The position numbers were made by a program, and so were the translations under genes. The notes beneath the pieces were generated by a model. That model was not told where the DNA came from and made no database searches. It worked only from the letters and a program-made list of their open reading frames with translations. DNA of 64,000 bases from Nitriliruptoraceae bacterium (lineage in GTDB: Bacteria; Actinomycetota; Nitriliruptoria; Nitriliruptorales; Nitriliruptoraceae). The stretch covers positions 1-64,000 of the forward strand of contig PXDB01000079.1 of assembly GCA_003565155.1 (NCBI GenBank), written 5' to 3'. Positions 1 through 64,000 of the stretch are shown piece by piece (within the stretch, counting starts at the first letter, position 1; every line of letters starts with the position of its first letter).

Positions 1-2
1 CC

Positions 3-236
3 GACCAGCAGCAGACGGATCCGGATACCACCCCGCCGCCGGCACACGATCCGGCGACACCGACCGGTCCTCCACCACCGGCCCGTCACCTTCCGGCAGC
101 TCCTGCCCGGCCCGGTCGCAGCCAGGACCAGCAGCAGGCTCAGGGTCGGGGGTGGGCCGCTGCCGGTCGGTCCAACCCTCACCATCCCACCACCGCTGCT
201 GACCAGCAGCAGACGGATCCGGATACCACCCCGCCG
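3..236. repeat. 36-bp perfect direct repeat (3-38 and 201-236)
   Basis: The same 36 bases, beginning GACCAGCAGCAGACGG, occur at 3-38 and 201-236, 198 bp apart. The spacing is a multiple of three, so both copies fall in the same frame of the incoming protein tail. This fits an internal coding duplication better than a mobile-element end. No terminal inverted repeat was seen. Confidence 0.8.
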
Positions 237-251
237 ACGGCGCAGCCATGA
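3..251 (+). CDS. C-terminal tail of a protein entering from the left edge
   Basis: One frame is open from the left edge to a TGA at 249-251, giving about 82 residues with no start in the window. The tail is low-complexity and rich in Pro, Gln, Ala and Thr. It carries the phrase DQQQTDPDTTPP twice, 66 residues apart, matching the 36-bp DNA repeat. Such disordered tails occur at the ends of many actinobacterial proteins, including HNH/DUF222-type nucleases, but nothing here identifies the family. An ATG at 248 overlaps the stop (ATGA) and opens a 70-codon frame of biased composition that I do not support as a gene. Confidence 0.35.
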   Translation, partial: DQQQTDPDTTPPPAHDPATPTGPPPPARHLPAAPARPGRSQDQQQAQGRGWAAAGRSNPHHPTTAADQQQTDPDTTPPTAQP

Positions 252-1292
252 CCCACCCCCACACCGGGCCGGTCACCACCCGCCGTCACCACACCCGCAA
301 CAGCGCTACCACCCGACCGCAGGCACACCTGACCGGCCTCTACCTCACTCCACGCTGCCAGGACCTGCCCACCACAACAAGGCCCAACCACCCTGGCACC
401 CCACACCGGCTCTCACCCGCCAGCCGAACGGCCCCACCAGTCGCAGAGCCGATCAGCTGAGGCCTCGGCAAGGGGTGACACGTATCAGCGGCGAGCAGCC
501 GACAGCCGCACTCCGTCAGGCGGGGGATGACGGTCCGACATCACCCGAACCCGAGCAGCCTGGCGCCCGATCGACTTGCAGCCGTGGGTCATGTAAACGC
601 CGGCCGCGAGGGAGGTACCCACCGATGCATCTCCGCCGCGAGCAGCGCCGAGCGCGAGCTCGAGGCAGGTGAGGAGGCCGCTCACGCGGCGGAGGCCTGC
701 GGGATCGTGATCACTGGCCTCCTGCAAGCGTCGATGGCCGCCGCGGCCGCACACACGGCGATGGCGAAGCCAACCGCGAATCCCGGGTGGTGCAGCGGGG
801 GGAAGGTGCGGTCCGTCGCCCCGAGTACCGCCATCCGGAGCGGGGGACAACGGCTACAGCGAGGTTTCAGAGCCGTTCACGGGGCTTCTGCAGCGCCGAC
901 GCTACCCCGAGTCCTCAGCCACCGGTGTGGGAGAGCAACGCAGCACGCAAATCGAACGGCACCTGTCGCTGTGAGATCCCAGCGCATCCACTAAGGGCGG
1001 GTGGCAGCGACGCGTCAGGTGTGCGAGCCGCAAGGTAACGCAGCTCGATCCATCTGTCCGCCCACTGGCCGATCCCGACGACGTCCGTGGCTTCATGCAA
1101 CTGCTGTGCGACGAGCTCGCCGAGAAGACGTTGGCGGTCGGCGGGCAGGAAGTCGTCGGGCACCGCTGGCCGACGTCCACGGCCGCTGCCGGACGCACAC
1201 GGGCCGAGGTCCTTCCACTCTGCGGGTACGACGCGCGCTCGTCCGTAACGGTCGGGGTCTGCCAGGACCGGGCAGCAACCGGAAGGGCCAGG
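252..1292. other. about 1 kb without a convincing gene
   Basis: Frames are open on both strands, as expected at this GC content, but none has a recognisable domain, a good ribosome site and plausible composition together. The best small candidates are a 50-codon minus-strand frame (682-834) with a short hydrophobic Ala-rich stretch, and plus-strand residues around 1041-1290 that run into the redoxin-like relic. I read the region as eroded sequence between an incoming gene and the zinc locus. Confidence 0.4.
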
Positions 1293-1619
1293 ATGGCCAG
1301 CCGACGAGCTTTGATCGCTCGCGGGGAGCGGGCTCCCGACTTCGCGCTCCCCGTCGATGGGCAGGAGGGTGCGACGACCCGCTACTACGGGCTTGTGGGC
1401 GGTCGCCCGGCCGTGCTCGTGCTGGCGGGTGAGCCACGTGACAGGGTGGTCGGCGACCTCCTGGCGCGCCTGCCGGCCCTGGTTGCCACCGACGTGGACG
1501 TCCACGTGGTGGTCGCCGGGTCGCCCCTGGGCCAGGGCGCGAAGTCGGATCTGCCCATCGCGAGGTTCGCGAGCCCGATGCCGGCCGGAGCCAGAGCGGC
1601 TGGCTTGCGCATAGGAATC
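1293..1619 (+). pseudogene. possible redoxin/peroxiredoxin N-terminal relic
   Basis: From the ATG at 1293 the frame reads MASRRALIARGERAPDFALP, followed by a strand-like VGGRPAVLVLAG and a VATDVDVHVVVAG stretch. This is the order seen at the start of AhpC/TSA-type thioredoxin folds (a G-x-x-AP-x-F-x-LP motif, then a hydrophobic strand). The region where the peroxidatic Cys should lie has none. After about 90 residues the resemblance stops, although the frame stays open into the next gene by GC bias. A truncated remnant is more likely than a working enzyme; it could also be chance. Confidence 0.3.
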
Positions 1620-1630
1620 ACTCTCGTTAG
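1614..1630. promoter_or_regulatory. putative Zur operator, site A
   Basis: GGAATCACTCTCGTTAG lies 58-74 bp upstream of the His-rich wall protein start. Read on the minus strand its core is GAGAGTGATTC, matching the 11-bp core GAGARTSABTC also found at 9670, 17666 and 58003, all beside zinc-related genes. Confidence 0.55.
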
Positions 1631-1687
1631 CGTTGGCAGTGCCACTGACCTGCTCCACACATGTGTCACTACTCAAGGAGTCCCTGC

Positions 1688-2371
1688 ATGTCACAAGCCA
1701 CCCATGCGGAGCGGCACCCGGTTGCCGCCGTCATCGCGCTGGCGACCGTGCTGTTCATGGCCCTGTCGATGGCGATGCCGACGGCCGCCTTCGCCGACTA
1801 CGGCGAGGACGAGCGCTTCAGCATCATCGACCGCAGCGACGACAGCCGCATCGCCTACGCGCACAGCGACCACTGGCACGGCAGCCTGCCTACCGTCCCG
1901 GTCGATGACCACATCTCGCTCGGCGCGGAGATCCTCGACGAGGACGGCGCGGAGCTCGCCCTGGACGGCTCCCCCTACGAGTTCGGCGTCGCGTTGGCTG
2001 ATGGCGCCGACGACATCGTCGATCTCACGCTGCACGGTGACCACGTCCACATCGCCGGTGAGGCCGAGGGCGAGTCCGAGGTCGTCTTCCAGCTGCTTAG
2101 CGACGGTGATGTCGAGTGGGAGTCCCCAGGTATGGCTGTCACCGTCAGCGGCGACGCTGACCACGGTCATGACGATGACGATGACCACGGCCACAGCCAT
2201 GACGACGACCACGACCACGATGACGCTCCCGAGGGCGGCGTCGACGCCGGCTTCGGCGGTGCGGCTGGCCCGTCCGGCATGAGCCTGACCACCGTCCTGC
2301 TCGCCGGTATGGTCCTGTTCGCGCTGCTCGCGGCGGCTGTCGCCCTGCGTCCTGCCGGGGCGCGTCGCTGA
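1688..2371 (+). CDS. secreted His-rich wall/surface protein, likely zinc-binding
   Basis: The 227-residue protein has a signal peptide (hydrophobic 12-35, cleavage near AFA|DYG). Residues about 44-154 form a domain that recurs in the beta-propeller lipoprotein at 5030; here it carries extra histidines (DHWHG near 61-65, HGDHVH at 116-121). Residues 157-178 are a His/Asp run typical of zinc-binding loops. The end is GGVDAGFGG (183-191), one membrane helix (199-220) and an RR tail, a sorting-signal layout without LPxTG. The ATG at 1688 is chosen because AAGGAG sits at 1675-1680; an upstream in-frame ATG at 1661 lacks a site. The sortase gene follows after 13 bp and a putative Zur site precedes it. 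Inferred role: capture of zinc at the cell surface. Confidence 0.75.
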   Translation: MSQATHAERHPVAAVIALATVLFMALSMAMPTAAFADYGEDERFSIIDRSDDSRIAYAHSDHWHGSLPTVPVDDHISLGAEILDEDGAELALDGSPYEFGVALADGADDIVDLTLHGDHVHIAGEAEGESEVVFQLLSDGDVEWESPGMAVTVSGDADHGHDDDDDHGHSHDDDHDHDDAPEGGVDAGFGGAAGPSGMSLTTVLLAGMVLFALLAAAVALRPAGARR

Positions 2372-2384
2372 CCGACGGCTCCCC

Positions 2385-3086
2385 ATGACCCAGGATCGAC
2401 GCTCGAGGAGCCCCCGGCTGATCGCCGCGGGGCTCCTCGCGCTCGTCTCGCTGGTCTTCGGTGTCGCCGCCATCGCCGTCGAGCAGCGAACACCGCAGGA
2501 CCACAGCGCGGCTACCGCGCCGCAGCCGCCGCGGTTCGCCACCTCGTCCCCGGACGCTCGCGGGCCGGGGAGCGCCGAGGTGCCGGACCTCGATCGCGGT
2601 GACCCCGCGACGGCAGACCACGCGGAGGCTGCCACGCAGTCTGGGACGCCGCGGCCGTCGCAGGTGGTCGTTCCCTCGGTCGGCATCGACGCGGTGCTGG
2701 AACCGGTCGGGGTCGACGACGAGCAGCGCCTCGTCGTCCCGCCGCCGGAATCGGCCGGCTGGTTCGACGGCCGTCCCGCCCCCGGTGAGACGGGCCCCGC
2801 GGTGCTCGTCGGTCACGTCGACTCACAGGAGGGCCCCGCGGTCTTCCACGGTCTCGACCGCGTCTCGCCGGGAGATGAGGTCGTGGTGACCGACGAGGAC
2901 GGCGAGCGGTTCACCTTCGAGGTGGAGCGCACGGAGGTCGTCGCGAAGTCCAACTTCCCGACCGCTGCCGTGTACGACCCGGTCGATCGCGCGGAGCTGC
3001 GGCTCATCACGTGCGGCGGTCCCTTCGACGCCGAGGCAGGTAGCTACCGCGACAACGTCATCGTGTACGCCGTCCTCACGGAGTGA
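2385..3086 (+). CDS. class F sortase
   Basis: Sortases are membrane-anchored cysteine transpeptidases that attach surface proteins to the wall. The 233-residue protein has one N-terminal helix (about 11-32), a Pro/Ala/Asp-rich linker to about 92, and a catalytic domain with His144 (GHVDS), Cys210 (LITCGG) and Arg222 (YRDNVIVYA). This compact domain is typical of actinobacterial class F enzymes. It follows the His-rich surface protein by 13 bp and is probably co-transcribed, so that protein is the obvious substrate. Its substrate motif cannot be read from the enzyme. Confidence 0.9.
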   Translation: MTQDRRSRSPRLIAAGLLALVSLVFGVAAIAVEQRTPQDHSAATAPQPPRFATSSPDARGPGSAEVPDLDRGDPATADHAEAATQSGTPRPSQVVVPSVGIDAVLEPVGVDDEQRLVVPPPESAGWFDGRPAPGETGPAVLVGHVDSQEGPAVFHGLDRVSPGDEVVVTDEDGERFTFEVERTEVVAKSNFPTAAVYDPVDRAELRLITCGGPFDAEAGSYRDNVIVYAVLTE

Positions 3087-3157
3087 TCGGCCCCTGCGTT
3101 GGTCGACGCACACCCTTCAAGCCGCCGACACCGACGCGGCCGGCGTCCTCGGGCGTC

Positions 3158-3982
3158 TCACGCACGTGGCGGGGCCTCGCCGCGGACCTCCTCGAGGTGC
3201 TCGTCGATGCGGGCGTCGTCGATGCCGCCGTAGGCGATCATCAGGTAGCGGGTAGCGAGCGCCTCCCCCGGCGTGCCGGCGCTGACCACTTGGCCAGCGA
3301 GCAGCACCGCGTGTGCCGCGCGGCGGGCGTCGTCCAGGTCGTGGGTCGCCATGATGACCGGCCGCACCCTGCTCTCGGTCTCCAGTTCCTCGCGGATGCG
3401 GCGCGTTGATGGCGCGTCCAGTCCTGTCAGCGGCTCGTCGAGCAAGAGCATCTCGGCCTGCTGTGCCAGTGCCTGGGCGACCAGCGCCCGCTGGCGTTGT
3501 CCGCCGGAGAGCTCGCTGAGCTGGCGTCCCCGCAGGTCCTCGATGTCCATCCGGTGCACCGCAGCGTCGATGGCCGCATGATCCTCGGGGGTGAGGCGTC
3601 CCAGGAGGCGTCGATGCCCGAAGCGGCCCATCCGCACCACCTCATCGACGGTCAGCGGCAACGCCTCGTCGGCGTGGTGCTGCTGGAACACCGCGGCGAT
3701 CTGCGACTGCGGGACCGGTTGCTGACCGAGCACCTCCAGCTGGCCGGACACCGGCGTGAGCAGCCCGCCGAGTGCGGCCAGCAGCGTCGATTTCCCGCAG
3801 CCGTTCGGTCCGACGAGTGCCGTCAGGCCGGGGTTGGGGAACTCCAGACGATCGATCTCCAGCACCACGCGCTGATCGCGGTAGGCGAACCGGAGGTCCC
3901 TGGCGACGACGGCGGGTGAAGGCATCGCTGATCCGAGCGTTGCGGCTGCACGAGCGGAGAGGTCCGGGACCGCGCGTGTCAT
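3158..3982 (-). CDS. aztA: zinc ABC transporter ATPase (AztA/ZnuC-like)
   Basis: Cluster-9 metal ABC ATPase that powers zinc import through the permease encoded divergently at 4092. The 274-residue protein shows Walker A GPNGCGKST, the Q-loop (AAVFQQHH), signature LSGGQRQR, Walker B MLLLDEPLTGLD and the switch His in MATHD. The ATG at 3982 follows an AGGTGA site; an alternative ATG at 3925 begins just before the conserved fold. It faces away from the permease, so one control region at 3983-4091 may serve both directions. Confidence 0.85.
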   Translation of the reverse strand: MTRAVPDLSARAAATLGSAMPSPAVVARDLRFAYRDQRVVLEIDRLEFPNPGLTALVGPNGCGKSTLLAALGGLLTPVSGQLEVLGQQPVPQSQIAAVFQQHHADEALPLTVDEVVRMGRFGHRRLLGRLTPEDHAAIDAAVHRMDIEDLRGRQLSELSGGQRQRALVAQALAQQAEMLLLDEPLTGLDAPSTRRIREELETESRVRPVIMATHDLDDARRAAHAVLLAGQVVSAGTPGEALATRYLMIAYGGIDDARIDEHLEEVRGEAPPRA

Positions 3983-4025
3983 CGGTCACCTGATGGACCC
4001 CCCGGGACGCCAGACGTTACGGAGA

Positions 4026-4052
4026 TGGGACTGGTTCTGCAAAGCAGTCCCA
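4026..4052. promoter_or_regulatory. inverted repeat in the divergent importer promoter region
   Basis: TGGGACTG (4026-4033) and CAGTCCCA (4045-4052) form a perfect 8-bp dyad around 11 bases, between the ATPase start (3982, minus) and the permease start (4092, plus). It could be an operator for the divergent pair or a hairpin in the permease leader. It does not match the GAGARTSABTC core. Confidence 0.4.
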
Positions 4053-4091
4053 CATGGCGATACGTTGCCGGCCATCACGTTCGGAGCGTCC

Positions 4092-5033
4092 ATGGAGTTC
4101 CTCACCGACCCCTTCCAACCCACGTTCATGCAGCGCGGTCTGCTGGCGGGGCTGCTGGCCGGCCTGTCCTGCGGCATCGTCGGGGTGTGGGTCGTGGTGC
4201 GTCGCGTCGCGCTTATCGGTGACGCGCTGGCGCACGGCATCATCCCCGGGGTCGCTATCGCGTACCTGCTGGGTGCGGCGCTCCCGCTCGGGGCCGCGAT
4301 CAGCGGTGCCGCGATGGTGCTCGGGGTCCGTGCCGCGTCGAACCTGCGGCGTGTCGGCGAGGACACCGGGATCGGGCTGCTGTTCGCCGGGATGCTGGCT
4401 CTCGGGGTGCTCATCATCTCCCGCTCCCGGTCCTTCGCGACCGATGTCAGCCACATCCTCTTCGGTGACCCCCTGGGCGTCGGTACGGGGGATCTCATCC
4501 TGGCAGGGGCGACCGCGGCGTTCGTGCTGCTGATCGCGGCGCTCGGTCACCGTGCCTTCGTCGCGCTGTCCTTCGACGCGAGGAAGGCGCAGATGCTCGG
4601 CCTTCGGCCGGGACTGGCCCGCACGGTCGTCCTGCTGCTGGTCGCCGCCACCATCGTCGCTTCCTTCCAGGCCGTGGGTGCACTGCTGGTCTTCGCCCTG
4701 TTGGTCGCCCCGGCGGCGACCGCGGGACTGCTGGTGCGGCGGGCCTCGACGATGATGGTCCTGGCCGTGCTGTTGTCCTGGAGCGCAGTGACGATCGGGA
4801 TGATCGCCAGCTTCCACTACAGCCTGGCGACCGGTGCGGCCATCGCCATGACCGCGGTCCTGCAGTTCTTCCTCGTGGCGACACTCGACCTGCTGCGGCT
4901 GCGCCACCGTGGCCGTACCCTGCAATCGAACGGGAACGGGAACCAGTATCAGGTACGCTCGCAGCCTCAGGTGACCGCCGCAAGCGACACCCTCGCCGAT
5001 GCACCTCGTGTCGATGGAAAGGCCCCGTTGTGA
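4092..5033 (+). CDS. aztB: zinc ABC transporter permease (AztB/ZnuB-like)
   Basis: Integral membrane subunit of a cluster-9 metal importer, 313 residues and mostly hydrophobic helices. It has the family's VVVRRVALIGDALAHGIIPG segment near the N-terminus and the ILFGDPLGV and FALLVAPAATAGLLVRR segments later. The ATG at 4092 is preferred over an in-frame upstream start at 3993, because family N-termini begin close to the first helix. A hydrophilic tail of about 50 residues follows the last helix. Its stop overlaps the next start (GTGA at 5030), so translation with the AztD-like protein is probably coupled. Confidence 0.88.
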   Translation: MEFLTDPFQPTFMQRGLLAGLLAGLSCGIVGVWVVVRRVALIGDALAHGIIPGVAIAYLLGAALPLGAAISGAAMVLGVRAASNLRRVGEDTGIGLLFAGMLALGVLIISRSRSFATDVSHILFGDPLGVGTGDLILAGATAAFVLLIAALGHRAFVALSFDARKAQMLGLRPGLARTVVLLLVAATIVASFQAVGALLVFALLVAPAATAGLLVRRASTMMVLAVLLSWSAVTIGMIASFHYSLATGAAIAMTAVLQFFLVATLDLLRLRHRGRTLQSNGNGNQYQVRSQPQVTAASDTLADAPRVDGKAPL

Positions 5034-6679
5034 ACCGCCGTACACGCAGGATGGCGTGGCTCGCACTCGCCGCGGCGCTCGTGCTCGGTGCCTGCGGCGC
5101 CGATGCCGAGGAACCCGACGACTCGGTGGACACCGAGCCCGACAGCGAAGTCGAGGTGGACGAGGACGCGTCGGGTGAGGAGGACGCCTCAGCGGACGTT
5201 GGTGCCTTCGAACTGCTGGACTGGGACGCGGGCGATGACGTCGTCGCGAGCCTGCACGACGGGGAGTGGGACGGCGCGCTCCCGGAGGTGCCGGAGGACG
5301 ACACCCTGCGTGTCGGCGTCCGTGTGACCGACCCCGACGGGGGGGAGGTCGACCTCGCGGACACCGCGCACGACCTCGCCGTCACCTTCGAGGACGATGC
5401 GGACGAGATCGTGACCGTGGAGGTCGACGGCGACCTCGTCGACCTGTTCGGCGAGGTCGAGGGCATCACGCGGCTGCAGTTCCAGTGGTTGCACGATGGT
5501 GAGGTGCGGTTCGAGACGCCCGCGATCCGTGTCGTCGTCGATCACTTCGCCGGCGATTACGTCGCAGGGCGGGAGGTGCTCGACCCCGAACCGCGGCTGC
5601 TGTTCGCCGACGCCGACGCGCCGCGGGCCGTCGTCTACGACCTGATCGTCGAAGAGGAGCTCGCCAGCTTCGAGTTGCAGGCACCCGACCCGATGGTCGC
5701 CGCGTCGCGTTCAGGCGGGCAGGTCGCCGTGGTGTCGGAGGCAGACGCCGGTGTCGCCCACGTGCTCGATGCGGGCTCGTGGGCGCTCGGTCACGGCGAC
5801 CACGGCCACTACTACATCGACGACCCACGACTGCTCGACACCCTGGAACTCGCCACGCCGACCCGTTCGGCGCACGGCCCTGACCGCATCGCCGTGTCCT
5901 CAGCCGAGGACGGGACCACGATGGTCATCGACGAGTTGCGGTCACTGCAGGCCGGTGAGGTCCGCGCCGACGAGCGAACGGTCGGCGTCGCTGGACACGC
6001 CGCTGGGGCCGTCCCCCTGCCACGCGGCTACGTCGCAGCGCCATGGCCAGCGAACGGCGAAACCGCTGCGGACGAGCTCGCACTGCTCGATGGCGAGGCG
6101 CCCGCGAGCACCCACGAGTGCCCTGAGCTGTCCGCCCTGGCGCCGGTCCCGGACGGTGCGATCGCGGCCTGCGCCGACCGCATCCTCGTTGGCGCGCTGG
6201 ATGAGGACGACTGGCAGGTGCGCGAGATCGCGCTGCCCGACGACGTCGGCGCCGCGACGGAGCTCGCCGGTGACATCCACCAGCCGATGGTCGCCGCCAC
6301 CGACGGGCAGCGCCTGGTGATCGTCGATGCACAGGCGGCGGAGATCGTCGCGGACGTGGAGCTGCCGACGACGGCGGCGAGCGCGCCCCACATCGACGAC
6401 GACGGCTGGTTGCTGCTCGTGACCGATGACGGTGTGCTGCACCAGTTCGACCCCGCGACCGGTGAACGGATCGCCTCGTCCCAGGAGGCCGTCTCCCTGG
6501 AGGGCGGTGATGGCGCGCCGCGTCCGTCGGTCGTCGGTGGCCGCGACCGCGCGTACGTGTCGTCCCCTGGTGACGGCACCATCCTGGAGTTCGCCACCAA
6601 CGACGACCTGCGCCTGGCACGCACCTTCGAGGTCGGCGGTGCGCCTGCGGGGCTCGCCTACTTCGGAGCGATGTGGTGA
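5030..6679 (+). CDS. aztD: AztD-like beta-propeller zinc lipoprotein with an extra N-terminal domain
   Basis: AztD proteins are extracytoplasmic beta-propeller chaperones that hand zinc to the binding protein AztC. This 549-residue protein starts with a lipoprotein signal (LVLGAC, Cys22) and a very acidic linker. Residues about 59-170 are the same domain as in the wall protein at 1688 (shared LPxVPxDD, xDxDGxE, ADxIVxxxxxGDxV and E..GxxxxxFQxLxDGxVxxExP), but without its histidines. The remainder is repetitive propeller sequence with a His loop, HGDHGH at 255-260, where AztD proteins place zinc ligands. GTG at 5030 overlaps the permease stop, and the stop at 6677-6679 overlaps the next ATG. 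The AztD call rests on His loop, propeller character and context. Confidence 0.65.
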   Translation: MNRRTRRMAWLALAAALVLGACGADAEEPDDSVDTEPDSEVEVDEDASGEEDASADVGAFELLDWDAGDDVVASLHDGEWDGALPEVPEDDTLRVGVRVTDPDGGEVDLADTAHDLAVTFEDDADEIVTVEVDGDLVDLFGEVEGITRLQFQWLHDGEVRFETPAIRVVVDHFAGDYVAGREVLDPEPRLLFADADAPRAVVYDLIVEEELASFELQAPDPMVAASRSGGQVAVVSEADAGVAHVLDAGSWALGHGDHGHYYIDDPRLLDTLELATPTRSAHGPDRIAVSSAEDGTTMVIDELRSLQAGEVRADERTVGVAGHAAGAVPLPRGYVAAPWPANGETAADELALLDGEAPASTHECPELSALAPVPDGAIAACADRILVGALDEDDWQVREIALPDDVGAATELAGDIHQPMVAATDGQRLVIVDAQAAEIVADVELPTTAASAPHIDDDGWLLLVTDDGVLHQFDPATGERIASSQEAVSLEGGDGAPRPSVVGGRDRAYVSSPGDGTILEFATNDDLRLARTFEVGGAPAGLAYFGAMW

Positions 6680-7698
6680 TGCAGACCCACCGACGCCCAC
6701 AGCCCTGGCACCTGCTGCTACTCGCGCTGGTGGTCGCTATCGCGGCCGCCTGCGGCACCGAGGAGGCCGACTCGGACACGGCGGCAACGTCCGGGTCGGC
6801 GGATGCCTCCGGAGAGCAGGACGCGGCAGCCGAGGAACCCGCCGAACGCCCCAAGGTCGCGGTGGCCTTCAACATCCTCGCTGACGTGGCGGAGGAGACC
6901 TTCGGCGATCACGTCGAGCTGCTCGACATCATGCCCCGCGGCGTTGACCCCCACAGCTTCCAGATCAGCCCGGCCGAGGCCGGTCCGATCTACGACGCGG
7001 ACCTGCTCATCGCCAACGGCCTCAACCACGAGGAGGGGCTGGCACGGGTGATCCTGAACGCCGAGGACGAGGGCGTGCCGCTGCTCGAGGTCGCCGAGCA
7101 CGTCGACCCGCTGCCCTTCGGGACCGACGTCCTCGAGCTCGAGGACGTGGACGACGGCACCCTCGATCCACACTTCTTCACCGATCCCGTCCGTATGGCC
7201 AAGGTCCCGCACCTGATGGTGGACGCGCTGCTCGACGTGGCCCCGCATCTCGACGAGGAGGAGTTGCGCGCCTCGGCAGATGCCTACGTCGCGGAGCTCG
7301 AGGCGCTACACGTCGAGGTCGAGGAGCTGCTCGCCGATGTGCCGGAGGATCGCCGCTACCTCGTCACCAACCACAGCGTGTTCAACTACTTCGCCGATCG
7401 CTACGACTTCACCGAGGTGGGTGCGATCCTGCCCAGCGGGACGACGTTGGCGAGCCCGAGCCCGGCGGATCTCGAGGAACTCGCCGCCACGATCACTGAG
7501 CTGGGTGTCCCGGCGATCTTCGCCGACATCGGCTCTCCCGATCAGCTGGCGCAGGCGCTCGCAAGGGAGGTCGACGTCGAGGTCGACATCGTCGCCCTCT
7601 ACACCGAGACCCTGGGCGAGGACGGCAGCGGCGCCGAGACCTACCTGAAGATGCAGCGCAGCAACGCCGAGGAGATCGCGCGGGCGCTCGGCGGCTGA
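6679..7698 (+). CDS. aztC: zinc-binding lipoprotein of the ABC importer (AztC/ZnuA-like)
   Basis: Cluster-9 solute-binding lipoprotein (339 residues) delivering Zn to the permease. It has a lipobox ending in AAAC, an acidic linker, then two lobes. The usual metal ligands are visible: His in VDPHSFQ, His in DPHFF, His in TNHSVFNYF and an Asp in IFADIG. There is no long His-rich loop, unlike the binding protein at 59924, which fits a protein served by a separate chaperone. ATG at 6679 overlaps the AztD stop (TGATG); in-frame GTGs at 6673 and 6676 are alternatives. It is the last gene of the plus-strand operon. Confidence 0.88.
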   Translation: MQTHRRPQPWHLLLLALVVAIAAACGTEEADSDTAATSGSADASGEQDAAAEEPAERPKVAVAFNILADVAEETFGDHVELLDIMPRGVDPHSFQISPAEAGPIYDADLLIANGLNHEEGLARVILNAEDEGVPLLEVAEHVDPLPFGTDVLELEDVDDGTLDPHFFTDPVRMAKVPHLMVDALLDVAPHLDEEELRASADAYVAELEALHVEVEELLADVPEDRRYLVTNHSVFNYFADRYDFTEVGAILPSGTTLASPSPADLEELAATITELGVPAIFADIGSPDQLAQALAREVDVEVDIVALYTETLGEDGSGAETYLKMQRSNAEEIARALGG

Positions 7699-7704
7699 GC
7701 GGGG

Positions 7705-7725
7705 GGCTCCGCGCGCGGGGGAGCC
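7705..7725. terminator. hairpin between convergent aztC and zur
   Basis: GGCTCC (7705-7710) pairs with GGAGCC (7720-7725) around nine bases in the 40-bp gap between two converging genes. There is no T-run, as is common in high-GC actinobacteria. Modest support. Confidence 0.35.
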
Positions 7726-7738
7726 GAGCGAGCTCCCG

Positions 7739-8197
7739 TCACTGGCAGCTATGGCAGGTCCCGAACAGCTCGAGCCGGTGCCCTTCCGCGCGGAAGCCCG
7801 TGGTGCTCTCCACCTCGGCAGTGGCGCGCGCGAGCGCGGACTCGATCTCCTCGGGCAGGACGACGTCGACGAGGTCCCCACAGCTCGAGCAGCCGAGGTG
7901 GTGATGGTGCCCCGTGAGGTCCTCGTGCAGTTCCACCCGCACGCCGTCGTCGCTGAGCGAGGGGATCTGCCGTACCACGCGACAGGCTTCAAGGATCGCG
8001 AGGTTGCGGTAGACCGAGCTGGTCGAGAGCGTCTCCGCGCGGTGGAGGAGCTCACGGACCGTCAGTGGGTGGCCCGCAGTACAGAGCTCGTCCACGAGAC
8101 GTCGGCGCCCCCGCGTGTAACGACTTCCTGCGCTCCCGAGCCGTTGTTCCACCACCTCGTGCAGCTCGTCCACGCCACCCTCCGTAGCACTGGGCAA
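7739..8197 (-). CDS. zur: Fur-family repressor, Zur-like (copy 1)
   Basis: Zinc-sensing DNA-binding repressor of the Fur family, 152 residues. The N-terminal winged helix contains the recognition segment STSSVYRNLAILE (58-70). The dimerisation part has HHHH (97-100), a structural CxxC pair (C103/C106 and C148/C151), and His91 and His140 as further possible ligands. Four Cys plus a His cluster fits Zur or Fur; the zinc-importer context favours Zur. It converges on the importer operon and has a dyad in its own promoter at 8208-8225, suggesting autoregulation. A paralogue lies at 62271. Confidence 0.85.
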   Translation of the reverse strand: MPSATEGGVDELHEVVEQRLGSAGSRYTRGRRRLVDELCTAGHPLTVRELLHRAETLSTSSVYRNLAILEACRVVRQIPSLSDDGVRVELHEDLTGHHHHLGCSSCGDLVDVVLPEEIESALARATAEVESTTGFRAEGHRLELFGTCHSCQ

Positions 8198-8207
8198 GAA
8201 CGATAGT

Positions 8208-8225
8208 GGGAACGTATATCATTCC
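8208..8225. promoter_or_regulatory. AT-rich GGAA...TTCC dyad in the zur promoter
   Basis: GGGAACGTATATCATTCC lies 11-28 bp upstream of the zur start (minus strand) in an AT-rich patch that stands out from its surroundings. Its inner AATGAT resembles the zinc core at 58003, but the fit to the full core is poor. Likely a promoter with an operator; the regulator is unknown. Confidence 0.4.
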
Positions 8226-8262
8226 TGCTAAGCTCCCCGCACCATCTCGCCGAGGCGGGCAG

Positions 8263-8288
8263 CGAGCCGCGGCCGGGACAGCGGCTCG
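8263..8288 (-). terminator. 8-bp GC hairpin after the oxidoreductase gene
   Basis: CGAGCCGC (8263-8270) and GCGGCTCG (8281-8288) pair perfectly around ten bases, just after the minus-strand gene ending at 8306 and before the zur promoter. Confidence 0.45.
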
Positions 8289-8305
8289 GGGTGCGCGCGA
8301 GGTCC

Positions 8306-9235
8306 TCACCGATGGTCGTCGACCGCAGCAGCCACCTCCTGGTGCACCAGTCCGTGGTTGAGCATGGCGGCGGCGTAGGCGCCGTGCGCGGTCGCGGCGA
8401 TCAGGTTGAGGTGCGGGTCAGCCACGTTGCCGACGGCCCACAGCCCCGGGACGCAGGTGCGGCCGTCGGCCTCGACCTGCGGCCACGATCCGAACAGCGG
8501 CAGCTCCTGGGTCGGGACACCAAGCGTCTGTAGCAGCGCGTCGTTGGGGCGAGGTGGTGCCCAGATGAAGATGGCGTCACGGGCCACGTGCGTGCCGTCA
8601 TCGAGCGCCACGGTGCGCAGCGCGTCGGCGTCATCGCGTACCAGGCCCACCACCTCGGCGTCGATGACCTGGACGCCGCGGGCGGAGAGCGCCGCGTGGT
8701 CGTCATCGGTGAGCGTCGCCGTGTTGCTGAACAGGGTGACGTCCGTGCTCCACTGGCGGACCATCTGGGCCCGGGCGACGTCCATCGGGCTCCCGCCAAG
8801 GACGCCGAGCGGTCGTCCGGCCAGCTCCACCCCGTGACAGTACGGGCAGTGCACGACGTCGCGGCCCCAGCCCTCGGCGACGCCGTCGAGCTGGGGGAGA
8901 TGATCGGTGAGCCCGGTCGCGACCACCAGGGTGCGCGTCGTGAGCTGCTCACCGTCCTCGAGCGCTACGTCGAACCCGGCGTCCAGCGCCGTTGCCGAGA
9001 CGACCGTCCCCACCCTGAACTCACCGCCGTGCCGGCGGACCTCGTCACGCCCATCGGCCAGCAGCTGCGATGGGCTGTCGCCGTCACGACCGAGGTAGCC
9101 GTGCAGCTGCGCTGCTGGGGCGTTGCGCGGTTGTCCGCCGTCGACGACGAGCACCCGACGCTGGGCCTGCGCGAGTACCAAGGCCGCGCTGAGCCCGGCG
9201 ACACTGCCACCGGCGACGGCGACGTCGTACTGCAT
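8306..9235 (-). CDS. thioredoxin reductase-like FAD/NAD(P) oxidoreductase
   Basis: The 309-residue flavoprotein of the thioredoxin-reductase superfamily has an N-terminal FAD motif with an altered spacing (VAGGSVAGLSAA), a redox-type CPYCHG (CxxC) in the middle, a second dinucleotide motif region (GVLGGSPMDVARAQM) and the C-terminal GLWAVGNVADP that closes the FAD site. It probably moves electrons from NAD(P)H to a dithiol partner; no thioredoxin gene is nearby. It lies 66 bp downstream of rpsN and upstream of zur on the same strand, so it may be in the zinc-responsive transcript from site B. The substrate is unknown. Confidence 0.75.
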   Translation of the reverse strand: MQYDVAVAGGSVAGLSAALVLAQAQRRVLVVDGGQPRNAPAAQLHGYLGRDGDSPSQLLADGRDEVRRHGGEFRVGTVVSATALDAGFDVALEDGEQLTTRTLVVATGLTDHLPQLDGVAEGWGRDVVHCPYCHGVELAGRPLGVLGGSPMDVARAQMVRQWSTDVTLFSNTATLTDDDHAALSARGVQVIDAEVVGLVRDDADALRTVALDDGTHVARDAIFIWAPPRPNDALLQTLGVPTQELPLFGSWPQVEADGRTCVPGLWAVGNVADPHLNLIAATAHGAYAAAMLNHGLVHQEVAAAVDDHR

Positions 9236-9301
9236 CCTGCTCCCCTGTTCGCGGTGTCAGGGCCATCGCACCTGCTGCGCCTCGCGCGGTGTGCGGAGCC
9301 G

Positions 9302-9607
9302 CTACCAGCTGGCCTTGCGGATGCCGGGGAGCTCGCCGTTCAACGCCTTCTGGCGGAAGGCGATGCGGTCCAGCTCGAACTGGGTGAGCACCCCACGCGG
9401 GCGGCCGGTGGTGCCGCCGCGGCTGCGGACGCGGGTCGGGGAGGCGTCACGGGGCATGCGGTCCAGCTCGCGGCGTGCCGTGCGCTTGTCGTCCCAGCTG
9501 GCGGACGGGTCCTTGAGCACGGCGAGCAGCTCGCGGCGGCGTGGTGCGTACTTGGCCACGATCCGCTTGCGCTGCTCGTTCTTGGCGATCTTGCTCTTCT
9601 TGGCCAT
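9302..9607 (-). CDS. rpsN: 30S ribosomal protein S14, zinc-free paralogue
   Basis: The 101-residue protein has the long S14 form: MAKKSKIAKNEQRKRIVAKY at the start, an RTGRPRG-like TTGRPRGVL segment and the family ending LPGIRKASW. It lacks the CxxC pairs of zinc-binding S14, so it can replace the zinc form under starvation and release zinc. This is a classic Zur target. A 17-bp palindrome with the shared core lies 61-77 bp upstream of the ATG at 9607. The same zinc-free swap is seen for L31 and L33 in this window. Confidence 0.95.
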   Translation of the reverse strand: MAKKSKIAKNEQRKRIVAKYAPRRRELLAVLKDPSASWDDKRTARRELDRMPRDASPTRVRSRGGTTGRPRGVLTQFELDRIAFRQKALNGELPGIRKASW

Positions 9608-9667
9608 CGTGGTGGCTCCCGGGGGCGTGACGTCGCGAGCGGGCTGCGGCGATGTGCAGGAACAGGG

Positions 9668-9684
9668 ACGAGAATCAGTCTCGT
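9668..9684. promoter_or_regulatory. putative Zur operator, site B
   Basis: ACGAGA-ATCAG-TCTCGT is a perfect 6-5-6 palindrome upstream of rpsN and carries the core GAGAATCAGTC (9670-9680). It is the most symmetric of the four sites. Confidence 0.65.
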
Positions 9685-9741
9685 AAAGGAGGGTAACGCG
9701 GACCTGCAGCCGTGACGAGCGTGTACGAGGTGGGGGCGTGG

Positions 9742-9930
9742 TTACGCGACCTCGATCACGACGTTGGAGATGTGGGTGATGATCGTGTGGCCCTGCGCGT
9801 CGCTCGCGCGCACGTAGCCGGAGGAGACGCAGTACTCGACCTCCGCGTCGGTGATCACGCGCTGCGGTGCAGCGACGTGCACGGTCGCGCGCTCCACGCT
9901 GCTGGTCGCGAACCGGTCGATGGTCTGCAT
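9742..9930 (-). CDS. small hypothetical protein downstream of the FeoB-like gene
   Basis: A 62-residue frame, 72 bp after the FeoB-like stop, on the same strand and ending just before site B. It starts MQTIDRFATSSVERATVHVA and ends ITHISNVVIEVA, with alternating hydrophobic residues suggesting a small beta-rich fold and one Cys. No family is recognised. An AAGGAACCACC ribosome site precedes the ATG, which supports a real gene. Confidence 0.5.
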   Translation of the reverse strand: MQTIDRFATSSVERATVHVAAPQRVITDAEVEYCVSSGYVRASDAQGHTIITHISNVVIEVA

Positions 9931-10002
9931 GGTGGTTCCTTCGCTGTGGTTTCGTCTTGGGTGCGAGGGTGTGGGCAGGCGCGGGTCCGCGTGCGCGCGG
10001 GT

Positions 10003-11652
10003 TCAGCGCAGCAGCTGCAACAGCCACGCGCCGCCCCAGGCGAGCAGGGCCGTGAAGGCCACGGCGGCCAGCGCCTGACGGGCCAGCAGGCCGACGGTCA
10101 TCCGCAGCGTGCGCTCGCGGGCGATCGTCCAGGCGGTGACCAGGCAGGGCAGCAGGACCCCGGCGAGGTACACGGCGGTGAGCAGTTGCAACGCGTCGAG
10201 CGCGACGCCGTCGGAGGCCAGCAACAGCAGGCCGTCCTTGCGGATGGCGGCGAGCACCACGGCCAGTGCGGCTTCCCCGGGCAGTCGCACCAACGCCAGC
10301 GTCGGGGACAGCGCACCGGCCAGCCAGTTCAGCACCCCTGACCATGCCAGCACCGCAGCGGTCAGGGTCAGCGCCAGGAAGATCGGGACGGCGGTGGTCA
10401 GGAACTGCCCTGTCGAGACCGACGCTTCCCGCCAGACGTCGACGGCCCGCGGGCGTTGCAGGAAGACACGGCGCTCGAGGACCAGTCGGTTGCCGCGGTC
10501 GCGCGCGGCCGGCGTCGACGTGAGGCGGGTGAACACCAGGGTGGTGACCAACAGGTAGGCGAGGAAGGGCACCACGAGCCCGGGGCGTCCGGCTGCCGCG
10601 AAGACCGCCAACGTCGCGCCGAGCTGGTAGGAGCAGGCCGCCCCGAAGGCGATCGCGGCGATGGTGGTGTCGCGCGTGCAGGAGGAACAGCTGCGTGTGG
10701 AGATCACGGCCGGCACGTTGCACCCGAAGCCCATCAGCACCCGGACGGCGTCCCGCCCGGCCAGGCCGATGGGCCTGAGGAGGGGGTCGACGGCCGCCGT
10801 CAACCGGTCGATGAGGCCGCTGGCTTTCATGGCGCCGAGCAGGAGCGCGTACACGAGCACGGTGGGTAGTGCCCACACGAAGAGCAGCGGCAGCATGGTC
10901 GTCACGCCGTAGTCCCCGGCGAGGACCTCGGCCGGCAGGTCCGGCAGGTCCTGTGCGGCCTCCACGAGCGGCTCGAGCACCGTCTCGACCAGTGGCTCCG
11001 TCCAGCCGGCGGCGGCGTTGGCGGCGGTGACCGCGGCGATCGCCGGGGCGAACAGGGTCGCCGCTGCCAGGACCGGTCCGAGATACGCGCGCTCGAAGGG
11101 TCCAGGGCGTGGCTCGACGCACCAGCCCATCCGGGGTGCCGACGCGGGCAGTGGCGCCGCGGCCTGGAGCGCCTGCAGGATGTCGTCCCTGTCGTGCTCG
11201 TCGAGGTTGCGGGCATCGACCGCGACCGTGCGCACACCCAGGCGTCGCTCGAGGGTGGCCACCCCGCTGTCCAGGATCGCCGGGTCCAGCCGGTCGCCGT
11301 GGGTGAGCACGATGATGCCGTGGCGTCCCGCCAGTACCGGCAGCAGCGTCGCCAGGTCATCGTCCACGCGGGTGGCCTGGACGACGGCGACCACCGACGC
11401 GTCTGCATCCAGGGCACCCAGCGCCAGCCGGGTGGTCTCGCTGTCGGAGGCGCGCACGATCCCCGGCGTGTCCAGGACCTCCAGCTCAGGACCGCTGTAG
11501 CGGTGGACGGCAACGGTCGAACCGCGGTAGTTGGCGACGTCCCGGGCGCGCGTGTCCGTCAGTGCTGCGGCGAGCGGGGTCTTGCCGGCGCTCTCGGCAC
11601 CGAGGAGCACGAGTTGTCGTACCGGTGTGCGGAGGCGCTCTTCACCGGTCAA
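10003..11652 (-). CDS. FeoB-like membrane GTPase in a zinc-type operon
   Basis: The 549-residue protein has the FeoB layout: an N-terminal G domain, then a polytopic gate domain. G1 is GAESAGKT (18-25), a G2-like NYRGSTV (41-47) replaces the usual NWPGxTVE, and G3 is DTPG (61-64), but G4 reads THGD (117-120) instead of NxxD. The gate segment GFGCNVPA (308-315) with its Cys is kept, followed by an unusual CSSC (322-325). A normal feoABC set exists at 20706, so this is a divergent second copy. Its TTG start overlaps the upstream stop (TTGA), in an operon headed by a class I aldolase. FeoB moves ferrous iron; here zinc, manganese or iron are all possible. Confidence 0.7.
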   Translation of the reverse strand: MTGEERLRTPVRQLVLLGAESAGKTPLAAALTDTRARDVANYRGSTVAVHRYSGPELEVLDTPGIVRASDSETTRLALGALDADASVVAVVQATRVDDDLATLLPVLAGRHGIIVLTHGDRLDPAILDSGVATLERRLGVRTVAVDARNLDEHDRDDILQALQAAAPLPASAPRMGWCVEPRPGPFERAYLGPVLAAATLFAPAIAAVTAANAAAGWTEPLVETVLEPLVEAAQDLPDLPAEVLAGDYGVTTMLPLLFVWALPTVLVYALLLGAMKASGLIDRLTAAVDPLLRPIGLAGRDAVRVLMGFGCNVPAVISTRSCSSCTRDTTIAAIAFGAACSYQLGATLAVFAAAGRPGLVVPFLAYLLVTTLVFTRLTSTPAARDRGNRLVLERRVFLQRPRAVDVWREASVSTGQFLTTAVPIFLALTLTAAVLAWSGVLNWLAGALSPTLALVRLPGEAALAVVLAAIRKDGLLLLASDGVALDALQLLTAVYLAGVLLPCLVTAWTIARERTLRMTVGLLARQALAAVAFTALLAWGGAWLLQLLR

Positions 11653-11939
11653 CGCCGCCGCCGATGGCCGTCGGTGAGGGGCGCGGAGCGCACCGTCTGT
11701 TCGGTGAGATCGTCCAACACCGTGAGCTCGCTGCGCCCGGAACCCGCGCCGAGCTCTATGGCCAGCAGGCGCGTCACCGTGGCCAGACCGATCATCACCG
11801 TGGCGGGGTCCTGGTCCCGCAACGCCTGCACCAGCACCGCTTCGTGGTCCTCATCGGCCGCGGCCCAGGAGTGCACGGCGCCGAGGGCGACGGCGACCGC
11901 ATGCTGTTGTGCGGGGTCCAACCACTGGTCGTCACGCAT
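11649..11939 (-). CDS. small helical hypothetical between aldolase and FeoB-like genes
   Basis: The 96-residue protein is coupled at both ends: its ATG (11939) overlaps the aldolase stop (ATGA) and its stop overlaps the TTG of the FeoB-like gene. It looks all-helical (AVAVALGAVHSWAAADEDHE, then VLVQALRDQDPATVMIGLAT) and ends in a basic GHRRRR. No family is recognised. It is not FeoA, lacking the SH3-like pattern. The protein at 56327 has a similar size and helical pattern. Tight packing suggests a partner of the FeoB-like transporter. Confidence 0.7.
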   Translation of the reverse strand: MRDDQWLDPAQQHAVAVALGAVHSWAAADEDHEAVLVQALRDQDPATVMIGLATVTRLLAIELGAGSGRSELTVLDDLTEQTVRSAPLTDGHRRRR

Positions 11940-12820
11940 CAGGTGACCGACGCGTCGTAGATGGACTGCACCGCGGTATCGAGGGTGTGGTCGAACGCCT
12001 CCTCGGCCTGCTGGTGGCGCAGATCGCCGAGCAACGCACGGGAGAACGAGGCGATCAGGCCCGGATTGCGTGCGAGGCGGGCGTTGGCGTCCTCGCGGCT
12101 GTAGCCGCCGGAAAGGGCCACCACCCGCAGCACCTTCGGGTGCTCGATCAGCGGGGTGTAGTAGCCGTCCGCGGACGGGATGGTGAGCTTCAGCATCACC
12201 TGCGAGGGCAGGTCCTCCACCGCGTCGAGGAGCTCCTCGCGGAGGAGGCGCTCGGCTTCAGCCTTGTCGTCGGCGTGGATGTCGACCTCCGGCTCGAGGA
12301 TCGGGACGAGGTCGTGGTCGAGGATCCGCTGCCCGATGTGGGCTTGCTGCGCGACGATCGCCGCGATCCCGTCGACGGAGGCCGACCGGATCACCGAACG
12401 CATCTTGGTACCGAAGACGTCGAAGCGCCGTGCCCGCTCGAGGAGGTCGTCGAGGTCCGGCATGTCGCGCATCAGCTGCACGCCGTCGTCGGCCTCGTCG
12501 AGGCCCTTGTCGACCTTCACGAAGGGCACGATGCCCTTCTCGAACCACAGGTAGCGGGCGCTCGGCATGCCGTGGATCTCGCGATCCATCGTGCCCTCGA
12601 ACAGGATGGCCCCGAGGATGCGCTCGCTGGTGAACGCTGGCGAGGTGATCAAGCGGGTGCGCATCTCGTGGACACGATCGAACATCTCCTCCTCGGTCGT
12701 GTACCCGTCCTCGGCGATCCCGTAGTCGGCCAACGCTTTCGGGGTGGAGCCCCCCGACTGGTCCAGCGCGGCGAGGAACCCGTGGCCGTCGCGCATCCGG
12801 GTCAACATGTCGGTGTTCAT
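11939..12820 (-). CDS. fda: class I fructose-bisphosphate aldolase
   Basis: Cleaves fructose 1,6-bisphosphate to DHAP and glyceraldehyde 3-phosphate in glycolysis. The 293-residue protein matches the bacterial Fda type (as in Staphylococcus) throughout: GFLAALDQSGGSTPKAL near the start, ILGAILFEGTMDRE, VPFVKVDKGL, FGTKMRS, VPILEPEVDI, the Schiff-base Lys211 in VMLKLTIP, VVALSGGYSREDAN and the ending SIYDASV. It needs no metal, unlike the zinc-dependent class II aldolase common in actinobacteria. The ATG at 12820 has AGGAGC upstream. It leads a four-gene operon including the FeoB-like protein. In this context a zinc-sparing substitute is the likely role. Confidence 0.93.
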   Translation of the reverse strand: MNTDMLTRMRDGHGFLAALDQSGGSTPKALADYGIAEDGYTTEEEMFDRVHEMRTRLITSPAFTSERILGAILFEGTMDREIHGMPSARYLWFEKGIVPFVKVDKGLDEADDGVQLMRDMPDLDDLLERARRFDVFGTKMRSVIRSASVDGIAAIVAQQAHIGQRILDHDLVPILEPEVDIHADDKAEAERLLREELLDAVEDLPSQVMLKLTIPSADGYYTPLIEHPKVLRVVALSGGYSREDANARLARNPGLIASFSRALLGDLRHQQAEEAFDHTLDTAVQSIYDASVT

Positions 12821-12891
12821 GGCGCGCGCTCCTGTAGCGGGCGAGGATCCGGCCTCGCGCTCGACGTGGGGTCTCCGGCGGTGAGCATAGT

Positions 12892-12916
12892 AGGAAACGT
12901 TCTGGGAACAAATCCT
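12892..12916. promoter_or_regulatory. operator-like double dyad in the aldolase/flavoprotein divergent promoter
   Basis: AGGA-aac-GTTC-tgg-GAAC-aaa-TCCT: two nested inverted repeats share one centre at 12904. A good -10 hexamer, TATACT (12916-12921), adjoins it for the plus-strand flavoprotein, and TACTAT on the minus strand can serve the aldolase. The inner CGTTCTGGGAAC recurs as CGTTCTCGGAAC at 62723 in front of the second zur. Confidence 0.5.
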
Positions 12917-12991
12917 ATACTGTGCACAGGTGAGCTGCCTGCCCGTCACCCGTTCCCGGGGCGGCTGCCCGGATCGCGGAGGAGGAAGCCC

Positions 12992-14116
12992 ATGGACCTG
13001 CACGCCACGCACGAGGTGATCGTCGTCGGCGCAGGGCCGGCCGGGATCGGCGTTGCCGCCGCACTGCGACGTGTCGGACTCCGGCCGCTGTGCGTCGATC
13101 GAGCCGGTGTCGGTGCGTCGTTCCGGCGGTGGCCGGAGGGCATGCGCCTGCTGACACCGTCGTTCACCTCGAACCAGTTCGGCCTGGTCGACCTCAACGC
13201 CATCACCCCGGATACCTCGCCGGCCTTGAGCCTGTTGGAGGAGCATCCCACCGGTGAGCAGTACGCCGCGTACCTGGAGATGGTCACCAAGCTGGAAGAG
13301 ATCGATGTCGTGACGGGTATCGAGGTGGTCGATGTCCGCCCTTCGGCGGACGGGGCGCTGGAGGTGGCGCGACACGCGGGACCGGTGCTGCGAGCACGGA
13401 CCGTGGTGTGGGCGGCGGGTGAGGCGCAGTACCCACGCACCACCGGCTTCGAGGGTGCGCACCACACCACCCCGACGATCACGGTGCGGCGGTGGGACGC
13501 GCTCGAGGGAGAGCGCCTCGTGGTGATCGGCGGCTACGAGTCGGGCGTGGACGCCGCGATCCAGTTGGTCGAGCGCGGACGGCAGGTCACCGTGCTCGAC
13601 CGCGACGAGCCGTGGGCGGTGGTCGATCCCGACCCCTCCCGCGCGCTCGCACCCTCGACCCACGGACGGCTGCGGAGCGCCTACGCCACCGGGCGGCTCA
13701 CCCTGGAACCCGGGGTGGAGGTGGCGGGCTGCCATGCCACCGACGGCACCGGCGTCGACGTCGTCGCCCGGGATGGGCGCCGCTGGTCCTCGGACGCAAG
13801 CCCGTTGCTGGCGACCGGCTTCGTCGGGTCCGTGCACCTGATCCGCGACCGTTTCGCGCACGACGAGCAGGGTCGTGTGGTCGTCACCGAGGAGGCCGAT
13901 GAGTCCACCCGCGTGCCAGGGCTCCACCTGACGGGACCGATGCTGGCGCACCGCGGCGCGAGCTTCTGCTTCATCTACAAGTTCCGCCAGCGCTTCGGCG
14001 TCGTCGCGCGGGCCATCGGCGCGCGTCTGGGACGCGACACCGCGGCGCTGGAGGAGTTGCGCGCACCGGGGTTCCTCCTCGACGATCTCAGCTGCTGCGA
14101 GGACTGTGCCTGTTGA
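12992..14116 (+). CDS. FAD/NAD(P) oxidoreductase with a C-terminal cysteine cluster
   Basis: A CzcO/flavin-monooxygenase-like protein of 374 residues with an N-terminal FAD motif VVGAGPAGIGVAAAL, a second dinucleotide motif VVIGGYESGVDAAIQL near 174-189, and a late ATGFVG segment closing the fold. It ends SCCEDCAC, four Cys in seven residues at the extreme C-terminus, suggesting a metal- or disulfide-carrying tail. The ATG at 12992 has GGAGGAAG upstream. It is divergent from the class I aldolase and shares its operator region. The substrate is unknown. Family members near metal genes may act on metallophores or sulfur compounds; that is speculation here. Confidence 0.75.
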   Translation: MDLHATHEVIVVGAGPAGIGVAAALRRVGLRPLCVDRAGVGASFRRWPEGMRLLTPSFTSNQFGLVDLNAITPDTSPALSLLEEHPTGEQYAAYLEMVTKLEEIDVVTGIEVVDVRPSADGALEVARHAGPVLRARTVVWAAGEAQYPRTTGFEGAHHTTPTITVRRWDALEGERLVVIGGYESGVDAAIQLVERGRQVTVLDRDEPWAVVDPDPSRALAPSTHGRLRSAYATGRLTLEPGVEVAGCHATDGTGVDVVARDGRRWSSDASPLLATGFVGSVHLIRDRFAHDEQGRVVVTEEADESTRVPGLHLTGPMLAHRGASFCFIYKFRQRFGVVARAIGARLGRDTAALEELRAPGFLLDDLSCCEDCAC

Positions 14117-14137
14117 GCGCCGTCGCGCACCGGCGCG

Positions 14138-14953
14138 TCACGGCGCGAGATGCAGGTGCGCGAGCACGTAGGACGCCGGAAGGGTCACCGAGCCGTCCGG
14201 TTGGGATGCGGCCACGGACTGCCAGTCGGTGATGATGTCGGCGCGGACCGCGTCCCAACGGTCACCGAAGGCGGCGGCCAGCGACTGCACGGGGCCGGAG
14301 GCCTGCTCGAAGAACGCGAACGCCGCTTCGACGGACGCGAAGGACAGCGGCAGCTCGTGTTCGCGCACCGCGAGGTCCTCGATCGGTGCCCCGATGCTGA
14401 GCCGACGCAAGCCGTTCCGGTCGGCGAAGGGGCCGGCATCGACCACACCGACGATGTCCGCGTCGTGCTGCGCGGCGACGTGCATCATCCGCAGGAAGAT
14501 CGAGGAGCGGCTCCACGCGGTGGTGAGGAGCTGTCCACCGGGGCGGGTCACGCGGATGAGCTCGGTGAGGCACCGCGCCGGGTCGTCGGTCAGGAAGGCC
14601 GCGAACACCGACAGCGTGACGTCGAAGGCGTCGTCCTCCCACGGCACGTGCAGCAGGTCGCCCTCCCGCCACTCGATCCGGAGCCCCTCGGCGGCTGCCC
14701 GACGGCGGGCGAGCGCGAGCAGGGACGGCGTCAGGTCGAACGCCGCCACCTCGGCGCCCGACCGCGCGGCCGCCAGTGCGGCGTTGCCGGTGCCGCTCCC
14801 CGCATCGAGGACGCGCCGAGCGGCAAGGTCGGTCTCGGCTACCACCCGGTCCGCCGCCGGCGCGAAGTGCGCAGCGATCCGGGGGTAGTCACCGACCGAC
14901 CACAGGCGACGGATCGCGTCTCGGCGCTCATCCGGCGTGGTGCCCATGGTCAC
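14138..14953 (-). CDS. class I SAM-dependent methyltransferase
   Basis: The 271-residue Rossmann methyltransferase has motif I VLDAGSGTGNAAL, the acidic residue of motif II in AFDLTP, and a LTELIRVTRPGGQLL segment. It resembles UbiE/COQ5-type small-molecule enzymes, but the acceptor is unknown. Its GTG at 14953 overlaps the stop of the COG0523 gene (GTGA); an ATG at 14947 is an alternative. It is the last gene of the site C minus-strand operon, so zinc limitation probably raises it. A second, related methyltransferase lies at 17949. Confidence 0.8.
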   Translation of the reverse strand: MTMGTTPDERRDAIRRLWSVGDYPRIAAHFAPAADRVVAETDLAARRVLDAGSGTGNAALAAARSGAEVAAFDLTPSLLALARRRAAAEGLRIEWREGDLLHVPWEDDAFDVTLSVFAAFLTDDPARCLTELIRVTRPGGQLLTTAWSRSSIFLRMMHVAAQHDADIVGVVDAGPFADRNGLRRLSIGAPIEDLAVREHELPLSFASVEAAFAFFEQASGPVQSLAAAFGDRWDAVRADIITDWQSVAASQPDGSVTLPASYVLAHLHLAP

Positions 14954-16257
14954 CCTCGCGCGTGCTCGTGGACCTGTTCGTGGGTGTGGTCGACACCAGG
15001 TGTGTCGTCATGGTCGTGGACGTAGCCGTCGGCGGCAACGTCCCACCGCGGCAGCGGATCCACCAGTGCCCGCCAGGCGGCAGGTCCCGCGGCGAACTCG
15101 CGATCGTCGAGCAGGGCGGGATCGAGGACCGCACGGACCGCGTCGGGGTCCAGGTCCTGGCCGATGAAGACCAGCTCCTGCCGGCGGTCGCCGACGACGT
15201 CGTCCCAGACGCGGCTGACCTGCGCGTCCTCCTCGTCATCGAGGTCCCACTCCGCGCGCGGTGTGTCGGCGAGCCACCAACCGGCGGGCTCGAGCCGCAG
15301 CCAGGGGCCGGCCTGCGACCAGGTGCCGCAGATGTCTGGTCGGGTCGCCAGCCACACCGTGCCCTTGGAGCGCAGGATGCCGTCGAGCTGGTCCGCCGCG
15401 GTCGCCAGCCGCTGAGGATGGAAGGGTCGACGGGCCCGGTACACGAAGCTCGAGATGCCGTACTCCTCGGTCTCGGGCACGTGTTCGAAGCCCTCCAGCT
15501 CCCGCAGCCAACCCGGCAGCAGCGCGGCCGCCTCGATGTCGAACCGGCCGGTGCCCACGACCTCGTACGGGTCGATGCGGCCGTGGACGGTCCGCAGCTG
15601 TCGGGCGTCGGGGTTGAGGACCCGCAGCGCCGCCTCGACCCGGCCGGTGAGCTCCTCGCCCGCGAGGTCGGTCTTGTTGACCACGAGCACGTCGGCGAAC
15701 TCCACCTGGTCGATCAGCAGGTTCGACAGGGCACGGTCGTCTTCTGGCGCGGCCGCGAGGTCGCGGTCGCCGAGCAGGTCCTCGGTGCTGAGCTCGTCGA
15801 GGAAGGTCGAGGCATCGACCACCGTCACCATCGTGTCCAGCCGGGCGAGCTGCCCCAGGCTCTCGCCCGCGACGTCCTCGAAGGCGAAGGTGACGGCCAC
15901 CGGGAGCGGCTCTGAGATGCCGGTGGACTCGATCAGCAGGTAGTCGAAGCGACCCGCTCGGGCGAGCTCGGCCACCTCGATGAGCAGGTCCTCGCGCAGC
16001 GTGCAGCAGATGCAGCCGTTGGACATCTCCACCAGCTGCTCGTCGAACCGGTCCAGTGACACCTCGCCACGCACCAGGTCGACGTCGATGTTGAGCTCGC
16101 TCATGTCGTTGACGATCACCGCGACCCGCATCCCGGCACGGTTGTGCAGCAGGTGGGTCAGCAGCGAGGTCTTGCCGGCGCCGAGGAACCCGGAGAGCAC
16201 CGTCACCGGGAGGCGGCGCGTCGGGCCCGGTGCCGTAGGAGCGTGCGTCTCAGCCAC
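14950..16257 (-). CDS. COG0523 GTPase zinc metallochaperone (ZigA/YciC-like)
   Basis: COG0523 G3E GTPases hand zinc to client enzymes when zinc is scarce and are typical Zur targets. The 435-residue protein has Walker A GFLGAGKT (23-30), the metal motif CICC (82-85) within [13 protein letters not shown], an ESTG switch, and the guanine motif NKTD. The CobW C-terminal domain follows, then a His-rich end ([17 protein letters not shown]). It overlaps the L31 gene upstream by 8 bp and the methyltransferase downstream. A paralogue without the GTP motifs lies two genes upstream in the same operon. Confidence 0.93.
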
Positions 16258-16495
16258 GTTCGTAGCGGCGTCGGAAGCGTTCCACCCGACCGGCGGTGTC
16301 GACGATGAGCTGCTTCCCGGTGGAGAAGGGGTGGCTCGCTGAGGAGATGTCGACGTCGATCACGGGGTAGGTGTTGCCGTCCTCCCACACGATGGTCTGG
16401 TCGCTGCCCCGGGTGGAGCGGGTCAGGAAGGCGAAGTCGGCGGCGCGGTCGCGGAAGACCACCTGGCCGTACTCGGGATGGATGTCACGTTTCAC
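16250..16495 (-). CDS. rpmE2: 50S ribosomal protein L31 type B (zinc-free)
   Basis: The 81-residue protein is the cysteine-free L31 paralogue: [16 protein letters not shown] at the start, then the type B insertion and [12 protein letters not shown], ending with VERFRRRY. It replaces zinc-binding L31 when zinc is low, a widespread Zur-controlled response. It overlaps the degenerate COG0523 gene upstream by 11 bp and the active COG0523 gene downstream by 8 bp, so all three are one transcript from site C. Confidence 0.96.
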
Positions 16496-17642
16496 GTCGC
16501 CCCTCGCTGTCGATGGGAAGGTTGGTCGCCAGGAGCTCGTCCTCGTCGCCCAGCCACGGCGCGAGCGGGTCGGGCCAGGTGCGCCAGACCTCCGCCCCCT
16601 GCGCGAGCTCCTCGTCGGTGAGCAGACAGGCGTCCAGGAGGCGGACCACCTCGTCGATGTCGCCGTCGAGGATGGTCAGGGACAGGTCCTGGACCCGGTC
16701 GCCGTAGTAGGGGTCCCAACGCCGTCCGGCGAGCTCCCGACGTCGCGGGTGGGCGCCCCGGTGCTCGACGACGGCGTCCAGCCAGGCATCGACCGCCCCC
16801 AGCTCGAAGCTGGTGCCGACCGCGTCGAGCTCGAGGACCGTGCCCGGCCGTGTTGCGACCCACAGCCAGCCCTGCGCGCGGACCAGCCCCTCCAGGAGTC
16901 CACCCTCGACCACCTCCAGCAGCCGGCCCGGGTGCAGGGGGCGGCGACGATGCCAGCACCGCTGTGCGATCCCGTGGGCGCGGACGCTGCCACGGCAGGC
17001 GGGCATGCCGGCCTGCAGCCGGGTGATGAAGGCTTCCCCGTCGTGCAGGCCGATGGTGATCCAGCGGGGGTCGTCGACCATCCGTTGGGGTTGCAGCCCC
17101 GACAGCGCCGCGGCCAGCGTCACGGCGCGCTCCGGTCCGCCGCTGTGCAGTACCAGGTCGCTGTGGGCGAGCTGGCGCGCGAGCACCTCCGCGGCCGTGC
17201 GGGGATCGTCACCGAGGTCCTCGATGGCGGCGAGCGGCTCGGGCGCCTGCAGGCGGGGCTCGAGGTGGGAGAGGTCGAGGGCGGTCGCGATCGTGGTCAG
17301 GTGGGCCGCGTCGTGCTCGTGGAGTGCGACCGCCACGCTCGCCGGCTCGACCGCCGGCGGCAGGACCAGCAGCACGCTGCGGTCCTCGAGCTCCGCCAGG
17401 ACCGAGAGGGTGTCCTCGCGGAGCAGGCAGGACAGGCAGCACCCTCCCTCGACCGGCAGGGAGCGGTCCTCGCACCGGCCGGGTCCCTCGACGCGGCGGT
17501 GCACGGTGTCATCGATCGCCAGGGTCGTGAGCTCGTGGCGGACCACCACCAGCGACGCGTCGTGTGTCCGCGCGGCGGCGATCGCCCGTTCACGCAGCAA
17601 CGGGTCGAGGGAGGCGAGCAGGGTGACGGTTGGAGGAGCCAT
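16485..17642 (-). CDS. degenerate COG0523/CobW-like protein lacking the GTP site
   Basis: The 385-residue protein aligns in layout with COG0523 proteins: an N-terminal beta-strand ([11 protein letters not shown]), a Cys motif [12 protein letters not shown] (67-78) where the family has GCxCC, and a CobW-like C-terminal part ([13 protein letters not shown], then [19 protein letters not shown]). The P-loop position reads [10 protein letters not shown] and no NKxD is present, so GTP hydrolysis is unlikely. A metal-binding or partner-binding role remains possible. ATG at 17642 is chosen because an earlier TTG at 17678 lies inside the putative Zur site. It is first in the operon with rpmE2, the active COG0523 gene and a methyltransferase. 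Confidence 0.75.
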
Positions 17643-17660
17643 GCGAGGGACGGTAACCTT

Positions 17661-17678
17661 TCTCGGAGTGATTCTCAA
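17661..17678. promoter_or_regulatory. putative Zur operator, site C
   Basis: Minus-strand reading TTGAGAATCACTCCGAGA with core GAGAATCACTC (17666-17676). It sits between the divergent COG0523-L31 operon (start 17642) and rpmG (start 17762), so one site could control both zinc-free ribosomal protein genes. Confidence 0.65.
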
Positions 17679-17761
17679 ACAAGGATGCGTCGGGGCACGC
17701 CGGGCGGTGTTGCGCGAACGGCCTTCCCATCCCGCATCACGACCGAGGGAGTGCAGGCCTC

Positions 17762-17929
17762 ATGGCGAAGAAGGACGGCAACCGGATCGCGGTCACGCTG
17801 CGCTCCACGGAGGGCACCGGCACCTCGTACCGGACCACCAAGAACCGCATCAACCAGCGGGAACGGCTCGAGCTGTACAAGTACGACAGGCGCCTGCGCC
17901 GCAAGGTGCTGTTCCGCGAGGCCCGGTGA
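17762..17929 (+). CDS. rpmG: 50S ribosomal protein L33, zinc-free paralogue
   Basis: A short gene of 55 codons: [20 protein letters not shown], then [21 protein letters not shown] and the ending KVLFREAR, the typical L33 pattern. It has no cysteine, so it is the zinc-independent form that replaces zinc-ribbon L33 when zinc is limiting. It is divergent from the L31/COG0523 operon and shares putative Zur site C. Confidence 0.96.
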
Positions 17930-17948
17930 GCGCCGCTGCCGCGGAGGT

Positions 17949-18770
17949 CTATCGCGGGCCTTTGGTGCCCAGGGCGAGGAGGTACTCGGCTGGGAACGTG
18001 ACCTCGCGCCCGCCGGTGGTGTCGAGGCGTTCGAACAGCGCGGTCAGGTCCGCCTCGTAGGCCGGCCAGCGGTCCTCCGCTTCCGCCAGTGCCCGCGCTG
18101 CCGCCAGGGGGCCGAACAACCGGGTGTAGCACTCGACGGCGGCCTCGACCGAGTCGTGGGTGATCTCCCAGTGTTCGCGGCGGAAGCGCAGCCGCACGCC
18201 GGTGCCCTCGAACAGCGGCCGCACGTAGGTCTCGTCCCCCCAGCCGAGCGGCGGGTCGACGAAGTCCGGTGGGGTCGGCATGTGGGGCGCTGCGGCGGCG
18301 AAGAAGTCGCCCATGGCACCGTCCGGTGTCCAGCTCGCGACGCCGAGCCGTCCCCCGGGGGCCAGCACGCGGGCCAGTTCGTCGGCCACGACCTCGTGCC
18401 GGGGGGCGAACATCGCGCCGAAGCTCGACACCACGACGTCGAACCGCCCGTCGTCGAAGGGCAGTCGTTCCGCGTCACCTTCCTGCAGGGTCACCTCCAC
18501 CTCGGCGTCAGCCGCCCGGTGTCGGGCGACCTCCAGCAGTTCCGGGGTGAGGTCGACGCCGGTCACCTGCCCACCGGACTGGGCGGCGGGGACGGTGGCG
18601 TTGCCCGTCCCGCAGGCCACATCCAGCACGATGTCCCCGGGGCGGACCGCAACCGCGTCGACCAGTCGCGCGCCGACGGCGTACAGCCCTTCGGTGCGCA
18701 TCATCGCGTCGTAGTCGCCCGTGGCCCAGGTCCGTCGCGCCACCTGCTTGTGTTCGGTCAGTCCGTGCAT
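17949..18770 (-). CDS. class I SAM-dependent methyltransferase (second copy)
   Basis: The 273-residue Rossmann methyltransferase has motif I VLDVACGTGNATVPAA, GVDLTPELLEVARHRA (motif II), DAERLPFDDGRFDVVVSSFG and ELARVLAPGGRLGVASW. It is related in size and motifs to the enzyme at 14138. It converges on rpmG with a 19-bp gap and has its own start at 18770. The acceptor is unknown; its place next to the zinc genes may be coincidence. Confidence 0.8.
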   Translation of the reverse strand: MHGLTEHKQVARRTWATGDYDAMMRTEGLYAVGARLVDAVAVRPGDIVLDVACGTGNATVPAAQSGGQVTGVDLTPELLEVARHRAADAEVEVTLQEGDAERLPFDDGRFDVVVSSFGAMFAPRHEVVADELARVLAPGGRLGVASWTPDGAMGDFFAAAAPHMPTPPDFVDPPLGWGDETYVRPLFEGTGVRLRFRREHWEITHDSVEAAVECYTRLFGPLAAARALAEAEDRWPAYEADLTALFERLDTTGGREVTFPAEYLLALGTKGPR

Positions 18771-18916
18771 CGAGCTGTCTCCTCATCGGGGAGCCCGACG
18801 GTGCACCCCGTAGCGACGGAACGCGTCGCCTGTGCAGGCCCACCTGCAGCCGCGGCGGATATGGCCCGGACAGGCCATCCGGGCCATCCGGGCCTCGGAG
18901 CGCGCTGATCTGGTCC

Positions 18917-20569
18917 TCAGAGCGCACCGAGCCGGGTCGCGCGGGCGACCGCCGCCGCTCGGGTCGAGCAGCCCAGGCGCGTGTAGATGTTCGCGACGTG
19001 GCGGTGGACCGTGTGCTCGCTCAGCACGAGCCGTTCCGCCACCTCCTGGTCGGTCAGACCCTCCGCGATGAGCCCCAGCACCTCGAGCTGGCGCGCGGTG
19101 AGGGGGTGGGCGCCAGGTCTGTCCCCGCCGTGTCCGCTCAGCACCGCCTGGGCCCGGGTGCGCTCCGCCGGCCGGGCGTCGCCCAGGCCGGCGAGGGCCG
19201 CACGGGCCTCGCGGACCGCCGCGTCGTGGCGGTGCAGCGCCGATAGCGTCTCCGCGAGCTCCACCCGGACGGCGGCTACCTCCAGGGGTGCCCGGGAGCG
19301 CAGCAGCAGATCGATCGCGTCCTCGAACCGGTCACAGGCCTCCCCAGGGGCGCCGCGGCCCCGGGCGACGCGCCCGGCGGCGACGGCAGCAGCCGCGTGC
19401 AGCGGTGCGCTATCCACCTGCGCCGCGATCCGTCGCAGCTCCTGCGCGTGGCGGTCGGCGGTCCCATGGTCCCCGAGCTCGAGCTCAGCGCGGACCAGCA
19501 GTTCGAGCGCGTCGGCTCGCCGGGCGGCGTGCTCGTCCGGTAACCGTCGCAGCATGCGGCGCAGCAGGTCCCGCGCGTCGGCCGGGTCCTGGCGGTCGAG
19601 GCTGATCGCCGCCAGCCCGCGCAGGGCGAGCGGGTGGGAGGTAGCCGCCTCGAACAAGGTCACCGCCGCGTCCTCCCGGCCCTGCAGCCGACGCAGCTCC
19701 CCGAGCCGCACCAGTGCCTCGGGGCGCCAGGTGGGACGCTGCTCGCTGATGGCCTCCACCGCTGCCAGCAGGACGCGCTCCGCGTCGTCGAGCCGGCCGC
19801 GCCAGGTGAGGATCGCGCCGTGGTGCGCGCTGCAGACCCCCCGTAGGAAGCGCGCGTTGGTCCGCTCGCTGAAGGCGGCGACCTGCGCGCACCACTGGGC
19901 CCCGCGGTCGTACTCGCGACGGTCCTCGCAGGCATCCAGCAGCAGGCAGCACGACCAGGCCGCCGGTGCGAGGTTCTCGTACTCCCCGGCCAGGGCCGCC
20001 GTGGACGCTTCGCTGAGCCGGTGCAGGCCCGCCTCCACCTGGCCCGACCGCAGCTGCGCGACGCCCTGGGTGGCGACGGCGAACATCTCGAGATCGACCT
20101 GCGCGTGCCACCGCCCGACGTCGGCAGCCTCCTCGGCGCGGCGCAGTGCCACCTCGATGTCGCCGTCCTCGAGGGCGTGGTGCGCCGCGAACACCGCGAG
20201 CCAGCCCTGCTCCGGGCACGGGTCGAGGTCGGCGACGAGCCGCGCCGCGCGACCGAACCAGCCCTGAGCCACCGCCGGCTCACCGCGCAGATCGGCGTGG
20301 TCGTCGGCCAGCCACAGCGCCATGCGTGCTGCAGCGCGATCCTCCCCGGTCTCGCGGTAGACCCGGTAGGCGCGCTCGCGGGCGTGGATGCAGGCCTCGA
20401 CGTCGTCGAGCCACCAGGCCGCCCAGCTCAGCCCCTCGAGGGCCTCGCCCGTCGCCTCGCGGTCGACCGCCGTGCTGAAGCGGTCCGACGCCTGCCGCCA
20501 CTCCCGCCGCGCGAGCGCATCCCAGCCCGCGCCGACCGTCGCTGAGCGGTGTGGGTCCTGGGGCATCAC
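18917..20569 (-). CDS. LuxR-type regulator with a TPR-like sensor region
   Basis: Residues about 488-548 are a LuxR helix-turn-helix (LTARQLEVLGLIAEGLTDQE, then VAERLVLSEHTVHRHVANIY). The first 450 residues are helical repeats rich in Ala, Leu, Arg and Glu with TPR-like spacing (for instance LEGLSWAAWWLDDVEACIHA). There is no P-loop ATPase domain, so it is shorter than MalT/LAL regulators. Its target is unknown. It is divergent from the feo operon, with 136 bp between the starts. Confidence 0.82.
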   Translation of the reverse strand: MMPQDPHRSATVGAGWDALARREWRQASDRFSTAVDREATGEALEGLSWAAWWLDDVEACIHARERAYRVYRETGEDRAAARMALWLADDHADLRGEPAVAQGWFGRAARLVADLDPCPEQGWLAVFAAHHALEDGDIEVALRRAEEAADVGRWHAQVDLEMFAVATQGVAQLRSGQVEAGLHRLSEASTAALAGEYENLAPAAWSCCLLLDACEDRREYDRGAQWCAQVAAFSERTNARFLRGVCSAHHGAILTWRGRLDDAERVLLAAVEAISEQRPTWRPEALVRLGELRRLQGREDAAVTLFEAATSHPLALRGLAAISLDRQDPADARDLLRRMLRRLPDEHAARRADALELLVRAELELGDHGTADRHAQELRRIAAQVDSAPLHAAAAVAAGRVARGRGAPGEACDRFEDAIDLLLRSRAPLEVAAVRVELAETLSALHRHDAAVREARAALAGLGDARPAERTRAQAVLSGHGGDRPGAHPLTARQLEVLGLIAEGLTDQEVAERLVLSEHTVHRHVANIYTRLGCSTRAAAVARATRLGAL

Positions 20570-20648
20570 CAGCAGCGTAAGGCACCCGCTGGCCCGGTGA
20601 GCTGGGAAGAGGTCCCTGGGTCCTTCGGCCCTGTGAGGCCGCGCTGAC

Positions 20649-20667
20649 GAAGGTAACCCTCACCTCA
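20649..20667. promoter_or_regulatory. DtxR/IdeR-like iron box before feoA
   Basis: GAAGGTAACCCTCACCTCA matches about 13 of 19 positions of the actinobacterial iron-box consensus TTAGGTTAGSCTAACCTAA, with both AGGT and ACCT half-sites present. It lies 39-57 bp upstream of feoA, suggesting iron rather than zinc control of this operon. Confidence 0.55.
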
Positions 20668-20705
20668 GGCGGCAGCGTGGCCGTCAGCTCCCACCGAGGT
20701 TTCCC

Positions 20706-20945
20706 ATGACCCTCGATCAGGCACCACTGCGCACGGCGGTCACCGTCTCCACGCTCGGTCTCCCGGCGACTGAGCAGCACCGACTCACGGCACTCGGCCT
20801 GCGTCGCAACGCGCGGGTCGAGGTGGTGCGTCGTGCACCCTTCGGTGGGCCGCTCGCGGTGCGCGTGTCCGGCGGCAGCCTGCTGGCGCTCCGCCGCCGA
20901 CAGGCCCAGCACGTCCTCGTCGCGGAGGTGGGCGCTGATGGCTGA
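20706..20945 (+). CDS. feoA: FeoA, ferrous iron transport accessory
   Basis: A 79-residue SH3-like FeoA protein with the usual pattern: an early turn TLGLPATEQHRLTALGLRRN, then VEVVRRAPFGGPLAVRVSGG and an ending with LLALRRRQAQHVLV. FeoA assists FeoB in ferrous iron uptake at the membrane. It overlaps the FeoB G-domain gene by 8 bp. Confidence 0.9.
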   Translation: MTLDQAPLRTAVTVSTLGLPATEQHRLTALGLRRNARVEVVRRAPFGGPLAVRVSGGSLLALRRRQAQHVLVAEVGADG

Positions 20946-21501
20946 GCGCAGTACGCGTGGCGCCGATCAGCCGACGCGGGCGCTGCACATCGCCCTCGCC
21001 GGGAACCCCAACGTCGGCAAGTCCAGCCTGTTCAACCGGCTGACGGGGTCCCAGCAGCACGTGGCCAACTGGCCCGGCAAGACCGTGGAGCGCCACACCG
21101 GCACGTTCTCGATCGGCGACATCGAGGTGGCCTGCATCGACCTGCCGGGCACCTACAGCCTGGCCGGGAACTCCCCCGAGGAGCGCATCGCCGCCGAGGC
21201 CCTGCTCGATTCGGCCCTGGACGGGGTGGTACTCGTCCTCGACGTCACGAACCTCGAGCGCAACCTCTACCTCGCTGCCCAGATCGCGGAGCTCGGGCGG
21301 CCGATGGTCGTGGTGTGCAACATGGCCGATGCCGCCGAGCGGGACGGGTTGCTCCTCGACGACCAGGCGCTCAGCCGTGCCTTCGCGGCGCCGGTCGTCC
21401 GCACCGTCGCGCGGGACGGGCGCGGCCTCGAGGCGCTGCGGGACGCGATCGCGTCGGTGGCGCCGCGCATCGGCAACGCGGCGACGGAGGGGACACGATG
21501 A
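20938..21501 (+). CDS. feoB: FeoB cytoplasmic G domain, encoded separately
   Basis: The 187-residue protein is the GTPase part of FeoB only: G1 GNPNVGKSS, G2 NWPGKTVE, G3 DLPGTYSL and G4 NMAD in VVVCNMADAAERDGLL. The membrane part is the next gene, whose ATG overlaps this stop (ATGA at 21498). The two must act together, GTP binding controlling the channel. ATG at 20938 is chosen because it lies just inside feoA; an earlier in-frame start would overlap feoA more deeply. Confidence 0.9.
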   Translation: MAERSTRGADQPTRALHIALAGNPNVGKSSLFNRLTGSQQHVANWPGKTVERHTGTFSIGDIEVACIDLPGTYSLAGNSPEERIAAEALLDSALDGVVLVLDVTNLERNLYLAAQIAELGRPMVVVCNMADAAERDGLLLDDQALSRAFAAPVVRTVARDGRGLEALRDAIASVAPRIGNAATEGTR

Positions 21502-23228
21502 GCGGCGGCGTGCACACCCCAACCCTGCCCATCGCCCACCACGCCGAGGTGGAGGCGGCGATCGCGGAGCTGCTGCCGGCGGTCGCCTCGTTGCACCTCG
21601 ATGTAGCCGTCGACGCCCGGGGGCTCGTGGTCCGACTGCTCGAGGAGGAGCCGGTCGCCACCGCACTGGTCGCCGAGGCCCGGGGTGGGCAGGCCGTACT
21701 GGCCCGTGTGGCCGCTGTCAGCGCGCGGATCCGTGACGCGGTCGGCGCGCCCACCGCCCTGGTGATCGCCGATCGCCGGTACGAGTGGGCGCACGATGTG
21801 GCGTCCGCCGTCCTGTCCCGGGAGACGAGCCCACGCGCACGGAGCGACCGGCTGGATGCGGTGCTGACCCATCCCTGGTTCGGGCTGCCGATCTTCCTCG
21901 CGGCGCTGTGGCTGACCTTCACCCTCGTGGTCGAGGTCGCTGACCCCTTCATCGGTTGGATCGAGGAGCTCACCGAGGGGCCGCTCGCCCGCCTCACCAC
22001 CGCGCTGCTCGAGGTCGTCGGGCTCGCGGGGACCTGGATGGAGGGCGTGCTGGTCGACGGGCTGCTCGCGGGCGTCGGCGCGGTACTGGTCTTCCTGCCC
22101 GTGCTCGGGATGCTCTACCTCGCGCTCGGTGTGCTGGAGGACTCCGGCTACATGGCCCGGGCCGCCTTCCTGATGGACCGGTTGATGTCGCCCATCGGCC
22201 TGTCCGGCAAGAGCATCCTGCCGCTGCTGCTGGGGTTCGGGTGCAACGTGCCCGGGGTGTACGCGACCCGGGTCCTGGAGCGGCGCCGCGATCGCATCCT
22301 CACCGGACTGCTGCTGCCCTTCGTCTCCTGCGCGGCCCGGTTGCCGGTCTACGTGCTTCTGGCCACGGTGTTCTTCACCCGCTCCTCCGGCACCGTCGTG
22401 TTCGCGATGTACCTGCTCAGCATCGCCACGGTGCTCGGGCTCGGTGCGGTCCTGGACCGCGTGCTGCTGCGTGCCGAGCGCACGTCGTCCTTCGTCCTGG
22501 AGCTGCCCGCCTACCGGCGCCCCAGTGCCCGCGTGCTGGGCCGCTACGTCGGGCAGCGTGTCGGCGCCTTCCTCAAGGAAGCCGGTCCGGTCATCCTGGT
22601 CGGGGCCATGGGTGTGTGGTTGCTGCTCGCGATCCCCGTGACGGGGGAGGGGCGTTTCACCGACACCGAGCTCGAGGACAGCGCCTTCGCCGCGACCTCC
22701 CGGGTCGTGGCGCCTACCCTGACGCCCGCCGGCATCGGCAGCTGGGAGGTCACCGGCAGCCTGCTCACGGGGCTCGTTGCCAAGGAGATCATGGTCGCCT
22801 CGATGTGGCAGGTCTTCGATGCGGAGCCCGAGGAGGCGGCCGAGGACGAACCGAGCGTCGGCGAGGACCTCACAGCGATCGCGACCGGGTTCCTCGCCGC
22901 CGGTCGGGACGCCGTCCTGGCGCTCCCCGCCATGGTCGGGTGGGAGCTGCGTGCGGAGGAGGACGACGACACCGGTGGCCTCGCGGTGCCGCTGCACGAG
23001 AGCCTGGAGGAGAGCAGCGGGGGGCACGCGACGGCAGCGGCGTTGGCATTGATGGTGCTCGTGCTCCTCTACGTGCCGTGCTTCGCCACCATCGCCGCGC
23101 TCCGGCAGGAGCTCGGCGCACGCTGGGCGCTGCTGTCGGTGGCCCTCAGCCTGGGCGTTGCCTGGATCGGCGCCACCCTGGTGTTCCAGACCGGGCGGCT
23201 GCTGGCTGTGCTCGTCGGGGGAGGGTGA
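21498..23228 (+). CDS. feoB: FeoB membrane channel domain, encoded separately
   Basis: The 576-residue polytopic protein is the gate and core portion of FeoB: DAVLTHPWFGLPIFLAAL (start of the membrane core), LGFGCNVPGVYATRVLERRR, LLPFVSCAARLPVY, and VTGSLLTGLVAKEIMVASM. The first 110 residues are a soluble stretch with no G motifs (about TPTLPIAHHAEVEAAIAELL onward). It follows the G-domain gene with an ATGA overlap. It imports ferrous iron with FeoA and the separate G domain. Confidence 0.9.
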   Translation: MSGGVHTPTLPIAHHAEVEAAIAELLPAVASLHLDVAVDARGLVVRLLEEEPVATALVAEARGGQAVLARVAAVSARIRDAVGAPTALVIADRRYEWAHDVASAVLSRETSPRARSDRLDAVLTHPWFGLPIFLAALWLTFTLVVEVADPFIGWIEELTEGPLARLTTALLEVVGLAGTWMEGVLVDGLLAGVGAVLVFLPVLGMLYLALGVLEDSGYMARAAFLMDRLMSPIGLSGKSILPLLLGFGCNVPGVYATRVLERRRDRILTGLLLPFVSCAARLPVYVLLATVFFTRSSGTVVFAMYLLSIATVLGLGAVLDRVLLRAERTSSFVLELPAYRRPSARVLGRYVGQRVGAFLKEAGPVILVGAMGVWLLLAIPVTGEGRFTDTELEDSAFAATSRVVAPTLTPAGIGSWEVTGSLLTGLVAKEIMVASMWQVFDAEPEEAAEDEPSVGEDLTAIATGFLAAGRDAVLALPAMVGWELRAEEDDDTGGLAVPLHESLEESSGGHATAAALALMVLVLLYVPCFATIAALRQELGARWALLSVALSLGVAWIGATLVFQTGRLLAVLVGGG

Positions 23229-23234
23229 GGCCCC

Positions 23235-23474
23235 ATGCTGCTCGCCCTGCAGCAGGAGATCGAACGTGCCGGGGGCACCAGCCTGGACCTCACGGCGCTG
23301 GCGCGCCGGTTGGGTATCGATCGTGAGGTCGCCCGCGCGATGTTGCGTGAGGCCGGTACCCGGGGCTGGTTGCCGGCGGTGGACATCGTGCCCCTCCCCA
23401 GCGGGTGCGGTACGTCGCGGTGTTCGCCCGACATGGCTGTGGGAGCCTGCCGGCGTTGCCCGCTCGCCCGGTGA
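23235..23474 (+). CDS. feoC: FeoC-like winged-helix protein with four cysteines
   Basis: The 79-residue protein has a winged-helix N-terminus (LTALARRLGIDREVARAMLR) and a C-terminal Cys group C58, C63, C72 and C75 (GCGTSRC and ACRRC) suited to an Fe-S cluster, as proposed for FeoC. It follows the FeoB membrane gene by 6 bp. The proposed role is to regulate or stabilise the FeoB complex in response to iron or oxygen. Confidence 0.8.
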   Translation: MLLALQQEIERAGGTSLDLTALARRLGIDREVARAMLREAGTRGWLPAVDIVPLPSGCGTSRCSPDMAVGACRRCPLAR

Positions 23475-23706
23475 CGCCGGCAGCGGACGGGTGACGGCGC
23501 CGTGTCGAAGCCACCGGGCCGTCGGGGTAGAAACCCCACGAGCCCGCACGCCGGGTCCCGTGGTCGAACGCCGCAGCGTCACGGGTACTCCGGCCCCAGC
23601 CATCCGGGATCTACCACCCCTTGCCGCGCGGCTTCCGGCGATCGGTGTGCGTTCTCAGCACAGGACCCATCCAGGGGGTTGCGTGCTGAAGAGCGATGAC
23701 GCATGC

Positions 23707-23720
23707 TGGGAGCGGTCCCA
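23707..23720. promoter_or_regulatory. CebR-type operator 1
   Basis: TGGGAGCGGTCCCA differs at one base from TGGGAGCGCTCCCA, the known box of the cellobiose repressor CebR of Streptomyces. It lies about 96 bp upstream of the lacI-type gene, implying autoregulation. Confidence 0.8.
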
Positions 23721-23783
23721 AGAGAGATGGTCAGCCGTCCCCCGAGAGACTTTGAGTACGGAACTGCGGCCTATCTGGCGGGA

Positions 23784-23797
23784 TGGGAGCAGTCCCA
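23784..23797. promoter_or_regulatory. CebR-type operator 2
   Basis: TGGGAGCAGTCCCA, a second near-palindromic copy 77 bp from operator 1 and 19 bp before the repressor ATG. Confidence 0.8.
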
Positions 23798-23815
23798 GGG
23801 AGGGGAGGTGGGAGC

Positions 23816-24850
23816 ATGACGAAGCTGACGTTGGAGCGGGTGGCGGAACTCGCCGGCGTGTCACGCTCCACCGCCTCGCGGGCCATCAACGGCCAGGACG
23901 GTGTGCGCCCCGAGATCCGGCGCCGCGTCCTCGATGTCGTCGAGATCACCGGTTTCGTCCCCCACGCCGCCGCTCGCAGCCTCGCCGGCCAGCGCTCGAA
24001 CATCCTCGGCCTGGCCATCCGGCAGACTACCGAGCAGGTCTTCAGCGATCCCTTCTTCGCCGGGCTCGTCCAGGGCATCTCGGGCGCCTGCAACGCCCAG
24101 GACCAGACGCTCTCGCTCTTCCTGCTGCAGTCCGCCGACGGGGAGGACCGACTCCCGGTCCGCATGCTGCGCACGAAGCTGGTGGACGGGCTCATCGTCA
24201 CCGCGACCTTCACCGATGACCCGCTGGTATGGCAGCTGTCGGAGTCGGGGATCCCCTTCGTGATGGTCGGTGAGGCGGGCCAGCCGGACCTCTCCTCGGT
24301 CGAGGCGGATAACGACGGCGGCGCCGCCCTCGCCGCACGACACCTGCTGGAGCTCGGAAGGCGGCACATGGCCACCGTCACGGGCCCGTTGCGCAACAGC
24401 GCGGCGGCACGACGTCTGCTCGGCTTCGAGCGGGCGCTCGCCGCGGAGGGTGTTCCCCTCGACCCGCGGCTGGTGGCGGAGGCTGACTTCACCGAGGAGG
24501 GCGCGTATGCGGCCACCGTCCAGCTGCTGGATGGTGCGCCGGACGCCATCTTCGCGGCTTCCGACCGGATGGGGGTCGGCGTGATGCGGGCGGTGAAGGA
24601 CGCCGGACTGCACGTCCCCGACGACGTGGCCGTGATCGGGTTTGACGACCTGTCCCCGGCGCTCGAGACGGAACCGCAGCTCACCACGGTCCGCCAGGAG
24701 GTGGCGCAGCTCGGCACCGTGGCGGTGGACCTGCTGCTCGAGCGTGTGCGGACCCCCGAGGTTCCTCCACGCCGGGTCGAGCTCCCGACGACCCTGGTCG
24801 TGCGTGGCTCCACGGTTCCGACGGCGCAGCGGGAGGTGCTGGTCCGATGA
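23816..24850 (+). CDS. cebR: LacI-family repressor, CebR-like
   Basis: The 344-residue regulator has an N-terminal LacI helix-turn-helix (LTLERVAELAGVSRSTASRA, then INGQDGVRPEIRRRVLDVVE) and a periplasmic-binding-like sugar domain (GLVQGISGACNAQDQTLSLF, DGLIVTATF, AVIGFDDLSPALETEP). The operators around it match the CebR box, so the effector is probably cellobiose or a related cello-oligosaccharide. ATG at 23816 follows GGAGGTGGGAG. Without inducer it would repress itself and the transport operon downstream. Confidence 0.88.
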   Translation: MTKLTLERVAELAGVSRSTASRAINGQDGVRPEIRRRVLDVVEITGFVPHAAARSLAGQRSNILGLAIRQTTEQVFSDPFFAGLVQGISGACNAQDQTLSLFLLQSADGEDRLPVRMLRTKLVDGLIVTATFTDDPLVWQLSESGIPFVMVGEAGQPDLSSVEADNDGGAALAARHLLELGRRHMATVTGPLRNSAAARRLLGFERALAAEGVPLDPRLVAEADFTEEGAYAATVQLLDGAPDAIFAASDRMGVGVMRAVKDAGLHVPDDVAVIGFDDLSPALETEPQLTTVRQEVAQLGTVAVDLLLERVRTPEVPPRRVELPTTLVVRGSTVPTAQREVLVR

Positions 24851-24886
24851 GCGCACCCCGCAGTCAGCGTCTCCTCCTGCCCTGTT

Positions 24887-24900
24887 CGGGAGCGCTCCCA
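24887..24900. promoter_or_regulatory. CebR-type operator 3
   Basis: CGGGAGCGCTCCCA, with a perfect 12-bp palindrome GGGAGCGCTCCC, in the 398-bp gap between cebR and the binding-protein gene. Confidence 0.85.
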
Positions 24901-25084
24901 CACTCTGCTCTTGCGCCTGGGCCTACCACCCTGTCCCGACGACGGAACGCCGCGGGAGCGCCTGCGTCAGGGCGGCCCCGATCGCGGCAAACGGCCCCAC
25001 TTCACACGTAGCGAACGAGAGCGACGCTCGACCCAGCCCCGCCGCCCCGAGTCGGATGAGGGAACAGGGGGACCGCAACCTATG

Positions 25085-25098
25085 CGGGAGCGCTCCCA
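25085..25098. promoter_or_regulatory. CebR-type operator 4
   Basis: A second perfect GGGAGCGCTCCC palindrome 198 bp from operator 3 and about 150 bp upstream of the binding-protein start. The pair could support DNA looping by the repressor. Confidence 0.85.
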
Positions 25099-25248
25099 AG
25101 CAAGGAGGCATCCGCACACCGGTGAAGGTGCAGCGACCTCGCGACACCGACACCTCACACCAGAACCCAGCAGCACCGGAACGGCATAACGCCGGATCGG
25201 CCCACGAGAGGACGCAGGGCGATGGCTCTGCGAGGAGGCAGGAACACC

Positions 25249-26550
25249 ATGCGCAAGTTCACCCCGATCGCAGCCCTGGTGGCGCTCGCGGTCCTGCTCG
25301 CCGCCTGCGGCGGCGACAACGGCGACGACACCGGCGCCGCGACCGACGACAACGGCACGCAGGCCAGCGGTGAGGACATCACCCTGAACCTCTGGACCTT
25401 CGGCAACTTCGGCTACGACGAGTTGATCGAGGAGTACGAGGCGGACAACCCCGGCATCACCATCGAGACCCTGATCCAGGAGTTCGACCCGCACCACGAC
25501 GCGCTGGTGACCTCCATCGCCGCGGGCAGCGGTGGTCCGGACATCGCGGCCGTCGAGGTGGCTTTCATCGGCGCCTTCACCAACGAGGCGGAGTCCTTCG
25601 TCAACGTCCTCGACTACGGGGCCGAGGAGATCCGGGACGACTACCTCGACTGGAAGTGGGACCAGGCCACGACGCTGGACGGCTCGGCCACCATCGGGCT
25701 GCCCACCGACGTCGGCGGCATGGCGATCTGCTACCGCAGCGACCTGTTCGAGGAGGCCGGCCTGCCGACCGACCGCGACGAGGTCTCCGCGCTCTGGGAG
25801 AACTCCTGGGAGGACTACATCGAGGTCGGGAAGCAGTACAAGGAGGCCACCGGCCGCGACTTCATCGACAACGAGGGCCTGCTCTGGGACGCCGTTGTCA
25901 ACCAGTCACCGGAGACCTACTACGACAGCGATGGTGAGCTGATCTACGCCGACAGCGAGCAGGTCCGCTACGCCTGGGACATCGTCGTCTCCGCACTCGA
26001 GGCGGAGATCGACGCCAAGACCCCGGCCTGGAGCGCCGAGTGGAACGCAGGGATGAACAACGGTGACTTCGCCGTGCTGACCTGCCCTGCCTGGATGCGT
26101 GGCTACGTCGAGGACCAGGCACCCGACACCGCCGGGAACTGGGACATCGCGACCGTGCCGGAGGGCGGCGGGAACTGGGGCGGTTCGCACCTGGTGATCC
26201 CGGCCCAGTCGGAGCACCCCCAGGAGGCCTACGACTTCATGTCCTGGATCCTCGCCCCCGAGCAGCAGCTGCGGGTCTTCGAGGGCACCGGCAACTTCCC
26301 CTCCACCCCCGAGGTCTTCGACTCGGAGCCGATGCGGGAGTTCGTCAGCGACTTCTTCAGCGGCGCCCCGCTCGGTGAGATCTACGCCGACAACGCCCTG
26401 GACGTCGTCGCCCAGAACATCGGCCCGAACTACAACCTGATCAACCAGGAGTTCGGCGAGGCCCTCAACCGCATCTCTGACGGCATCGAGTCGCCTGAGG
26501 ATGCGTGGGAGACCGCGCTGGACAACATCGCCCGCGAGTTGGGCTTCTAG
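25249..26550 (+). CDS. cebE: sugar ABC transporter binding lipoprotein (CebE-like)
   Basis: The 433-residue family 1 extracellular solute-binding lipoprotein has lipobox LLAAC, then a typical LNLWTFGNFGYDELIEEYEA start, PTDVGGMAICYRSDLFEEAG and GNWGGSHLVIPAQSEHPQEA. It captures the oligosaccharide, likely cellobiose or cello-oligosaccharides, for the two permeases that follow. ATG at 25249 is preferred to an in-frame upstream start at 25222 because AGGAGG precedes it. Both CebR operators 3 and 4 lie upstream. No ATPase is encoded; a shared MsiK-type ATPase elsewhere is expected for this family. Confidence 0.88.
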   Translation: MRKFTPIAALVALAVLLAACGGDNGDDTGAATDDNGTQASGEDITLNLWTFGNFGYDELIEEYEADNPGITIETLIQEFDPHHDALVTSIAAGSGGPDIAAVEVAFIGAFTNEAESFVNVLDYGAEEIRDDYLDWKWDQATTLDGSATIGLPTDVGGMAICYRSDLFEEAGLPTDRDEVSALWENSWEDYIEVGKQYKEATGRDFIDNEGLLWDAVVNQSPETYYDSDGELIYADSEQVRYAWDIVVSALEAEIDAKTPAWSAEWNAGMNNGDFAVLTCPAWMRGYVEDQAPDTAGNWDIATVPEGGGNWGGSHLVIPAQSEHPQEAYDFMSWILAPEQQLRVFEGTGNFPSTPEVFDSEPMREFVSDFFSGAPLGEIYADNALDVVAQNIGPNYNLINQEFGEALNRISDGIESPEDAWETALDNIARELGF

Positions 26551-26556
26551 CTCGAC

Positions 26557-26595
26557 GGTCGGCGGCTGGGGCTTCTCACGGCCCAGCCGCCGACC
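26557..26595 (+). other. 14-bp intercistronic hairpin after cebE
   Basis: GGTCGGCGGCTGGG (26557-26570) pairs perfectly with CCCAGCCGCCGACC (26582-26595) around 11 bases, between the binding-protein and first permease genes. Such hairpins commonly stabilise the binding-protein mRNA or reduce readthrough, giving more binding protein than permease. Confidence 0.7.
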
Positions 26596-26646
26596 CCTTG
26601 CACCGTCACATGCCGCCGGGAGCTGGCGGCGGGGAGGAGCACCACC

Positions 26647-27696
26647 GTGAGCGCAACGAGCGAGGCGCTCGTCGGCTCGGCTGTCGACGAGGACCAACCA
26701 CCACCGCGCAGGAAGCGGCGATCGTCGCTGCACGGACCTGCGCACGAGGAGCCGTGGGCTCCGTACCTGTTCATCTCACCCTTCTTCATCCTGTTCTCCA
26801 TCTTCGGCGTCTTCACCCTCCTCTACACCTTCTGGGTCTCCCTGCACGACTGGAGCCTGCTGGGCGGTATGAACGCCTTCGTCGGCCTCGAGAACTACGC
26901 CCGGCTGTTCGAGGACCCGCGCTTCCTCAGGGCCACCGTCAACACCTTCTCCATGCTGCTGCTGTCGACGGTTCCCCAGATGGCCATGGCACTGGTGCTG
27001 GCTGAGATCCTCAACGACCGGCTGCTGCGCGGGTCCCACCTGTTCCGCAGCGGACTGTTGGTCCCCAACATCACCTCGGTCGTGGCCATCGCGATCGTCT
27101 TCCAGTCGTTGTTCGCCCGGCAGAACGGGCTGATCAACGCCGTCATCCAGCTGCTCGGCTTCGAGCCCCTGAACTGGCACGCCGGCCGCCTGAGCTCCCA
27201 CATCGCCATCGCCTCGATGGTCAACTGGCAGTTCACCGGCTTCAACACCCTCATCTTCCTGGCCGCCCTCCAGGCGATCCCACTGAGCTACTACGAGGCG
27301 GCGCAGATCGACGGTGCGAACCGCATCCAGCGCTTCTTCCGCATCTCCCTGCCGCTACTGCGGCCCGCGATCCTGTTCGCCGTGGTCCTGTCGGTGATCG
27401 GGCAGCTCCAGCTGTTCGCCCAGCCGATGCTCTTCGGCGCCGGCGCCGGAAGTACCAGCGGTGGCAACGACAACCAGTACCTCACGGTGCTGCTGTACCT
27501 GTACGGCCAGGCGTTCCAGCAACCCTTCCGGTTCGGCTACTCGGCCGCGATCGCGTGGACGCTGGTGATCATGTCCGCGGTCGCCGCGGCGCTGGTGTTC
27601 GGCGTGAACGCACTGCTCGACCGCCGCGAGGACCGGGCGGAGCGTCTGCACCGGAAGGCCGTCGCCGCCCGTCGCAACAAGGAGGTGTCCCGATGA
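26647..27696 (+). CDS. cebF: sugar ABC permease 1 (CebF-like)
   Basis: MalF-type inner membrane component of 349 residues with six main helices and the EAA loop (YYEAAQIDGANRIQRFFRIS) that contacts the ATPase. The GTG at 26647 follows GGGGAGG. An N-terminal cytoplasmic tail of about 40 residues precedes the first helix (LFISPFFILFSIFGVF). It pairs with the permease that overlaps its stop. Confidence 0.9.
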   Translation: MSATSEALVGSAVDEDQPPPRRKRRSSLHGPAHEEPWAPYLFISPFFILFSIFGVFTLLYTFWVSLHDWSLLGGMNAFVGLENYARLFEDPRFLRATVNTFSMLLLSTVPQMAMALVLAEILNDRLLRGSHLFRSGLLVPNITSVVAIAIVFQSLFARQNGLINAVIQLLGFEPLNWHAGRLSSHIAIASMVNWQFTGFNTLIFLAALQAIPLSYYEAAQIDGANRIQRFFRISLPLLRPAILFAVVLSVIGQLQLFAQPMLFGAGAGSTSGGNDNQYLTVLLYLYGQAFQQPFRFGYSAAIAWTLVIMSAVAAALVFGVNALLDRREDRAERLHRKAVAARRNKEVSR

Positions 27697-28613
27697 CCAC
27701 GCTTGAGAAGGTCACGACCCGCGGTAACGGGTCGAACGGTGGTTCCGACGCCATCCTCAAGGAGCGTTCCCCGCTGGTGCGCGGCGCGAACGCGGTGCGG
27801 CGTTCGGGGGTGAAGTACACGATCCTCGGGCTCGCGCTCGCGGTCTCGGTGTTCCCCTTCTACTGGATGTTCGTGGTCGCCTCCAACAGCAACGCGGTGA
27901 TGAGCCAGTTCCCCCCCCGGGTCATCCCCGGGCCGAACTTCCTCACTAACGCCCAGCTCGCGTTGGAGGGCGTGCCCTTCGTCACGGCCCTGCTGAACTC
28001 CTTCGTCGTCGCCTCGGCGATCACCATCTCCGTGCTGTTCTTCAGCACCATGGCCGGGTTCGCCTTCGCGAAGATGCGGTTCCGTGGACGCGGGGGTCTG
28101 TTCACCTTCGTCCTCGGCACCATGCTGGTGCCACAGCAACTCGGCCTGATCCCGCTGTTCATCCTGATGGGCTACTTCGGATGGATCGGTGACCTGCGTG
28201 CGGTGATCGTGCCCTCCCTGGTGACCGCCTTCGGGGTGTTCTGGATGCGGCAGGTCGTGGCCGGCTCGGTCCCCGACGAGCTGCTGGAGGCCGCGCGCAT
28301 GGACGGCTGCTCGATCTTCCTCATGGTCCGTCACGTGGTGTGGCCCTCCGTCGCACCCGGTGCGGCGGTGCTCGGCCTCTACACCTTCCTGTTCGCCTGG
28401 AACGACTTCCTGTGGCCCCTGGTCGTGCTCGGCAACAACCCGTCGAGCCACACGATCCAGATCGCGCTCAGGACCCTGAGTGACACCTACTACGTCAACT
28501 ACAGCATGGTCATGGCGGGCACGCTGCTCAGCGTGGTCCCTCTGATGATCGTGTTCGTGCTCTTCTCCCGGCAGATGGTCGCCGGTGCGATGGATGGTGC
28601 GGTCAAGGGCTGA
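27693..28613 (+). CDS. cebG: sugar ABC permease 2 (CebG-like)
   Basis: MalG-type permease of 306 residues, with the EAA loop (LLEAARMDGCSIFLMVRHVV) and several hydrophobic helices including VFPFYWMFVVAS. The ATG at 27693 overlaps the stop of the previous permease (ATGA) and has GGAGG upstream, so the two are made as a pair. Confidence 0.9.
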   Translation: MTTLEKVTTRGNGSNGGSDAILKERSPLVRGANAVRRSGVKYTILGLALAVSVFPFYWMFVVASNSNAVMSQFPPRVIPGPNFLTNAQLALEGVPFVTALLNSFVVASAITISVLFFSTMAGFAFAKMRFRGRGGLFTFVLGTMLVPQQLGLIPLFILMGYFGWIGDLRAVIVPSLVTAFGVFWMRQVVAGSVPDELLEAARMDGCSIFLMVRHVVWPSVAPGAAVLGLYTFLFAWNDFLWPLVVLGNNPSSHTIQIALRTLSDTYYVNYSMVMAGTLLSVVPLMIVFVLFSRQMVAGAMDGAVKG

Positions 28614-28632
28614 CCAGGCACTCGCGACATCC

Positions 28633-28667
28633 CGGGCGCCGCGGTGAGAGACTGGCCGCGGCGCCCG
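28633..28667 (+). other. 12-bp intercistronic hairpin before the large enzyme gene
   Basis: CGGGCGCCGCGG (28633-28644) and CCGCGGCGCCCG (28656-28667) pair perfectly around 11 bases, between the second permease and the 1110-residue enzyme. It is probably a partial terminator or mRNA stabiliser that sets transporter and enzyme levels apart. Confidence 0.6.
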
Positions 28668-28692
28668 CTCCGATACCAGGAAAGAGGAACCG

Positions 28693-31600
28693 ATGGACCA
28701 GCCCGCGACGGGAAGACTCATCGAGGTGGACGGCCAGCGGTGGTACCGCATCGAGCACCTCGAGGCGATGCCGCCCTTCCTGACCACGGTGGTGTCCGAC
28801 AGCGATCTGTGGCTGTTCGTCTCCAGTGCCGGTCCGCTGACCGCCGGACGGGTGGACGCCGACCACGCGCTGCTGCCGTACGAGACCGACGACCGTCTCC
28901 ATCGTGCCGTCGGGGTCTCCGGGCCGGTCACGGTGCTGGCCCGGGGCGACGGCCCGGCGCGCGAGGTGTGGCGACCCTTCGCGCGCCGGGTGGAGCCGGG
29001 GTGCGCCCGGGCGCTGGAGAAGCACGAGCTCGGCACGGCACTGACCTTCGAGGAGGTCAACGCCCGGTGGGGTCTGCGGGTGCGCATGACCTGGGAGCCC
29101 TCGCGGGCCTACGGCTGGGTCCGACGCGTGGAGCTGACCGACCTCACAGGTGACGGCGCCGAGGTGGAGGTCACCGACGGTCTGCTGGACGTGATGCCCG
29201 CGGGCATCGACGCGGAGACCGAGCGGCGCGCCTCCAACCTCGCCGACGCCTACAAGCGCTCCGAGTCGGGCCCTTGGGGTACGGCAGCGGTCTATGCCCT
29301 CGAGTCCGGCATCACCGATCGCGCCGAGCCCTCCGAAGCCCTGTCCGCGACGCTGGTGTGGTCGCACGGGCTCGATGCGGCCGAGGTCCATCTCGACGAG
29401 GGCGTGCTCGCGGACGCCATCGAGGGCAGGGACCGGGAACCCATCTCGCTGCTGACCGGCCGTCGCGGGTCCTACCTCCTGCGCGGACGTGCCGCGGTGC
29501 CGGCCGGTGGGACGAGCACCTGGATGCTCGTCGCCGACACCGGGCTGGGGCACGCGCAGTTGCACGACCGGCTGCTGGTGGCCACCGACCCTACGGCCGG
29601 CGAAGCGGTGCGCGCCGACGTTGAGGCCGGCGCGGTCCACCTCGGTGGGCTGCTGGCCGCTGCGGACGCCCGACAGCGGACCGCTGACCCCGTCGCGGAC
29701 GCCCACCACCTCTCGAACGTGCTGTTCAACAGCATGCGGGGTGGGATCTTCGTCGACGGCTACGAGGTCGACACCGCCGACCTCGGACGGTTCCTCGCGG
29801 TACGCAACCGCGACGTCCACGTGCACCACGCGATGGCGATCAGCGCGCTCGGCGACCGCACGGACCGCGGGTCGCTGCTGCAGTTCGCCGAAGCGCAGGG
29901 CGACCCCGATCTGCTCCGACTGGTGCTCGAGTACCTGCCGCTGGCTTTCTCGCGGCGCCACGGCGACCCCAGCCGGCCGTGGAACCGCTTCTCGATCCGG
30001 GTGACCGACGAGGAGGGCAACCCCCTGCTCCGCCACGAGGGTAACTGGCGCGACATCTTCCAGAACTGGGAGGCGCTGCTGCGCTCCTACCCCCGCTACC
30101 TCGCGGGCGTGGTCGCGACCTTCGTCAACGCCAGCACCGCCGACGGGCACAACCCCTACCGGATCGCCCGGGAGGGCATCGACTGGGAGGTCCCCGACCC
30201 GGAGGATCCGTGGAGCAACATCGGGTACTGGGGCGATCACCAGATCGTCTACCTGCTGCGGCTGCTGGAGGGCTGGGAGGCCGCCGAGCCCGGCGCTCTG
30301 GCCTCCTGGTTGGATCGTGCGGTGTTCACCTACGCCGACGTGCCCTACCGCATCGCCGGGTACGAGCAGCTGCTCATCGATCCGCGGGACACCATCACCT
30401 TCGACGACGCGCGTGAGGCCGCGGTGGAGGAGCGCGTCGCCGCCACCGGCGCCGACGGCAAGCTGCTGGTCGCTGATGGTGACCTGGTCCGGGTCACGAT
30501 GGCGGAGAAGCTGCTGGTGCCCGCGCTGGCCAAGCTGTCCAGCTACGTGGCGGGTGGTGGCATCTGGATGCACACCCAGCGCCCGGAGTGGAACGATGCC
30601 AACAACGCCCTTGCCGGCTACGGCCTGTCGATGGTCACCCTGTACCAGCTGGAGCGCTACCTCGGTTTCCTCGAGGAGCAGCTGGTCGACGGCCGCGACG
30701 CACCCGTGATCATCAGTCGACCCGTGCACACGTGGCTGGCCGATCTCACCGACGCCCTGGCGAGCGTTGATCCGCAGGCGGCGGTGAGCGACCCGGCCGC
30801 GCGCCGCACGCTGCTGGACGCGCTCGGTCGCGCCGGTGCGGCGCACCGCGACCACCTCGATGCGGGGTTCGACACCACGACCACCCCGGTCGAGGTGGCG
30901 GAGGTCGCACGATTGCTGACCACGGCGCGGGACCACCTCGACGCGACGATCCGCGCAGCACGACGCGAGGACGGGCTCTACCACGCCTACAACCTGGTGG
31001 ACTTCCCCGACGACGACACCGCGGTGGTCGAGCACCTCCCGGCGATGCTCGAGGGCCAGGTCGCCGTGCTCGGCACCGCTGCGCTCACCGCGGCGAAGGT
31101 TGCTGACCTCGTCGACGCGCTGTACGACTCCGCGCTCTACCGCGCCGACCAGGACTCCTTCCTGCTGTACCCCATCCCCGAGCGGCCGGGCTTCCTGGAG
31201 CGCAACACGATCCCCGCCGATGCGGTCGCCGCACACCCGGTGCTCGAGCGGCTCGTGCAGGGGCGTGCCGGCATCATCCAGCGCGATGCGAGCGGCAACC
31301 TGCACTTCCGTGCCGACCTGACGAACGCGGCTGCGCTCGGCGCGGCCATGGCGCAGGCCGGCTGGTCCGAGGCCGAGCAGGCCGAGGTCCAGCAGGTGTA
31401 CGAGCGACTGTTCAACCACCACGCCTTCACGGGCCGGTCCGGCGGGATGCACGGCTACGAGGGCATCGGCTCCATCTACTGGCACATGGTGGCCAAGCTC
31501 CTGCTCGCCGTGCAGGAGCGCACCATCGAGGTCGAAGCACAGGGCGACGCCGCCCTGCACGACCGGCTGACGGGCTGCTACCGACGCCTCAGGGACGGGT

Positions 31601-32025
31601 TCGGGTTCCGCAAGGACCCGGCGACCTACGGCGCCTTCCCCACCGACTGCTACTCCCACACCCCGGCCCACGCCGGTGCGCAACAGCCGGGCATGACCGG
31701 CCAGGTCAAGGAGGAGGTCCTCAGCCGCGGTGGGGAGCTCGGCCTGCGTCTGAGCGACGGCCGGCTCTCCCTCGGGGTGCCCCTGCTCCCCGACGGGGAG
31801 CTGTGGGCCGAGCTCGGTGACGGCCAACGGGGCTTGGAGGCCACCTTCTGCGCCACGCCGATCCGGGTGCTGCTCGCCAGCGAGGACGGCGTCAGGGTCA
31901 GCCGGGCCGACGGCAGCGTCGAGCAGCGCGGTGGCCGGTCCCTGACCGCCGAGGAGACCGCCGCCATCCTCGACCGCGACGGCGCGATCACGCGACTGGA
32001 GTTCTCCGTCGCCCGCAGCGCCTGA
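28693..32025 (+). CDS. large GH94-like carbohydrate-active enzyme of unassigned function
   Basis: The 1110-residue protein has no signal peptide, so it acts in the cytoplasm. The first third looks beta-rich, like the N-terminal domain of clan GH-Q proteins. The central part has motifs expected of an (alpha/alpha)6 barrel: GNWRDIFQNWEALL (about 450), SNIGYWGDHQIVYLLRLLEG (about 507) and RPEWNDANNALAGYG (about 628), which recalls the acidic DWND motif of GH94 phosphorylases. It is not a plain cellobiose phosphorylase, being longer and with different spacing. Its place between the ceb permeases and a GH3 beta-glucosidase indicates a beta-glucan oligosaccharide substrate; hydrolysis or phosphorolysis cannot be told apart here. 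It lacks a recognised product name. Confidence 0.65.
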   Translation: MDQPATGRLIEVDGQRWYRIEHLEAMPPFLTTVVSDSDLWLFVSSAGPLTAGRVDADHALLPYETDDRLHRAVGVSGPVTVLARGDGPAREVWRPFARRVEPGCARALEKHELGTALTFEEVNARWGLRVRMTWEPSRAYGWVRRVELTDLTGDGAEVEVTDGLLDVMPAGIDAETERRASNLADAYKRSESGPWGTAAVYALESGITDRAEPSEALSATLVWSHGLDAAEVHLDEGVLADAIEGRDREPISLLTGRRGSYLLRGRAAVPAGGTSTWMLVADTGLGHAQLHDRLLVATDPTAGEAVRADVEAGAVHLGGLLAAADARQRTADPVADAHHLSNVLFNSMRGGIFVDGYEVDTADLGRFLAVRNRDVHVHHAMAISALGDRTDRGSLLQFAEAQGDPDLLRLVLEYLPLAFSRRHGDPSRPWNRFSIRVTDEEGNPLLRHEGNWRDIFQNWEALLRSYPRYLAGVVATFVNASTADGHNPYRIAREGIDWEVPDPEDPWSNIGYWGDHQIVYLLRLLEGWEAAEPGALASWLDRAVFTYADVPYRIAGYEQLLIDPRDTITFDDAREAAVEERVAATGADGKLLVADGDLVRVTMAEKLLVPALAKLSSYVAGGGIWMHTQRPEWNDANNALAGYGLSMVTLYQLERYLGFLEEQLVDGRDAPVIISRPVHTWLADLTDALASVDPQAAVSDPAARRTLLDALGRAGAAHRDHLDAGFDTTTTPVEVAEVARLLTTARDHLDATIRAARREDGLYHAYNLVDFPDDDTAVVEHLPAMLEGQVAVLGTAALTAAKVADLVDALYDSALYRADQDSFLLYPIPERPGFLERNTIPADAVAAHPVLERLVQGRAGIIQRDASGNLHFRADLTNAAALGAAMAQAGWSEAEQAEVQQVYERLFNHHAFTGRSGGMHGYEGIGSIYWHMVAKLLLAVQERTIEVEAQGDAALHDRLTGCYRRLRDGFGFRKDPATYGAFPTDCYSHTPAHAGAQQPGMTGQVKEEVLSRGGELGLRLSDGRLSLGVPLLPDGELWAELGDGQRGLEATFCATPIRVLLASEDGVRVSRADGSVEQRGGRSLTAEETAAILDRDGAITRLEFSVARSA

Positions 32026-32113
32026 CCGGCGCACCCACGGGGTGACCGCCACAGTCGTGGCTGGTGCGGCACCCCACCGACCCCACACCGACCGCGTGCA
32101 CGAGGAGCGCCCG

Positions 32114-33898
32114 ATGACCCTGCCCACCGTCACCAGCCGTGTCGACGACCTCCTCGCGCGGATGACCCTCGAGGAGCGGATCGGCCAGATCACCCAGGTC
32201 GACCGCACCGCCATCACGCCCGAGGAGGTGGCGGAGTACGCCATCGGCTCGGTGCTGTCGGGCGGCGGTGGGAACCCGGAACCGAACACCCCGACGGCCT
32301 GGCGCGCCATGGTCGACAGCTACGTCGAGGCATCGCGCCGTTCGCGTCTCGGCGTCCCGCTGCTCTACGGCACCGACGCGGTCCACGGGCACAACAACGT
32401 GGTCGGTGCCACGATCTTCCCGCACAACATCGGGCTGGGCGCGGCGGGGGATCCCGCGTTGGTCCGTGCCATCGGTCGTGCCACGGCCATCGAGACCGCC
32501 GCGACGGGGGCGCGCTGGACCTTCGCACCCACCGTCGCCGTGCCCCAGGATCCCCGCTGGGGGCGGACCTACGAGGGGTACGGACAGGACCCGGCCCTGG
32601 TCGCCCGCCTGGGCACCGCGCTCGTCGACGGGTTGCAGGGCGACGCGGAGGTCATCGATGTCTTGGCCTGTGCAAAGCATTTCATCGCGGACGGGGCTAC
32701 CACCTATGGCACGACCGGCGGTGCCCAGTGGGTGGAGTGGTGGCAGCGTTCCTACAGCATCCCCAACTGGCGGATCGACCAGGGGGATGCACGTATCGAC
32801 GAGGCCACCTTGCGTTCGGTCCACCTGCCGGCCTATCACGAGGTCGTCGGGCGGGGCGTGGGCAGTGTGATGGCGTCCTACTCCTCCTGGAACGGCGTCA
32901 AGGTCCACGGCCACCGGTGGCTGCTCACCGAGCTGCTCAAGGGGGAGCTGGGTTTCGAGGGGTTCGTGGTCAGCGACTACGTCGCGGTCGACCAGCTCAG
33001 CCCCGACTACCGCGAGGCGGTGGTGACCGCCCTGGAGGCGGGTGTGGACATGGTGATGGTGCCCTTCGACCACACCCGGTTCCGGGAGACGGTCCGTGAG
33101 GTGGTGTTGGCGGGGGAGCTGTCCGAGGAGCGGCTGAACGACGCCGTGCGGCGGATCCTGCGGGTCAAGGACGCGATGGGTCTGCTGGACGGACAGGAGC
33201 CGGCGCTGCCCCATCCCTCCGTGTTGGGCGCATCGGACCACCGGGCGCTCGCCCGTCGGGCTGCGCTTGCAGGAGCCGTCCTGTTGGCCGACGCGCACGA
33301 TGTCCTGCCCCTGACCGGGACGCCGAACGTGCTGCTGGCCGGCGCCGCTGCGGACGATGTCGGCCTGGCCTGCGGTGGGTGGACGATCGAGTGGTCAGGG
33401 CGCCGCGGGGCCATCACCCCTGGCCGCACCCTGGCGGACGGGCTCCGCGACCACCTCGGTGGCAGCCTCGCGGTGACCGGCGCCACCGCGGAGGACCTCT
33501 CCCCGCTCGATCAGATGGCCGCGGAGGTCGGTGTCGTCACCGTCCACGAGGAGCCCTACGCCGAGGGCATGGGCGATACGGCCACGCTGGTCCTGGATGC
33601 CGCGCAGCAGGCGCTGGTGGCCCGTGTGGCCGAGGTGGTGGACCGCGTGATCCTGGTGGTCTACGCCGGCCGTCCCTTGGTCCTGGGCCCGGCGCTCGAC
33701 CACGCGGACGCGGTCGTCGTCGCCTGGTTGCCGGGCAGCGAGGCCGACGGGCTGGCCGACCTGCTGGTCGGGGCCGCCCCCTTCCGGGGACGTCTGCCCG
33801 TGGACTGGCCCGCAGCCGATCCTGCCCCCGACGCGGGCCCCCCACAGGACCAGGCGCCGAGGTGGCGCCGCGGGCACGCCCACGGCGTGGCAGGCTGA
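32114..33898 (+). CDS. GH3 beta-glucosidase, intracellular
   Basis: The 594-residue glycoside hydrolase family 3 enzyme releases glucose from the non-reducing end of beta-glucosides. It has the GH3 barrel (GVPLLYGTDAVHGHNNVVGA, FAPTVAVPQDPRWGRTYEGY, LACAKHFIADGATTYGTTGG) with the nucleophile Asp in FVVSDYVAVDQL, where most relatives have SDW. The C-terminal GH3 domain follows. No signal peptide is seen, so imported oligosaccharides are the likely substrate. ATG at 32114 is preferred over an upstream in-frame start because GAGGAGC precedes it. Confidence 0.9.
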   Translation: MTLPTVTSRVDDLLARMTLEERIGQITQVDRTAITPEEVAEYAIGSVLSGGGGNPEPNTPTAWRAMVDSYVEASRRSRLGVPLLYGTDAVHGHNNVVGATIFPHNIGLGAAGDPALVRAIGRATAIETAATGARWTFAPTVAVPQDPRWGRTYEGYGQDPALVARLGTALVDGLQGDAEVIDVLACAKHFIADGATTYGTTGGAQWVEWWQRSYSIPNWRIDQGDARIDEATLRSVHLPAYHEVVGRGVGSVMASYSSWNGVKVHGHRWLLTELLKGELGFEGFVVSDYVAVDQLSPDYREAVVTALEAGVDMVMVPFDHTRFRETVREVVLAGELSEERLNDAVRRILRVKDAMGLLDGQEPALPHPSVLGASDHRALARRAALAGAVLLADAHDVLPLTGTPNVLLAGAAADDVGLACGGWTIEWSGRRGAITPGRTLADGLRDHLGGSLAVTGATAEDLSPLDQMAAEVGVVTVHEEPYAEGMGDTATLVLDAAQQALVARVAEVVDRVILVVYAGRPLVLGPALDHADAVVVAWLPGSEADGLADLLVGAAPFRGRLPVDWPAADPAPDAGPPQDQAPRWRRGHAHGVAG

Positions 33899-33980
33899 GG
33901 CGACACCCGCCCGACGACGCGTGATGCCGCCACGTCGCCGAGGGCCGCCAGGCGCCGACGGACGACCACCAGGGAGCCCC

Positions 33981-35024
33981 ATGGACAGCGAGCCCTTCGG
34001 TACCGCAGACGGTGCGTCGGCCCGTTGCTACACCCTCCAGGGGGCGGGAGGGCGCCTCGCCCGTGTCACCGACCACGGGGCCACCCTCGTGGCGGTGCAC
34101 GCCCCTGACCGCGACGGGGTGGTGGACGACCTGGTGTGCGGCTTCGACCGCGTGGAGGGCTACCGCGCCCCGGCCAACCCCTACTTCGGTGCGACCATCG
34201 GGCGGGTCGCCAACCGCATCGCCAACGGGCGTTTCACCCTCGAGGGCACGACCTACCAGCTCGCGTGCAACGAGCCGCCGCACCACCTGCACGGCGGCGC
34301 CGAGCGGTCCTTCGACAAGGTGGCGTGGGAGCTCGTGGACCACGCGAGCGACCGGGTGACCCTGCGCCACCGCTCGCCGGACGGGACCGAGGGCTACCCC
34401 GGCACCGTCGAGGTGGAGGCGACCTATGCGTTCGAGGACGACACCCTCGTGGTGCACTACCGGGCCACCACCGACGCGGTCACGCCCCTCAACCTCACCA
34501 ACCACGCCTACTGGAACCTGTCGGGGGCCGGCGCCGGGGACGTGCTCGATCATGCACTGACCGTGCTGGCCGATCGTTCCTCCGAGGTGGACGCGCACTT
34601 GATCCCCTCGGGCGACCTCCTGCCGGTCGACGGCACGCCGTTGGACCTTCGCTCGCCGTGCCGTCTCCGGGAGGGGGTCACCGCGCTGCGCGACGTCCCC
34701 GGGGCCGGTGGGTACGACCACAACCTGGTGCTCCAGGGCACGCCAGGCGAGGTACGGCCTGCTGCGGTGCTGCACGACCCGGACTCGGGTCGGGTCCTGG
34801 AGCTCTCCACCGACCAGCGGTGCCTCCAGGTGTACTCCGGGAACCAGCTGCACCCGCCGGTGGCCGGCAAAGGCGGGCACACCTACGGCCTGCACGGTGC
34901 CCTGTGTCTGGAGCCGCAGGGCTTCCCCGACGCGGTGAACCACCCCGACCTGCCCTCGGTGCTGCTCGCGCCGGACGAGGTCTACGAGCATCACACCAGG
35001 TTCCGGCTCACCGTCCGACCGTGA
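33981..35024 (+). CDS. galM: aldose 1-epimerase (galactose mutarotase)
   Basis: The 347-residue enzyme interconverts alpha and beta anomers of aldoses. It shows the mutarotase signature GATIGRVANRIANGRF, catalytic His residues in PPHHLHGG and LTNHAYWNLSG, and the catalytic Glu in CLEPQGFPDAVNHPDLPS. It lies 82 bp after the beta-glucosidase gene, where it would convert the beta-glucose released for glycolysis. Confidence 0.95.
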   Translation: MDSEPFGTADGASARCYTLQGAGGRLARVTDHGATLVAVHAPDRDGVVDDLVCGFDRVEGYRAPANPYFGATIGRVANRIANGRFTLEGTTYQLACNEPPHHLHGGAERSFDKVAWELVDHASDRVTLRHRSPDGTEGYPGTVEVEATYAFEDDTLVVHYRATTDAVTPLNLTNHAYWNLSGAGAGDVLDHALTVLADRSSEVDAHLIPSGDLLPVDGTPLDLRSPCRLREGVTALRDVPGAGGYDHNLVLQGTPGEVRPAAVLHDPDSGRVLELSTDQRCLQVYSGNQLHPPVAGKGGHTYGLHGALCLEPQGFPDAVNHPDLPSVLLAPDEVYEHHTRFRLTVRP

Positions 35025-35046
35025 GGTGCCGACCGCGGCGTCCGGG

Positions 35047-35724
35047 TCACTGCGCCAGGGGCAACATGTACCGCCAGATGGCGATGACGTGGGCGGCGCC
35101 ACCGATCACCACCAGGGCGTGGAACACCTCGTGGAAGCCGAACCACCGCGGCCAGGGATCCGGTCGTCGGCGGGCGTAGATCACGCCGCCGACCAGGTAG
35201 GCGGTGCCGCCGACGATCACGAGCAGCACCCCCGGGAGCGGGAGTACCTCCGCGATCCGCAGCAGTGGGATGGCACCGAGTGCACCGAAGGACGCGTAGG
35301 CCGCCACGGTCAGCCACCGGGGACCGGTGAGCGGGGAGGCGGCCACCACGGCACCGATGACGGCGACGGTCCACGCCACCACCAGGCTCCAGGTCCGCCA
35401 GGCGCCGGACAGGGTGTGCACGGCCACCGGCGTGAAGGTCGCCGCGATGAACAGCTGGATCATCGCGACGTCCGCCCGGGCCAGGCGGCGGGCCACACGC
35501 GCCGGCCAGTTGGGGGCGTGGTACAGCCCCGAGGTGGCAAACAACCCGATGAGGGCGGCGCCGAACACCGCGACGCTCAGGCGCGGCAGGCCCGGGGCCG
35601 CAGCGCGGAACAGCTCGATGGCGACCACCGCGGCGACGGGCGCGGTGGCACTGTGGATCCAGCCCCGAAGCCGTGGCCGCGGGGTGCGGATGCCGGTGGT
35701 GACCGTCGCGGCCGTACGCTCCAC
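35047..35724 (-). CDS. hemolysin III / PAQR-family membrane protein
   Basis: The 225-residue seven-helix protein has the family's SGLYHAPNW segment and FHEVFHALVVIGGAAHVIAI near the end, containing the conserved His residues of the PAQR metal site. The physiological role of bacterial members is unclear; hydrolase activity on lipids has been proposed for the superfamily. It converges on galM with a 22-bp gap. Confidence 0.88.
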   Translation of the reverse strand: MERTAATVTTGIRTPRPRLRGWIHSATAPVAAVVAIELFRAAAPGLPRLSVAVFGAALIGLFATSGLYHAPNWPARVARRLARADVAMIQLFIAATFTPVAVHTLSGAWRTWSLVVAWTVAVIGAVVAASPLTGPRWLTVAAYASFGALGAIPLLRIAEVLPLPGVLLVIVGGTAYLVGGVIYARRRPDPWPRWFGFHEVFHALVVIGGAAHVIAIWRYMLPLAQ

Positions 35725-35770
35725 GGAACTGCACCTCCCCTTCAGCGAGAGGAAGGGTACAGGGGCACGC

Positions 35771-36952
35771 TCAGCGGTCGGCGACCACCGTGGTCAGCAG
35801 GTCGTCCACGTGGTCATCGAAGCCCGGGTCGCTGTTCCACTCACGGACGTGCTCGACGTCCGTGAACTCCACGTAGGTGGCCTGATCGCCCAGGCTGGCG
35901 GCCAGATCGCGGGTCGGCTCGAAGGGGATCGTGGTGTCGGCGGTGCCGTGGGTGAGCAGCATCGGCACGTCCTCTGGCAGCTCGTCCGCCCGCGCGAGGT
36001 GTTCCACCTGGCCGAACTCCAGACCGGACCGCCAGGTGGTGATCCACCGCGTGCTGGTCAGCAGTGGGGGGATAATCGTCTCCGGTATCCCGCGGTTGCG
36101 CGCCTGCAGGTCGAGGGTCGCGTCCAGCGACACCAGCGGCGACACCAGCACCGCCCCGGAGATCAGGTCCGCACGGTCCGACCTCCGCAGCAGCGACAGC
36201 GCGATCGACCCGCCCTGGCTGAAGCCGGCGAGCACCACGTCGGAGGCGTCCTCGACCTCGACGAGGTGGTCGACGGCGGCCTCGAGTTCCTCCCACTCCC
36301 GCTCGCCGTAGTAGCCGAAGCCGTCGGGGTCGGCGGGGGCGTCGGGGTCGTTACGCACGGAGATGGTCAGCGAGGGCAGGTCGTGCTCCTCCAGCAGCGG
36401 GAGCAGCCGGTTGCCCTCGCTGAGCGCGCCGCCACGGCCGTGCACCATGATCACCCAGGTGCCCTCGGTGTCGGCTCGTCGCGGGACCACACGCCAGGCG
36501 GGGAGGTCGCCCAGGTCGCTGGACACCGTCACCGTGTCGTAGGGCAGTCCCAGGGTGGAGGACGGATCGCCGTAGTAGGCGTCGATGCTGGTGGCGATGA
36601 CGTCCCCGGGCGCGGGCCACTCGCCATCCAGCAGCACGGCATCGCGGACCGTCTCGTCAGCATCGCCCCCGGCGGCGCCGTTGGCCAGCAGCAGCCCCGT
36701 CTCCGACACCAGACCGACCCGGTACAGCCCGGGATCGGGTGCCGAGGTCGCCAGGGTGATCTCCCCTTCCTCAGGATCGACCGCGGTCACCTCGAACTCC
36801 GGTTGCGGCTCGAAGGGCGGCGGGGCGGGAAGGAGCTGATCGCTGTAGTACCACCCACCGGCACCGAAGCCGATGACCAGCAGGGCCAGGACCGGGAGGC
36901 CGATCCACAGGACAGGACGACGCACGGGGAGCTCCAGGTCGCGCGGCGGCAC
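35771..36952 (-). CDS. membrane-anchored alpha/beta hydrolase
   Basis: The 393-residue protein has one N-terminal helix (about 13-35) and an outside domain. It has a lead-in region with beta-rich sequence, then the hydrolase fold: an oxyanion-type VIMVHGRGG, the nucleophile elbow GFSQGGS, Asp in HGTADTTIP and His in VEHVREWN. The substrate is unknown; serine esterase or peptidase activity is likely. The start is just upstream of the twin 11-bp repeats. Confidence 0.8.
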   Translation of the reverse strand: MPPRDLELPVRRPVLWIGLPVLALLVIGFGAGGWYYSDQLLPAPPPFEPQPEFEVTAVDPEEGEITLATSAPDPGLYRVGLVSETGLLLANGAAGGDADETVRDAVLLDGEWPAPGDVIATSIDAYYGDPSSTLGLPYDTVTVSSDLGDLPAWRVVPRRADTEGTWVIMVHGRGGALSEGNRLLPLLEEHDLPSLTISVRNDPDAPADPDGFGYYGEREWEELEAAVDHLVEVEDASDVVLAGFSQGGSIALSLLRRSDRADLISGAVLVSPLVSLDATLDLQARNRGIPETIIPPLLTSTRWITTWRSGLEFGQVEHLARADELPEDVPMLLTHGTADTTIPFEPTRDLAASLGDQATYVEFTDVEHVREWNSDPGFDDHVDDLLTTVVADR

Positions 36953-37038
36953 CTGCCACGCAGCCGCGGCCCCCCGATACCTGCGTGCGCGGCGGGTCAG
37001 AATGAGCGTGTTCGTACCACAGGTGACGGGCTTCGGCG

Positions 37039-37080
37039 AACGCTACGTTAGCAGCAGCCGCATATCGTGACGCTACGTTA
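37039..37080. repeat. twin 11-bp direct repeats ACGCTACGTTA
   Basis: ACGCTACGTTA occurs at 37040-37050 and 37070-37080, exactly 30 bp apart or about three helical turns, in the 213-bp gap between the divergent hydrolase and rsmI. A partial copy (GCGTAGCG on the other strand) follows near 37091. The spacing suggests an operator pair. Confidence 0.6.
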
Positions 37081-37165
37081 CGGTCTGTGGCGTAGCGCGA
37101 CGTCGGATGCACGCCCCACGGCCGGTGAACATGGCGCGTCGCCGCTCGGTGGCCAAGGAGCGCAG

Positions 37166-38011
37166 ATGGCGGGCACGCTGAGCGTCGTCTCGACCCCGAT
37201 CGGCAACCTCGACGACCTCACGTTGCGCGCCATCGAGGTCCTGCGCAGCGCCGATCTGATCCTCGCCGAGGACACCCGGCGTACCGGCCGGCTCCTCGCC
37301 CACATCGACAGCCGTGTGCCGCAGCGCTCCCTGCACGAGTACAACGAGCAGGAACGTCTCGAGGACGCGCTCGCGCGGCTCGAGGCCGGGGAGCACCTCG
37401 CCCTGGTCTCCGATGCCGGGACCCCGACGGTGTCCGATCCGGGCTACCGGCTGCTGTCGGCGTGCGCCGCCCGGGGCGTCCGCATCGTCCCCGTCCCGGG
37501 AGCCTCGGCTGCGCTTGCGGCCCTCGTGGTCTCCGGGTTGCCCACCGACCGCGTGGTCCTGGACGGTTTCCTGCCGCGCAAGGGCAAGCCTCGGCAACAA
37601 CGGCTGTCCGCCCTGGCAGCGGAAGCGCGTACCTCGGTGCTGTTCCTCTCGCCGCACCGGGCCGCGCAGGATCTGGCCGATCTCGCGGAGCTCGCCGGTG
37701 AGGATCGAGCCGCGGTGCTGTGTCGGGAGCTGACCAAACTCCATGAGGAGGTGCGACGGGGCACGCTCGGGGAGTTGCAGCAGCAGGTGGCCGCTGGGGT
37801 GAAGGGCGAGTTGACCCTGGTGCTGGCTGGCGCGCCCGCCGTGTCCGGGGATGCCGGCAGCTCGACCGAGCAGCTGGTCCGAGAGGTGCAGGAGCTGGTC
37901 GGGAGCGGGGAGGGGACCAAGGCTGCGGTCGTTGCGGTGGCTGACGCCCATGGCCACTCGAAGCGTGCGCTGTACCAGGCGGTGCTCGACCACAGAGGCG
38001 CCTCGCGGTAA
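37166..38011 (+). CDS. rsmI: 16S rRNA 2'-O-methyltransferase RsmI
   Basis: The 281-residue enzyme methylates C1402 of 16S rRNA. It has the family's STPIGNLDDLTLRAIEVLR start, AEDTRRTGRLL, VSDAGTPTVSDPG and VPGASAALAALVVSGLP. ATG at 37166 is preferred because AAGGAG lies at 37155-37160 and the conserved start follows directly; an in-frame upstream start at 37067 adds unconserved residues. Confidence 0.96.
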   Translation: MAGTLSVVSTPIGNLDDLTLRAIEVLRSADLILAEDTRRTGRLLAHIDSRVPQRSLHEYNEQERLEDALARLEAGEHLALVSDAGTPTVSDPGYRLLSACAARGVRIVPVPGASAALAALVVSGLPTDRVVLDGFLPRKGKPRQQRLSALAAEARTSVLFLSPHRAAQDLADLAELAGEDRAAVLCRELTKLHEEVRRGTLGELQQQVAAGVKGELTLVLAGAPAVSGDAGSSTEQLVREVQELVGSGEGTKAAVVAVADAHGHSKRALYQAVLDHRGASR

Positions 38012-38165
38012 GCGGGCGCTACGCTCGGTGACACGCCCGCCGCTCCGGCGGGCGCTCGCACGCACGGGGCTGCTCGGCCGGTCGGCGGCACCGACCGGAT
38101 CGGTCACCTCGGTGTGGTCGCCCGACCCGAGCGGGTCGGCTCCTGCGGAAGGTCCGTGATCCCCC

Positions 38166-38954
38166 ATGTCCTACGTCGACACCCACTGCCACCTCGATCA
38201 CCACTTCGACCTCAGCGCGGGTACCCAGGTCGCCCGTGCCCGCGAGGCGGGGGTCGCGACGATGATCACCGTCGGCACGGACATGGCCTCCTCCGCGCAG
38301 GCGGTGGCGACGGCGACCCGCTACGACGGGGTGTGGGCTGCCGTCGGCATCCACCCCAACGACGCGATCGAGGCCACCCCACGGGTGCTGGAGGTGATCG
38401 AGCAGCTCGCACGTGACCCTGCCTGCGTCGCGGTGGGGGAGACCGGGCTCGATTACTACCGGGACCACACGACGCCTGCGCAGCAGGACGAGAGCTTCCG
38501 GACCCACATCGACATCGCCAAGCGCACCGGACGCGCGCTCGTCATCCACTGTCGTGACGCGTGGGACGACGTGCTCGACACCCTGGAAGCCGCCGGCGCG
38601 CCGGAGCGGGTCGTGCTGCACTGCTTCTCCGGGGATGTGGGTGTCGTCGAACGCGCCGTCGCCGCCGGGTACTACGCCTCCTTCGCGGGCAACGTCACCT
38701 TCCGCAACGCCGCACCCCTGCGGGAGGCGGCGGCCGCGGTGCCCTCGGAGCTGCTGCTCACCGAGACCGACTCGCCGTACCTCACGCCGCACCCCCACCG
38801 CGGCGCGCCCAACGATCCGTCCTTCGTGGTGCTCACCCTGCGCACACTCGCCGAGGTACAGGGTCGCCCGGAGGACGAGCTCGCGGCCATCGTCGCAGCG
38901 AACACCGCCCGGGCCTTCGACCTCGATGCCGGGACGGTCGCGGGGGCCGCCTGA
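38166..38954 (+). CDS. tatD: TatD-family metal-dependent DNase/hydrolase
   Basis: The 262-residue TIM-barrel hydrolase has the metal motif DTHCHLDH at the start, AVGIHPN, GETGLDYYRD, HCRDAWDD, LHCFSGD and LTETDSPYLTPHPHRG, the TatD set in order. The family acts as 3'-5' exonucleases or deoxyribonucleases. It lies downstream of rsmI, as in many actinobacteria. Confidence 0.95.
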   Translation: MSYVDTHCHLDHHFDLSAGTQVARAREAGVATMITVGTDMASSAQAVATATRYDGVWAAVGIHPNDAIEATPRVLEVIEQLARDPACVAVGETGLDYYRDHTTPAQQDESFRTHIDIAKRTGRALVIHCRDAWDDVLDTLEAAGAPERVVLHCFSGDVGVVERAVAAGYYASFAGNVTFRNAAPLREAAAAVPSELLLTETDSPYLTPHPHRGAPNDPSFVVLTLRTLAEVQGRPEDELAAIVAANTARAFDLDAGTVAGAA

Positions 38955-39120
38955 CCTGCGAGAACGCTGCGCGACCGGGGCCGACCGGCCAGGGGGCCGG
39001 GGGTCCGAAGACCGGACCAGTGGCCCTATGGTTCCTCAGGCTTGCGGCCGGGTCCAGCGTGGCCGTTCGGACAGCGCGACCGCGTTCCGGGGCCGGTGGC
39101 GCCTGTCACCGTTGTCCGCC

Positions 39121-40266
39121 ATGAACACCAACCTTCGCTCCCCAGCTGTGCTTCGACGTGCCCTCATGGGCCTCGGCGCGGCTGCCGCCGTCACGGCCGG
39201 CACCCTCGCGGCGACCTCCGGGTCGACCGTCGAGGTGCTCGCCGATGGGGACCTCCACGAGGTCCGTGTCTCCACCGACGCCACCGTGGCCGACGCGATC
39301 GACGCGGCCGAGGTCGAGGTCGGCGAGGACGACCTCGTCGAGCCAGCCATCGACACCGAGATCGCCGACCAGCAGCGGGTCACGGTGACCCGCTCCATCC
39401 GCGTGGACATCGTCGTGGACGGTGATGATCCGATGACCGTCCAGGCGCCCGTCACCACCGTCTCCGGTGCCGTCGACGCCGCCGAGCTCGGCGGGCTGCG
39501 CGCGGAGGGGGCCGCGGCCACGCCCTCCTGGCACCTGCCGGTGGCCGACGGCGACACCGTCGTCGTGCACCGTCCGGTCGAGGTGACCGTCGAGGCCGAC
39601 GGCGACGCGTTGACCGTCGTCACCCTGGCCTCCGAGGTCCGTCAGGTGCTCAGCCTGACCGATGTCACGGTCGGTCCCGACGACCTCGTGCGTCCCAGTC
39701 CCGGCACGCCGCTGCGCGGCGATCGGACGATCGTCGTCCAGCGGGTCGAGTACGCCGAGGAGGTCGAGGAGACCACGCTCGCCCACGAGGAGGTCCGGCG
39801 CGAGACGGGCGAGCTCGACCGCGGCACGACCCGCGTCGAGCAGGAGGGCCGTGATGGTCTCGAGCGCTCGACCTACGAGGTGACCTACGTCGACGGCGAG
39901 GAGGTCGATCGCCACCTCCTCGACACCGAGGTGGTCACCGAGCCCAGGGACCGCGTCGTGCTGGTCGGCACCCGCTCGACCCTGCCGGCGGCGCCTGCAG
40001 GGGTGCCATCGATGAACGACCCCGTCTGGGACCGTCTGGCGCAGTGCGAGGCGAACGGGAACTGGCGCAACATCTCCGCCAACGGGATGTACTACGGCGG
40101 TCTGCAGTTCCACCCCCAGACGTGGCGTAGTGTGGGCGGCCAGGGCATGCCCCACGAGGCCTCCCGTGAGGAGCAGATCCGCCGCGCGCAGCTGCTGCTC
40201 GCCAAGCCCTGGGCCACCTGGGGCAACCAGTGGCCGGCGTGCTCGCGGCGGCTCGGCCTCGGCTGA
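39121..40266 (+). CDS. rpfB: resuscitation-promoting factor RpfB-like
   Basis: The 381-residue secreted protein has a signal or anchor at 1-30, two to three DUF348 repeats (for example TVEVLADGDLHEVRVSTDAT and VVDGDDPMTVQAPVTTVSG), a G5 domain near 215-290 and a C-terminal transglycosylase-like Rpf domain (WDRLAQCEANGNW, GGLQFHPQTWRSVGG, ending WPACSRRLGL). The Rpf Glu is in CEANGNW. Such proteins cut peptidoglycan and help cells leave dormancy. The Rpf-G5-DUF348 set next to rsmA and ispE is conserved in actinobacteria. Confidence 0.95.
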   Translation: MNTNLRSPAVLRRALMGLGAAAAVTAGTLAATSGSTVEVLADGDLHEVRVSTDATVADAIDAAEVEVGEDDLVEPAIDTEIADQQRVTVTRSIRVDIVVDGDDPMTVQAPVTTVSGAVDAAELGGLRAEGAAATPSWHLPVADGDTVVVHRPVEVTVEADGDALTVVTLASEVRQVLSLTDVTVGPDDLVRPSPGTPLRGDRTIVVQRVEYAEEVEETTLAHEEVRRETGELDRGTTRVEQEGRDGLERSTYEVTYVDGEEVDRHLLDTEVVTEPRDRVVLVGTRSTLPAAPAGVPSMNDPVWDRLAQCEANGNWRNISANGMYYGGLQFHPQTWRSVGGQGMPHEASREEQIRRAQLLLAKPWATWGNQWPACSRRLGLG

Positions 40267-41144
40267 GCGTTCCGCCGCGCCGCACGGACGGTTCCCCGCT
40301 GACCGCACACCCTCCACTCCATACCCCCCGCGAGGTCGTACGCCTGCTCGAGGCGTACGGCCTCGCGCCGCGCAGGAGCGCCGGCCAGAACTTCGTCACC
40401 GACCCGAACACCGTGCGACGCATCGTCGCCGCAGCAGGGGTGACCGGCGACGACCACGTGCTGGAGATCGGTCCCGGGCTCGGCTCGCTCACCCTCGGGC
40501 TCGCGCCGGTCGCCCGGCAGGTCACCGTGGTGGAGATCGACGCCGGCTTCGTCGCCGCCCTCGTGGAGGTGCTGGCCGGGCTGACCAACGTCGAGGTGGT
40601 CCACGCCGACGCGCTGACCGCCGACCTCGACGGCCTGGTCGCCGGCGAGCCGGTTCGTGCCGTCGCGAACCTGCCCTACAACATCGCGACGCCCCTGCTG
40701 TTCCACCTCCTGGCGGCACCGTCGGTGGTGGATGCCTACCTCATGGTCCAGCGGGAGGTGGGCGAGCGGTGGCAGGCGCACGTCGGCCACCCGCTCTACG
40801 CCGGCGTCTCGCTCAAGCTCGCCCTGCAGGCCGAGGTCGTGGTGGACCTCGCCGTGCCACGGGCGGTGTTCCACCCCGTCCCCCACGTGGACAGCGTCCT
40901 GGTGCGTGTCACCCGCCGCGACGACGCTCCCGATGCCGCGACCTACGTCCGCCAGGCAACGCTGGTCGACGCGGCCTTCGCGCAGCGCCGCAAGACCCTG
41001 CGCAACAACCTGCGGTCGGTGCTGCCGGTGGAGACCCTCGTCGTCGCCGCGGAGGTCGCCGGCATAGATCTGTCAGCGCGCGCCGAGACACTGGATGTGG
41101 CGGCGATCCGCCGCCTCGAGGCCGCGGTGACGGCGCTGCGGTGA
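40230..41144 (+). CDS. rsmA: 16S rRNA dimethyladenosine transferase RsmA/KsgA
   Basis: The 304-residue enzyme dimethylates A1518 and A1519 of 16S rRNA. Motifs: RSAGQNFVTDPNTVRRIV, VLEIGPGLGSLTLGL (motif I), VEIDAGF, and the catalytic NLPYNIATPLLFHLL. The GTG at 40230 overlaps rpfB by 37 bp; an internal start near HTPREVVRLLEAYG would also fit, so the N-terminus is uncertain. Confidence 0.94.
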   Translation: MAGVLAAARPRLSVPPRRTDGSPLTAHPPLHTPREVVRLLEAYGLAPRRSAGQNFVTDPNTVRRIVAAAGVTGDDHVLEIGPGLGSLTLGLAPVARQVTVVEIDAGFVAALVEVLAGLTNVEVVHADALTADLDGLVAGEPVRAVANLPYNIATPLLFHLLAAPSVVDAYLMVQREVGERWQAHVGHPLYAGVSLKLALQAEVVVDLAVPRAVFHPVPHVDSVLVRVTRRDDAPDAATYVRQATLVDAAFAQRRKTLRNNLRSVLPVETLVVAAEVAGIDLSARAETLDVAAIRRLEAAVTALR

Positions 41145-41237
41145 CGGCAGCTGCGCGGGTCGCTGCAGGGCGTGCCGTGGCGGGTCCGTAGGATGTCGCG
41201 GTCCGCGGGAGAGGCGGTGCACGTCCACGGAGGTCGT

Positions 41238-42287
41238 ATGGGGGAGCTCGCACCCGCCCACGTCCGCGTGCGCGTGCCCAGCAAGGTCAACCTGTTCCTG
41301 CGGATCACGGGCGTACGTGACGACGGCTACCACGAGCTGGTCACGGTGCTGCAGACCGTGTCGATCCACGACACCGTCGTCGCGGAGATCGACCGCTCCG
41401 GGGTCTCCGCCCACCCTGCCGCACGCCGCTTCATGGAGCTGGCCTTCACCGCTGAGGGCCAGGAGGGTGTGCCCCTCGACGCCTCCAACCTCGCGGTCCG
41501 TGCCGCACGGTGCCTGATGGACCACCTCGGCATCGGCCGTGCCACCTCGGAGCTGGCGGGCGAGACCGGCAGCGGGGCCGGCGAGCCGGTCCGGGGCCCC
41601 TGCGCCGTGCCCGACGACGGCGGCGAGGTGGTGCTGCCGACCGCAACCGGGGTGCCCGTCACCCGGCTCCACCTCACCAAGCGGATCCCGATCGCTGCGG
41701 GGATGGCCGGGGGGTCCGCCGACGCGGCCGCCGCCCTGATCGCGCTCAACCGGCTGTGGCAGGCAGATCTCGACCTGGACGAGCTGCGGGGCCTCGCGGC
41801 GAAGCTCGGAGCCGACGTGCCCTTCTGCGTCAGCGGCGGGACCGCGCTGGCGACGGGGACCGGCGTGACCACCGCACAGGTGCTGGCGCGCGGCACCTAC
41901 CACTGGGTGGTGGGGATCACGGACCAGCCGCTGTCGACCCCACAGGTCTACCGTGCCTTCGACGAGGTGGGTGTCAGCAGCGACGCGGAACCGGACGCGG
42001 TGCTGCAGGCGTTGCGCACGGGCGACGACGAGGCACTCGGCGCCGCACTCCACAACGATCTTCAGGTGGCCGCGTTCCAGCTCGTTCCGGAGCTCGTGGG
42101 TCGCCGGGACGCCATGCTCGCGGCAGGGGCGCTCGGTGCGATCGTGAGCGGGTCGGGTCCGACGGTGGTGGCCCTGGCCTCCTCCGCGCAGCAGGCCGTG
42201 CGCCTGGCTGCCGAGGTGGAGCCGGTCTTCGACCGGGTCGAGATCGCCCTGTCGCCGGCCGGGGGACCCGAGCTCGCCGGGGAGTGA
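41238..42287 (+). CDS. ispE: 4-diphosphocytidyl-2-C-methyl-D-erythritol kinase
   Basis: The 349-residue GHMP kinase of the MEP isoprenoid pathway has PSKVNLFLRITGVRDDGYHE, the ATP loop IPIAAGMAGGSADAAAAL, ADVPFCVSGGTA and the final VSGSGPTVVAL. ATG at 41238 is preferred to an in-frame start at 41172 because GGAGG precedes it. An insertion of about 40 Gly/Ala/Pro-rich residues lies between the N-terminal strands and the ATP loop, making it longer than usual. Confidence 0.95.
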   Translation: MGELAPAHVRVRVPSKVNLFLRITGVRDDGYHELVTVLQTVSIHDTVVAEIDRSGVSAHPAARRFMELAFTAEGQEGVPLDASNLAVRAARCLMDHLGIGRATSELAGETGSGAGEPVRGPCAVPDDGGEVVLPTATGVPVTRLHLTKRIPIAAGMAGGSADAAAALIALNRLWQADLDLDELRGLAAKLGADVPFCVSGGTALATGTGVTTAQVLARGTYHWVVGITDQPLSTPQVYRAFDEVGVSSDAEPDAVLQALRTGDDEALGAALHNDLQVAAFQLVPELVGRRDAMLAAGALGAIVSGSGPTVVALASSAQQAVRLAAEVEPVFDRVEIALSPAGGPELAGE

Positions 42288-42373
42288 GATCGGGGAGTGG
42301 GGTCGGGGGGTGGGCCGGGCGAGTCACTACCCTGCGCCGCGCGTTGGTGGCCACCCCGGTGGTCGTCGCGTGG

Positions 42374-42448
42374 TGGGGGGTGGTGTAACTGGCAACACGC
42401 CGTCCTTTGGAGTCGGTATTCAGGGTTCGATCCCCTGCCCCCCAGCCA
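42374..42448 (+). tRNA. tRNA-Gln (UUG)
   Basis: Seven-base acceptor stem TGGGGGG with CCCCCCA, a D arm GTG...CAC, anticodon loop CTTTGGA (42405-42411) with anticodon TTG, T arm CAGGG-TTCGATC-CCCTG, discriminator G and an encoded CCA. One T-T mismatch occurs in the anticodon stem (42403/42413). The rest is canonical. Confidence 0.92.
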
Positions 42449-42596
42449 CGGCGCCGCGCCACGGGGCGGTCGGGTGCCCTGAGGGGACGTCGGTGTCCCG
42501 CTGGCGAACCCAAGGGCGCTTCGTGGACGCGTTGGGTCCTTCGACGGGCCGTGGATGTCCCCCACAATCACCCGACCGGTCGAGATGGCCGTCCCC

Positions 42597-42630
42597 GCGC
42601 CTGCCGGCCCGCACGCGGGCCGGCAGGCGC
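42597..42630 (-). terminator. strong 16-bp GC hairpin after the universal stress gene
   Basis: GCGCCTGCCGGCCCGC (42597-42612) and GCGGGCCGGCAGGCGC (42615-42630) are perfect complements. The hairpin lies 17 bp downstream of the minus-strand gene ending at 42647. No T-run, as often in this GC range. Confidence 0.8.
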
Positions 42631-42646
42631 CCATCGCCACCCGGGG

Positions 42647-43723
42647 TCAGCGCGTCCGGCTCGGCGGCACCACGGTGACCGGCACGTGGCTTTGTTGGAT
42701 CAGCGAGCTCGAGACGCTGCCGAGCACCAGCTTCGACACCGGGCCGATCCCGCGTGAACCCACGATGATCAGGTCGGCGCCCCGCTCCTCGGCGACGTCC
42801 AGGAGCGCCGTGCGGGGGTCGCCCTCGGCGACCACGAGGTCGTGATCGTCCAGGCCACGCCGCTCCAGCGGCTTGCACCACCCCTCGAGCAGCTGGGTCA
42901 GCGTCGGCCGCGCTGCGGCCGGCCCGTCCGACGGGTCGTCGATCGCCGTCCCCGGGGCGGCTGCGTGGACCGCCACGACGTGCGCGCCGGTGCCCTCCGC
43001 GAGCTCCGCCGCGAACCGCACCGCCCGCTGGGCGTTGACACTGCCGTCGACCCCGACGGCGATGGTGTCGAGCCGCAGGTCCGCGTCGGGCGCGCAGTTG
43101 CGCACCACCGTCACCGGGCAGGGTGCGTGTTCGCACAGCTGCCGGCTGACCGAACCGAGCATCAGCCCGCGGAACCCGCCGAGGCCGCGCGAGCCGACGA
43201 CGATCATCCGTGCCCGCTCATCCGCTGCGTGCAGGATCGCCTCGCTGGCCGGACCCCGCAGCACGTCGATGGTGACCTGGAGCTCCGGCCGGCTACCGGG
43301 TCGGTCCGCGTCCCCTTGGTCGGGGGCGCCGAGGTCCCGAGGCGCGCCGCCGGTTCCCGACGCGGCGGTGCCCGAAGCGGCCGCAGTGGTGCCCGCGGGT
43401 GCCAGTGCCGGGCCCCTGGCGCCCACCTCGATGGTGCCGCTGGCCACGCTCGCCGCGTCGTCGCCCATCACCTGCTGCACCAGCTCACCGAGGTGGCCGA
43501 GGAGGAGCTCATCCGCGCGCTCCGGGCTCGGGAGCTCGACGCGACCGATGCGCACCACCGTGTCACGGGGGTACTCCCACGCTTCGACGACGTGGAGTCG
43601 GTAGCCGAGCCGCCGTGCGAGCCCTGCCGCCCAGCGCAGGGCGGTGCGGGAGCAGTCGGAACTGTCGACGCCGACGAAGATCTCCGGCTGATGCCGCGCC
43701 GGTGACCGTGTCTCGGGGGCCAT
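42647..43723 (-). CDS. tandem universal stress protein (two UspA domains)
   Basis: The 358-residue protein has two UspA folds. The first begins EIFVGVDSSDCSRTALRWAA and ends GSVSRQLCEHAPCPVTVV; the second begins TIAVGVDGSVNAQRAVRFAA and ends GSVSSSLIQQSHVPVTVV. Each has a GSRGxG nucleotide loop (VVGSRGLGGFRGLMLG, IVGSRGIGPVSKLVLG). A linker inside domain 1, rich in Gly, Ala and Asp, is inserted near 110-145. ATG at 43723 follows GAGGAGG. Confidence 0.92.
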   Translation of the reverse strand: MAPETRSPARHQPEIFVGVDSSDCSRTALRWAAGLARRLGYRLHVVEAWEYPRDTVVRIGRVELPSPERADELLLGHLGELVQQVMGDDAASVASGTIEVGARGPALAPAGTTAAASGTAASGTGGAPRDLGAPDQGDADRPGSRPELQVTIDVLRGPASEAILHAADERARMIVVGSRGLGGFRGLMLGSVSRQLCEHAPCPVTVVRNCAPDADLRLDTIAVGVDGSVNAQRAVRFAAELAEGTGAHVVAVHAAAPGTAIDDPSDGPAAARPTLTQLLEGWCKPLERRGLDDHDLVVAEGDPRTALLDVAEERGADLIIVGSRGIGPVSKLVLGSVSSSLIQQSHVPVTVVPPSRTR

Positions 43724-43895
43724 GATCGCGACCTCCTCACGGGTTCCGTGATGCTCGCACCGACCGGCCGTTGCCGCCAGGGTCCGAGGTCCCCGAAGCG
43801 CGGGCGTCGGCTCGTGGCAACCGGTGCGACCGCACGCGATCTCCACCTCGGTAGCGTGCGTTGGCCGCCGCCCCGCCCACGAACAGGAGCCGACC

Positions 43896-45269
43896 GTGAC
43901 ATCCGACACCGCCGCCATCGTGCTCGCCGCCGGGAAGGGCACCCGCTTCCGCTCCGAGGTGGCGAAGGTCCTGCACCGGGCCGCGGGTCGCAGCCTCCTG
44001 GGCCACGTGCTGGAGGCGGTGCGGCCGCTTGCGCTCGCACAGACGGTGGTGGTCGTGGGGCACCAGGCCGAGGAGGTGGCGGCCGAGGTCGACCGGGTCG
44101 GTCTTCCTGGCGCGACCACCGCACTGCAGGCCGAGCAGCGGGGTACCGGGCACGCGGTGCAGCAGGCGGTGCCCGCTCTCGACCCGGCGATCCGCCGCGT
44201 GCTGATCCTGCCGGGGGACACGCCGTTGCTGCCGGCTCGGGTGCTGGAGGCGCTCCTCGAGGGTGCCACCGCGGGTGGGGCGATGCTGACGGCACGCATG
44301 GAGGACCCGACCGGCTACGGACGGGTGCTGCGGACACCGGGTGGGACGGTCGAGCGGATCGTGGAACACCGCGACGCCACCGAGGCGGAGCGCGCCGTCA
44401 CCGAGATCAACGCGGGGATGTACCTCCTGGACCGCGCCGGACTGGAAGCGGCGCTCGGTGACCTCGACGACGACAACGCCCAGGGTGAGGTCTACCTGAC
44501 CGACATCGTCGAGGTGCTCGGTCGGGGCGGGGCGCCGGTGTCCGCCATCGATGCGAACCCCGTGGAGATCGCGGGGGTCAACGACCGTGCGCAGCTCGCC
44601 GACGCCGCGACGCGGCTGCGCGCCAACCACCTGGACCACCTGCTGCGCGAGGTCGGGGTCAGCGTCACCGATCCCGCCACCACCTACGTCGACGTCGACG
44701 TCGAGGTGGCACGTGATGCCGTCCTGCTGCCGGGCACGATCCTGGACGCCGGGACCCGCGTCGGCGCCGGCGCGGTCATCGGGCCCAACAGCCACCTCAC
44801 CGCGTGCGCCGTCGGCGCGGGGGCCACGGTCCACTCGACCAGGGCCGAGCAGGCTGCCATCGGCGAGGGCGCCACGGTGGGGCCCTTCTCGCACCTTCGG
44901 CCCGGCACCGTGCTGGGCGCACGCAGCAAGGTCGGTGCGTACGCGGAGACCAAGAACGCGGCGATCGGTGACGGCTCCAAGGTCCCCCACCTCGCCTACG
45001 TGGGGGACGCCACCGTCGGGCAGGGGGTCAACATCGCCTGCGGTGTGATCACGGTGAACTACGACGGCGCCACCAAGTCGCATACCACCGTCGAGGACGG
45101 TGCCTTCGTCGGGTGCGACACCATGCTCGTCGCACCGGTGACGATCGGTGCAGGGGCCTACACCGCCGCGGGTTCGACCATCACCGAGGACGTCCCGCCC
45201 GGCGCCCTCGGGATCGCCCGTTCCCGGCAGACCACCAAGGAGGGTTGGGTCGAGCGTCGCCGGGGGTGA
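43896..45269 (+). CDS. glmU: GlmU: GlcNAc-1-P uridyltransferase / GlcN-1-P acetyltransferase
   Basis: The 457-residue bifunctional enzyme makes UDP-GlcNAc for the cell wall. The N-terminal uridyltransferase has AAIVLAAGKGTRFRSEVAKV and the C-terminal part a left-handed beta-helix with hexapeptide repeats (VGPFSHLRPGTVLGARSKVG, AYAETKNAAIGDGSKVPHLA). GTG at 43896 follows CAGGAG; length matches the family. Its neighbour prs is the usual actinobacterial partner. Confidence 0.96.
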   Translation: MTSDTAAIVLAAGKGTRFRSEVAKVLHRAAGRSLLGHVLEAVRPLALAQTVVVVGHQAEEVAAEVDRVGLPGATTALQAEQRGTGHAVQQAVPALDPAIRRVLILPGDTPLLPARVLEALLEGATAGGAMLTARMEDPTGYGRVLRTPGGTVERIVEHRDATEAERAVTEINAGMYLLDRAGLEAALGDLDDDNAQGEVYLTDIVEVLGRGGAPVSAIDANPVEIAGVNDRAQLADAATRLRANHLDHLLREVGVSVTDPATTYVDVDVEVARDAVLLPGTILDAGTRVGAGAVIGPNSHLTACAVGAGATVHSTRAEQAAIGEGATVGPFSHLRPGTVLGARSKVGAYAETKNAAIGDGSKVPHLAYVGDATVGQGVNIACGVITVNYDGATKSHTTVEDGAFVGCDTMLVAPVTIGAGAYTAAGSTITEDVPPGALGIARSRQTTKEGWVERRRG

Positions 45270-45357
45270 CACGGCCGGGGAGCGACCGCAGCAGGCGGCT
45301 TCGCGCCTCCCTCGGCGGCGGGCTAGCGTCCCGCCCACGCGCCGGGTCAGGGAGCAG

Positions 45358-46344
45358 ATGGAAGTCGTCACCAGGAAACGGATGATGATCTTCTCCGGGT
45401 CCTCGTACCCGGAGCTGGCCCGCGAGGTGGCCGACCACCTCGGTATGCGTATGGGTGAGGTCAAGCTGTCGCACTTCTCCAACGGCGAGCTGTACGCGAG
45501 GTTCACCGAGTCCGTCCGCGGCGCGGACGTCTACGTCCTGCAGTCCCACGTGAGCATCCCGGAGGGCATGAGCCTCAACGACTACGTGATCGAGCACCTG
45601 ATCATGCTCGACGCGCTCAAGCGGGCCTCGGCCAAGCGCACCGTGGCGGTGGTGCCCTACTACGGGTACTCGCGCTCCGACAAGAAGGCCCGTTCCCGCG
45701 AGGCCATCGCCGCACGGATGATCGCGGACATGTACGAGTCGGTCGGCGTGGACCGGATCATGTCGGTCGACCTGCACACGGGGCAGATCCAGGGGTTCTT
45801 CCACGATCCCTTCGACAGCCTGACCGCGCTGCCGCTGCTGAAGTCCTGGATCGTGGAGCACACCCAGGCCGACGAGCGTGTGATCGTGTCCCCGGACGCG
45901 GGGCGTGTGCGGCTGACGGAGAAGTTCGCAGGTCACCTCGGTGCACCCATCGCGATCCTGCACAAGCGGCGGGATCCCGCCCAGCACAACGTCTCCGAGA
46001 CCCTGGACGTGATCGGTGACGTCGACGGGCGCACGGCGATCCTGATCGACGACATGATCGACACCGCCGGCACGATCGTCGGCGCGGCGGAACTGCTCAA
46101 GCAACGGGGTGCGGAACGGGTCATCGCCTGCGCTACCCATCCCATCTTCTCCGGACCCGCCGCGGAGCGACTCGAGAACTCGGTCATCGAGAGCGTGGTC
46201 GTGACCAACACCATCCCGATCCCCCCGGAGCGGCGCATGAGCAAGCTGGTCGTGCTGTCCATCGCACCGATCCTGGCCTCGGCCATGCGTGCGGTGTTCG
46301 AGGACCAGTCCGTCTCCGAGCTGTTCCAGGGCGAGAACGTCTGA
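45358..46344 (+). CDS. prs: ribose-phosphate pyrophosphokinase
   Basis: The 328-residue enzyme makes PRPP from ribose 5-phosphate and ATP, for nucleotide, His and Trp synthesis. Motifs: FSGSSYPELAREVADHLG, YYGYSRSDKKARSREAIAAR, SVDLHTGQIQGFF and the PRPP-binding ILIDDMIDTAGTI. ATG at 45358 has GGGAG upstream. Confidence 0.97.
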   Translation: MEVVTRKRMMIFSGSSYPELAREVADHLGMRMGEVKLSHFSNGELYARFTESVRGADVYVLQSHVSIPEGMSLNDYVIEHLIMLDALKRASAKRTVAVVPYYGYSRSDKKARSREAIAARMIADMYESVGVDRIMSVDLHTGQIQGFFHDPFDSLTALPLLKSWIVEHTQADERVIVSPDAGRVRLTEKFAGHLGAPIAILHKRRDPAQHNVSETLDVIGDVDGRTAILIDDMIDTAGTIVGAAELLKQRGAERVIACATHPIFSGPAAERLENSVIESVVVTNTIPIPPERRMSKLVVLSIAPILASAMRAVFEDQSVSELFQGENV

Positions 46345-46694
46345 AGGAGGATCCGGGCCGGATCGGTGCTCGGTATCGGTGCTCGGCCGCGGGACGGGCA
46401 GCGGTTGCCGGCGGTGCGGGCCGACCGGTACCGTGCGCGATACGGCCCGCTCCAACGCGGGCCGAGCGTGTGTCCGGCGACTCCGGGGTCGGTTACCCGG
46501 AACCGGCTGCCCGCCGCCACGACGACGTCGCATCCGCACAGGGTCCCGATGACGGTCCCGAAGCGCGGCGGCATATGGCGGCACGGCAGCCACCGTGTTC
46601 GCTCGTCGCGCCCGACAGACGCGCCCCACGTGACACCTCGCCGCCGCAACGGTGACCGACCCGCGCTGGGGAACCGCCACCTGGAGGAACCACC
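46345..46694. other. intergenic region between prs and rplY
   Basis: About 350 bp with no supported gene. It contains a perfect 8-bp hairpin CGGCCCGC/GCGGGCCG (46443-46464) with a six-base loop, a candidate terminator for prs, and presumably the rplY promoter. Confidence 0.6.
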
Positions 46695-47375
46695 GTGTCA
46701 GACCAGATCCGTCTCACCGCCGAGCTCCGCACGGAGCTGGGGAAGGGTGCAACCGGCCGCCTGCGCCGCACCGGCCGCGTGCCCGGCATCATCTACGGCT
46801 ACAAGGTCGAGCCCACCGCCGTCCACGTGGATGCCCTGGAGCTCTACCACGCCCTGCACACCGAGGCCGGCACCAACGCCCTGATCCGGCTCGAGTTCGA
46901 GGGTGACACCCACCTCACCGTCGCACGCGACCTCCAGCGCCACCCCATCAAGGGTGAGACCCAGCACGTGGACTTCCTCGCCGTGGACAAGGATGTCCAG
47001 ATCTCCGTCGAGGTGCCCGTCCACCTCACCGGTGAGGACGACCTCGGCGACGACGCCGGTGTGCTCAACCAGATCCTCTACACCGTGCCGGTGCTCGTGA
47101 AGCCGCTGGACGTACCGAACTACCTCGAGCTGTCCGTCGAGGGGTTGGAGATCGGTGACGTCAAGCGGGTCGAGGACCTCGCGGGCGAACTGCCCGAGGG
47201 TGCCGAGTTCGACATCGAGCCCGAGCGCACGGTCGTGACCGTCAACGCGCCGATCTCCGAGGAGGCCCTCGAGGCCATGGAGGAGCAGGCCGGGGTCGAG
47301 GCCGACGAGCCGGAGGTGATCGGCGAGGAGACCGAGGACGCCGATGCCGGCACGGACGACGGCGACGAGGGCTGA
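46695..47375 (+). CDS. rplY: ribosomal protein L25/Ctc
   Basis: The 226-residue protein is the long Ctc form: an L25 domain (LTAELRTELGKGATGRLRRT, VPGIIYG) binding 5S rRNA, then the TL5 C-terminal beta domain (VNAPISEEALEAMEEQAGVE) and an acidic tail. GTG at 46695 follows GGAGGAACC. It is followed by pth, the standard order. Confidence 0.95.
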   Translation: MSDQIRLTAELRTELGKGATGRLRRTGRVPGIIYGYKVEPTAVHVDALELYHALHTEAGTNALIRLEFEGDTHLTVARDLQRHPIKGETQHVDFLAVDKDVQISVEVPVHLTGEDDLGDDAGVLNQILYTVPVLVKPLDVPNYLELSVEGLEIGDVKRVEDLAGELPEGAEFDIEPERTVVTVNAPISEEALEAMEEQAGVEADEPEVIGEETEDADAGTDDGDEG

Positions 47376-47459
47376 GCCGTCTTCGTGGGCGGATGGCGCA
47401 CCCGGCTCGCATCCGTCGGTCCGCGTGCAACGGCGCAGCGTGCAGGAGGTGAGGACCCC

Positions 47460-48038
47460 GTGGCCGACGACCGTTGGTTGGTGGTCGGCCTGGGCAACCC
47501 CGGCGAGCGCTACGACGCGACGCGGCACAACGTGGGCACCGACGCCGTCCGCCGGCTGGCAACGGCGCACCACGGGACATGGTCGCGCAACAAGCGCGCC
47601 CGATGCGACATCGCCGAGGTGGCCGTGGACGGCCACAAGCTGATCCTGGCGGTGCCGGACAGCTACATGAACCGCTCCGGTGGCCCGACCCAGGCGGCCG
47701 CAGCCTGGTACAAGGTCGGGGTGGACCACGTGATCGTGTGCCACGACGATCTCGACCTCGAGCCCGGCCGGCTGCGCTGCAAGCGGGGCGGCGGCCACGC
47801 CGGGCACAACGGGCTGAAGGACATCGACCGTGCGCTCGGCACTGCCGACTACCTCCGGGTACGGATCGGGATCGGCCGTCCCCCAGGTCGCATGCCGGCA
47901 CGCGATCACGTGCTGCGGCGCTTCGATCCCGCGGAGCGCGACGCCATCGACGCCGGCCTCGACGACGCGGCGGGCGCCGTGCTCGCCCTGGTCACCGAGG
48001 GTCTGGAACCGGCCCAGAACCGGTACCACTCCCGGTGA
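47460..48038 (+). CDS. pth: peptidyl-tRNA hydrolase
   Basis: The 192-residue enzyme frees tRNA from stalled peptidyl-tRNA. Motifs: VVGLGNPGERYDATRHNVGT with the catalytic His, PDSYMNRSGG, CHDDLDLEPGRLRCKRGGGH and AGHNGLKDI. GTG at 47460 follows AGGAGGTGAGG, which decides the start over an in-frame codon at 47385. Confidence 0.96.
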   Translation: MADDRWLVVGLGNPGERYDATRHNVGTDAVRRLATAHHGTWSRNKRARCDIAEVAVDGHKLILAVPDSYMNRSGGPTQAAAAWYKVGVDHVIVCHDDLDLEPGRLRCKRGGGHAGHNGLKDIDRALGTADYLRVRIGIGRPPGRMPARDHVLRRFDPAERDAIDAGLDDAAGAVLALVTEGLEPAQNRYHSR

Positions 48039-48062
48039 GGGCCGGGACGTGAGGAGCAGCCA

Positions 48063-48725
48063 ATGAGGGAGCGCGTACGCCAGATCCGGCAGGCCTGGAC
48101 CCAGGTCCGCGAGGTCGACCCCAGGGTGGTGCCGTGGACGCTGTTGGGGGCCACGCTCGGGCTGCTGCTCGGCGTCGGGCTCGGGGCGGTCTCCCCGTTC
48201 CTCACGTTCGTCTTCATGCCGGTCTTCGGGTTGATGTTCGCCCTGCTGGGGTGGCTGGTGGTGTTCAACCGCCGGGCCAGCAAGGCCCAGTACACCGCCA
48301 TCGAGGGACAACCGGGTGCCGCTGCCGCGGTACTGCAGTCGATGCGGGGCCAGTGGTTCGTCAACCCGGCCGTGGCGGTCAACGCCAAGCAGGACATGGT
48401 CCACCGGGTGGTCGGCCGGTGCGGCATCGTGCTGGTGGGCGAGGGTGCGGGCCAGCGGGTCAAGGGGCTGCTGGCCAAGGAACGCAAGCGGATGAGCCGC
48501 TCGGCCGGTGACGCCCCGATCACCACCATCGTGGTCGGTGACCGCGACGACCAGGTTCCGTTGCGCAAGCTCCAGGTGACGCTGACCAAGCTGCCCCGTG
48601 CGCTGAAGAAGGGCGAGGTTCCCAAGCTCGAGCGGCGGCTGAAGCCGCTCGACAAGGATCTGCCCATCCCCAAGGGTGTGGACCCGATGGCCGCCGCCAA
48701 CCGCCGCCGTCCGAAGCCGCGCTGA
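48063..48725 (+). CDS. DUF4191 membrane protein
   Basis: The 220-residue protein has two adjacent membrane helices (VPWTLLGATLGLLLGVGLGA, FLTFVFMPVFGLMFALLGWL) and a basic cytoplasmic region (RRASKAQYTAIEGQPGAAAA, KPLDKDLPIPKGVDPMAAAN), the DUF4191 pattern of actinobacteria. Function is unknown. It lies 24 bp after pth and 5 bp before mfd. Confidence 0.9.
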   Translation: MRERVRQIRQAWTQVREVDPRVVPWTLLGATLGLLLGVGLGAVSPFLTFVFMPVFGLMFALLGWLVVFNRRASKAQYTAIEGQPGAAAAVLQSMRGQWFVNPAVAVNAKQDMVHRVVGRCGIVLVGEGAGQRVKGLLAKERKRMSRSAGDAPITTIVVGDRDDQVPLRKLQVTLTKLPRALKKGEVPKLERRLKPLDKDLPIPKGVDPMAAANRRRPKPR

Positions 48726-48730
48726 GCGAC

Positions 48731-51700
48731 GTGACGACGACCTCCCGTCCGGCGGCCGCCGCCGCGACCAACCGGTCCGTCGACGACGTCCTCGACCCGG
48801 GCCTCGCGGCGGGTCCGCTCGCGGCCGCGTTGCGGCCGGCCCGCACGGCCTGGGACGACCTCGTGTCGGATGACGAGGTGGTGTGTCCACCGGCGGCACG
48901 ACCCTACGCCCTCAGCCTCCTGGCGGAACGGTCGGCGCCGTTGCTGGTGCTCACCGCCCGGACCTCGGACGCCGAGGCCATCGGCGACGGGCTGGCCGCC
49001 TACCTCGGCGAGGAGCGGGTGGCGGTGTTCCCCGCCTGGGAGACCCTTCCCCACGAGCGGCTCTCACCGCAGCCGGCCACCGTCGGACGGCGGCTCAAGG
49101 TCCTCGATCGCCTCACCCATCCGGAGGACCACGACGAGCCACTGCTGGCCATCGTGGCCCCCGTCCGCGCCGCGCTCCAGCCGATGGACCCCAACCTCGC
49201 CGCCCAACGGCCCGTCACCGTGGACACCGGCTGGGTGGGGTTCGAGGCCCTGACCGACCGGCTCGCCGCGCTCGGCTACAGCCGTGTGCCCCAGGTCGAC
49301 GCCCGGGGCGAGTTCGCCGTCCGCGGGGGCATCGTCGACGTGTTCCCCACCGCCGGTGACCAGGCGGTGCGCTGCGAGTTCTGGGGCGACGAGGTGGAGT
49401 CGATCCGCACCTTCTCCGTCGGCGATCAACGCTCCACCGGCGCAGCGGATGCGGTGGTGATCGACGCGGCCCGCGAGCTGGTGCTCGACCGCGAGCTGCG
49501 CCAGCGTGCGCGGTCGGCGGTGCGTCGGTGGCCGCAGCTGACCGACGAGTTGGACCGCCTCGCCGAGGGACAGGTGTTCGAGGGTGCGGAGTCCCTGGTC
49601 ACCCTGCTGGCCGAGCGACCTGCGCTGCTGGTGGATTACCTCCCCGCGGACGCCGGACTCGCCCTGCTCGACCCGATGCTGCTCGCGGAGCGGGCCGGCA
49701 AGCTCGCCGAGGAAGCCGAGGTGCTGGCCGAGACCGCCTGGCGCACCGCCGCGACGGTCGGGCGCAGCGCCGCGCCGGTCACCGGCGGCGCTGGTGATGG
49801 TGCGGGCGGGACCGGGGACGACGGTGCGACCGGCGGTCAGCCCGGCGCCGTTCCTGCCGCCGGGGAGGACGGCCCGGCTGACGGCGACGCCGGCACCCCG
49901 AGCGCCACCGGTGGGCAGCTGCAGGGCTTCGCCGACCCGGAGACCCTGCTGGCGCGCGGGCCGGACCGCACCTGGCGCCTGCCGGCTTTCGGCGCCGCCG
50001 GCAGCCGGCGGTTGGAGGCTGCGCCCTGGGACTCCTTCCGCGGCGACATCGTCACCACCGCCGAGCGGTTGCGCGCCCTGCTGCGGGACGGGCAGCGGGT
50101 GATCGTCTCCGTGGACGCCGACGGCCCGGCGCGTCGCGTCGCCGACGTGCTGGCCGAGCAGGGCGTCCCCGCCTCGGTCGCCGAGCGCGTCGCGGATGCG
50201 CCGCAGGGAGCCCGTGTCGAGGTGGTGGTCAGCCGTCTGCGCACCGGGTTCCGCTCCGAGGAGCTCCACCTCGCCGTCCTGGGTACGTGGGACGTGTTCG
50301 GACCCCGACGTCGCCGGGCGAGCCGGCGGCTCGGGACCCGCTCGACCGCTGCCGACACCGCCCTGCAGCTCGAGGAAGGCGACGCCGTCGTGCACCGCAC
50401 GCACGGGGTCGGCCGCTACCGCGGCATGGTGACCCGCGAGTTCAAGGGCGTCGACGGGCGGATGGCCAAGCGCGACTACGTCCTGCTGGAGTACGCGGAC
50501 GGGGACACCCTGTACGTGCCCTCCGACCAGGTGGATGCGATCGCGCGGTACCAGGGCGGCGAGTCGCCGAGCGTGATGAACCTCGGGGGTGCCCAGTGGG
50601 AGCGGGCCAAGAACCGGGTGCGCAAGGCCGTCCGCGACATCGCCGCGGAGCTGATCCGCCTGTACGCCGCGCGGATGCACGCTCCCGGCCACGCCTTCTC
50701 CCCCGACGGCCAGCTGCAGGTGGAGCTCGAGGACGCCTTCGCCCACGTGGAGACCGTGGACCAGCTCACCGTCGCCGACGAGATCAAGCGGGACATGGAG
50801 GCGCCGCTGCCCATGGACCGCCTGCTGGCCGGCGACGTCGGTTTCGGCAAGACCGAGGTGGCGGTGCGGGCCGCCGCCAAGTCGGTCTTCGACGGCCAGC
50901 AGGTCGCGGTGCTGGTGCCCACCACGATCCTGGCCCAGCAGCACCTCGAGACCTTCCGGGAGCGCTTCTCCGGCTTCCCCGTGGAGATCGCCGAGCTCAG
51001 CCGCTTCGTCACCGACAAGGAGAAGCGCCGCGTCCTCGACGGGTTGGCGGCCGGCACCATCGACATCGTCGTCGGCACGCACGCCCTGCTGGGCAAGCAG
51101 GTGCAGTGGAAGGCGCTCGGGCTGGTGGTCGTCGACGAGGAGCAGCGGTTCGGGGTGACCCAGAAGGAGCGGCTCAAGCAGCTGAGGACCTCGGTCGACG
51201 TGCTGTCGATGTCGGCGACCCCGATCCCGAGGACGCTCGAGATGGCGGTGTCCGGCATCCGTGACCTGTCGGTGATCGAGACCCCGCCCGAGGACCGCCA
51301 GCCCGTGCTGACCAGCGTCCAGCCCTACGACGAGGGGCAGGTGGCGCTGGCGATCCGCCGTGAGCTGCTCCGCGACGGTCAGGTCTTCTACGTCCACAAC
51401 CAGGTCGACACGATCCACCGGATCGCGGCCGGGATCGCGGAGCTGGTGCCTGACGCCCGTGTCGAGGTGGCGCACGGGCAGATGGACGAGCGGCAGCTCG
51501 AACGGGTCATGGTGCGGTTCTGGGAGCGCGACTTCGACGTCCTGGTCTGCACCACCATCATCGAGTCCGGCCTGGACGTGCCCAACGCCAACACCCTGAT
51601 CATCGAGCGCGCCGACCTGCTGGGGCTGTCGCAGCTGCACCAGCTGCGCGGGCGGGTCGGGCGCTCCTCGGAGCGCGGCTACGCCTACTTCCTGTTCCCC

Positions 51701-52369
51701 GAGGGCGCCACGGTCACAGAGCCCGCCTACGAGCGGTTGAAGACCATCGCCGAGCACTCGCGGCTCGGGTCCGGGCTCGCCATCGCGATGCGTGATCTGG
51801 AGATCCGCGGCGCCGGCAACGTGGTGGGTGCCGAGCAGTCGGGCCACGTCGCAGCGGTCGGCTTCGACATGTACTCCCAGCTGCTGAAGGAGGAGATCGG
51901 GGAGCTCACCGGTGAACCGGTGGAGGAGGAGGTGGACACCAAGGTCGACCTTCCCGTCGATGCCCACCTGCCCCACGACTACGTGGAGGACGCGACCCAG
52001 CGGCTCGAGCTCTACCAGCGCATCTCCGCGGTGCGCGACGCGGCGGGGGTGCGGGATGTCCGGTCCGAGCTCGAGGACCGCTTCGGCCCACTGCCGGAGC
52101 CGGCGGACCGGCTGCTCACCATCGCGGCGCTCAAGGCGGCGTTGCGCCGGTGGGGGGTGACCGAGGTCGTGCTCACGCCCAAGGGGCAGCTACGGATCGC
52201 CCCCGTCGCGCTGTCGGACTCCCAGCAGGTCCGTCTCGACCGCCGGTTCCCTGGCTACCGCCTCCGCAAGGACCAGGCGGTGCTGACCGTCCCCGCACCG
52301 CGCCCGGCGCCGACGGACGCCGTCGCGTGGGCCGCGGGTGTGCTGAGAGAGGTGTTCGCCGGCCGATGA
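48731..52369 (+). CDS. mfd: transcription-repair coupling factor Mfd
   Basis: The 1212-residue protein removes stalled RNA polymerase and recruits UvrA. Order seen: UvrB-like N-terminal domains (VFPAWETLPHERLSPQPATV), a low-complexity Gly/Ala/Asp linker near 345-395, a CarD-type polymerase-interaction domain (GDAVVHRTHGVGRYRGM, about 550), then the RecG-type helicase: Walker A LLAGDVGFGKTEVAV (about 700), DEEQ in VVVDEEQRFGV, SATPIPRT, and the second lobe ending HQLRGRVGRSSERGYAYFLF. GTG at 48731 is used; the linker is longer than in most relatives. Confidence 0.97.
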   Translation: MTTTSRPAAAAATNRSVDDVLDPGLAAGPLAAALRPARTAWDDLVSDDEVVCPPAARPYALSLLAERSAPLLVLTARTSDAEAIGDGLAAYLGEERVAVFPAWETLPHERLSPQPATVGRRLKVLDRLTHPEDHDEPLLAIVAPVRAALQPMDPNLAAQRPVTVDTGWVGFEALTDRLAALGYSRVPQVDARGEFAVRGGIVDVFPTAGDQAVRCEFWGDEVESIRTFSVGDQRSTGAADAVVIDAARELVLDRELRQRARSAVRRWPQLTDELDRLAEGQVFEGAESLVTLLAERPALLVDYLPADAGLALLDPMLLAERAGKLAEEAEVLAETAWRTAATVGRSAAPVTGGAGDGAGGTGDDGATGGQPGAVPAAGEDGPADGDAGTPSATGGQLQGFADPETLLARGPDRTWRLPAFGAAGSRRLEAAPWDSFRGDIVTTAERLRALLRDGQRVIVSVDADGPARRVADVLAEQGVPASVAERVADAPQGARVEVVVSRLRTGFRSEELHLAVLGTWDVFGPRRRRASRRLGTRSTAADTALQLEEGDAVVHRTHGVGRYRGMVTREFKGVDGRMAKRDYVLLEYADGDTLYVPSDQVDAIARYQGGESPSVMNLGGAQWERAKNRVRKAVRDIAAELIRLYAARMHAPGHAFSPDGQLQVELEDAFAHVETVDQLTVADEIKRDMEAPLPMDRLLAGDVGFGKTEVAVRAAAKSVFDGQQVAVLVPTTILAQQHLETFRERFSGFPVEIAELSRFVTDKEKRRVLDGLAAGTIDIVVGTHALLGKQVQWKALGLVVVDEEQRFGVTQKERLKQLRTSVDVLSMSATPIPRTLEMAVSGIRDLSVIETPPEDRQPVLTSVQPYDEGQVALAIRRELLRDGQVFYVHNQVDTIHRIAAGIAELVPDARVEVAHGQMDERQLERVMVRFWERDFDVLVCTTIIESGLDVPNANTLIIERADLLGLSQLHQLRGRVGRSSERGYAYFLFPEGATVTEPAYERLKTIAEHSRLGSGLAIAMRDLEIRGAGNVVGAEQSGHVAAVGFDMYSQLLKEEIGELTGEPVEEEVDTKVDLPVDAHLPHDYVEDATQRLELYQRISAVRDAAGVRDVRSELEDRFGPLPEPADRLLTIAALKAALRRWGVTEVVLTPKGQLRIAPVALSDSQQVRLDRRFPGYRLRKDQAVLTVPAPRPAPTDAVAWAAGVLREVFAGR

Positions 52370-52563
52370 GCCGGCAGCCACCTGTCGCGACGGTGCGCGG
52401 CAGCGCAGCGATGCGTGCATCGCTGCGCCCGGTAGGTGGTCGAGGTGCGCGCGACGGGCGTTGAGGTCATAGCATCGCAGGAGACGGAGGCCGTTCGCTG
52501 GGGAAGGCGGGTCCGGTCCTCCGGTTGCTGTTGAGCGGTCGACACCTCATCCGGGAGTTCCAC

Positions 52564-54069
52564 GTGGCTGACGAGCGCAAACCCTTCTCGACCGCCGTCG
52601 GACTGCTTCGGCGGACGACACCCTTCCTGCTGCTGAACGCCGGCGTGTACGCCGGGTTCTTCCTGGCCATCGTGGCCTGGCTCGCGGCCTTCGGTGGTCT
52701 GGCGGTGCTGTTCTCCACCCGGGTGGAGCTGCTGGCGTTCATCTTCCTGCTGATCGCCATCACCGGTCCGGGCGCGCTGCTGGCGCTGGCCCGTCGCTAC
52801 CTGCTCTACCTCGTCCAGGGGGCGCACATCGCCGCGGCGACCACGTTGCTGCTCAAGGGCGAGATCCCCGAGGGGAAGGGACAGATCGCGTACGGCCGCG
52901 CCGAGGTCCAGAGCCGGTTCCGCGACGTGAGCTTCCTGTTCGTCCTCGACCGGATGATCCACGGGGTGGTGAGCACCTTCACCCGCAGTTTCGTACGGAT
53001 CGTGGACATGCTGCCGCTCGGTGGTGCGTTCTCGAACCTCGCGCGCATCGGTGCCTCGATCATCAACCGGTCCGTGTCCTACGTCGACGAGGCGATCCTG
53101 TCCTACGCGATCGCCAAGGAGCAGCAGAACGTCTGGAGCAGCGCCCGTCACGGCATCATCCTCTACGCCCAGTCCTACAAGCCGATCCTCGGGGCCGCGG
53201 TGAAGATCTGGCTGATCGGCCGGGTCATCTTCATCGCCGTGCTGATCGTGCTCGGCATCCCCGGGTTGCTGGTGCTGACGGTCTTCGACGCGATCTGGTT
53301 CCAGGCCGTGGTCATCGTGGGTGTGCTCATGCTCGCCTGGCTCATCGTGGCGGCCACCTTCGAGCCCTTCGCCGCGATCTACACCCTGGTGACCTACCAC
53401 CGGGCGATCGAGGGGGTCGAGGTCAACGCGGAGTGGGACCAGCGGTTGCAGGGGGTCTCCAAGAAGTTCCGTGAGCTCGTCGGCAAGGCCCAGGAGCAGA
53501 CCACCGACGCGCTCGATACCGCGACGGTGCCGCAGGAGTCCCTGCAGATGGGTCCCGACCAGCAGGGCGGCAGCGGGCAAGGTGGGCAGCAGCCCCCCGC
53601 CGGTGCCGGTGGCTCCGGTGGCGGCCAGGGTGGTGCCGGTGGCGGAGGCGGTTTCGGTGGCTTCGCCGGAGGTGGCTCGTCCGGCGGGAACCCGTTGTCC
53701 GCCATGCGCGGCGGCCGACGTGGTGGTCTCGGGGGCATGGTCGGCGGCATGCTCTCCCAGGTCGCGCAACAGGGGCAGCAGGGCCAGCAACCGCAGCAGG
53801 GCCAGCAACCCCAGCAGGGTCAGCAACCGCAGCAGGGCCAGCAGCCTCCGCAGGGCCAGCAGCCTCCGCAGGGCCCACAGGATCAGCAACCTCCCCAGGG
53901 CCAGCAGCGCGTCGATCCGCCACCGGAGGCGCCCGGCGCCGGGCAGCCGCCCCAGGCGCCGGGAGCGGCCCAGGGGCAGCAGCAGCCACAGCAGCCGCCA
54001 GCGCCCGAACAGGGTGGCGATGACGATGAGCAGCAGCCACCGCCGCCACCGCCCGGGCCCGGCCAGTAG
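52564..54069 (+). CDS. polytopic membrane protein with a Gln/Pro repeat tail
   Basis: The 501-residue protein has about five membrane helices in the first 295 residues (LNAGVYAGFFLAIVAWLAAF, FIFLLIAITGPGALLALARR, and a pair near 225-285) and a long, disordered C-terminal tail of Gly, then QQGQQP-type repeats and Pro-rich ending. No family is recognised. GTG at 52564 follows GGGAG and is preferred to a TTG at 52525. A very strong hairpin ends it. Confidence 0.75.
   Translation: MADERKPFSTAVGLLRRTTPFLLLNAGVYAGFFLAIVAWLAAFGGLAVLFSTRVELLAFIFLLIAITGPGALLALARRYLLYLVQGAHIAAATTLLLKGEIPEGKGQIAYGRAEVQSRFRDVSFLFVLDRMIHGVVSTFTRSFVRIVDMLPLGGAFSNLARIGASIINRSVSYVDEAILSYAIAKEQQNVWSSARHGIILYAQSYKPILGAAVKIWLIGRVIFIAVLIVLGIPGLLVLTVFDAIWFQAVVIVGVLMLAWLIVAATFEPFAAIYTLVTYHRAIEGVEVNAEWDQRLQGVSKKFRELVGKAQEQTTDALDTATVPQESLQMGPDQQGGSGQGGQQPPAGAGGSGGGQGGAGGGGGFGGFAGGGSSGGNPLSAMRGGRRGGLGGMVGGMLSQVAQQGQQGQQPQQGQQPQQGQQPQQGQQPPQGQQPPQGPQDQQPPQGQQRVDPPPEAPGAGQPPQAPGAAQGQQQPQQPPAPEQGGDDDEQQPPPPPPGPGQ
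53764..53905 (+). repeat. tandem repeat coding GQQPQ-type units
   Basis: A roughly 15-bp unit (CAGCAGGGCCAGCAA) repeats about eight times with drift, coding for GQQPQ/GQQPP. Such repeats change length easily. Confidence 0.8.
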
Positions 54070-54077
54070 CGCTCCCG

Positions 54078-54126
54078 TTGCTCCCCGACGTTGCCCCGCC
54101 CGGTGCGGGGCAACGTCGGGGAGCAA
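54078..54126. terminator. 20-bp perfect hairpin, bidirectional terminator
   Basis: TTGCTCCCCGACGTTGCCCC (54078-54097) and its exact complement at 54107-54126 flank a nine-base loop, between converging genes ending at 54069 (plus) and 54187 (minus). It should terminate both. Confidence 0.85.
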
Positions 54127-54186
54127 CCACTGTGACCGGCCGGGTCGGGTACGGCGCTGCGCTGCCGCGCTGCGGGTCCGCGCGTG

Positions 54187-55452
54187 CTACCTGGCGGCCT
54201 CGTCCACCTCGTCGAGTTCGCGGCCCCGGGTCTCCGGCAGCAACCGGAAGCCGATGGCGATCACCGCGACGCTGAGACCGATCCACCGCGACGCGGCCAC
54301 GAACCCGCCCGTGAGGTCGGCCAGGACCCCGAACAGCGCCAGGCCGATCACCGCGCCCAGCACCCCGGCGACCGTCTCCCAGCCCGCCACCGTGGCCCGC
54401 ACCTTGGTCGGTACCAGCTCCGCGATCAGCGCGCCGGTCGCGGGGGCGAAGGCGCTGGACCCGGCGATGGTCAGCAGATAGCCGATGGCGAGGTCACGGA
54501 TCGTGCCGGCGTAGGCGTAGGCGACCGCCCCGCCGGTGACCGCCATCGCGACCCCGCCGGTGACCACCCGCCCGAAACGGTCCGCGCAGAAGCGCCCGAT
54601 CAGGATGCCCGCGAGGCCTACCGGGCCCGCCGCGACCACCAGCGCCGACAGCAGGAGGGGCGAGGCACCCAGCACGCCTTCGCCGTAGACGAAGAGATAG
54701 GTGAAGCCCGGCCCCGTCGCGAGCGCGATCGCACCGACCAGCCCGGCCAGCAGCGCCACCCGACCCACGAGCTCCCGCGGCACCCGTCCCGGCAGCCCGA
54801 CCGCGCGCTCGGCGTGCGCCGCGATCCTTGGCTCGCGGATCCGCTTCGCCAGGACGGGCAGCAGCAGCAGCGGGAGCAGCGAGAACGCCATCACCGGCCG
54901 GAAGCTCGGCTCGCCCGGCAACAGGCCGCGACCGACGGCGACGATCCCGGAGCCGAGCCCGTAGGCGGCCGCGATCAGGGCCAACGCCCACGCGCGGGAC
55001 CCGCTGTCGGTCTCCTCCGCGGAGATGACGCCGGCCAGGGCGTTCACCCCCGACAGCAGCGGCCGTGCCAGCGCGACGGCCACCACGAACACCCAGAAGC
55101 TCCATGCCAGGGCCGACAGGGAGGTCAGCGCCAGTCCCACCGCCATGGCGGTCAGCAGGGTGCGCCGCCGCCCGAACCGGTCGGCCAACGCCGCCGTCGG
55201 GAGGGACCCGAGGGAGGCCAGCCGGATCAGGGCCAGCGCGATGCCGATCGTCGTCGCGGGTAGGCCGAGTTGCTCGAGCGCCTCGTCGCCGACCACCTCA
55301 CCGAACTCGACCGCGACGTCGCCGATGATCGTGGTCACGCCGAACTGCGCGATACCCGAGGCCACGGACAGCACCGTCACGCTCAGGATCGGCGCGCTGA
55401 GCCACAGGGGCCGCCACCACCGGTCCCGCGTGGCGTTCCCAGCTGCTCCCAC
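54187..55452 (-). CDS. major facilitator superfamily transporter
   Basis: The 421-residue protein has 12 predicted helices and the MFS loop motifs LADRFGRRRTLLTA (loop 2-3) and GRFCADRFGRVVTGG (loop 8-9). The substrate is unknown. A start at 55452 (GTG) with GAGGAG upstream is preferred to a longer frame. Its 5' end is 76 bp from xthA, so the two are divergent. Confidence 0.88.
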   Translation of the reverse strand: MGAAGNATRDRWWRPLWLSAPILSVTVLSVASGIAQFGVTTIIGDVAVEFGEVVGDEALEQLGLPATTIGIALALIRLASLGSLPTAALADRFGRRRTLLTAMAVGLALTSLSALAWSFWVFVVAVALARPLLSGVNALAGVISAEETDSGSRAWALALIAAAYGLGSGIVAVGRGLLPGEPSFRPVMAFSLLPLLLLPVLAKRIREPRIAAHAERAVGLPGRVPRELVGRVALLAGLVGAIALATGPGFTYLFVYGEGVLGASPLLLSALVVAAGPVGLAGILIGRFCADRFGRVVTGGVAMAVTGGAVAYAYAGTIRDLAIGYLLTIAGSSAFAPATGALIAELVPTKVRATVAGWETVAGVLGAVIGLALFGVLADLTGGFVAASRWIGLSVAVIAIGFRLLPETRGRELDEVDEAAR

Positions 55453-55528
55453 GGGACTCCTCGATGCTCTGCGGCCGGGACGGTAGCCGGTGCGCGTGCA
55501 CCCGTACGGGGGCGGTAGCGTCCCGGAC

Positions 55529-56311
55529 ATGCGCGTGATCACCTGGAACGTCAACTCGATCCGCGCCCGCCTCCCGCGGGTGCGCGAGCTCCTCGACGCC
55601 CACCGCCCCGACGTGGTGTGCGTGCAGGAAACCAAGGTCGGCGACGACACCTTCCCCCGCACGGCGCTCGGCGAGCACGGCTACCGGGCTGTCGCCGTCT
55701 CCGAGGGCCGCTGGAACGGTGTCGCCCTGCTGGTCCCCGAGGCCGCCGCGGTCACCGAGGTGGTGACCCAGCTGCCCGGCGCCCCCGACCCGGCAGAAGC
55801 CAGGTGGGTGGAGGCCGTGATCGACGGCGTGCGGGTGGCATCGGTCTACGTGCCCAACGGACGGGATCGTGCGCACCCGATGTTCGCGGCGAAGCTGCGC
55901 TTCCTCGAGGCCATGCACGACCACCTCGACGGTGTCGACGCGCCGTTGGTGGTCGCCGGCGACATGAACATCGCGCCGGAGGATCGCGACGTGTGGGACG
56001 TCGCGCAGGCGGGTCTGACCACCCACATCACCGATGAGGAGCGTGACCGACTCGCTGCGCTGGTCTCCCTCGGCCTCGAGGACGCCTATCGCGCAGTCCA
56101 TCCGGACGGGGAGGGGTTCACCTGGTGGGACTACCGCATGGGCGCGTTCCGGCGCGGCTGGGGGATGCGGATCGACCTGGCGTTGGTCGGCGGGGGGCTG
56201 TCCGTGTCGAGCTGCGAGGTCGATACGAGGTTCCGTCGGGTTAACGCGGCGGGTGACAAGCCCTCGGATCACGCCCCGGTGGTCGTGGAGTTCGAGCTCG
56301 CAGGGGAGTGA
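55529..56311 (+). CDS. xthA: exodeoxyribonuclease III (AP endonuclease)
   Basis: The 260-residue enzyme cuts DNA at abasic sites in base-excision repair. It has MRVITWNVNSIRARLPRV, VCVQETKV (metal Glu), YVPNGRD, VVAGDMNIAPEDRDVWD, TWWDYR and the catalytic SDHAPVVVEF. The ATG at 55529 starts exactly at the conserved strand; an upstream in-frame start at 55490 adds nothing conserved. Confidence 0.96.
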   Translation: MRVITWNVNSIRARLPRVRELLDAHRPDVVCVQETKVGDDTFPRTALGEHGYRAVAVSEGRWNGVALLVPEAAAVTEVVTQLPGAPDPAEARWVEAVIDGVRVASVYVPNGRDRAHPMFAAKLRFLEAMHDHLDGVDAPLVVAGDMNIAPEDRDVWDVAQAGLTTHITDEERDRLAALVSLGLEDAYRAVHPDGEGFTWWDYRMGAFRRGWGMRIDLALVGGGLSVSSCEVDTRFRRVNAAGDKPSDHAPVVVEFELAGE

Positions 56312-56326
56312 CCACCCGCAGGAGCC

Positions 56327-56599
56327 TCACTCGTCCTTGAGCGCGTACAGCTGCACGCCGAGCCCGAGGTCCGCGAGCAGGAGCCGCAGATCGAGACCGT
56401 GGTCGGCTGCCTCCTCACCGAGCATCGCGATGGTCGTGGTGAGCGCCGTCACGACCTCGTCGGCGTCGTCGCCGGCGAGAGCCTGTCGCAGCAGGCCCTC
56501 CGCGTGCGTGGGCTGACCGGCGATCGCGGCGGTGCACACCGCGATCGCGTCGAGCACGCCGTTGCCCTCGGTCCGTCGGCGGCGGCGTCGGGCCGTCAC
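56327..56599 (-). CDS. small helical hypothetical after the second zinc flavoprotein
   Basis: A 90-residue protein whose GTG (56599) overlaps the flavoprotein stop (GTGA). It starts with a basic run (RRRRRR) and is then helical: VLDAIAVCTAAIAGQPTHAE, LLRQALAGDDADEVVTALTT, LLLADLGLGVQLYALKDE. No family is recognised. Its helical pattern and size resemble the small protein at 11649, which is also coupled to a metal-locus gene; alignment by eye is weak. Confidence 0.6.
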   Translation of the reverse strand: MTARRRRRRTEGNGVLDAIAVCTAAIAGQPTHAEGLLRQALAGDDADEVVTALTTTIAMLGEEAADHGLDLRLLLADLGLGVQLYALKDE

Positions 56600-57957
56600 C
56601 GGGAACCTGCCGGGGTTGGCCGCGCCTGGCGGGTGGTGGTGCCGGTACGTGCAGCCGCGACCCCGGTGCGTCGTGCGGGTGCAGCGGTCGACGACGTGGG
56701 CCAGGAACCCAACTGCGGACACGCACCCGCGCCCGTCGTGATGCGGTCGGCACGTTCGGGATCGAGATCCCGCATCGAGGCGGTGATGCGTTGTGCCGCC
56801 CGCCGGTGCCCGATCAGGTTGCCTGCGGTGGGTCCGAGGATGAGGCCTGCCGCCGCACCGGTGAGGTGGAGGTTGGTCCCGGGCCATCGCAGTGCCGCGT
56901 CGAGGTCAGGGAGTCCGCCGGCGACCGCCAGAGGATGGCGTTGCTGCACCTCGGACAGCAGCGGATCCGATGCCACGTCCACCTGTCCGCCCGTCGCGCA
57001 CCACAGGGCGTCGGCAACCAGCGTGTCCTGTCCGTCGATGCACACCCGGAGGCGGTCCCCGACCGCCTCGACGCCGGTGATCTGCGCGCGCTGGCGGAGG
57101 TGGAGCTGTCCTGCCGCTGCGAGCTGCTCGAGTCGCATCCGCGCGCGGTGCGGCATGGTGCCACCCCCCCGCGCCTGGGCCAGCATGCGGGAGCGGACGG
57201 TGGGATCCGGCTCCGCCCGGAAGGGTCGGAGCTTGCGGGGACCGAGCCAGGTCGGGTGGGTGTCGTACCGGCGGACGGCGAGCCTTCGGCGTGCGACGAG
57301 GGTCACGCGTGCGCCGCGTGCCGCGGCGCCGCTGCACAGCTGTGCGGCGGAGAGCCCACCACCGATGACCACGACGTGACCGCCTGCAGGCGTGGTCCGG
57401 ACATCGCAGCCGTCGCCCACCCGCACGTTTGGATGGTCCGTCGCCGCGGGCTGGAGCGGTGGTGGCGCGACGGGGAGCCGCCGGTTCGTCGCCAGTACGA
57501 CGTGGGCGGGACGTCGGCGTGTTCCGTCCGAGAGCTCGAGGACCGCCTCACCGTCGTCGAGGAGCCGCAGGGCGATCACCGATGCCGGGGTGATCGCGTC
57601 CGTCAAGCCCGTGGCGTCGACCAGTTCCGAGGTGAACCGCGCGAACGCCGCGGTCGTGGGGAGGTTGGCCTGTCCACTGCGCACCAGTTCGGACGCGTGG
57701 CAAGTGGCGAGCAGCGCGAAGGGGTCGGGATGCGGGTGGTGGACCGCCGGGGACCGCAGGTGTGCGATGTCCTGGGAGGCGAACCGGTGGTGCCAGGTGT
57801 GCAGCCACTGGGCGCCGGGATCGACGACCTCGACCGGTCCGAGGTCGTGGCAGCGCAGCAGGGTCCCGAGAGCGAGGGCGGCAGGCCCGGCGCCGACGAT
57901 GACCGTCTCGGCTGTCCGGGCGGGTCCTGGTTCGGCGGGCGAGGTCGGCGGCGGCAA
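56596..57957 (-). CDS. FAD/NAD(P)-binding oxidoreductase next to the second zinc locus
   Basis: The 453-residue flavoprotein has FAD motif VIVGAGPAALALGTLL near the start, a second dinucleotide motif VVVIGGGLSAAQLCSGAA, and a late GLILGPTAGNLIGHRRAAQR segment. It resembles lysine/ornithine-monooxygenase-like and CzcO-like proteins. The substrate is unknown. Only a TTG start is available (57957), so the exact start is unsure. Zinc site D lies 46-56 bp upstream, implying zinc control. Confidence 0.65.
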   Translation of the reverse strand: MPPPTSPAEPGPARTAETVIVGAGPAALALGTLLRCHDLGPVEVVDPGAQWLHTWHHRFASQDIAHLRSPAVHHPHPDPFALLATCHASELVRSGQANLPTTAAFARFTSELVDATGLTDAITPASVIALRLLDDGEAVLELSDGTRRRPAHVVLATNRRLPVAPPPLQPAATDHPNVRVGDGCDVRTTPAGGHVVVIGGGLSAAQLCSGAAARGARVTLVARRRLAVRRYDTHPTWLGPRKLRPFRAEPDPTVRSRMLAQARGGGTMPHRARMRLEQLAAAGQLHLRQRAQITGVEAVGDRLRVCIDGQDTLVADALWCATGGQVDVASDPLLSEVQQRHPLAVAGGLPDLDAALRWPGTNLHLTGAAAGLILGPTAGNLIGHRRAAQRITASMRDLDPERADRITTGAGACPQLGSWPTSSTAAPARRTGVAAARTGTTTRQARPTPAGSR

Positions 57958-58002
57958 CCGGGGGTCTCCATCGTGGCGGGAGATGCACGATAACTGGACC
58001 CG

Positions 58003-58019
58003 GAATCATTCTCAAACTT
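58003..58019. promoter_or_regulatory. putative Zur operator, site D
   Basis: GAATCATTCTCAAACTT; its minus-strand core GAGAATGATTC is the closest of the four sites to the classic Zur palindrome TGAAAATGATTTTCA. It precedes the flavoprotein gene at 57957 (minus). Confidence 0.65.
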
Positions 58020-58150
58020 GGCGCACGCCTGCGGCGATCGACCCCGGGCGCGAACCCACGGCCGTGTTGCGATCGCGGCGCCACCGGCCACGCCGGGGGA
58101 ACCGGTCGGGCCCCGCCGTAGCGGGGCCCGGGATCGGTCGTGGTGGCGGC

Positions 58151-58447
58151 TCAGTGCTCGTCGTAGTGGTCGCCGTGCACCGCGTGCCGGTGGCCGTCGT
58201 GCAGGTAGTCGACGTGGTCGTCGTGGGTGATCGTCTCGTGCCCGCACTCGGGGCCGTGGGCGTGGTCGTGGGGTTGGGCGACGGCGTGCACGTCCGTGAT
58301 CGAGCACTCGTCGTAGTGATCGCCGTGCGGCGTGTGGGCATGGCCGTCGTGGAGGTAGTCGACGTGGCCCTGGTGTTCGACGGCTGCGTGACCGCAGTCC
58401 GGGCTGTGGCTGTGGGTGTGTGCGTCGTGAACGGTGCAGGTGGACAT
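58151..58447 (-). CDS. His-rich repeat protein, probable zinc buffer
   Basis: The 98-residue protein has 25 histidines and two copies of a 32-residue unit (17-48 and 67-98) sharing CGH, HVDYLHDGH and HGDHYDE, identical at 21 positions. Cysteines occur in each CGH. No signal peptide is seen, so it is cytoplasmic. ATG at 58447 follows GGAGA; an in-frame upstream start at 58507 adds an unrelated stretch. The neighbouring ArsR regulator and promoter dyad make a zinc-inducible zinc-binding protein the best guess. I recognise the HVDYLHDGH phrase from small actinobacterial metal-locus proteins, but not a defined function. Confidence 0.75.
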   Translation of the reverse strand: MSTCTVHDAHTHSHSPDCGHAAVEHQGHVDYLHDGHAHTPHGDHYDECSITDVHAVAQPHDHAHGPECGHETITHDDHVDYLHDGHRHAVHGDHYDEH

Positions 58448-58507
58448 GGGTTCTCCGGTGCTGAGCGTCGTGGAGGCGGCTTGCCGCTGCTGACGAGAGC
58501 ATAGCAT

Positions 58508-58535
58508 CGATGTATCGCGATGTCACGATATATCG
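58508..58535. promoter_or_regulatory. ArsR-type operator pair before the His-rich gene
   Basis: CGATGTATCG (58508-58517) and CGATATATCG (58526-58535) are two near-identical palindromes 18 bp apart in an AT-rich patch, upstream of the His-rich gene start (58447) and downstream of the arsR stop. This resembles SmtB/CzrA operators. Confidence 0.6.
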
Positions 58536-58572
58536 GTGATGGAGTGCGGGTGAGGTCCCGTGCCGTCCATGG

Positions 58573-58869
58573 TCAGTGCGTCTCGCCGGCGTGGATGACC
58601 GCATCCTCGACGATGTGCGCCACGTGTTCATCGACGAGGTGGTAGGTGACCGAGCGTCCCTCCCTGACCGCGGTGACCAGCCGCACGCCACGCAGGATGG
58701 CCAGGTGCTCCGAGACGCGGGGCTGGGCGACGCCCAGGGCGTCCACCAGTTCGTGGACCGCGCGGGGGCCGCTGGCGAGTTGACGGACGATGGCCACGCG
58801 GATGGGGTTGGAGAGCGCCTTGAAGGTGTCGGTGACCCGCTCCATGTCCTGGATCGCCGTCGCCTCCAT
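58573..58869 (-). CDS. ArsR/SmtB-family zinc sensor (CzrA-like)
   Basis: The 98-residue repressor has a winged helix with VAQPRVSEHLAILRGVRLV as recognition helix. Its last helix carries D80-x-H82, then after ten residues H93-x-x-E96, the exact alpha-5 zinc motif (DxHx10Hxx[E/H]) of SmtB and CzrA. There is no alpha-3 Cys motif, so it fits a zinc/cobalt sensor that releases DNA when zinc is high. It precedes the His-rich gene on the same strand. Confidence 0.88.
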   Translation of the reverse strand: MEATAIQDMERVTDTFKALSNPIRVAIVRQLASGPRAVHELVDALGVAQPRVSEHLAILRGVRLVTAVREGRSVTYHLVDEHVAHIVEDAVIHAGETH

Positions 58870-58970
58870 GGGGACCTCCCCTCCGGTGACAGGGTAGCCG
58901 GGCGGGGTGGATGGCCGCGGGTCCGACCATCGTCGCCGGTGGTGCCGCCGTCGGCGTGGTCAGCGCCGTC

Positions 58971-59822
58971 CTAGCCGAGCTGATCCTCGTGACGGTGGTC
59001 GTGGGTGTGGGGGTCGTCGAGCACGAGCGTCCCGTCCTCCAGCACGTGCACGTGGCCACCGTACGCACGTGACAGCAACTCCGGGGTCAGCACCATCGAT
59101 GGGGCGCCCGCGGCGATGATGTCGGTGGCGATCAGCACGGCGACGTCGGTGAGCCGCGCCGTTCCAACGTCATGGGTGGTCAGGATCACGATCCGTCCGC
59201 GGTCACGCTCCTCGCGGATGACTTCCGTGATGACCTCCTGGGAGATCATGTCCAGCCCGGTGATCGGCTCGTCGAGCAGGAGGACGTCCGCCTGCTGCGC
59301 GAGGCCCTGCGCGACGTAGGTGCGTTGGCGTTGGCCCCCGGAGAGCTCGTGCAGTTGCCGATGGCGCAGATCATCGATGCGCATCCGGTGGATCGCGTCC
59401 TCGACCGCCGTGCGATCCTCAGCCGTCAGCCGACCGACCATCCCGCGTCGTCCGTAGGCGCCCATCCGCACGGTCTCGAGCACCGTCAGCGGCACCGCCT
59501 GGTTCGCGATGGTCGTCTGCAGCACGTGGGCGACCCTGTTGCGGCGTGCGGTCCCCGCCGTGCCGCTCACCGACACCTGGCCGCGTGACGGTCCGACGAG
59601 CCCGGAGATCGTCGACAGGAGGGTGCTCTTCCCGGAGCCGTTCGGCCCGATGATGGCCACAGCGGTGCCAGGAGCCAGGTGCATTGACGCGTCGCGAACC
59701 GCCACGATGTCCCCGAAGGTGACCCACAGGCGGTCGACGTTGACGGTCGGCCCCCCAGCGGGCTCATGTGCGGACCCCGCTCCCGGGGAGCTTCCGGTTG
59801 GCGATGCGGGAACGGTTCCCAT
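58971..59822 (-). CDS. znuC: zinc ABC transporter ATPase (second importer)
   Basis: The 283-residue ATPase has Walker A GPNGSGKST, LSGGQRQR, Walker B LLLDEPITGLD and TTHD. It ends in a His-rich tail (DDPHTHDHRHED). It is divergent from the binding-protein gene at 59924. It resembles the ATPase at 3158 in motif order, so the two importers are paralogues. Confidence 0.85.
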   Translation of the reverse strand: MGTVPASPTGSSPGAGSAHEPAGGPTVNVDRLWVTFGDIVAVRDASMHLAPGTAVAIIGPNGSGKSTLLSTISGLVGPSRGQVSVSGTAGTARRNRVAHVLQTTIANQAVPLTVLETVRMGAYGRRGMVGRLTAEDRTAVEDAIHRMRIDDLRHRQLHELSGGQRQRTYVAQGLAQQADVLLLDEPITGLDMISQEVITEVIREERDRGRIVILTTHDVGTARLTDVAVLIATDIIAAGAPSMVLTPELLSRAYGGHVHVLEDGTLVLDDPHTHDHRHEDQLG

Positions 59823-59849
59823 TACGCTCCTCGTGCCGTCCCGGCGAAC

Positions 59850-59861
59850 CGTAGCGCTACG
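59850..59861. promoter_or_regulatory. 12-bp palindrome in the second importer's divergent promoter
   Basis: CGTAGCGCTACG is a perfect 12-bp palindrome in the 101-bp gap between the ATPase (59822, minus) and binding-protein (59924, plus) starts. An imperfect GGGAACGGTTCCC lies at 59808-59820, overlapping the ATPase start. Neither matches the GAGARTSABTC core. Confidence 0.4.
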
Positions 59862-59923
59862 AGCGGGCCTCGTCGTCGCGAACCGCCTCCAGCCGGATCG
59901 TCCCCTCGAAACGAGATGCCCCG

Positions 59924-61135
59924 ATGTCGCTCCCGCACCTCGCCCGCCCGTCTGGCGGCCTGCCGCTGCTCGCGGTGCTCGGCCTCCTCCTCGCCGCGTG
60001 CGGCGCCGGGGTCGAGCCGTCGGCGACCGAGGCGGTGGCCGATGACGGGACCGACGCTGCCGTCGACGACAGCTCCGCGGATGCGTCGGACGGAGCGGCC
60101 GCCGAGGAGGTCGACCGCCTCTCGATCGTCGCCACGACCTCGCTCATCGGGGACATGGTCGCCACGCTCGCGCAGGAGGATGCCGAGGTGACCGTGCTCA
60201 TGCCGCCGGGTGTCGACCCGCACGGCTACGAGCCATCGGCGAGCGACGGGCGGCTGCTGCGTGAGGCGGATCTGATCGTGGCGAACGGCTTGCAGCTCGA
60301 GGAGAACCTGGTGTCGGTCCTCGAGGCGGTCGAGGAGGAAGGTGGCAGCATCCTCGCCCTGGCCGAGCAGCTCGACCCCATCGACTTCGCGTGGGACGGC
60401 CCGGGGCACAGCCACGGTGACGACGACGCCGGTCACCCGCAGGATGATGACGACCACGGTCACTCACACGACGATGACGCCGGTCACTCCCACGATGATG
60501 ACGACCACGGTCACTCCCATGATGACGACGACCACGGTCACTCCGACGAAGAGGAGGACCACGGTCACTCCCACGATGGCGGGGACCCGCACTTCTGGTT
60601 CGACCCGCTACGTGCCGCCGAGGGTGTGCAGCTGATCGCCGAGGCCATCGCCGAACTGGACGAGCGGCTCGAGGCTGAGGAGTGGTCGGCGCGCGGTGCG
60701 GCCGCGGCCGAGGAGCTCGAGGAGCTCCACGACGAGATGATGGCGATGTTCGACACCATCCCGTCCGGGAACCGCACGCTGGTCACCAACCACGACGCGC
60801 TCGGCTACCTGGCGTACCGCTACGACCTCGAGGTGCTGGGCACGGTCGTGCCCGGCGCCTCGACGCAGTCCGAGGTCGACGCGCGTGGATTCGCGGAGCT
60901 GGTGGAGACGGTCGAACGCGCTGGCGTCGAGGTGGTCTTCGCCGAGAACACCGACTCCACCGTGCTCGCCGAGCAACTCGCCAGCGAGGTGGTCGGGCGC
61001 GGCGATCTCGAGGTCGAGGTCGTGCGGATCTACACCGACGCCCTCGGTGAGGAGGGCAGCGGTGCCGAGACCTACACCGGCCTGCTGCGCACCACCTCCA
61101 GGCTGATCACGGAGGCGCTCGGCGGCACCGTCTGA
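59924..61135 (+). CDS. znuA: zinc-binding lipoprotein with a long His/Asp loop
   Basis: The 403-residue ZnuA-type lipoprotein has lipobox LLAAC and an acidic linker, then VTVLMPPGVDPHGYEPS (His ligand), DPHFWFDPL (His), TNHDALGYLAYRYD (His) and FAENTDST (Glu). About 60 residues near 161-221 are a charged loop of repeated DDDHGHS units between the first two ligands, which catches zinc. The importer at 6679 lacks this loop. Confidence 0.92.
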   Translation: MSLPHLARPSGGLPLLAVLGLLLAACGAGVEPSATEAVADDGTDAAVDDSSADASDGAAAEEVDRLSIVATTSLIGDMVATLAQEDAEVTVLMPPGVDPHGYEPSASDGRLLREADLIVANGLQLEENLVSVLEAVEEEGGSILALAEQLDPIDFAWDGPGHSHGDDDAGHPQDDDDHGHSHDDDAGHSHDDDDHGHSHDDDDHGHSDEEEDHGHSHDGGDPHFWFDPLRAAEGVQLIAEAIAELDERLEAEEWSARGAAAAEELEELHDEMMAMFDTIPSGNRTLVTNHDALGYLAYRYDLEVLGTVVPGASTQSEVDARGFAELVETVERAGVEVVFAENTDSTVLAEQLASEVVGRGDLEVEVVRIYTDALGEEGSGAETYTGLLRTTSRLITEALGGTV

Positions 61136-61374
61136 CCTGCGCGTGCAGGATCGGCGTCGCCGGGAGCCACCGGTACCTGGGGGTCCCCGAACGCTGGAGG
61201 TCGCTCCCGCCCGCCCGGGGGTCTACGGTTCGCCGCGCCAGGGCGCCGTCCACCGGGGGCCGGCCGACCCAGCCGGCCGACGACCGGTGGGCACACCGCC
61301 ACCGGTCGGTGTGCGCTCCTGATCACGGCACGGTAGGTCCGAGCCCTGCACGGAGGTTCCGGAGACGATGACCC

Positions 61375-62241
61375 GTGGTTGATCTGCTCCTCGACCCCTT
61401 CGTGTTCGAGTTCATGCGCAACGGCCTGTACGCGGGACTGCTGACGGTGGTCGCCGCCTCGCTGGTCGGGACGTGGGTCGTGCTGCGGGGCCTGTCCTTC
61501 ATGGGCGACGCGATGGCGCACGGGGTGCTCCCCGGGATCGCCGTGGCCTTCCTGCTGGGGGGCAACCTGCTCGTCGGTGCGGCGATCAGTGCCGCGGTCA
61601 TGATCGCCGGCGTCAGCCTCGCCAGTGCCAGGAGCCGTCTGGGTGACGACGTCGCGATCGGGCTGCTGTTCGTCGGGATGCTCGCCCTCGGTGTCGCCAT
61701 CATCTCCGCACGTGGTGCCTACGCCGGCGACCTGACGACGATCCTGTTCGGTGACCCCATCGGCGTGACCGCCGGCCATCTGCGCACCCTGCTGCTCGCC
61801 GCCACCGTGACCATCGTGCTCACCGTCGCGCTGTACCGGCCGTTCCTGGTCCTCTCCTTCAGCCGGGCGAAAGCCCTGGTCCTCGGGATGCATCCGCGTC
61901 TCGCGCACCTGGCGATGCTCGGGCTGATCGCCATGGTCATCGTGACGTCCTTCAGGACGGTGGGCACGCTGCTGGTGTTCGCCTTCCTGATCGCCCCGCC
62001 GGCGACCGCCTCCCTGATCGCGCGACGCGTGCCGGTGATGATGCTGGTGTCCATCCTCGTCGGCGCCATCAGCGTGCTGGCAGGGCTGCTGATCAGCTTC
62101 TACTTCGGCACAGCGACCGCGGCCACGATCGCGGGCCTGACCGTCCTGCTGTACTTCGTGGTGCTGACGGTCCGCGAGACGATCGACGCCCTCCGCCGGT
62201 GGCGGTCACGGTCTCGCCGACACGCCACAGCGCCCGCGTGA
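61375..62241 (+). CDS. znuB: zinc ABC transporter permease (second importer)
   Basis: The 288-residue permease has WVVLRGLSFMGDAMAHGVLPG near the start, ILFGDPIGV and VFAFLIAPPATASLIARRVP. It follows the binding protein by 239 bp. A GTG at 61375 after CGGAG is taken. It forms an importer with the genes at 58971 and 59924. Confidence 0.88.
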   Translation: MVDLLLDPFVFEFMRNGLYAGLLTVVAASLVGTWVVLRGLSFMGDAMAHGVLPGIAVAFLLGGNLLVGAAISAAVMIAGVSLASARSRLGDDVAIGLLFVGMLALGVAIISARGAYAGDLTTILFGDPIGVTAGHLRTLLLAATVTIVLTVALYRPFLVLSFSRAKALVLGMHPRLAHLAMLGLIAMVIVTSFRTVGTLLVFAFLIAPPATASLIARRVPVMMLVSILVGAISVLAGLLISFYFGTATAATIAGLTVLLYFVVLTVRETIDALRRWRSRSRRHATAPA

Positions 62242-62270
62242 GGCCGCGCCCGTAGGTGCAGCTGCGAGGT

Positions 62271-62705
62271 TCAGCTGCACCGTCCGCAGGTGCCGACCAG
62301 TTCGAGACGGTGCGAGTCGATCACGTAACCACGCTGGTCCCGCGCTTCGCCGGCTGCCTCGCCCAGCGCCCGTTCGATGGCGGGTGGCAGCACCACATCG
62401 TCGATCCGGCCACAGACGGAGCACACCACGTGGTGGTGGTGCTCCGAGAGCTCCTCGGTCAGCTCGTAACGCGCGACATCGTCGGTCGAGGCGAGGCGAT
62501 GGACCGCGCCGCACTGCTCGAGGATGGCGAGGTTGCGGTAGAGCGAGCTCTGCGACTGTGCCGCGCCCCGATCCAGTAGCTCCGGGATCGTGACCGGCCG
62601 GTCCGTCGCTATCAGCAGGTCCACGAGCTGCTTCCGACCCCGGGTGTAGCGCTGCCGGGACCGCCGGAGTTGCTCGTCCACGATGGTATGCACGTCTGTA
62701 CTCAT
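62271..62705 (-). CDS. zur: Fur-family repressor, Zur-like (copy 2)
   Basis: The 144-residue protein has a winged helix with SQSSLYRNLAILEQCG, HHHH (89-92), C95/C98 and C140/C143 as structural zinc pairs, and His132. It is close in layout to the copy at 7739. Two copies each beside an importer suggest divided roles or one being specialised. It converges on znuB. A GTTC/GAAC dyad lies 18-30 bp upstream of its start. Confidence 0.85.
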   Translation of the reverse strand: MSTDVHTIVDEQLRRSRQRYTRGRKQLVDLLIATDRPVTIPELLDRGAAQSQSSLYRNLAILEQCGAVHRLASTDDVARYELTEELSEHHHHVVCSVCGRIDDVVLPPAIERALGEAAGEARDQRGYVIDSHRLELVGTCGRCS

Positions 62706-62722
62706 GCCGTGCAGGCTACACG

Positions 62723-62735
62723 CGTTCTCGGAACG
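62723..62735. promoter_or_regulatory. CGTTC-TCG-GAACG dyad before zur copy 2
   Basis: A 5-3-5 inverted repeat just upstream of the minus-strand start at 62705. Its CGTTCTCGGAAC differs at one base from CGTTCTGGGAAC in the aldolase/flavoprotein control region (12898-12909). Confidence 0.45.
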
Positions 62736-62880
62736 GCGGCGTCAGGCGTGACACGGCGTCGACCGGCGGCGCGCGGGCGAGCACGGCCGGGCAGTTAGAC
62801 TGCGCTGTCGCGCCCCTGCCACCCGCGGGCCGATCCCCGCGCATCCCGCCGCCCTGTCACCGTCCCGCCCGGAGCCCGTA

Positions 62881-63963
62881 GTGCGCCCCCGCGTCCGAAC
62901 CCTGGCTGCCGCACTGGCCGCGGCGCTCCTGCTCGCTGCCTGCGGCCCCGCCCTGCCCGCTGGTACCGCAGCGGTGGTCGGCGACTCGCGCATCCCACGC
63001 GCCGAGGTGGAGCGTGCGGTCGCGAACCTGGATCTGTCGGCCGACCGTGAGGCGATCGCGGACTCCTTGCCCGCCGATCTCTCGCCGGCCCAGCGGCGTG
63101 CCCAGACCGACGAGCAGTTCGCCGAGATCGTCCAGGACCTCCAGCGCCGGACCCTCGACCTCTACATCCGGCTGGAGATCGTGCGGATGGTCGCCGCGGA
63201 GGAGGGCGTCGAGGTCGCCGACGCTGATCGCGCCGAGGCCCGCCAGGCGCTCATCGACTCCATCGGCGGGGAGGACGAGCTCGACGGTGTCCTCACCCAG
63301 TCCGGGTTCACCGAGGAGCTCTTCGAGGAGGTCATCGTCGAACAGGAGGCGCTGATCGGCGCGCTGCGCACCGCCCTGCTCGGTGACGCCACCCTCGAGG
63401 TCCGTGAACCACGGCACATCCTGGTGGAGGACGAGGCCGAGGCCCTGGAGATCGTGGAGCTGCTCGCCGGCGGGGAGGACTTCGCGGCGCTCGCAGAGGA
63501 GCGCTCCGTCGACCCGGGCAGCGCCGCAGAGGGTGGCGCGCTGGAGGCCGCGCCCCGCGGTGCGTGGCTGCAGGAGTTCGACGACGCGGTGTGGACCGCC
63601 GAGATCGGGGAGACCGTCGGACCGGTCCAGACCCAGGCCGGCTTCCACATCATCGAGGTGGTGGACATCCAGACCCTCGATGCCGACGAGCTCCCTGAAG
63701 AGCAGGTGCAGCAGCTGGTCGGTGGGGAGCTCGACGCCCGCTTCGTCGCGGTCGTGGCGGATACCGAGGTCCGGGTCGATCCGGCCTTCGGTGAGTGGAG
63801 CCAGGACCCCAACGACCCGTCGCTGCGCCCCCTCCAGCCGGTCGGTGCGGCACCCGACGCCCCCGCGCCCGGAGCGGAGCCGGGGCTCGACGAGCTGGAG
63901 GGAGGGGAGCTGACCGAGGAGGAGCTCGCGGAGCTGCTCGAGGAGCTCGAGAGCGGCCAGTGA
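62881..63963 (+). CDS. SurA/PpiC-like peptidyl-prolyl isomerase lipoprotein
   Basis: The 360-residue lipoprotein (lipobox LLAAC) has a SurA-type helical N-terminal region (ADREAIADSLPADLSPAQRR onward) and a parvulin domain: EPRHILVEDEAEALEIVELL, GGEDFAALAEERSVDPGSAA, and the ending TQAGFHIIEVVDIQ. The parvulin domain may isomerise proline bonds of secreted proteins. A GTG at 62881 is the start; the acidic C-terminal tail is disordered. Confidence 0.88.
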   Translation: MRPRVRTLAAALAAALLLAACGPALPAGTAAVVGDSRIPRAEVERAVANLDLSADREAIADSLPADLSPAQRRAQTDEQFAEIVQDLQRRTLDLYIRLEIVRMVAAEEGVEVADADRAEARQALIDSIGGEDELDGVLTQSGFTEELFEEVIVEQEALIGALRTALLGDATLEVREPRHILVEDEAEALEIVELLAGGEDFAALAEERSVDPGSAAEGGALEAAPRGAWLQEFDDAVWTAEIGETVGPVQTQAGFHIIEVVDIQTLDADELPEEQVQQLVGGELDARFVAVVADTEVRVDPAFGEWSQDPNDPSLRPLQPVGAAPDAPAPGAEPGLDELEGGELTEEELAELLEELESGQ

Positions 63964-64000
63964 CCCCCGCAGCGACGAGCAGACCCCACGACGGCGTCTC
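63960..64000 (+). CDS. possible start of the next gene, running off the right edge
   Basis: A GTG at 63960 overlaps the previous stop (GTGA) and begins a frame (MTPAATSRPHDGV) that continues past the window. Too short to identify. Confidence 0.3.
   Translation, partial: MTPAATSRPHDGV

What the first reader, a model, noticed from the sequence alone, without database searches (positions are those of the whole stretch)
1688..6679. A domain shared by a sortase-linked His-rich wall protein and an AztD-like zinc chaperone
Residues about 44-154 of the wall protein and 59-170 of the propeller lipoprotein align by eye over about 110 residues, including LPxVPxDD, DxDGxE, ADxIV, GDxV and DGxVxxExP. The wall copy has histidines (DHWHG, HGDHVH) that the lipoprotein copy lacks. 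With the class F sortase, the ABC importer and the repressor alongside, this suggests a relay: wall protein captures zinc, hands it to the lipoprotein through like-to-like domains, then to AztC and the permease. Known actinobacterial anchored-repeat ABC systems (TIGR03769 family) share the idea, but this domain does not show their motifs.
Basis: partly seen in the sequence, partly recalled or inferred. Interest (0 to 1): 0.85.

Follow-up and report, generated by a model that had tools for sequence, protein, structure and literature searches.

The report
Metal-uptake domain of soda-lake microbes
A wall protein and a zinc-chaperone-like protein in this bacterium share a previously unmodelled histidine-bearing domain that turns out to be built into zinc and cobalt uptake proteins of many unrelated archaea and bacteria from soda lakes, so it is probably a widely shared part for catching scarce metals.

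Summary
Wall-protein residues 44-153 and AztD-like residues 60-170 are homologous (38% identity, E 2e-20). No Pfam or NCBIfam model covers them, and they are unrelated to the TIGR03769 repeat.

The surprise lies outside the window. A profile of the domain finds 44 named loci in at least seven phyla of archaea and bacteria, 40 of them from documented soda-lake sources. Copies carry HxxHW[HD]G...HGDHxH and sit in (a) tandem-copy secreted or lipoproteins, (b) ZnuA-type binding proteins, inserted just before the DPHxW ligand, i.e. in the loop shown in AztC to be essential for receiving zinc, (c) AztD-type propellers, (d) one NicO-type transporter, and (e) lipoproteins of cobalt ECF operons in Clostridia. 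One origin of the binding-protein copies is rejected (p 3e-10). AlphaFold gives a confident Ig-like sandwich (pLDDT 95) with no close solved relative.

Best reading: an extracytoplasmic metal-capture and hand-off module. The like-to-like relay is plausible in general but weak in this window: its AztD copy has lost five of six histidines and its propeller all three central-pore ligands. Metal binding and transfer are inferred, not shown. New domain in a known kind of system.

The parts
1688..2371 (+). wall-anchored His-rich protein (227 aa)
1817..2146 (+). Ig-like His domain, wall copy (residues 44-153), six of six conserved histidines
2156..2233 (+). His/Asp-rich linker (DHGHDDDDDHGHSHDDDHDHDDAPE)
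   Evidence: read directly
2228..2368 (+). GVDTG-type sorting signal (GGVDAGFGG, hydrophobic stretch, RR)
   Evidence: NF058571 E 1.5e-5, 25.2 bits, cut-off 29; same in G026 homologue
2385..3086 (+). class F sortase
   Evidence: NF033748 177.5 bits, cut-off 166
3158..3982 (-). AztA-type ABC ATPase
   Evidence: NF040873 E 3e-59, below cut-off
3993..5033 (+). AztB permease (family start suggests true start near 4092)
   Evidence: NF040871 282 bits, cut-off 280
5030..6679 (+). AztD-like lipoprotein with N-terminal domain copy
5207..5539 (+). Ig-like domain, AztD copy (residues 60-170); one of six conserved histidines left
5588..6664 (+). AztD beta-propeller; site-1 ligands lost, site-2 HGDHGH kept at 5792-5809
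6673..7698 (+). AztC-type ZnuA-family binding protein without the domain; loop before DPHFF has no histidine
7739..8197 (-). Fur-family regulator
   Evidence: PF01475 E 5e-14

Best explanation
The shared region is a roughly 112-residue Ig-like beta-sandwich carrying a conserved histidine cluster (HxxHW[HD]G and HGDHxH). It works outside the cytoplasmic membrane as a metal-capturing module of transition-metal importers. In tandem on secreted, lipid-anchored or wall-anchored proteins it collects zinc (or cobalt/nickel); the copy built into the acceptor loop of the ABC binding protein, just before the DPHxW ligand, takes metal up locally and delivers it to the binding cleft, then to the permease. 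It is used mainly by soda-lake organisms, where carbonate, sulfide and pH near 10 should leave little free zinc. Shown: homology, fold prediction, motif conservation, architectures, loop position, repeated recruitment into binding proteins, soda-lake origin of the named hits. Inferred: that the histidines bind metal, that metal moves from surface copy to binding-protein copy, and that scarcity is the selective reason. In this window the wall copy is intact and probably a scavenger; the AztD copy is degenerate and may only dock or be a remnant.
For: Homology. Tandem-copy or single-copy surface protein directly upstream of a ZnuA-type binding protein with an insert in 11 loci. Of 53 domain proteins scanned 23 match ZnuA. 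The insert precedes DPHxW in 21 of 23 binding proteins; the other two (L036, L056) are circularly permuted at this point. In Paracoccus AztC the loop at residues 117-133, before ligand His138, and each of its three histidines are essential for receiving zinc from AztD (PMC7463823). In 67 haloarchaeal copies found by profile rather than motif: first two His 96% each, W 100%, third H 75% (else D), later His 72% and 76%. AF2 pLDDT 95.1. In all 33 of 44 loci sit in or beside metal-uptake genes: 23 ZnuA fusions, 3 AztD, 6 beside a CbiO-type ATPase in Clostridia with CbiM verified in two, 1 NicO-type. 40 of 44 named hits are documented soda-lake sources (PMC6146748, PMC6704655, PMC4766312, PMC6295475, PMC12343721, PMC10963439), while the two main MAG sets (871 and 1032 MAGs) are at most about 2% of the 84,980 genomes.
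Against: No metal-binding measurement, and no coordinates were available to check that the histidines form one site. Binding-protein copies in Halobacteria often lose the second motif (mean 3.8 of 6 His against 5.0 in the others). Five loci have the protein with no transporter seen nearby (L053, L060, L062, L063, L071). The window's AztD copy has lost its histidines. The soda-lake statement rests on one exact-motif scan; a profile search finds the domain in 52 of 294 unnamed Halobacteria genomes whose habitats could not be checked.
Confidence: 0.68

Rival explanations
1. Like-to-like relay exactly: copies on the wall protein and on the next uptake protein pair with each other and share a bridging zinc that is handed over.
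For: Copies occur on both partners of the same operon in many lineages. The binding-protein copy sits in the loop known to receive zinc. Zinc-bridged His sites as transfer intermediates have been proposed for AztD/AztC (PMC6689063).
Against: In this window only one of the two copies keeps the histidines. No interface evidence exists. The same architecture would arise if the copies acted independently.
Confidence: 0.3
2. Metal sponge: the copies and the His-rich linkers simply raise local metal concentration near the importer; there is no specific hand-off.
For: Many copies are flanked by runs of H and D. Solo lipoproteins exist without a nearby importer. The window's second zinc operon has a plain His-rich loop at the same position in its binding protein.
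Against: A folded domain with a fixed motif kept from archaea to Mollicutes is more than a sponge needs. Repeated insertion at one loop suggests a defined role there.
Confidence: 0.25
3. Docking module: an Ig-like domain that holds surface protein and binding protein together; the histidines are structural or pH sensing.
For: Ig-like folds usually mediate binding. Copies that lost the histidines are retained (window AztD, L074).
Against: Nearly all copies keep the histidine motif. Single-copy lipoproteins in cobalt ECF operons have no evident partner with a copy.
Confidence: 0.12
4. An ordinary surface Ig-like repeat with no metal role, next to metal genes by chance.
For: Nearest solved folds are generic Ig-like, filamin and Rib domains.
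Against: 33 of 44 loci are in or beside metal-uptake genes, 23 as fusions to ZnuA-type proteins. Conserved His clusters are not expected of a generic repeat.
Confidence: 0.04

Closest known systems
Actinobacterial anchored-repeat ABC system (TIGR03769-TIGR03773; Zn/Zur-regulated in Corynebacterium diphtheriae, PMC6711530)
   Same: A domain shared by a sortase-anchored protein and uptake proteins of one metal ABC operon; in relatives of the window one copy inserted in the ZnuA-type binding protein.
   Different: The domain is unrelated in sequence (hhalign probability 1.2%); found mostly in archaea, Clostridia and Mollicutes; in the window the second copy is on AztD, not on the binding protein.
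AztABCD zinc importer (Paracoccus, Citrobacter)
   Same: AztB over cut-off, AztA/AztC best hits, AztD propeller by sequence and fold.
   Different: AztD carries an extra N-terminal Ig-like domain and has lost the three central-pore zinc ligands; the wall protein and sortase are added.
AdcA (ZinT domain fused to ZnuA-like domain) and PhtD of streptococci
   Same: Idea of an accessory zinc-binding domain or surface protein that feeds a ZnuA-type binding protein (PMC6689063, PMC7463823).
   Different: Different fold and motif; here the domain is inserted in the acceptor loop rather than appended.
Cobalt/nickel ECF transporters (CbiMQO, NikL)
   Same: Six Clostridia loci have the domain lipoprotein beside a CbiO-type ATPase, mostly between it and CbiM.
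   Different: The domain lipoprotein is not a recognised subunit in the Pfam or NCBIfam models searched.

Membership tests
Anchored-repeat ABC system (TIGR03769-73) | TIGR03769 repeat present | tested here: not met
   No NCBIfam hit at E<=1; own genome no match; hhalign against TIGR03769-type repeats probability 1.2%
Anchored-repeat ABC system (TIGR03769-73) | Same repeat on anchored protein and another uptake protein of the operon | tested here: met
Anchored-repeat ABC system (TIGR03769-73) | Binding protein carries one repeat copy | tested here: not met
   Window AztC lacks it; met in relatives such as L064 and L075
Anchored-repeat ABC system (TIGR03769-73) | ATPase, permease and binding protein pass TIGR03771/70/72 cut-offs | tested here: not met
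   151/269, 178/297, 109/350 bits
AztABCD | AztA, AztB, AztC equivalog models | tested here: inconclusive
   AztB 282/280 over; AztA 200/220 and AztC 290/350 below cut-off though best hits
AztABCD | AztD propeller | tested here: met
   Sequence E 4e-14; Foldseek TM 0.85 to 6cmk
AztABCD | AztD site-1 ligands His124, His167, His218 | tested here: not met
   R279, A324, S368 in the window; the aligned stretches of L050 keep PIH, PHHG and CPGLHG
AztABCD | AztD site-2 ligands | tested here: inconclusive
   H255 and H258 kept, Asp104 replaced by H260
GVDTG sortase substrates | NF058571 sorting domain | tested here: inconclusive
   E 1.5e-5, 25.2 bits, cut-off 29; class F sortase gene directly downstream
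Known metal-binding domain families (ZinT, ZrgA, Pht, others in Pfam/NCBIfam) | Profile match to the domain | tested here: not met
   weak ZrgA and Strep_his_triad hits fall on His-rich stretches or in single members
Metal-binding domain (functional class) | Measured binding of Zn/Co/Ni | not testable with these tools
   Needs purified protein

The most novel reading that the evidence does not exclude
A single mobile Ig-like histidine module is a shared metal-acquisition device of the soda-lake biota, exchanged between archaea and bacteria and recruited repeatedly into the zinc-receiving loop of ABC binding proteins, where surface copy and binding-protein copy pass zinc directly between like domains.
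Probability: 0.33. Interest if true: 0.86.

Novelty: new variant of a known kind. Interest (0 to 1): 0.72.

Why it matters
How microbes obtain zinc, cobalt and nickel at pH 10 in carbonate brines is little studied; this domain gives a concrete, testable part. It also looks like an independent equivalent of the anchored-repeat uptake systems of corynebacteria: an unrelated domain placed on surface protein and binding protein in the same way, which points to a general design for moving metal from wall to membrane. Annotation libraries lack the domain, so many surface proteins next to metal importers now called hypothetical could be named.

Tried and rejected
TIGR03769 search in Actinomycetota at strict thresholds gave nothing and had to be repeated at a loose one to obtain repeats for comparison; these proved unrelated. 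tblastn of a tandem protein against plasmids and phages: none. BLAST with window proteins missed most transporter neighbours and was replaced by iterated profiles; the SBP/AztD labels on domain ORFs are contaminated by the domain itself, so (domain masked) is used. Palindromes that might be Zur sites upstream of wall gene, aztA/aztB or fur: nothing convincing. Rfam: nothing. The quick tree put the two window copies apart, but an AU test does not reject one clade for them (p 0.49) or for all Nitriliruptoria copies (p 0.79), so separate acquisition is not claimed. One clade for all archaeal copies is also not rejected (p 0.24), so the number of archaea-bacteria transfers is open. L074, titled Desulfonatronospira, is 75-83% identical to the window's Azt proteins and is probably a misbinned Nitriliruptoria contig, so Thermodesulfobacteriota is not counted.

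Full report
OBSERVATION. The two regions are homologous beyond doubt: 111 columns, 38% identity, E 2e-20; genome-wide the second copy scores E 3e-18. The gene list is right: wall protein 1688-2371, class F sortase, AztA (reverse), AztB, AztD-like lipoprotein 5030-6679, AztC-type binding protein, Fur-family regulator. The propeller is AztD by sequence (E 4e-14) and by fold (TM 0.85 to 6cmk). The wall protein ends in a GVDTG-type sorting signal, below cut-off. Neither Pfam nor NCBIfam covers the shared region in the window proteins or in 53 relatives.

RELATIVES. Two Nitriliruptoria genomes of the same class show what the window alone cannot. G039 has aztA, aztB, a lipoprotein with two tandem copies, an AztD with one copy, and aztC, in the window's order. 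In other loci of G039 and G041 the domain is inserted inside a ZnuA-type binding protein. A profile from eight copies (A2) scanned over 84,980 named genomes gave 44 loci in Halobacteria and other euryarchaea, Thermoplasmata, Clostridia, Mollicutes/Izimaplasma, Nitriliruptoria, Myxococcota and Deinococcota. They hold about 90 copies.

ARCHITECTURES. (a) Secreted or lipoproteins with one to three copies. (b) ZnuA-type binding proteins with one to three copies: 23 of 53 proteins. In 11 loci (a) lies directly upstream of (b), followed by ATPase and permease. (c) AztD-type propellers: the window, L050, L067 (Trueperaceae), L074. (d) A NicO-type nickel transporter (L073). (e) In six Clostridia loci a domain lipoprotein lies beside a CbiO-type ATPase; a CbiM-like gene follows it in five of these (verified by HMM in two), with CbiQ and a NikL-like protein in L045. 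So 33 of 44 loci are in or beside metal-uptake genes; five of the rest are cut by contig ends. The domain is therefore not zinc-only.

INSERTION POINT. In 21 of 23 binding proteins the domain lies in the acidic/His-rich loop just before DPHxW (L055 and L068 judged by eye because the motif pattern was too strict, and in L055 the motif itself was not seen in the stretch printed). In Paracoccus AztC this position is the D-loop (117-133, before ligand His138), essential with each of its three histidines for receiving zinc from AztD (PMC7463823). The equivalence is by alignment. The remaining two, L036 and L056, are circularly permuted: the C-lobe from DPHxW comes first and the domains follow the N-lobe, so they stay attached to the same strand. 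A single origin of the binding-protein copies is rejected (AU p 3e-10), so recruitment into this loop, or exchange with free copies, happened more than once.

MOTIF. In copies selected by the scan the first motif is partly selected for, so the unbiased test is the set of 67 haloarchaeal copies found by profile: H 96%, H 96%, W 100%, H 75% (otherwise D), then H 72%, G 97%, D 94%, H 76%, last H 45%. Free copies keep more histidines (5.6 of 6) than binding-protein copies (5.2), AztD copies fewest (3.25 over four). The window wall copy has six of six; the window AztD copy has H,E,D,D,L,D.

FOLD. AlphaFold2 on 90 sequences: pLDDT 95.1, pTM 0.88, eleven strands. Foldseek finds only distant Ig-like, filamin and Rib domains (TM at most 0.57).

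ECOLOGY. Of 44 named loci 40 come from documented soda-lake sources: 20 Kulunda sediment MAGs (PMC6146748: pH 10, 871 MAGs), 12 Cock Soda Lake MAGs (PMC6704655: 1032 MAGs), 3 soda brine MAGs (PMC4766312), one soda-lake enrichment (PMC6295475), four loci of soda-lake isolates (PMC12343721, PMC10963439); one more is Halorubrum alkaliphilum; three are unverified. The two large sets are at most about 2% of the collection. By profile the domain is rare elsewhere: 4 of 297 Actinomycetota (all Nitriliruptoria), 1 of 245 in the class of Tindallia, 8 of 200 Thermoplasmata, 4 of 111 Deinococcota, but 52 of 294 Halobacteria, whose habitats are unknown here. The soda-lake link is therefore strong but not complete.

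COMPARISON. The closest known arrangement is the anchored-repeat ABC system, zinc- and Zur-regulated in C. diphtheriae (PMC6711530). Its repeats, read from G262 and G011, are unrelated to this domain (hhalign 1.2%). It works like that system but is not a member.

THE WINDOW ITSELF. Only AztD site 2 (HGDHGH) remains. The wall protein, with an intact domain and a His/Asp linker, may feed AztC directly, or the second importer at 58971-62241 whose binding protein has a long His-rich loop at the same position.

VERDICT. A real, previously unmodelled, cross-domain metal-uptake module; metal capture likely, hand-off plausible, like-to-like transfer untested.

Noticed in passing
window 58151-62705: A second zinc-type ABC operon: His-rich 98-aa ORF, ArsR-type regulator, ATPase, ZnuA-type binding protein with a long His/Asp-rich loop directly before DPHFW, AztB-like permease, and a second Fur-family gene.
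   Followed up: partly
L036:6618-8333 and L056:7020-8693: Circularly permuted ZnuA-type binding proteins in two Thermoplasmata MAGs: the C-lobe (from DPHxW) precedes the N-lobe and the new domains end the protein.
   Followed up: partly
L037, L039, L040, L042, L045, L058: Clostridia cobalt ECF operons carry a domain lipoprotein beside CbiO, mostly between CbiO and CbiM, in several cases near hemA/hemL-like genes; the metal there is probably cobalt or nickel.
   Followed up: partly
L039:2255-3163 and L058:6888-7835: The lipoprotein has an extra C-terminal domain (PYEWSG...DRDHSDHMAYH) without a Pfam match.
   Followed up: no
L073:2448-3587: Domain copy at the C-terminus of a NicO-type metal transporter in a euryarchaeal MAG.
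   Followed up: no
L074 (PUMA01000021.1): Contig titled Desulfonatronospira encodes Azt proteins 75-83% identical to the window's; probably a misbinned Nitriliruptoria contig.
   Followed up: partly
L109 (G011:C1, about 1900696): A complete genome of the same family has a TIGR03769-type repeat instead of this domain.
   Followed up: no
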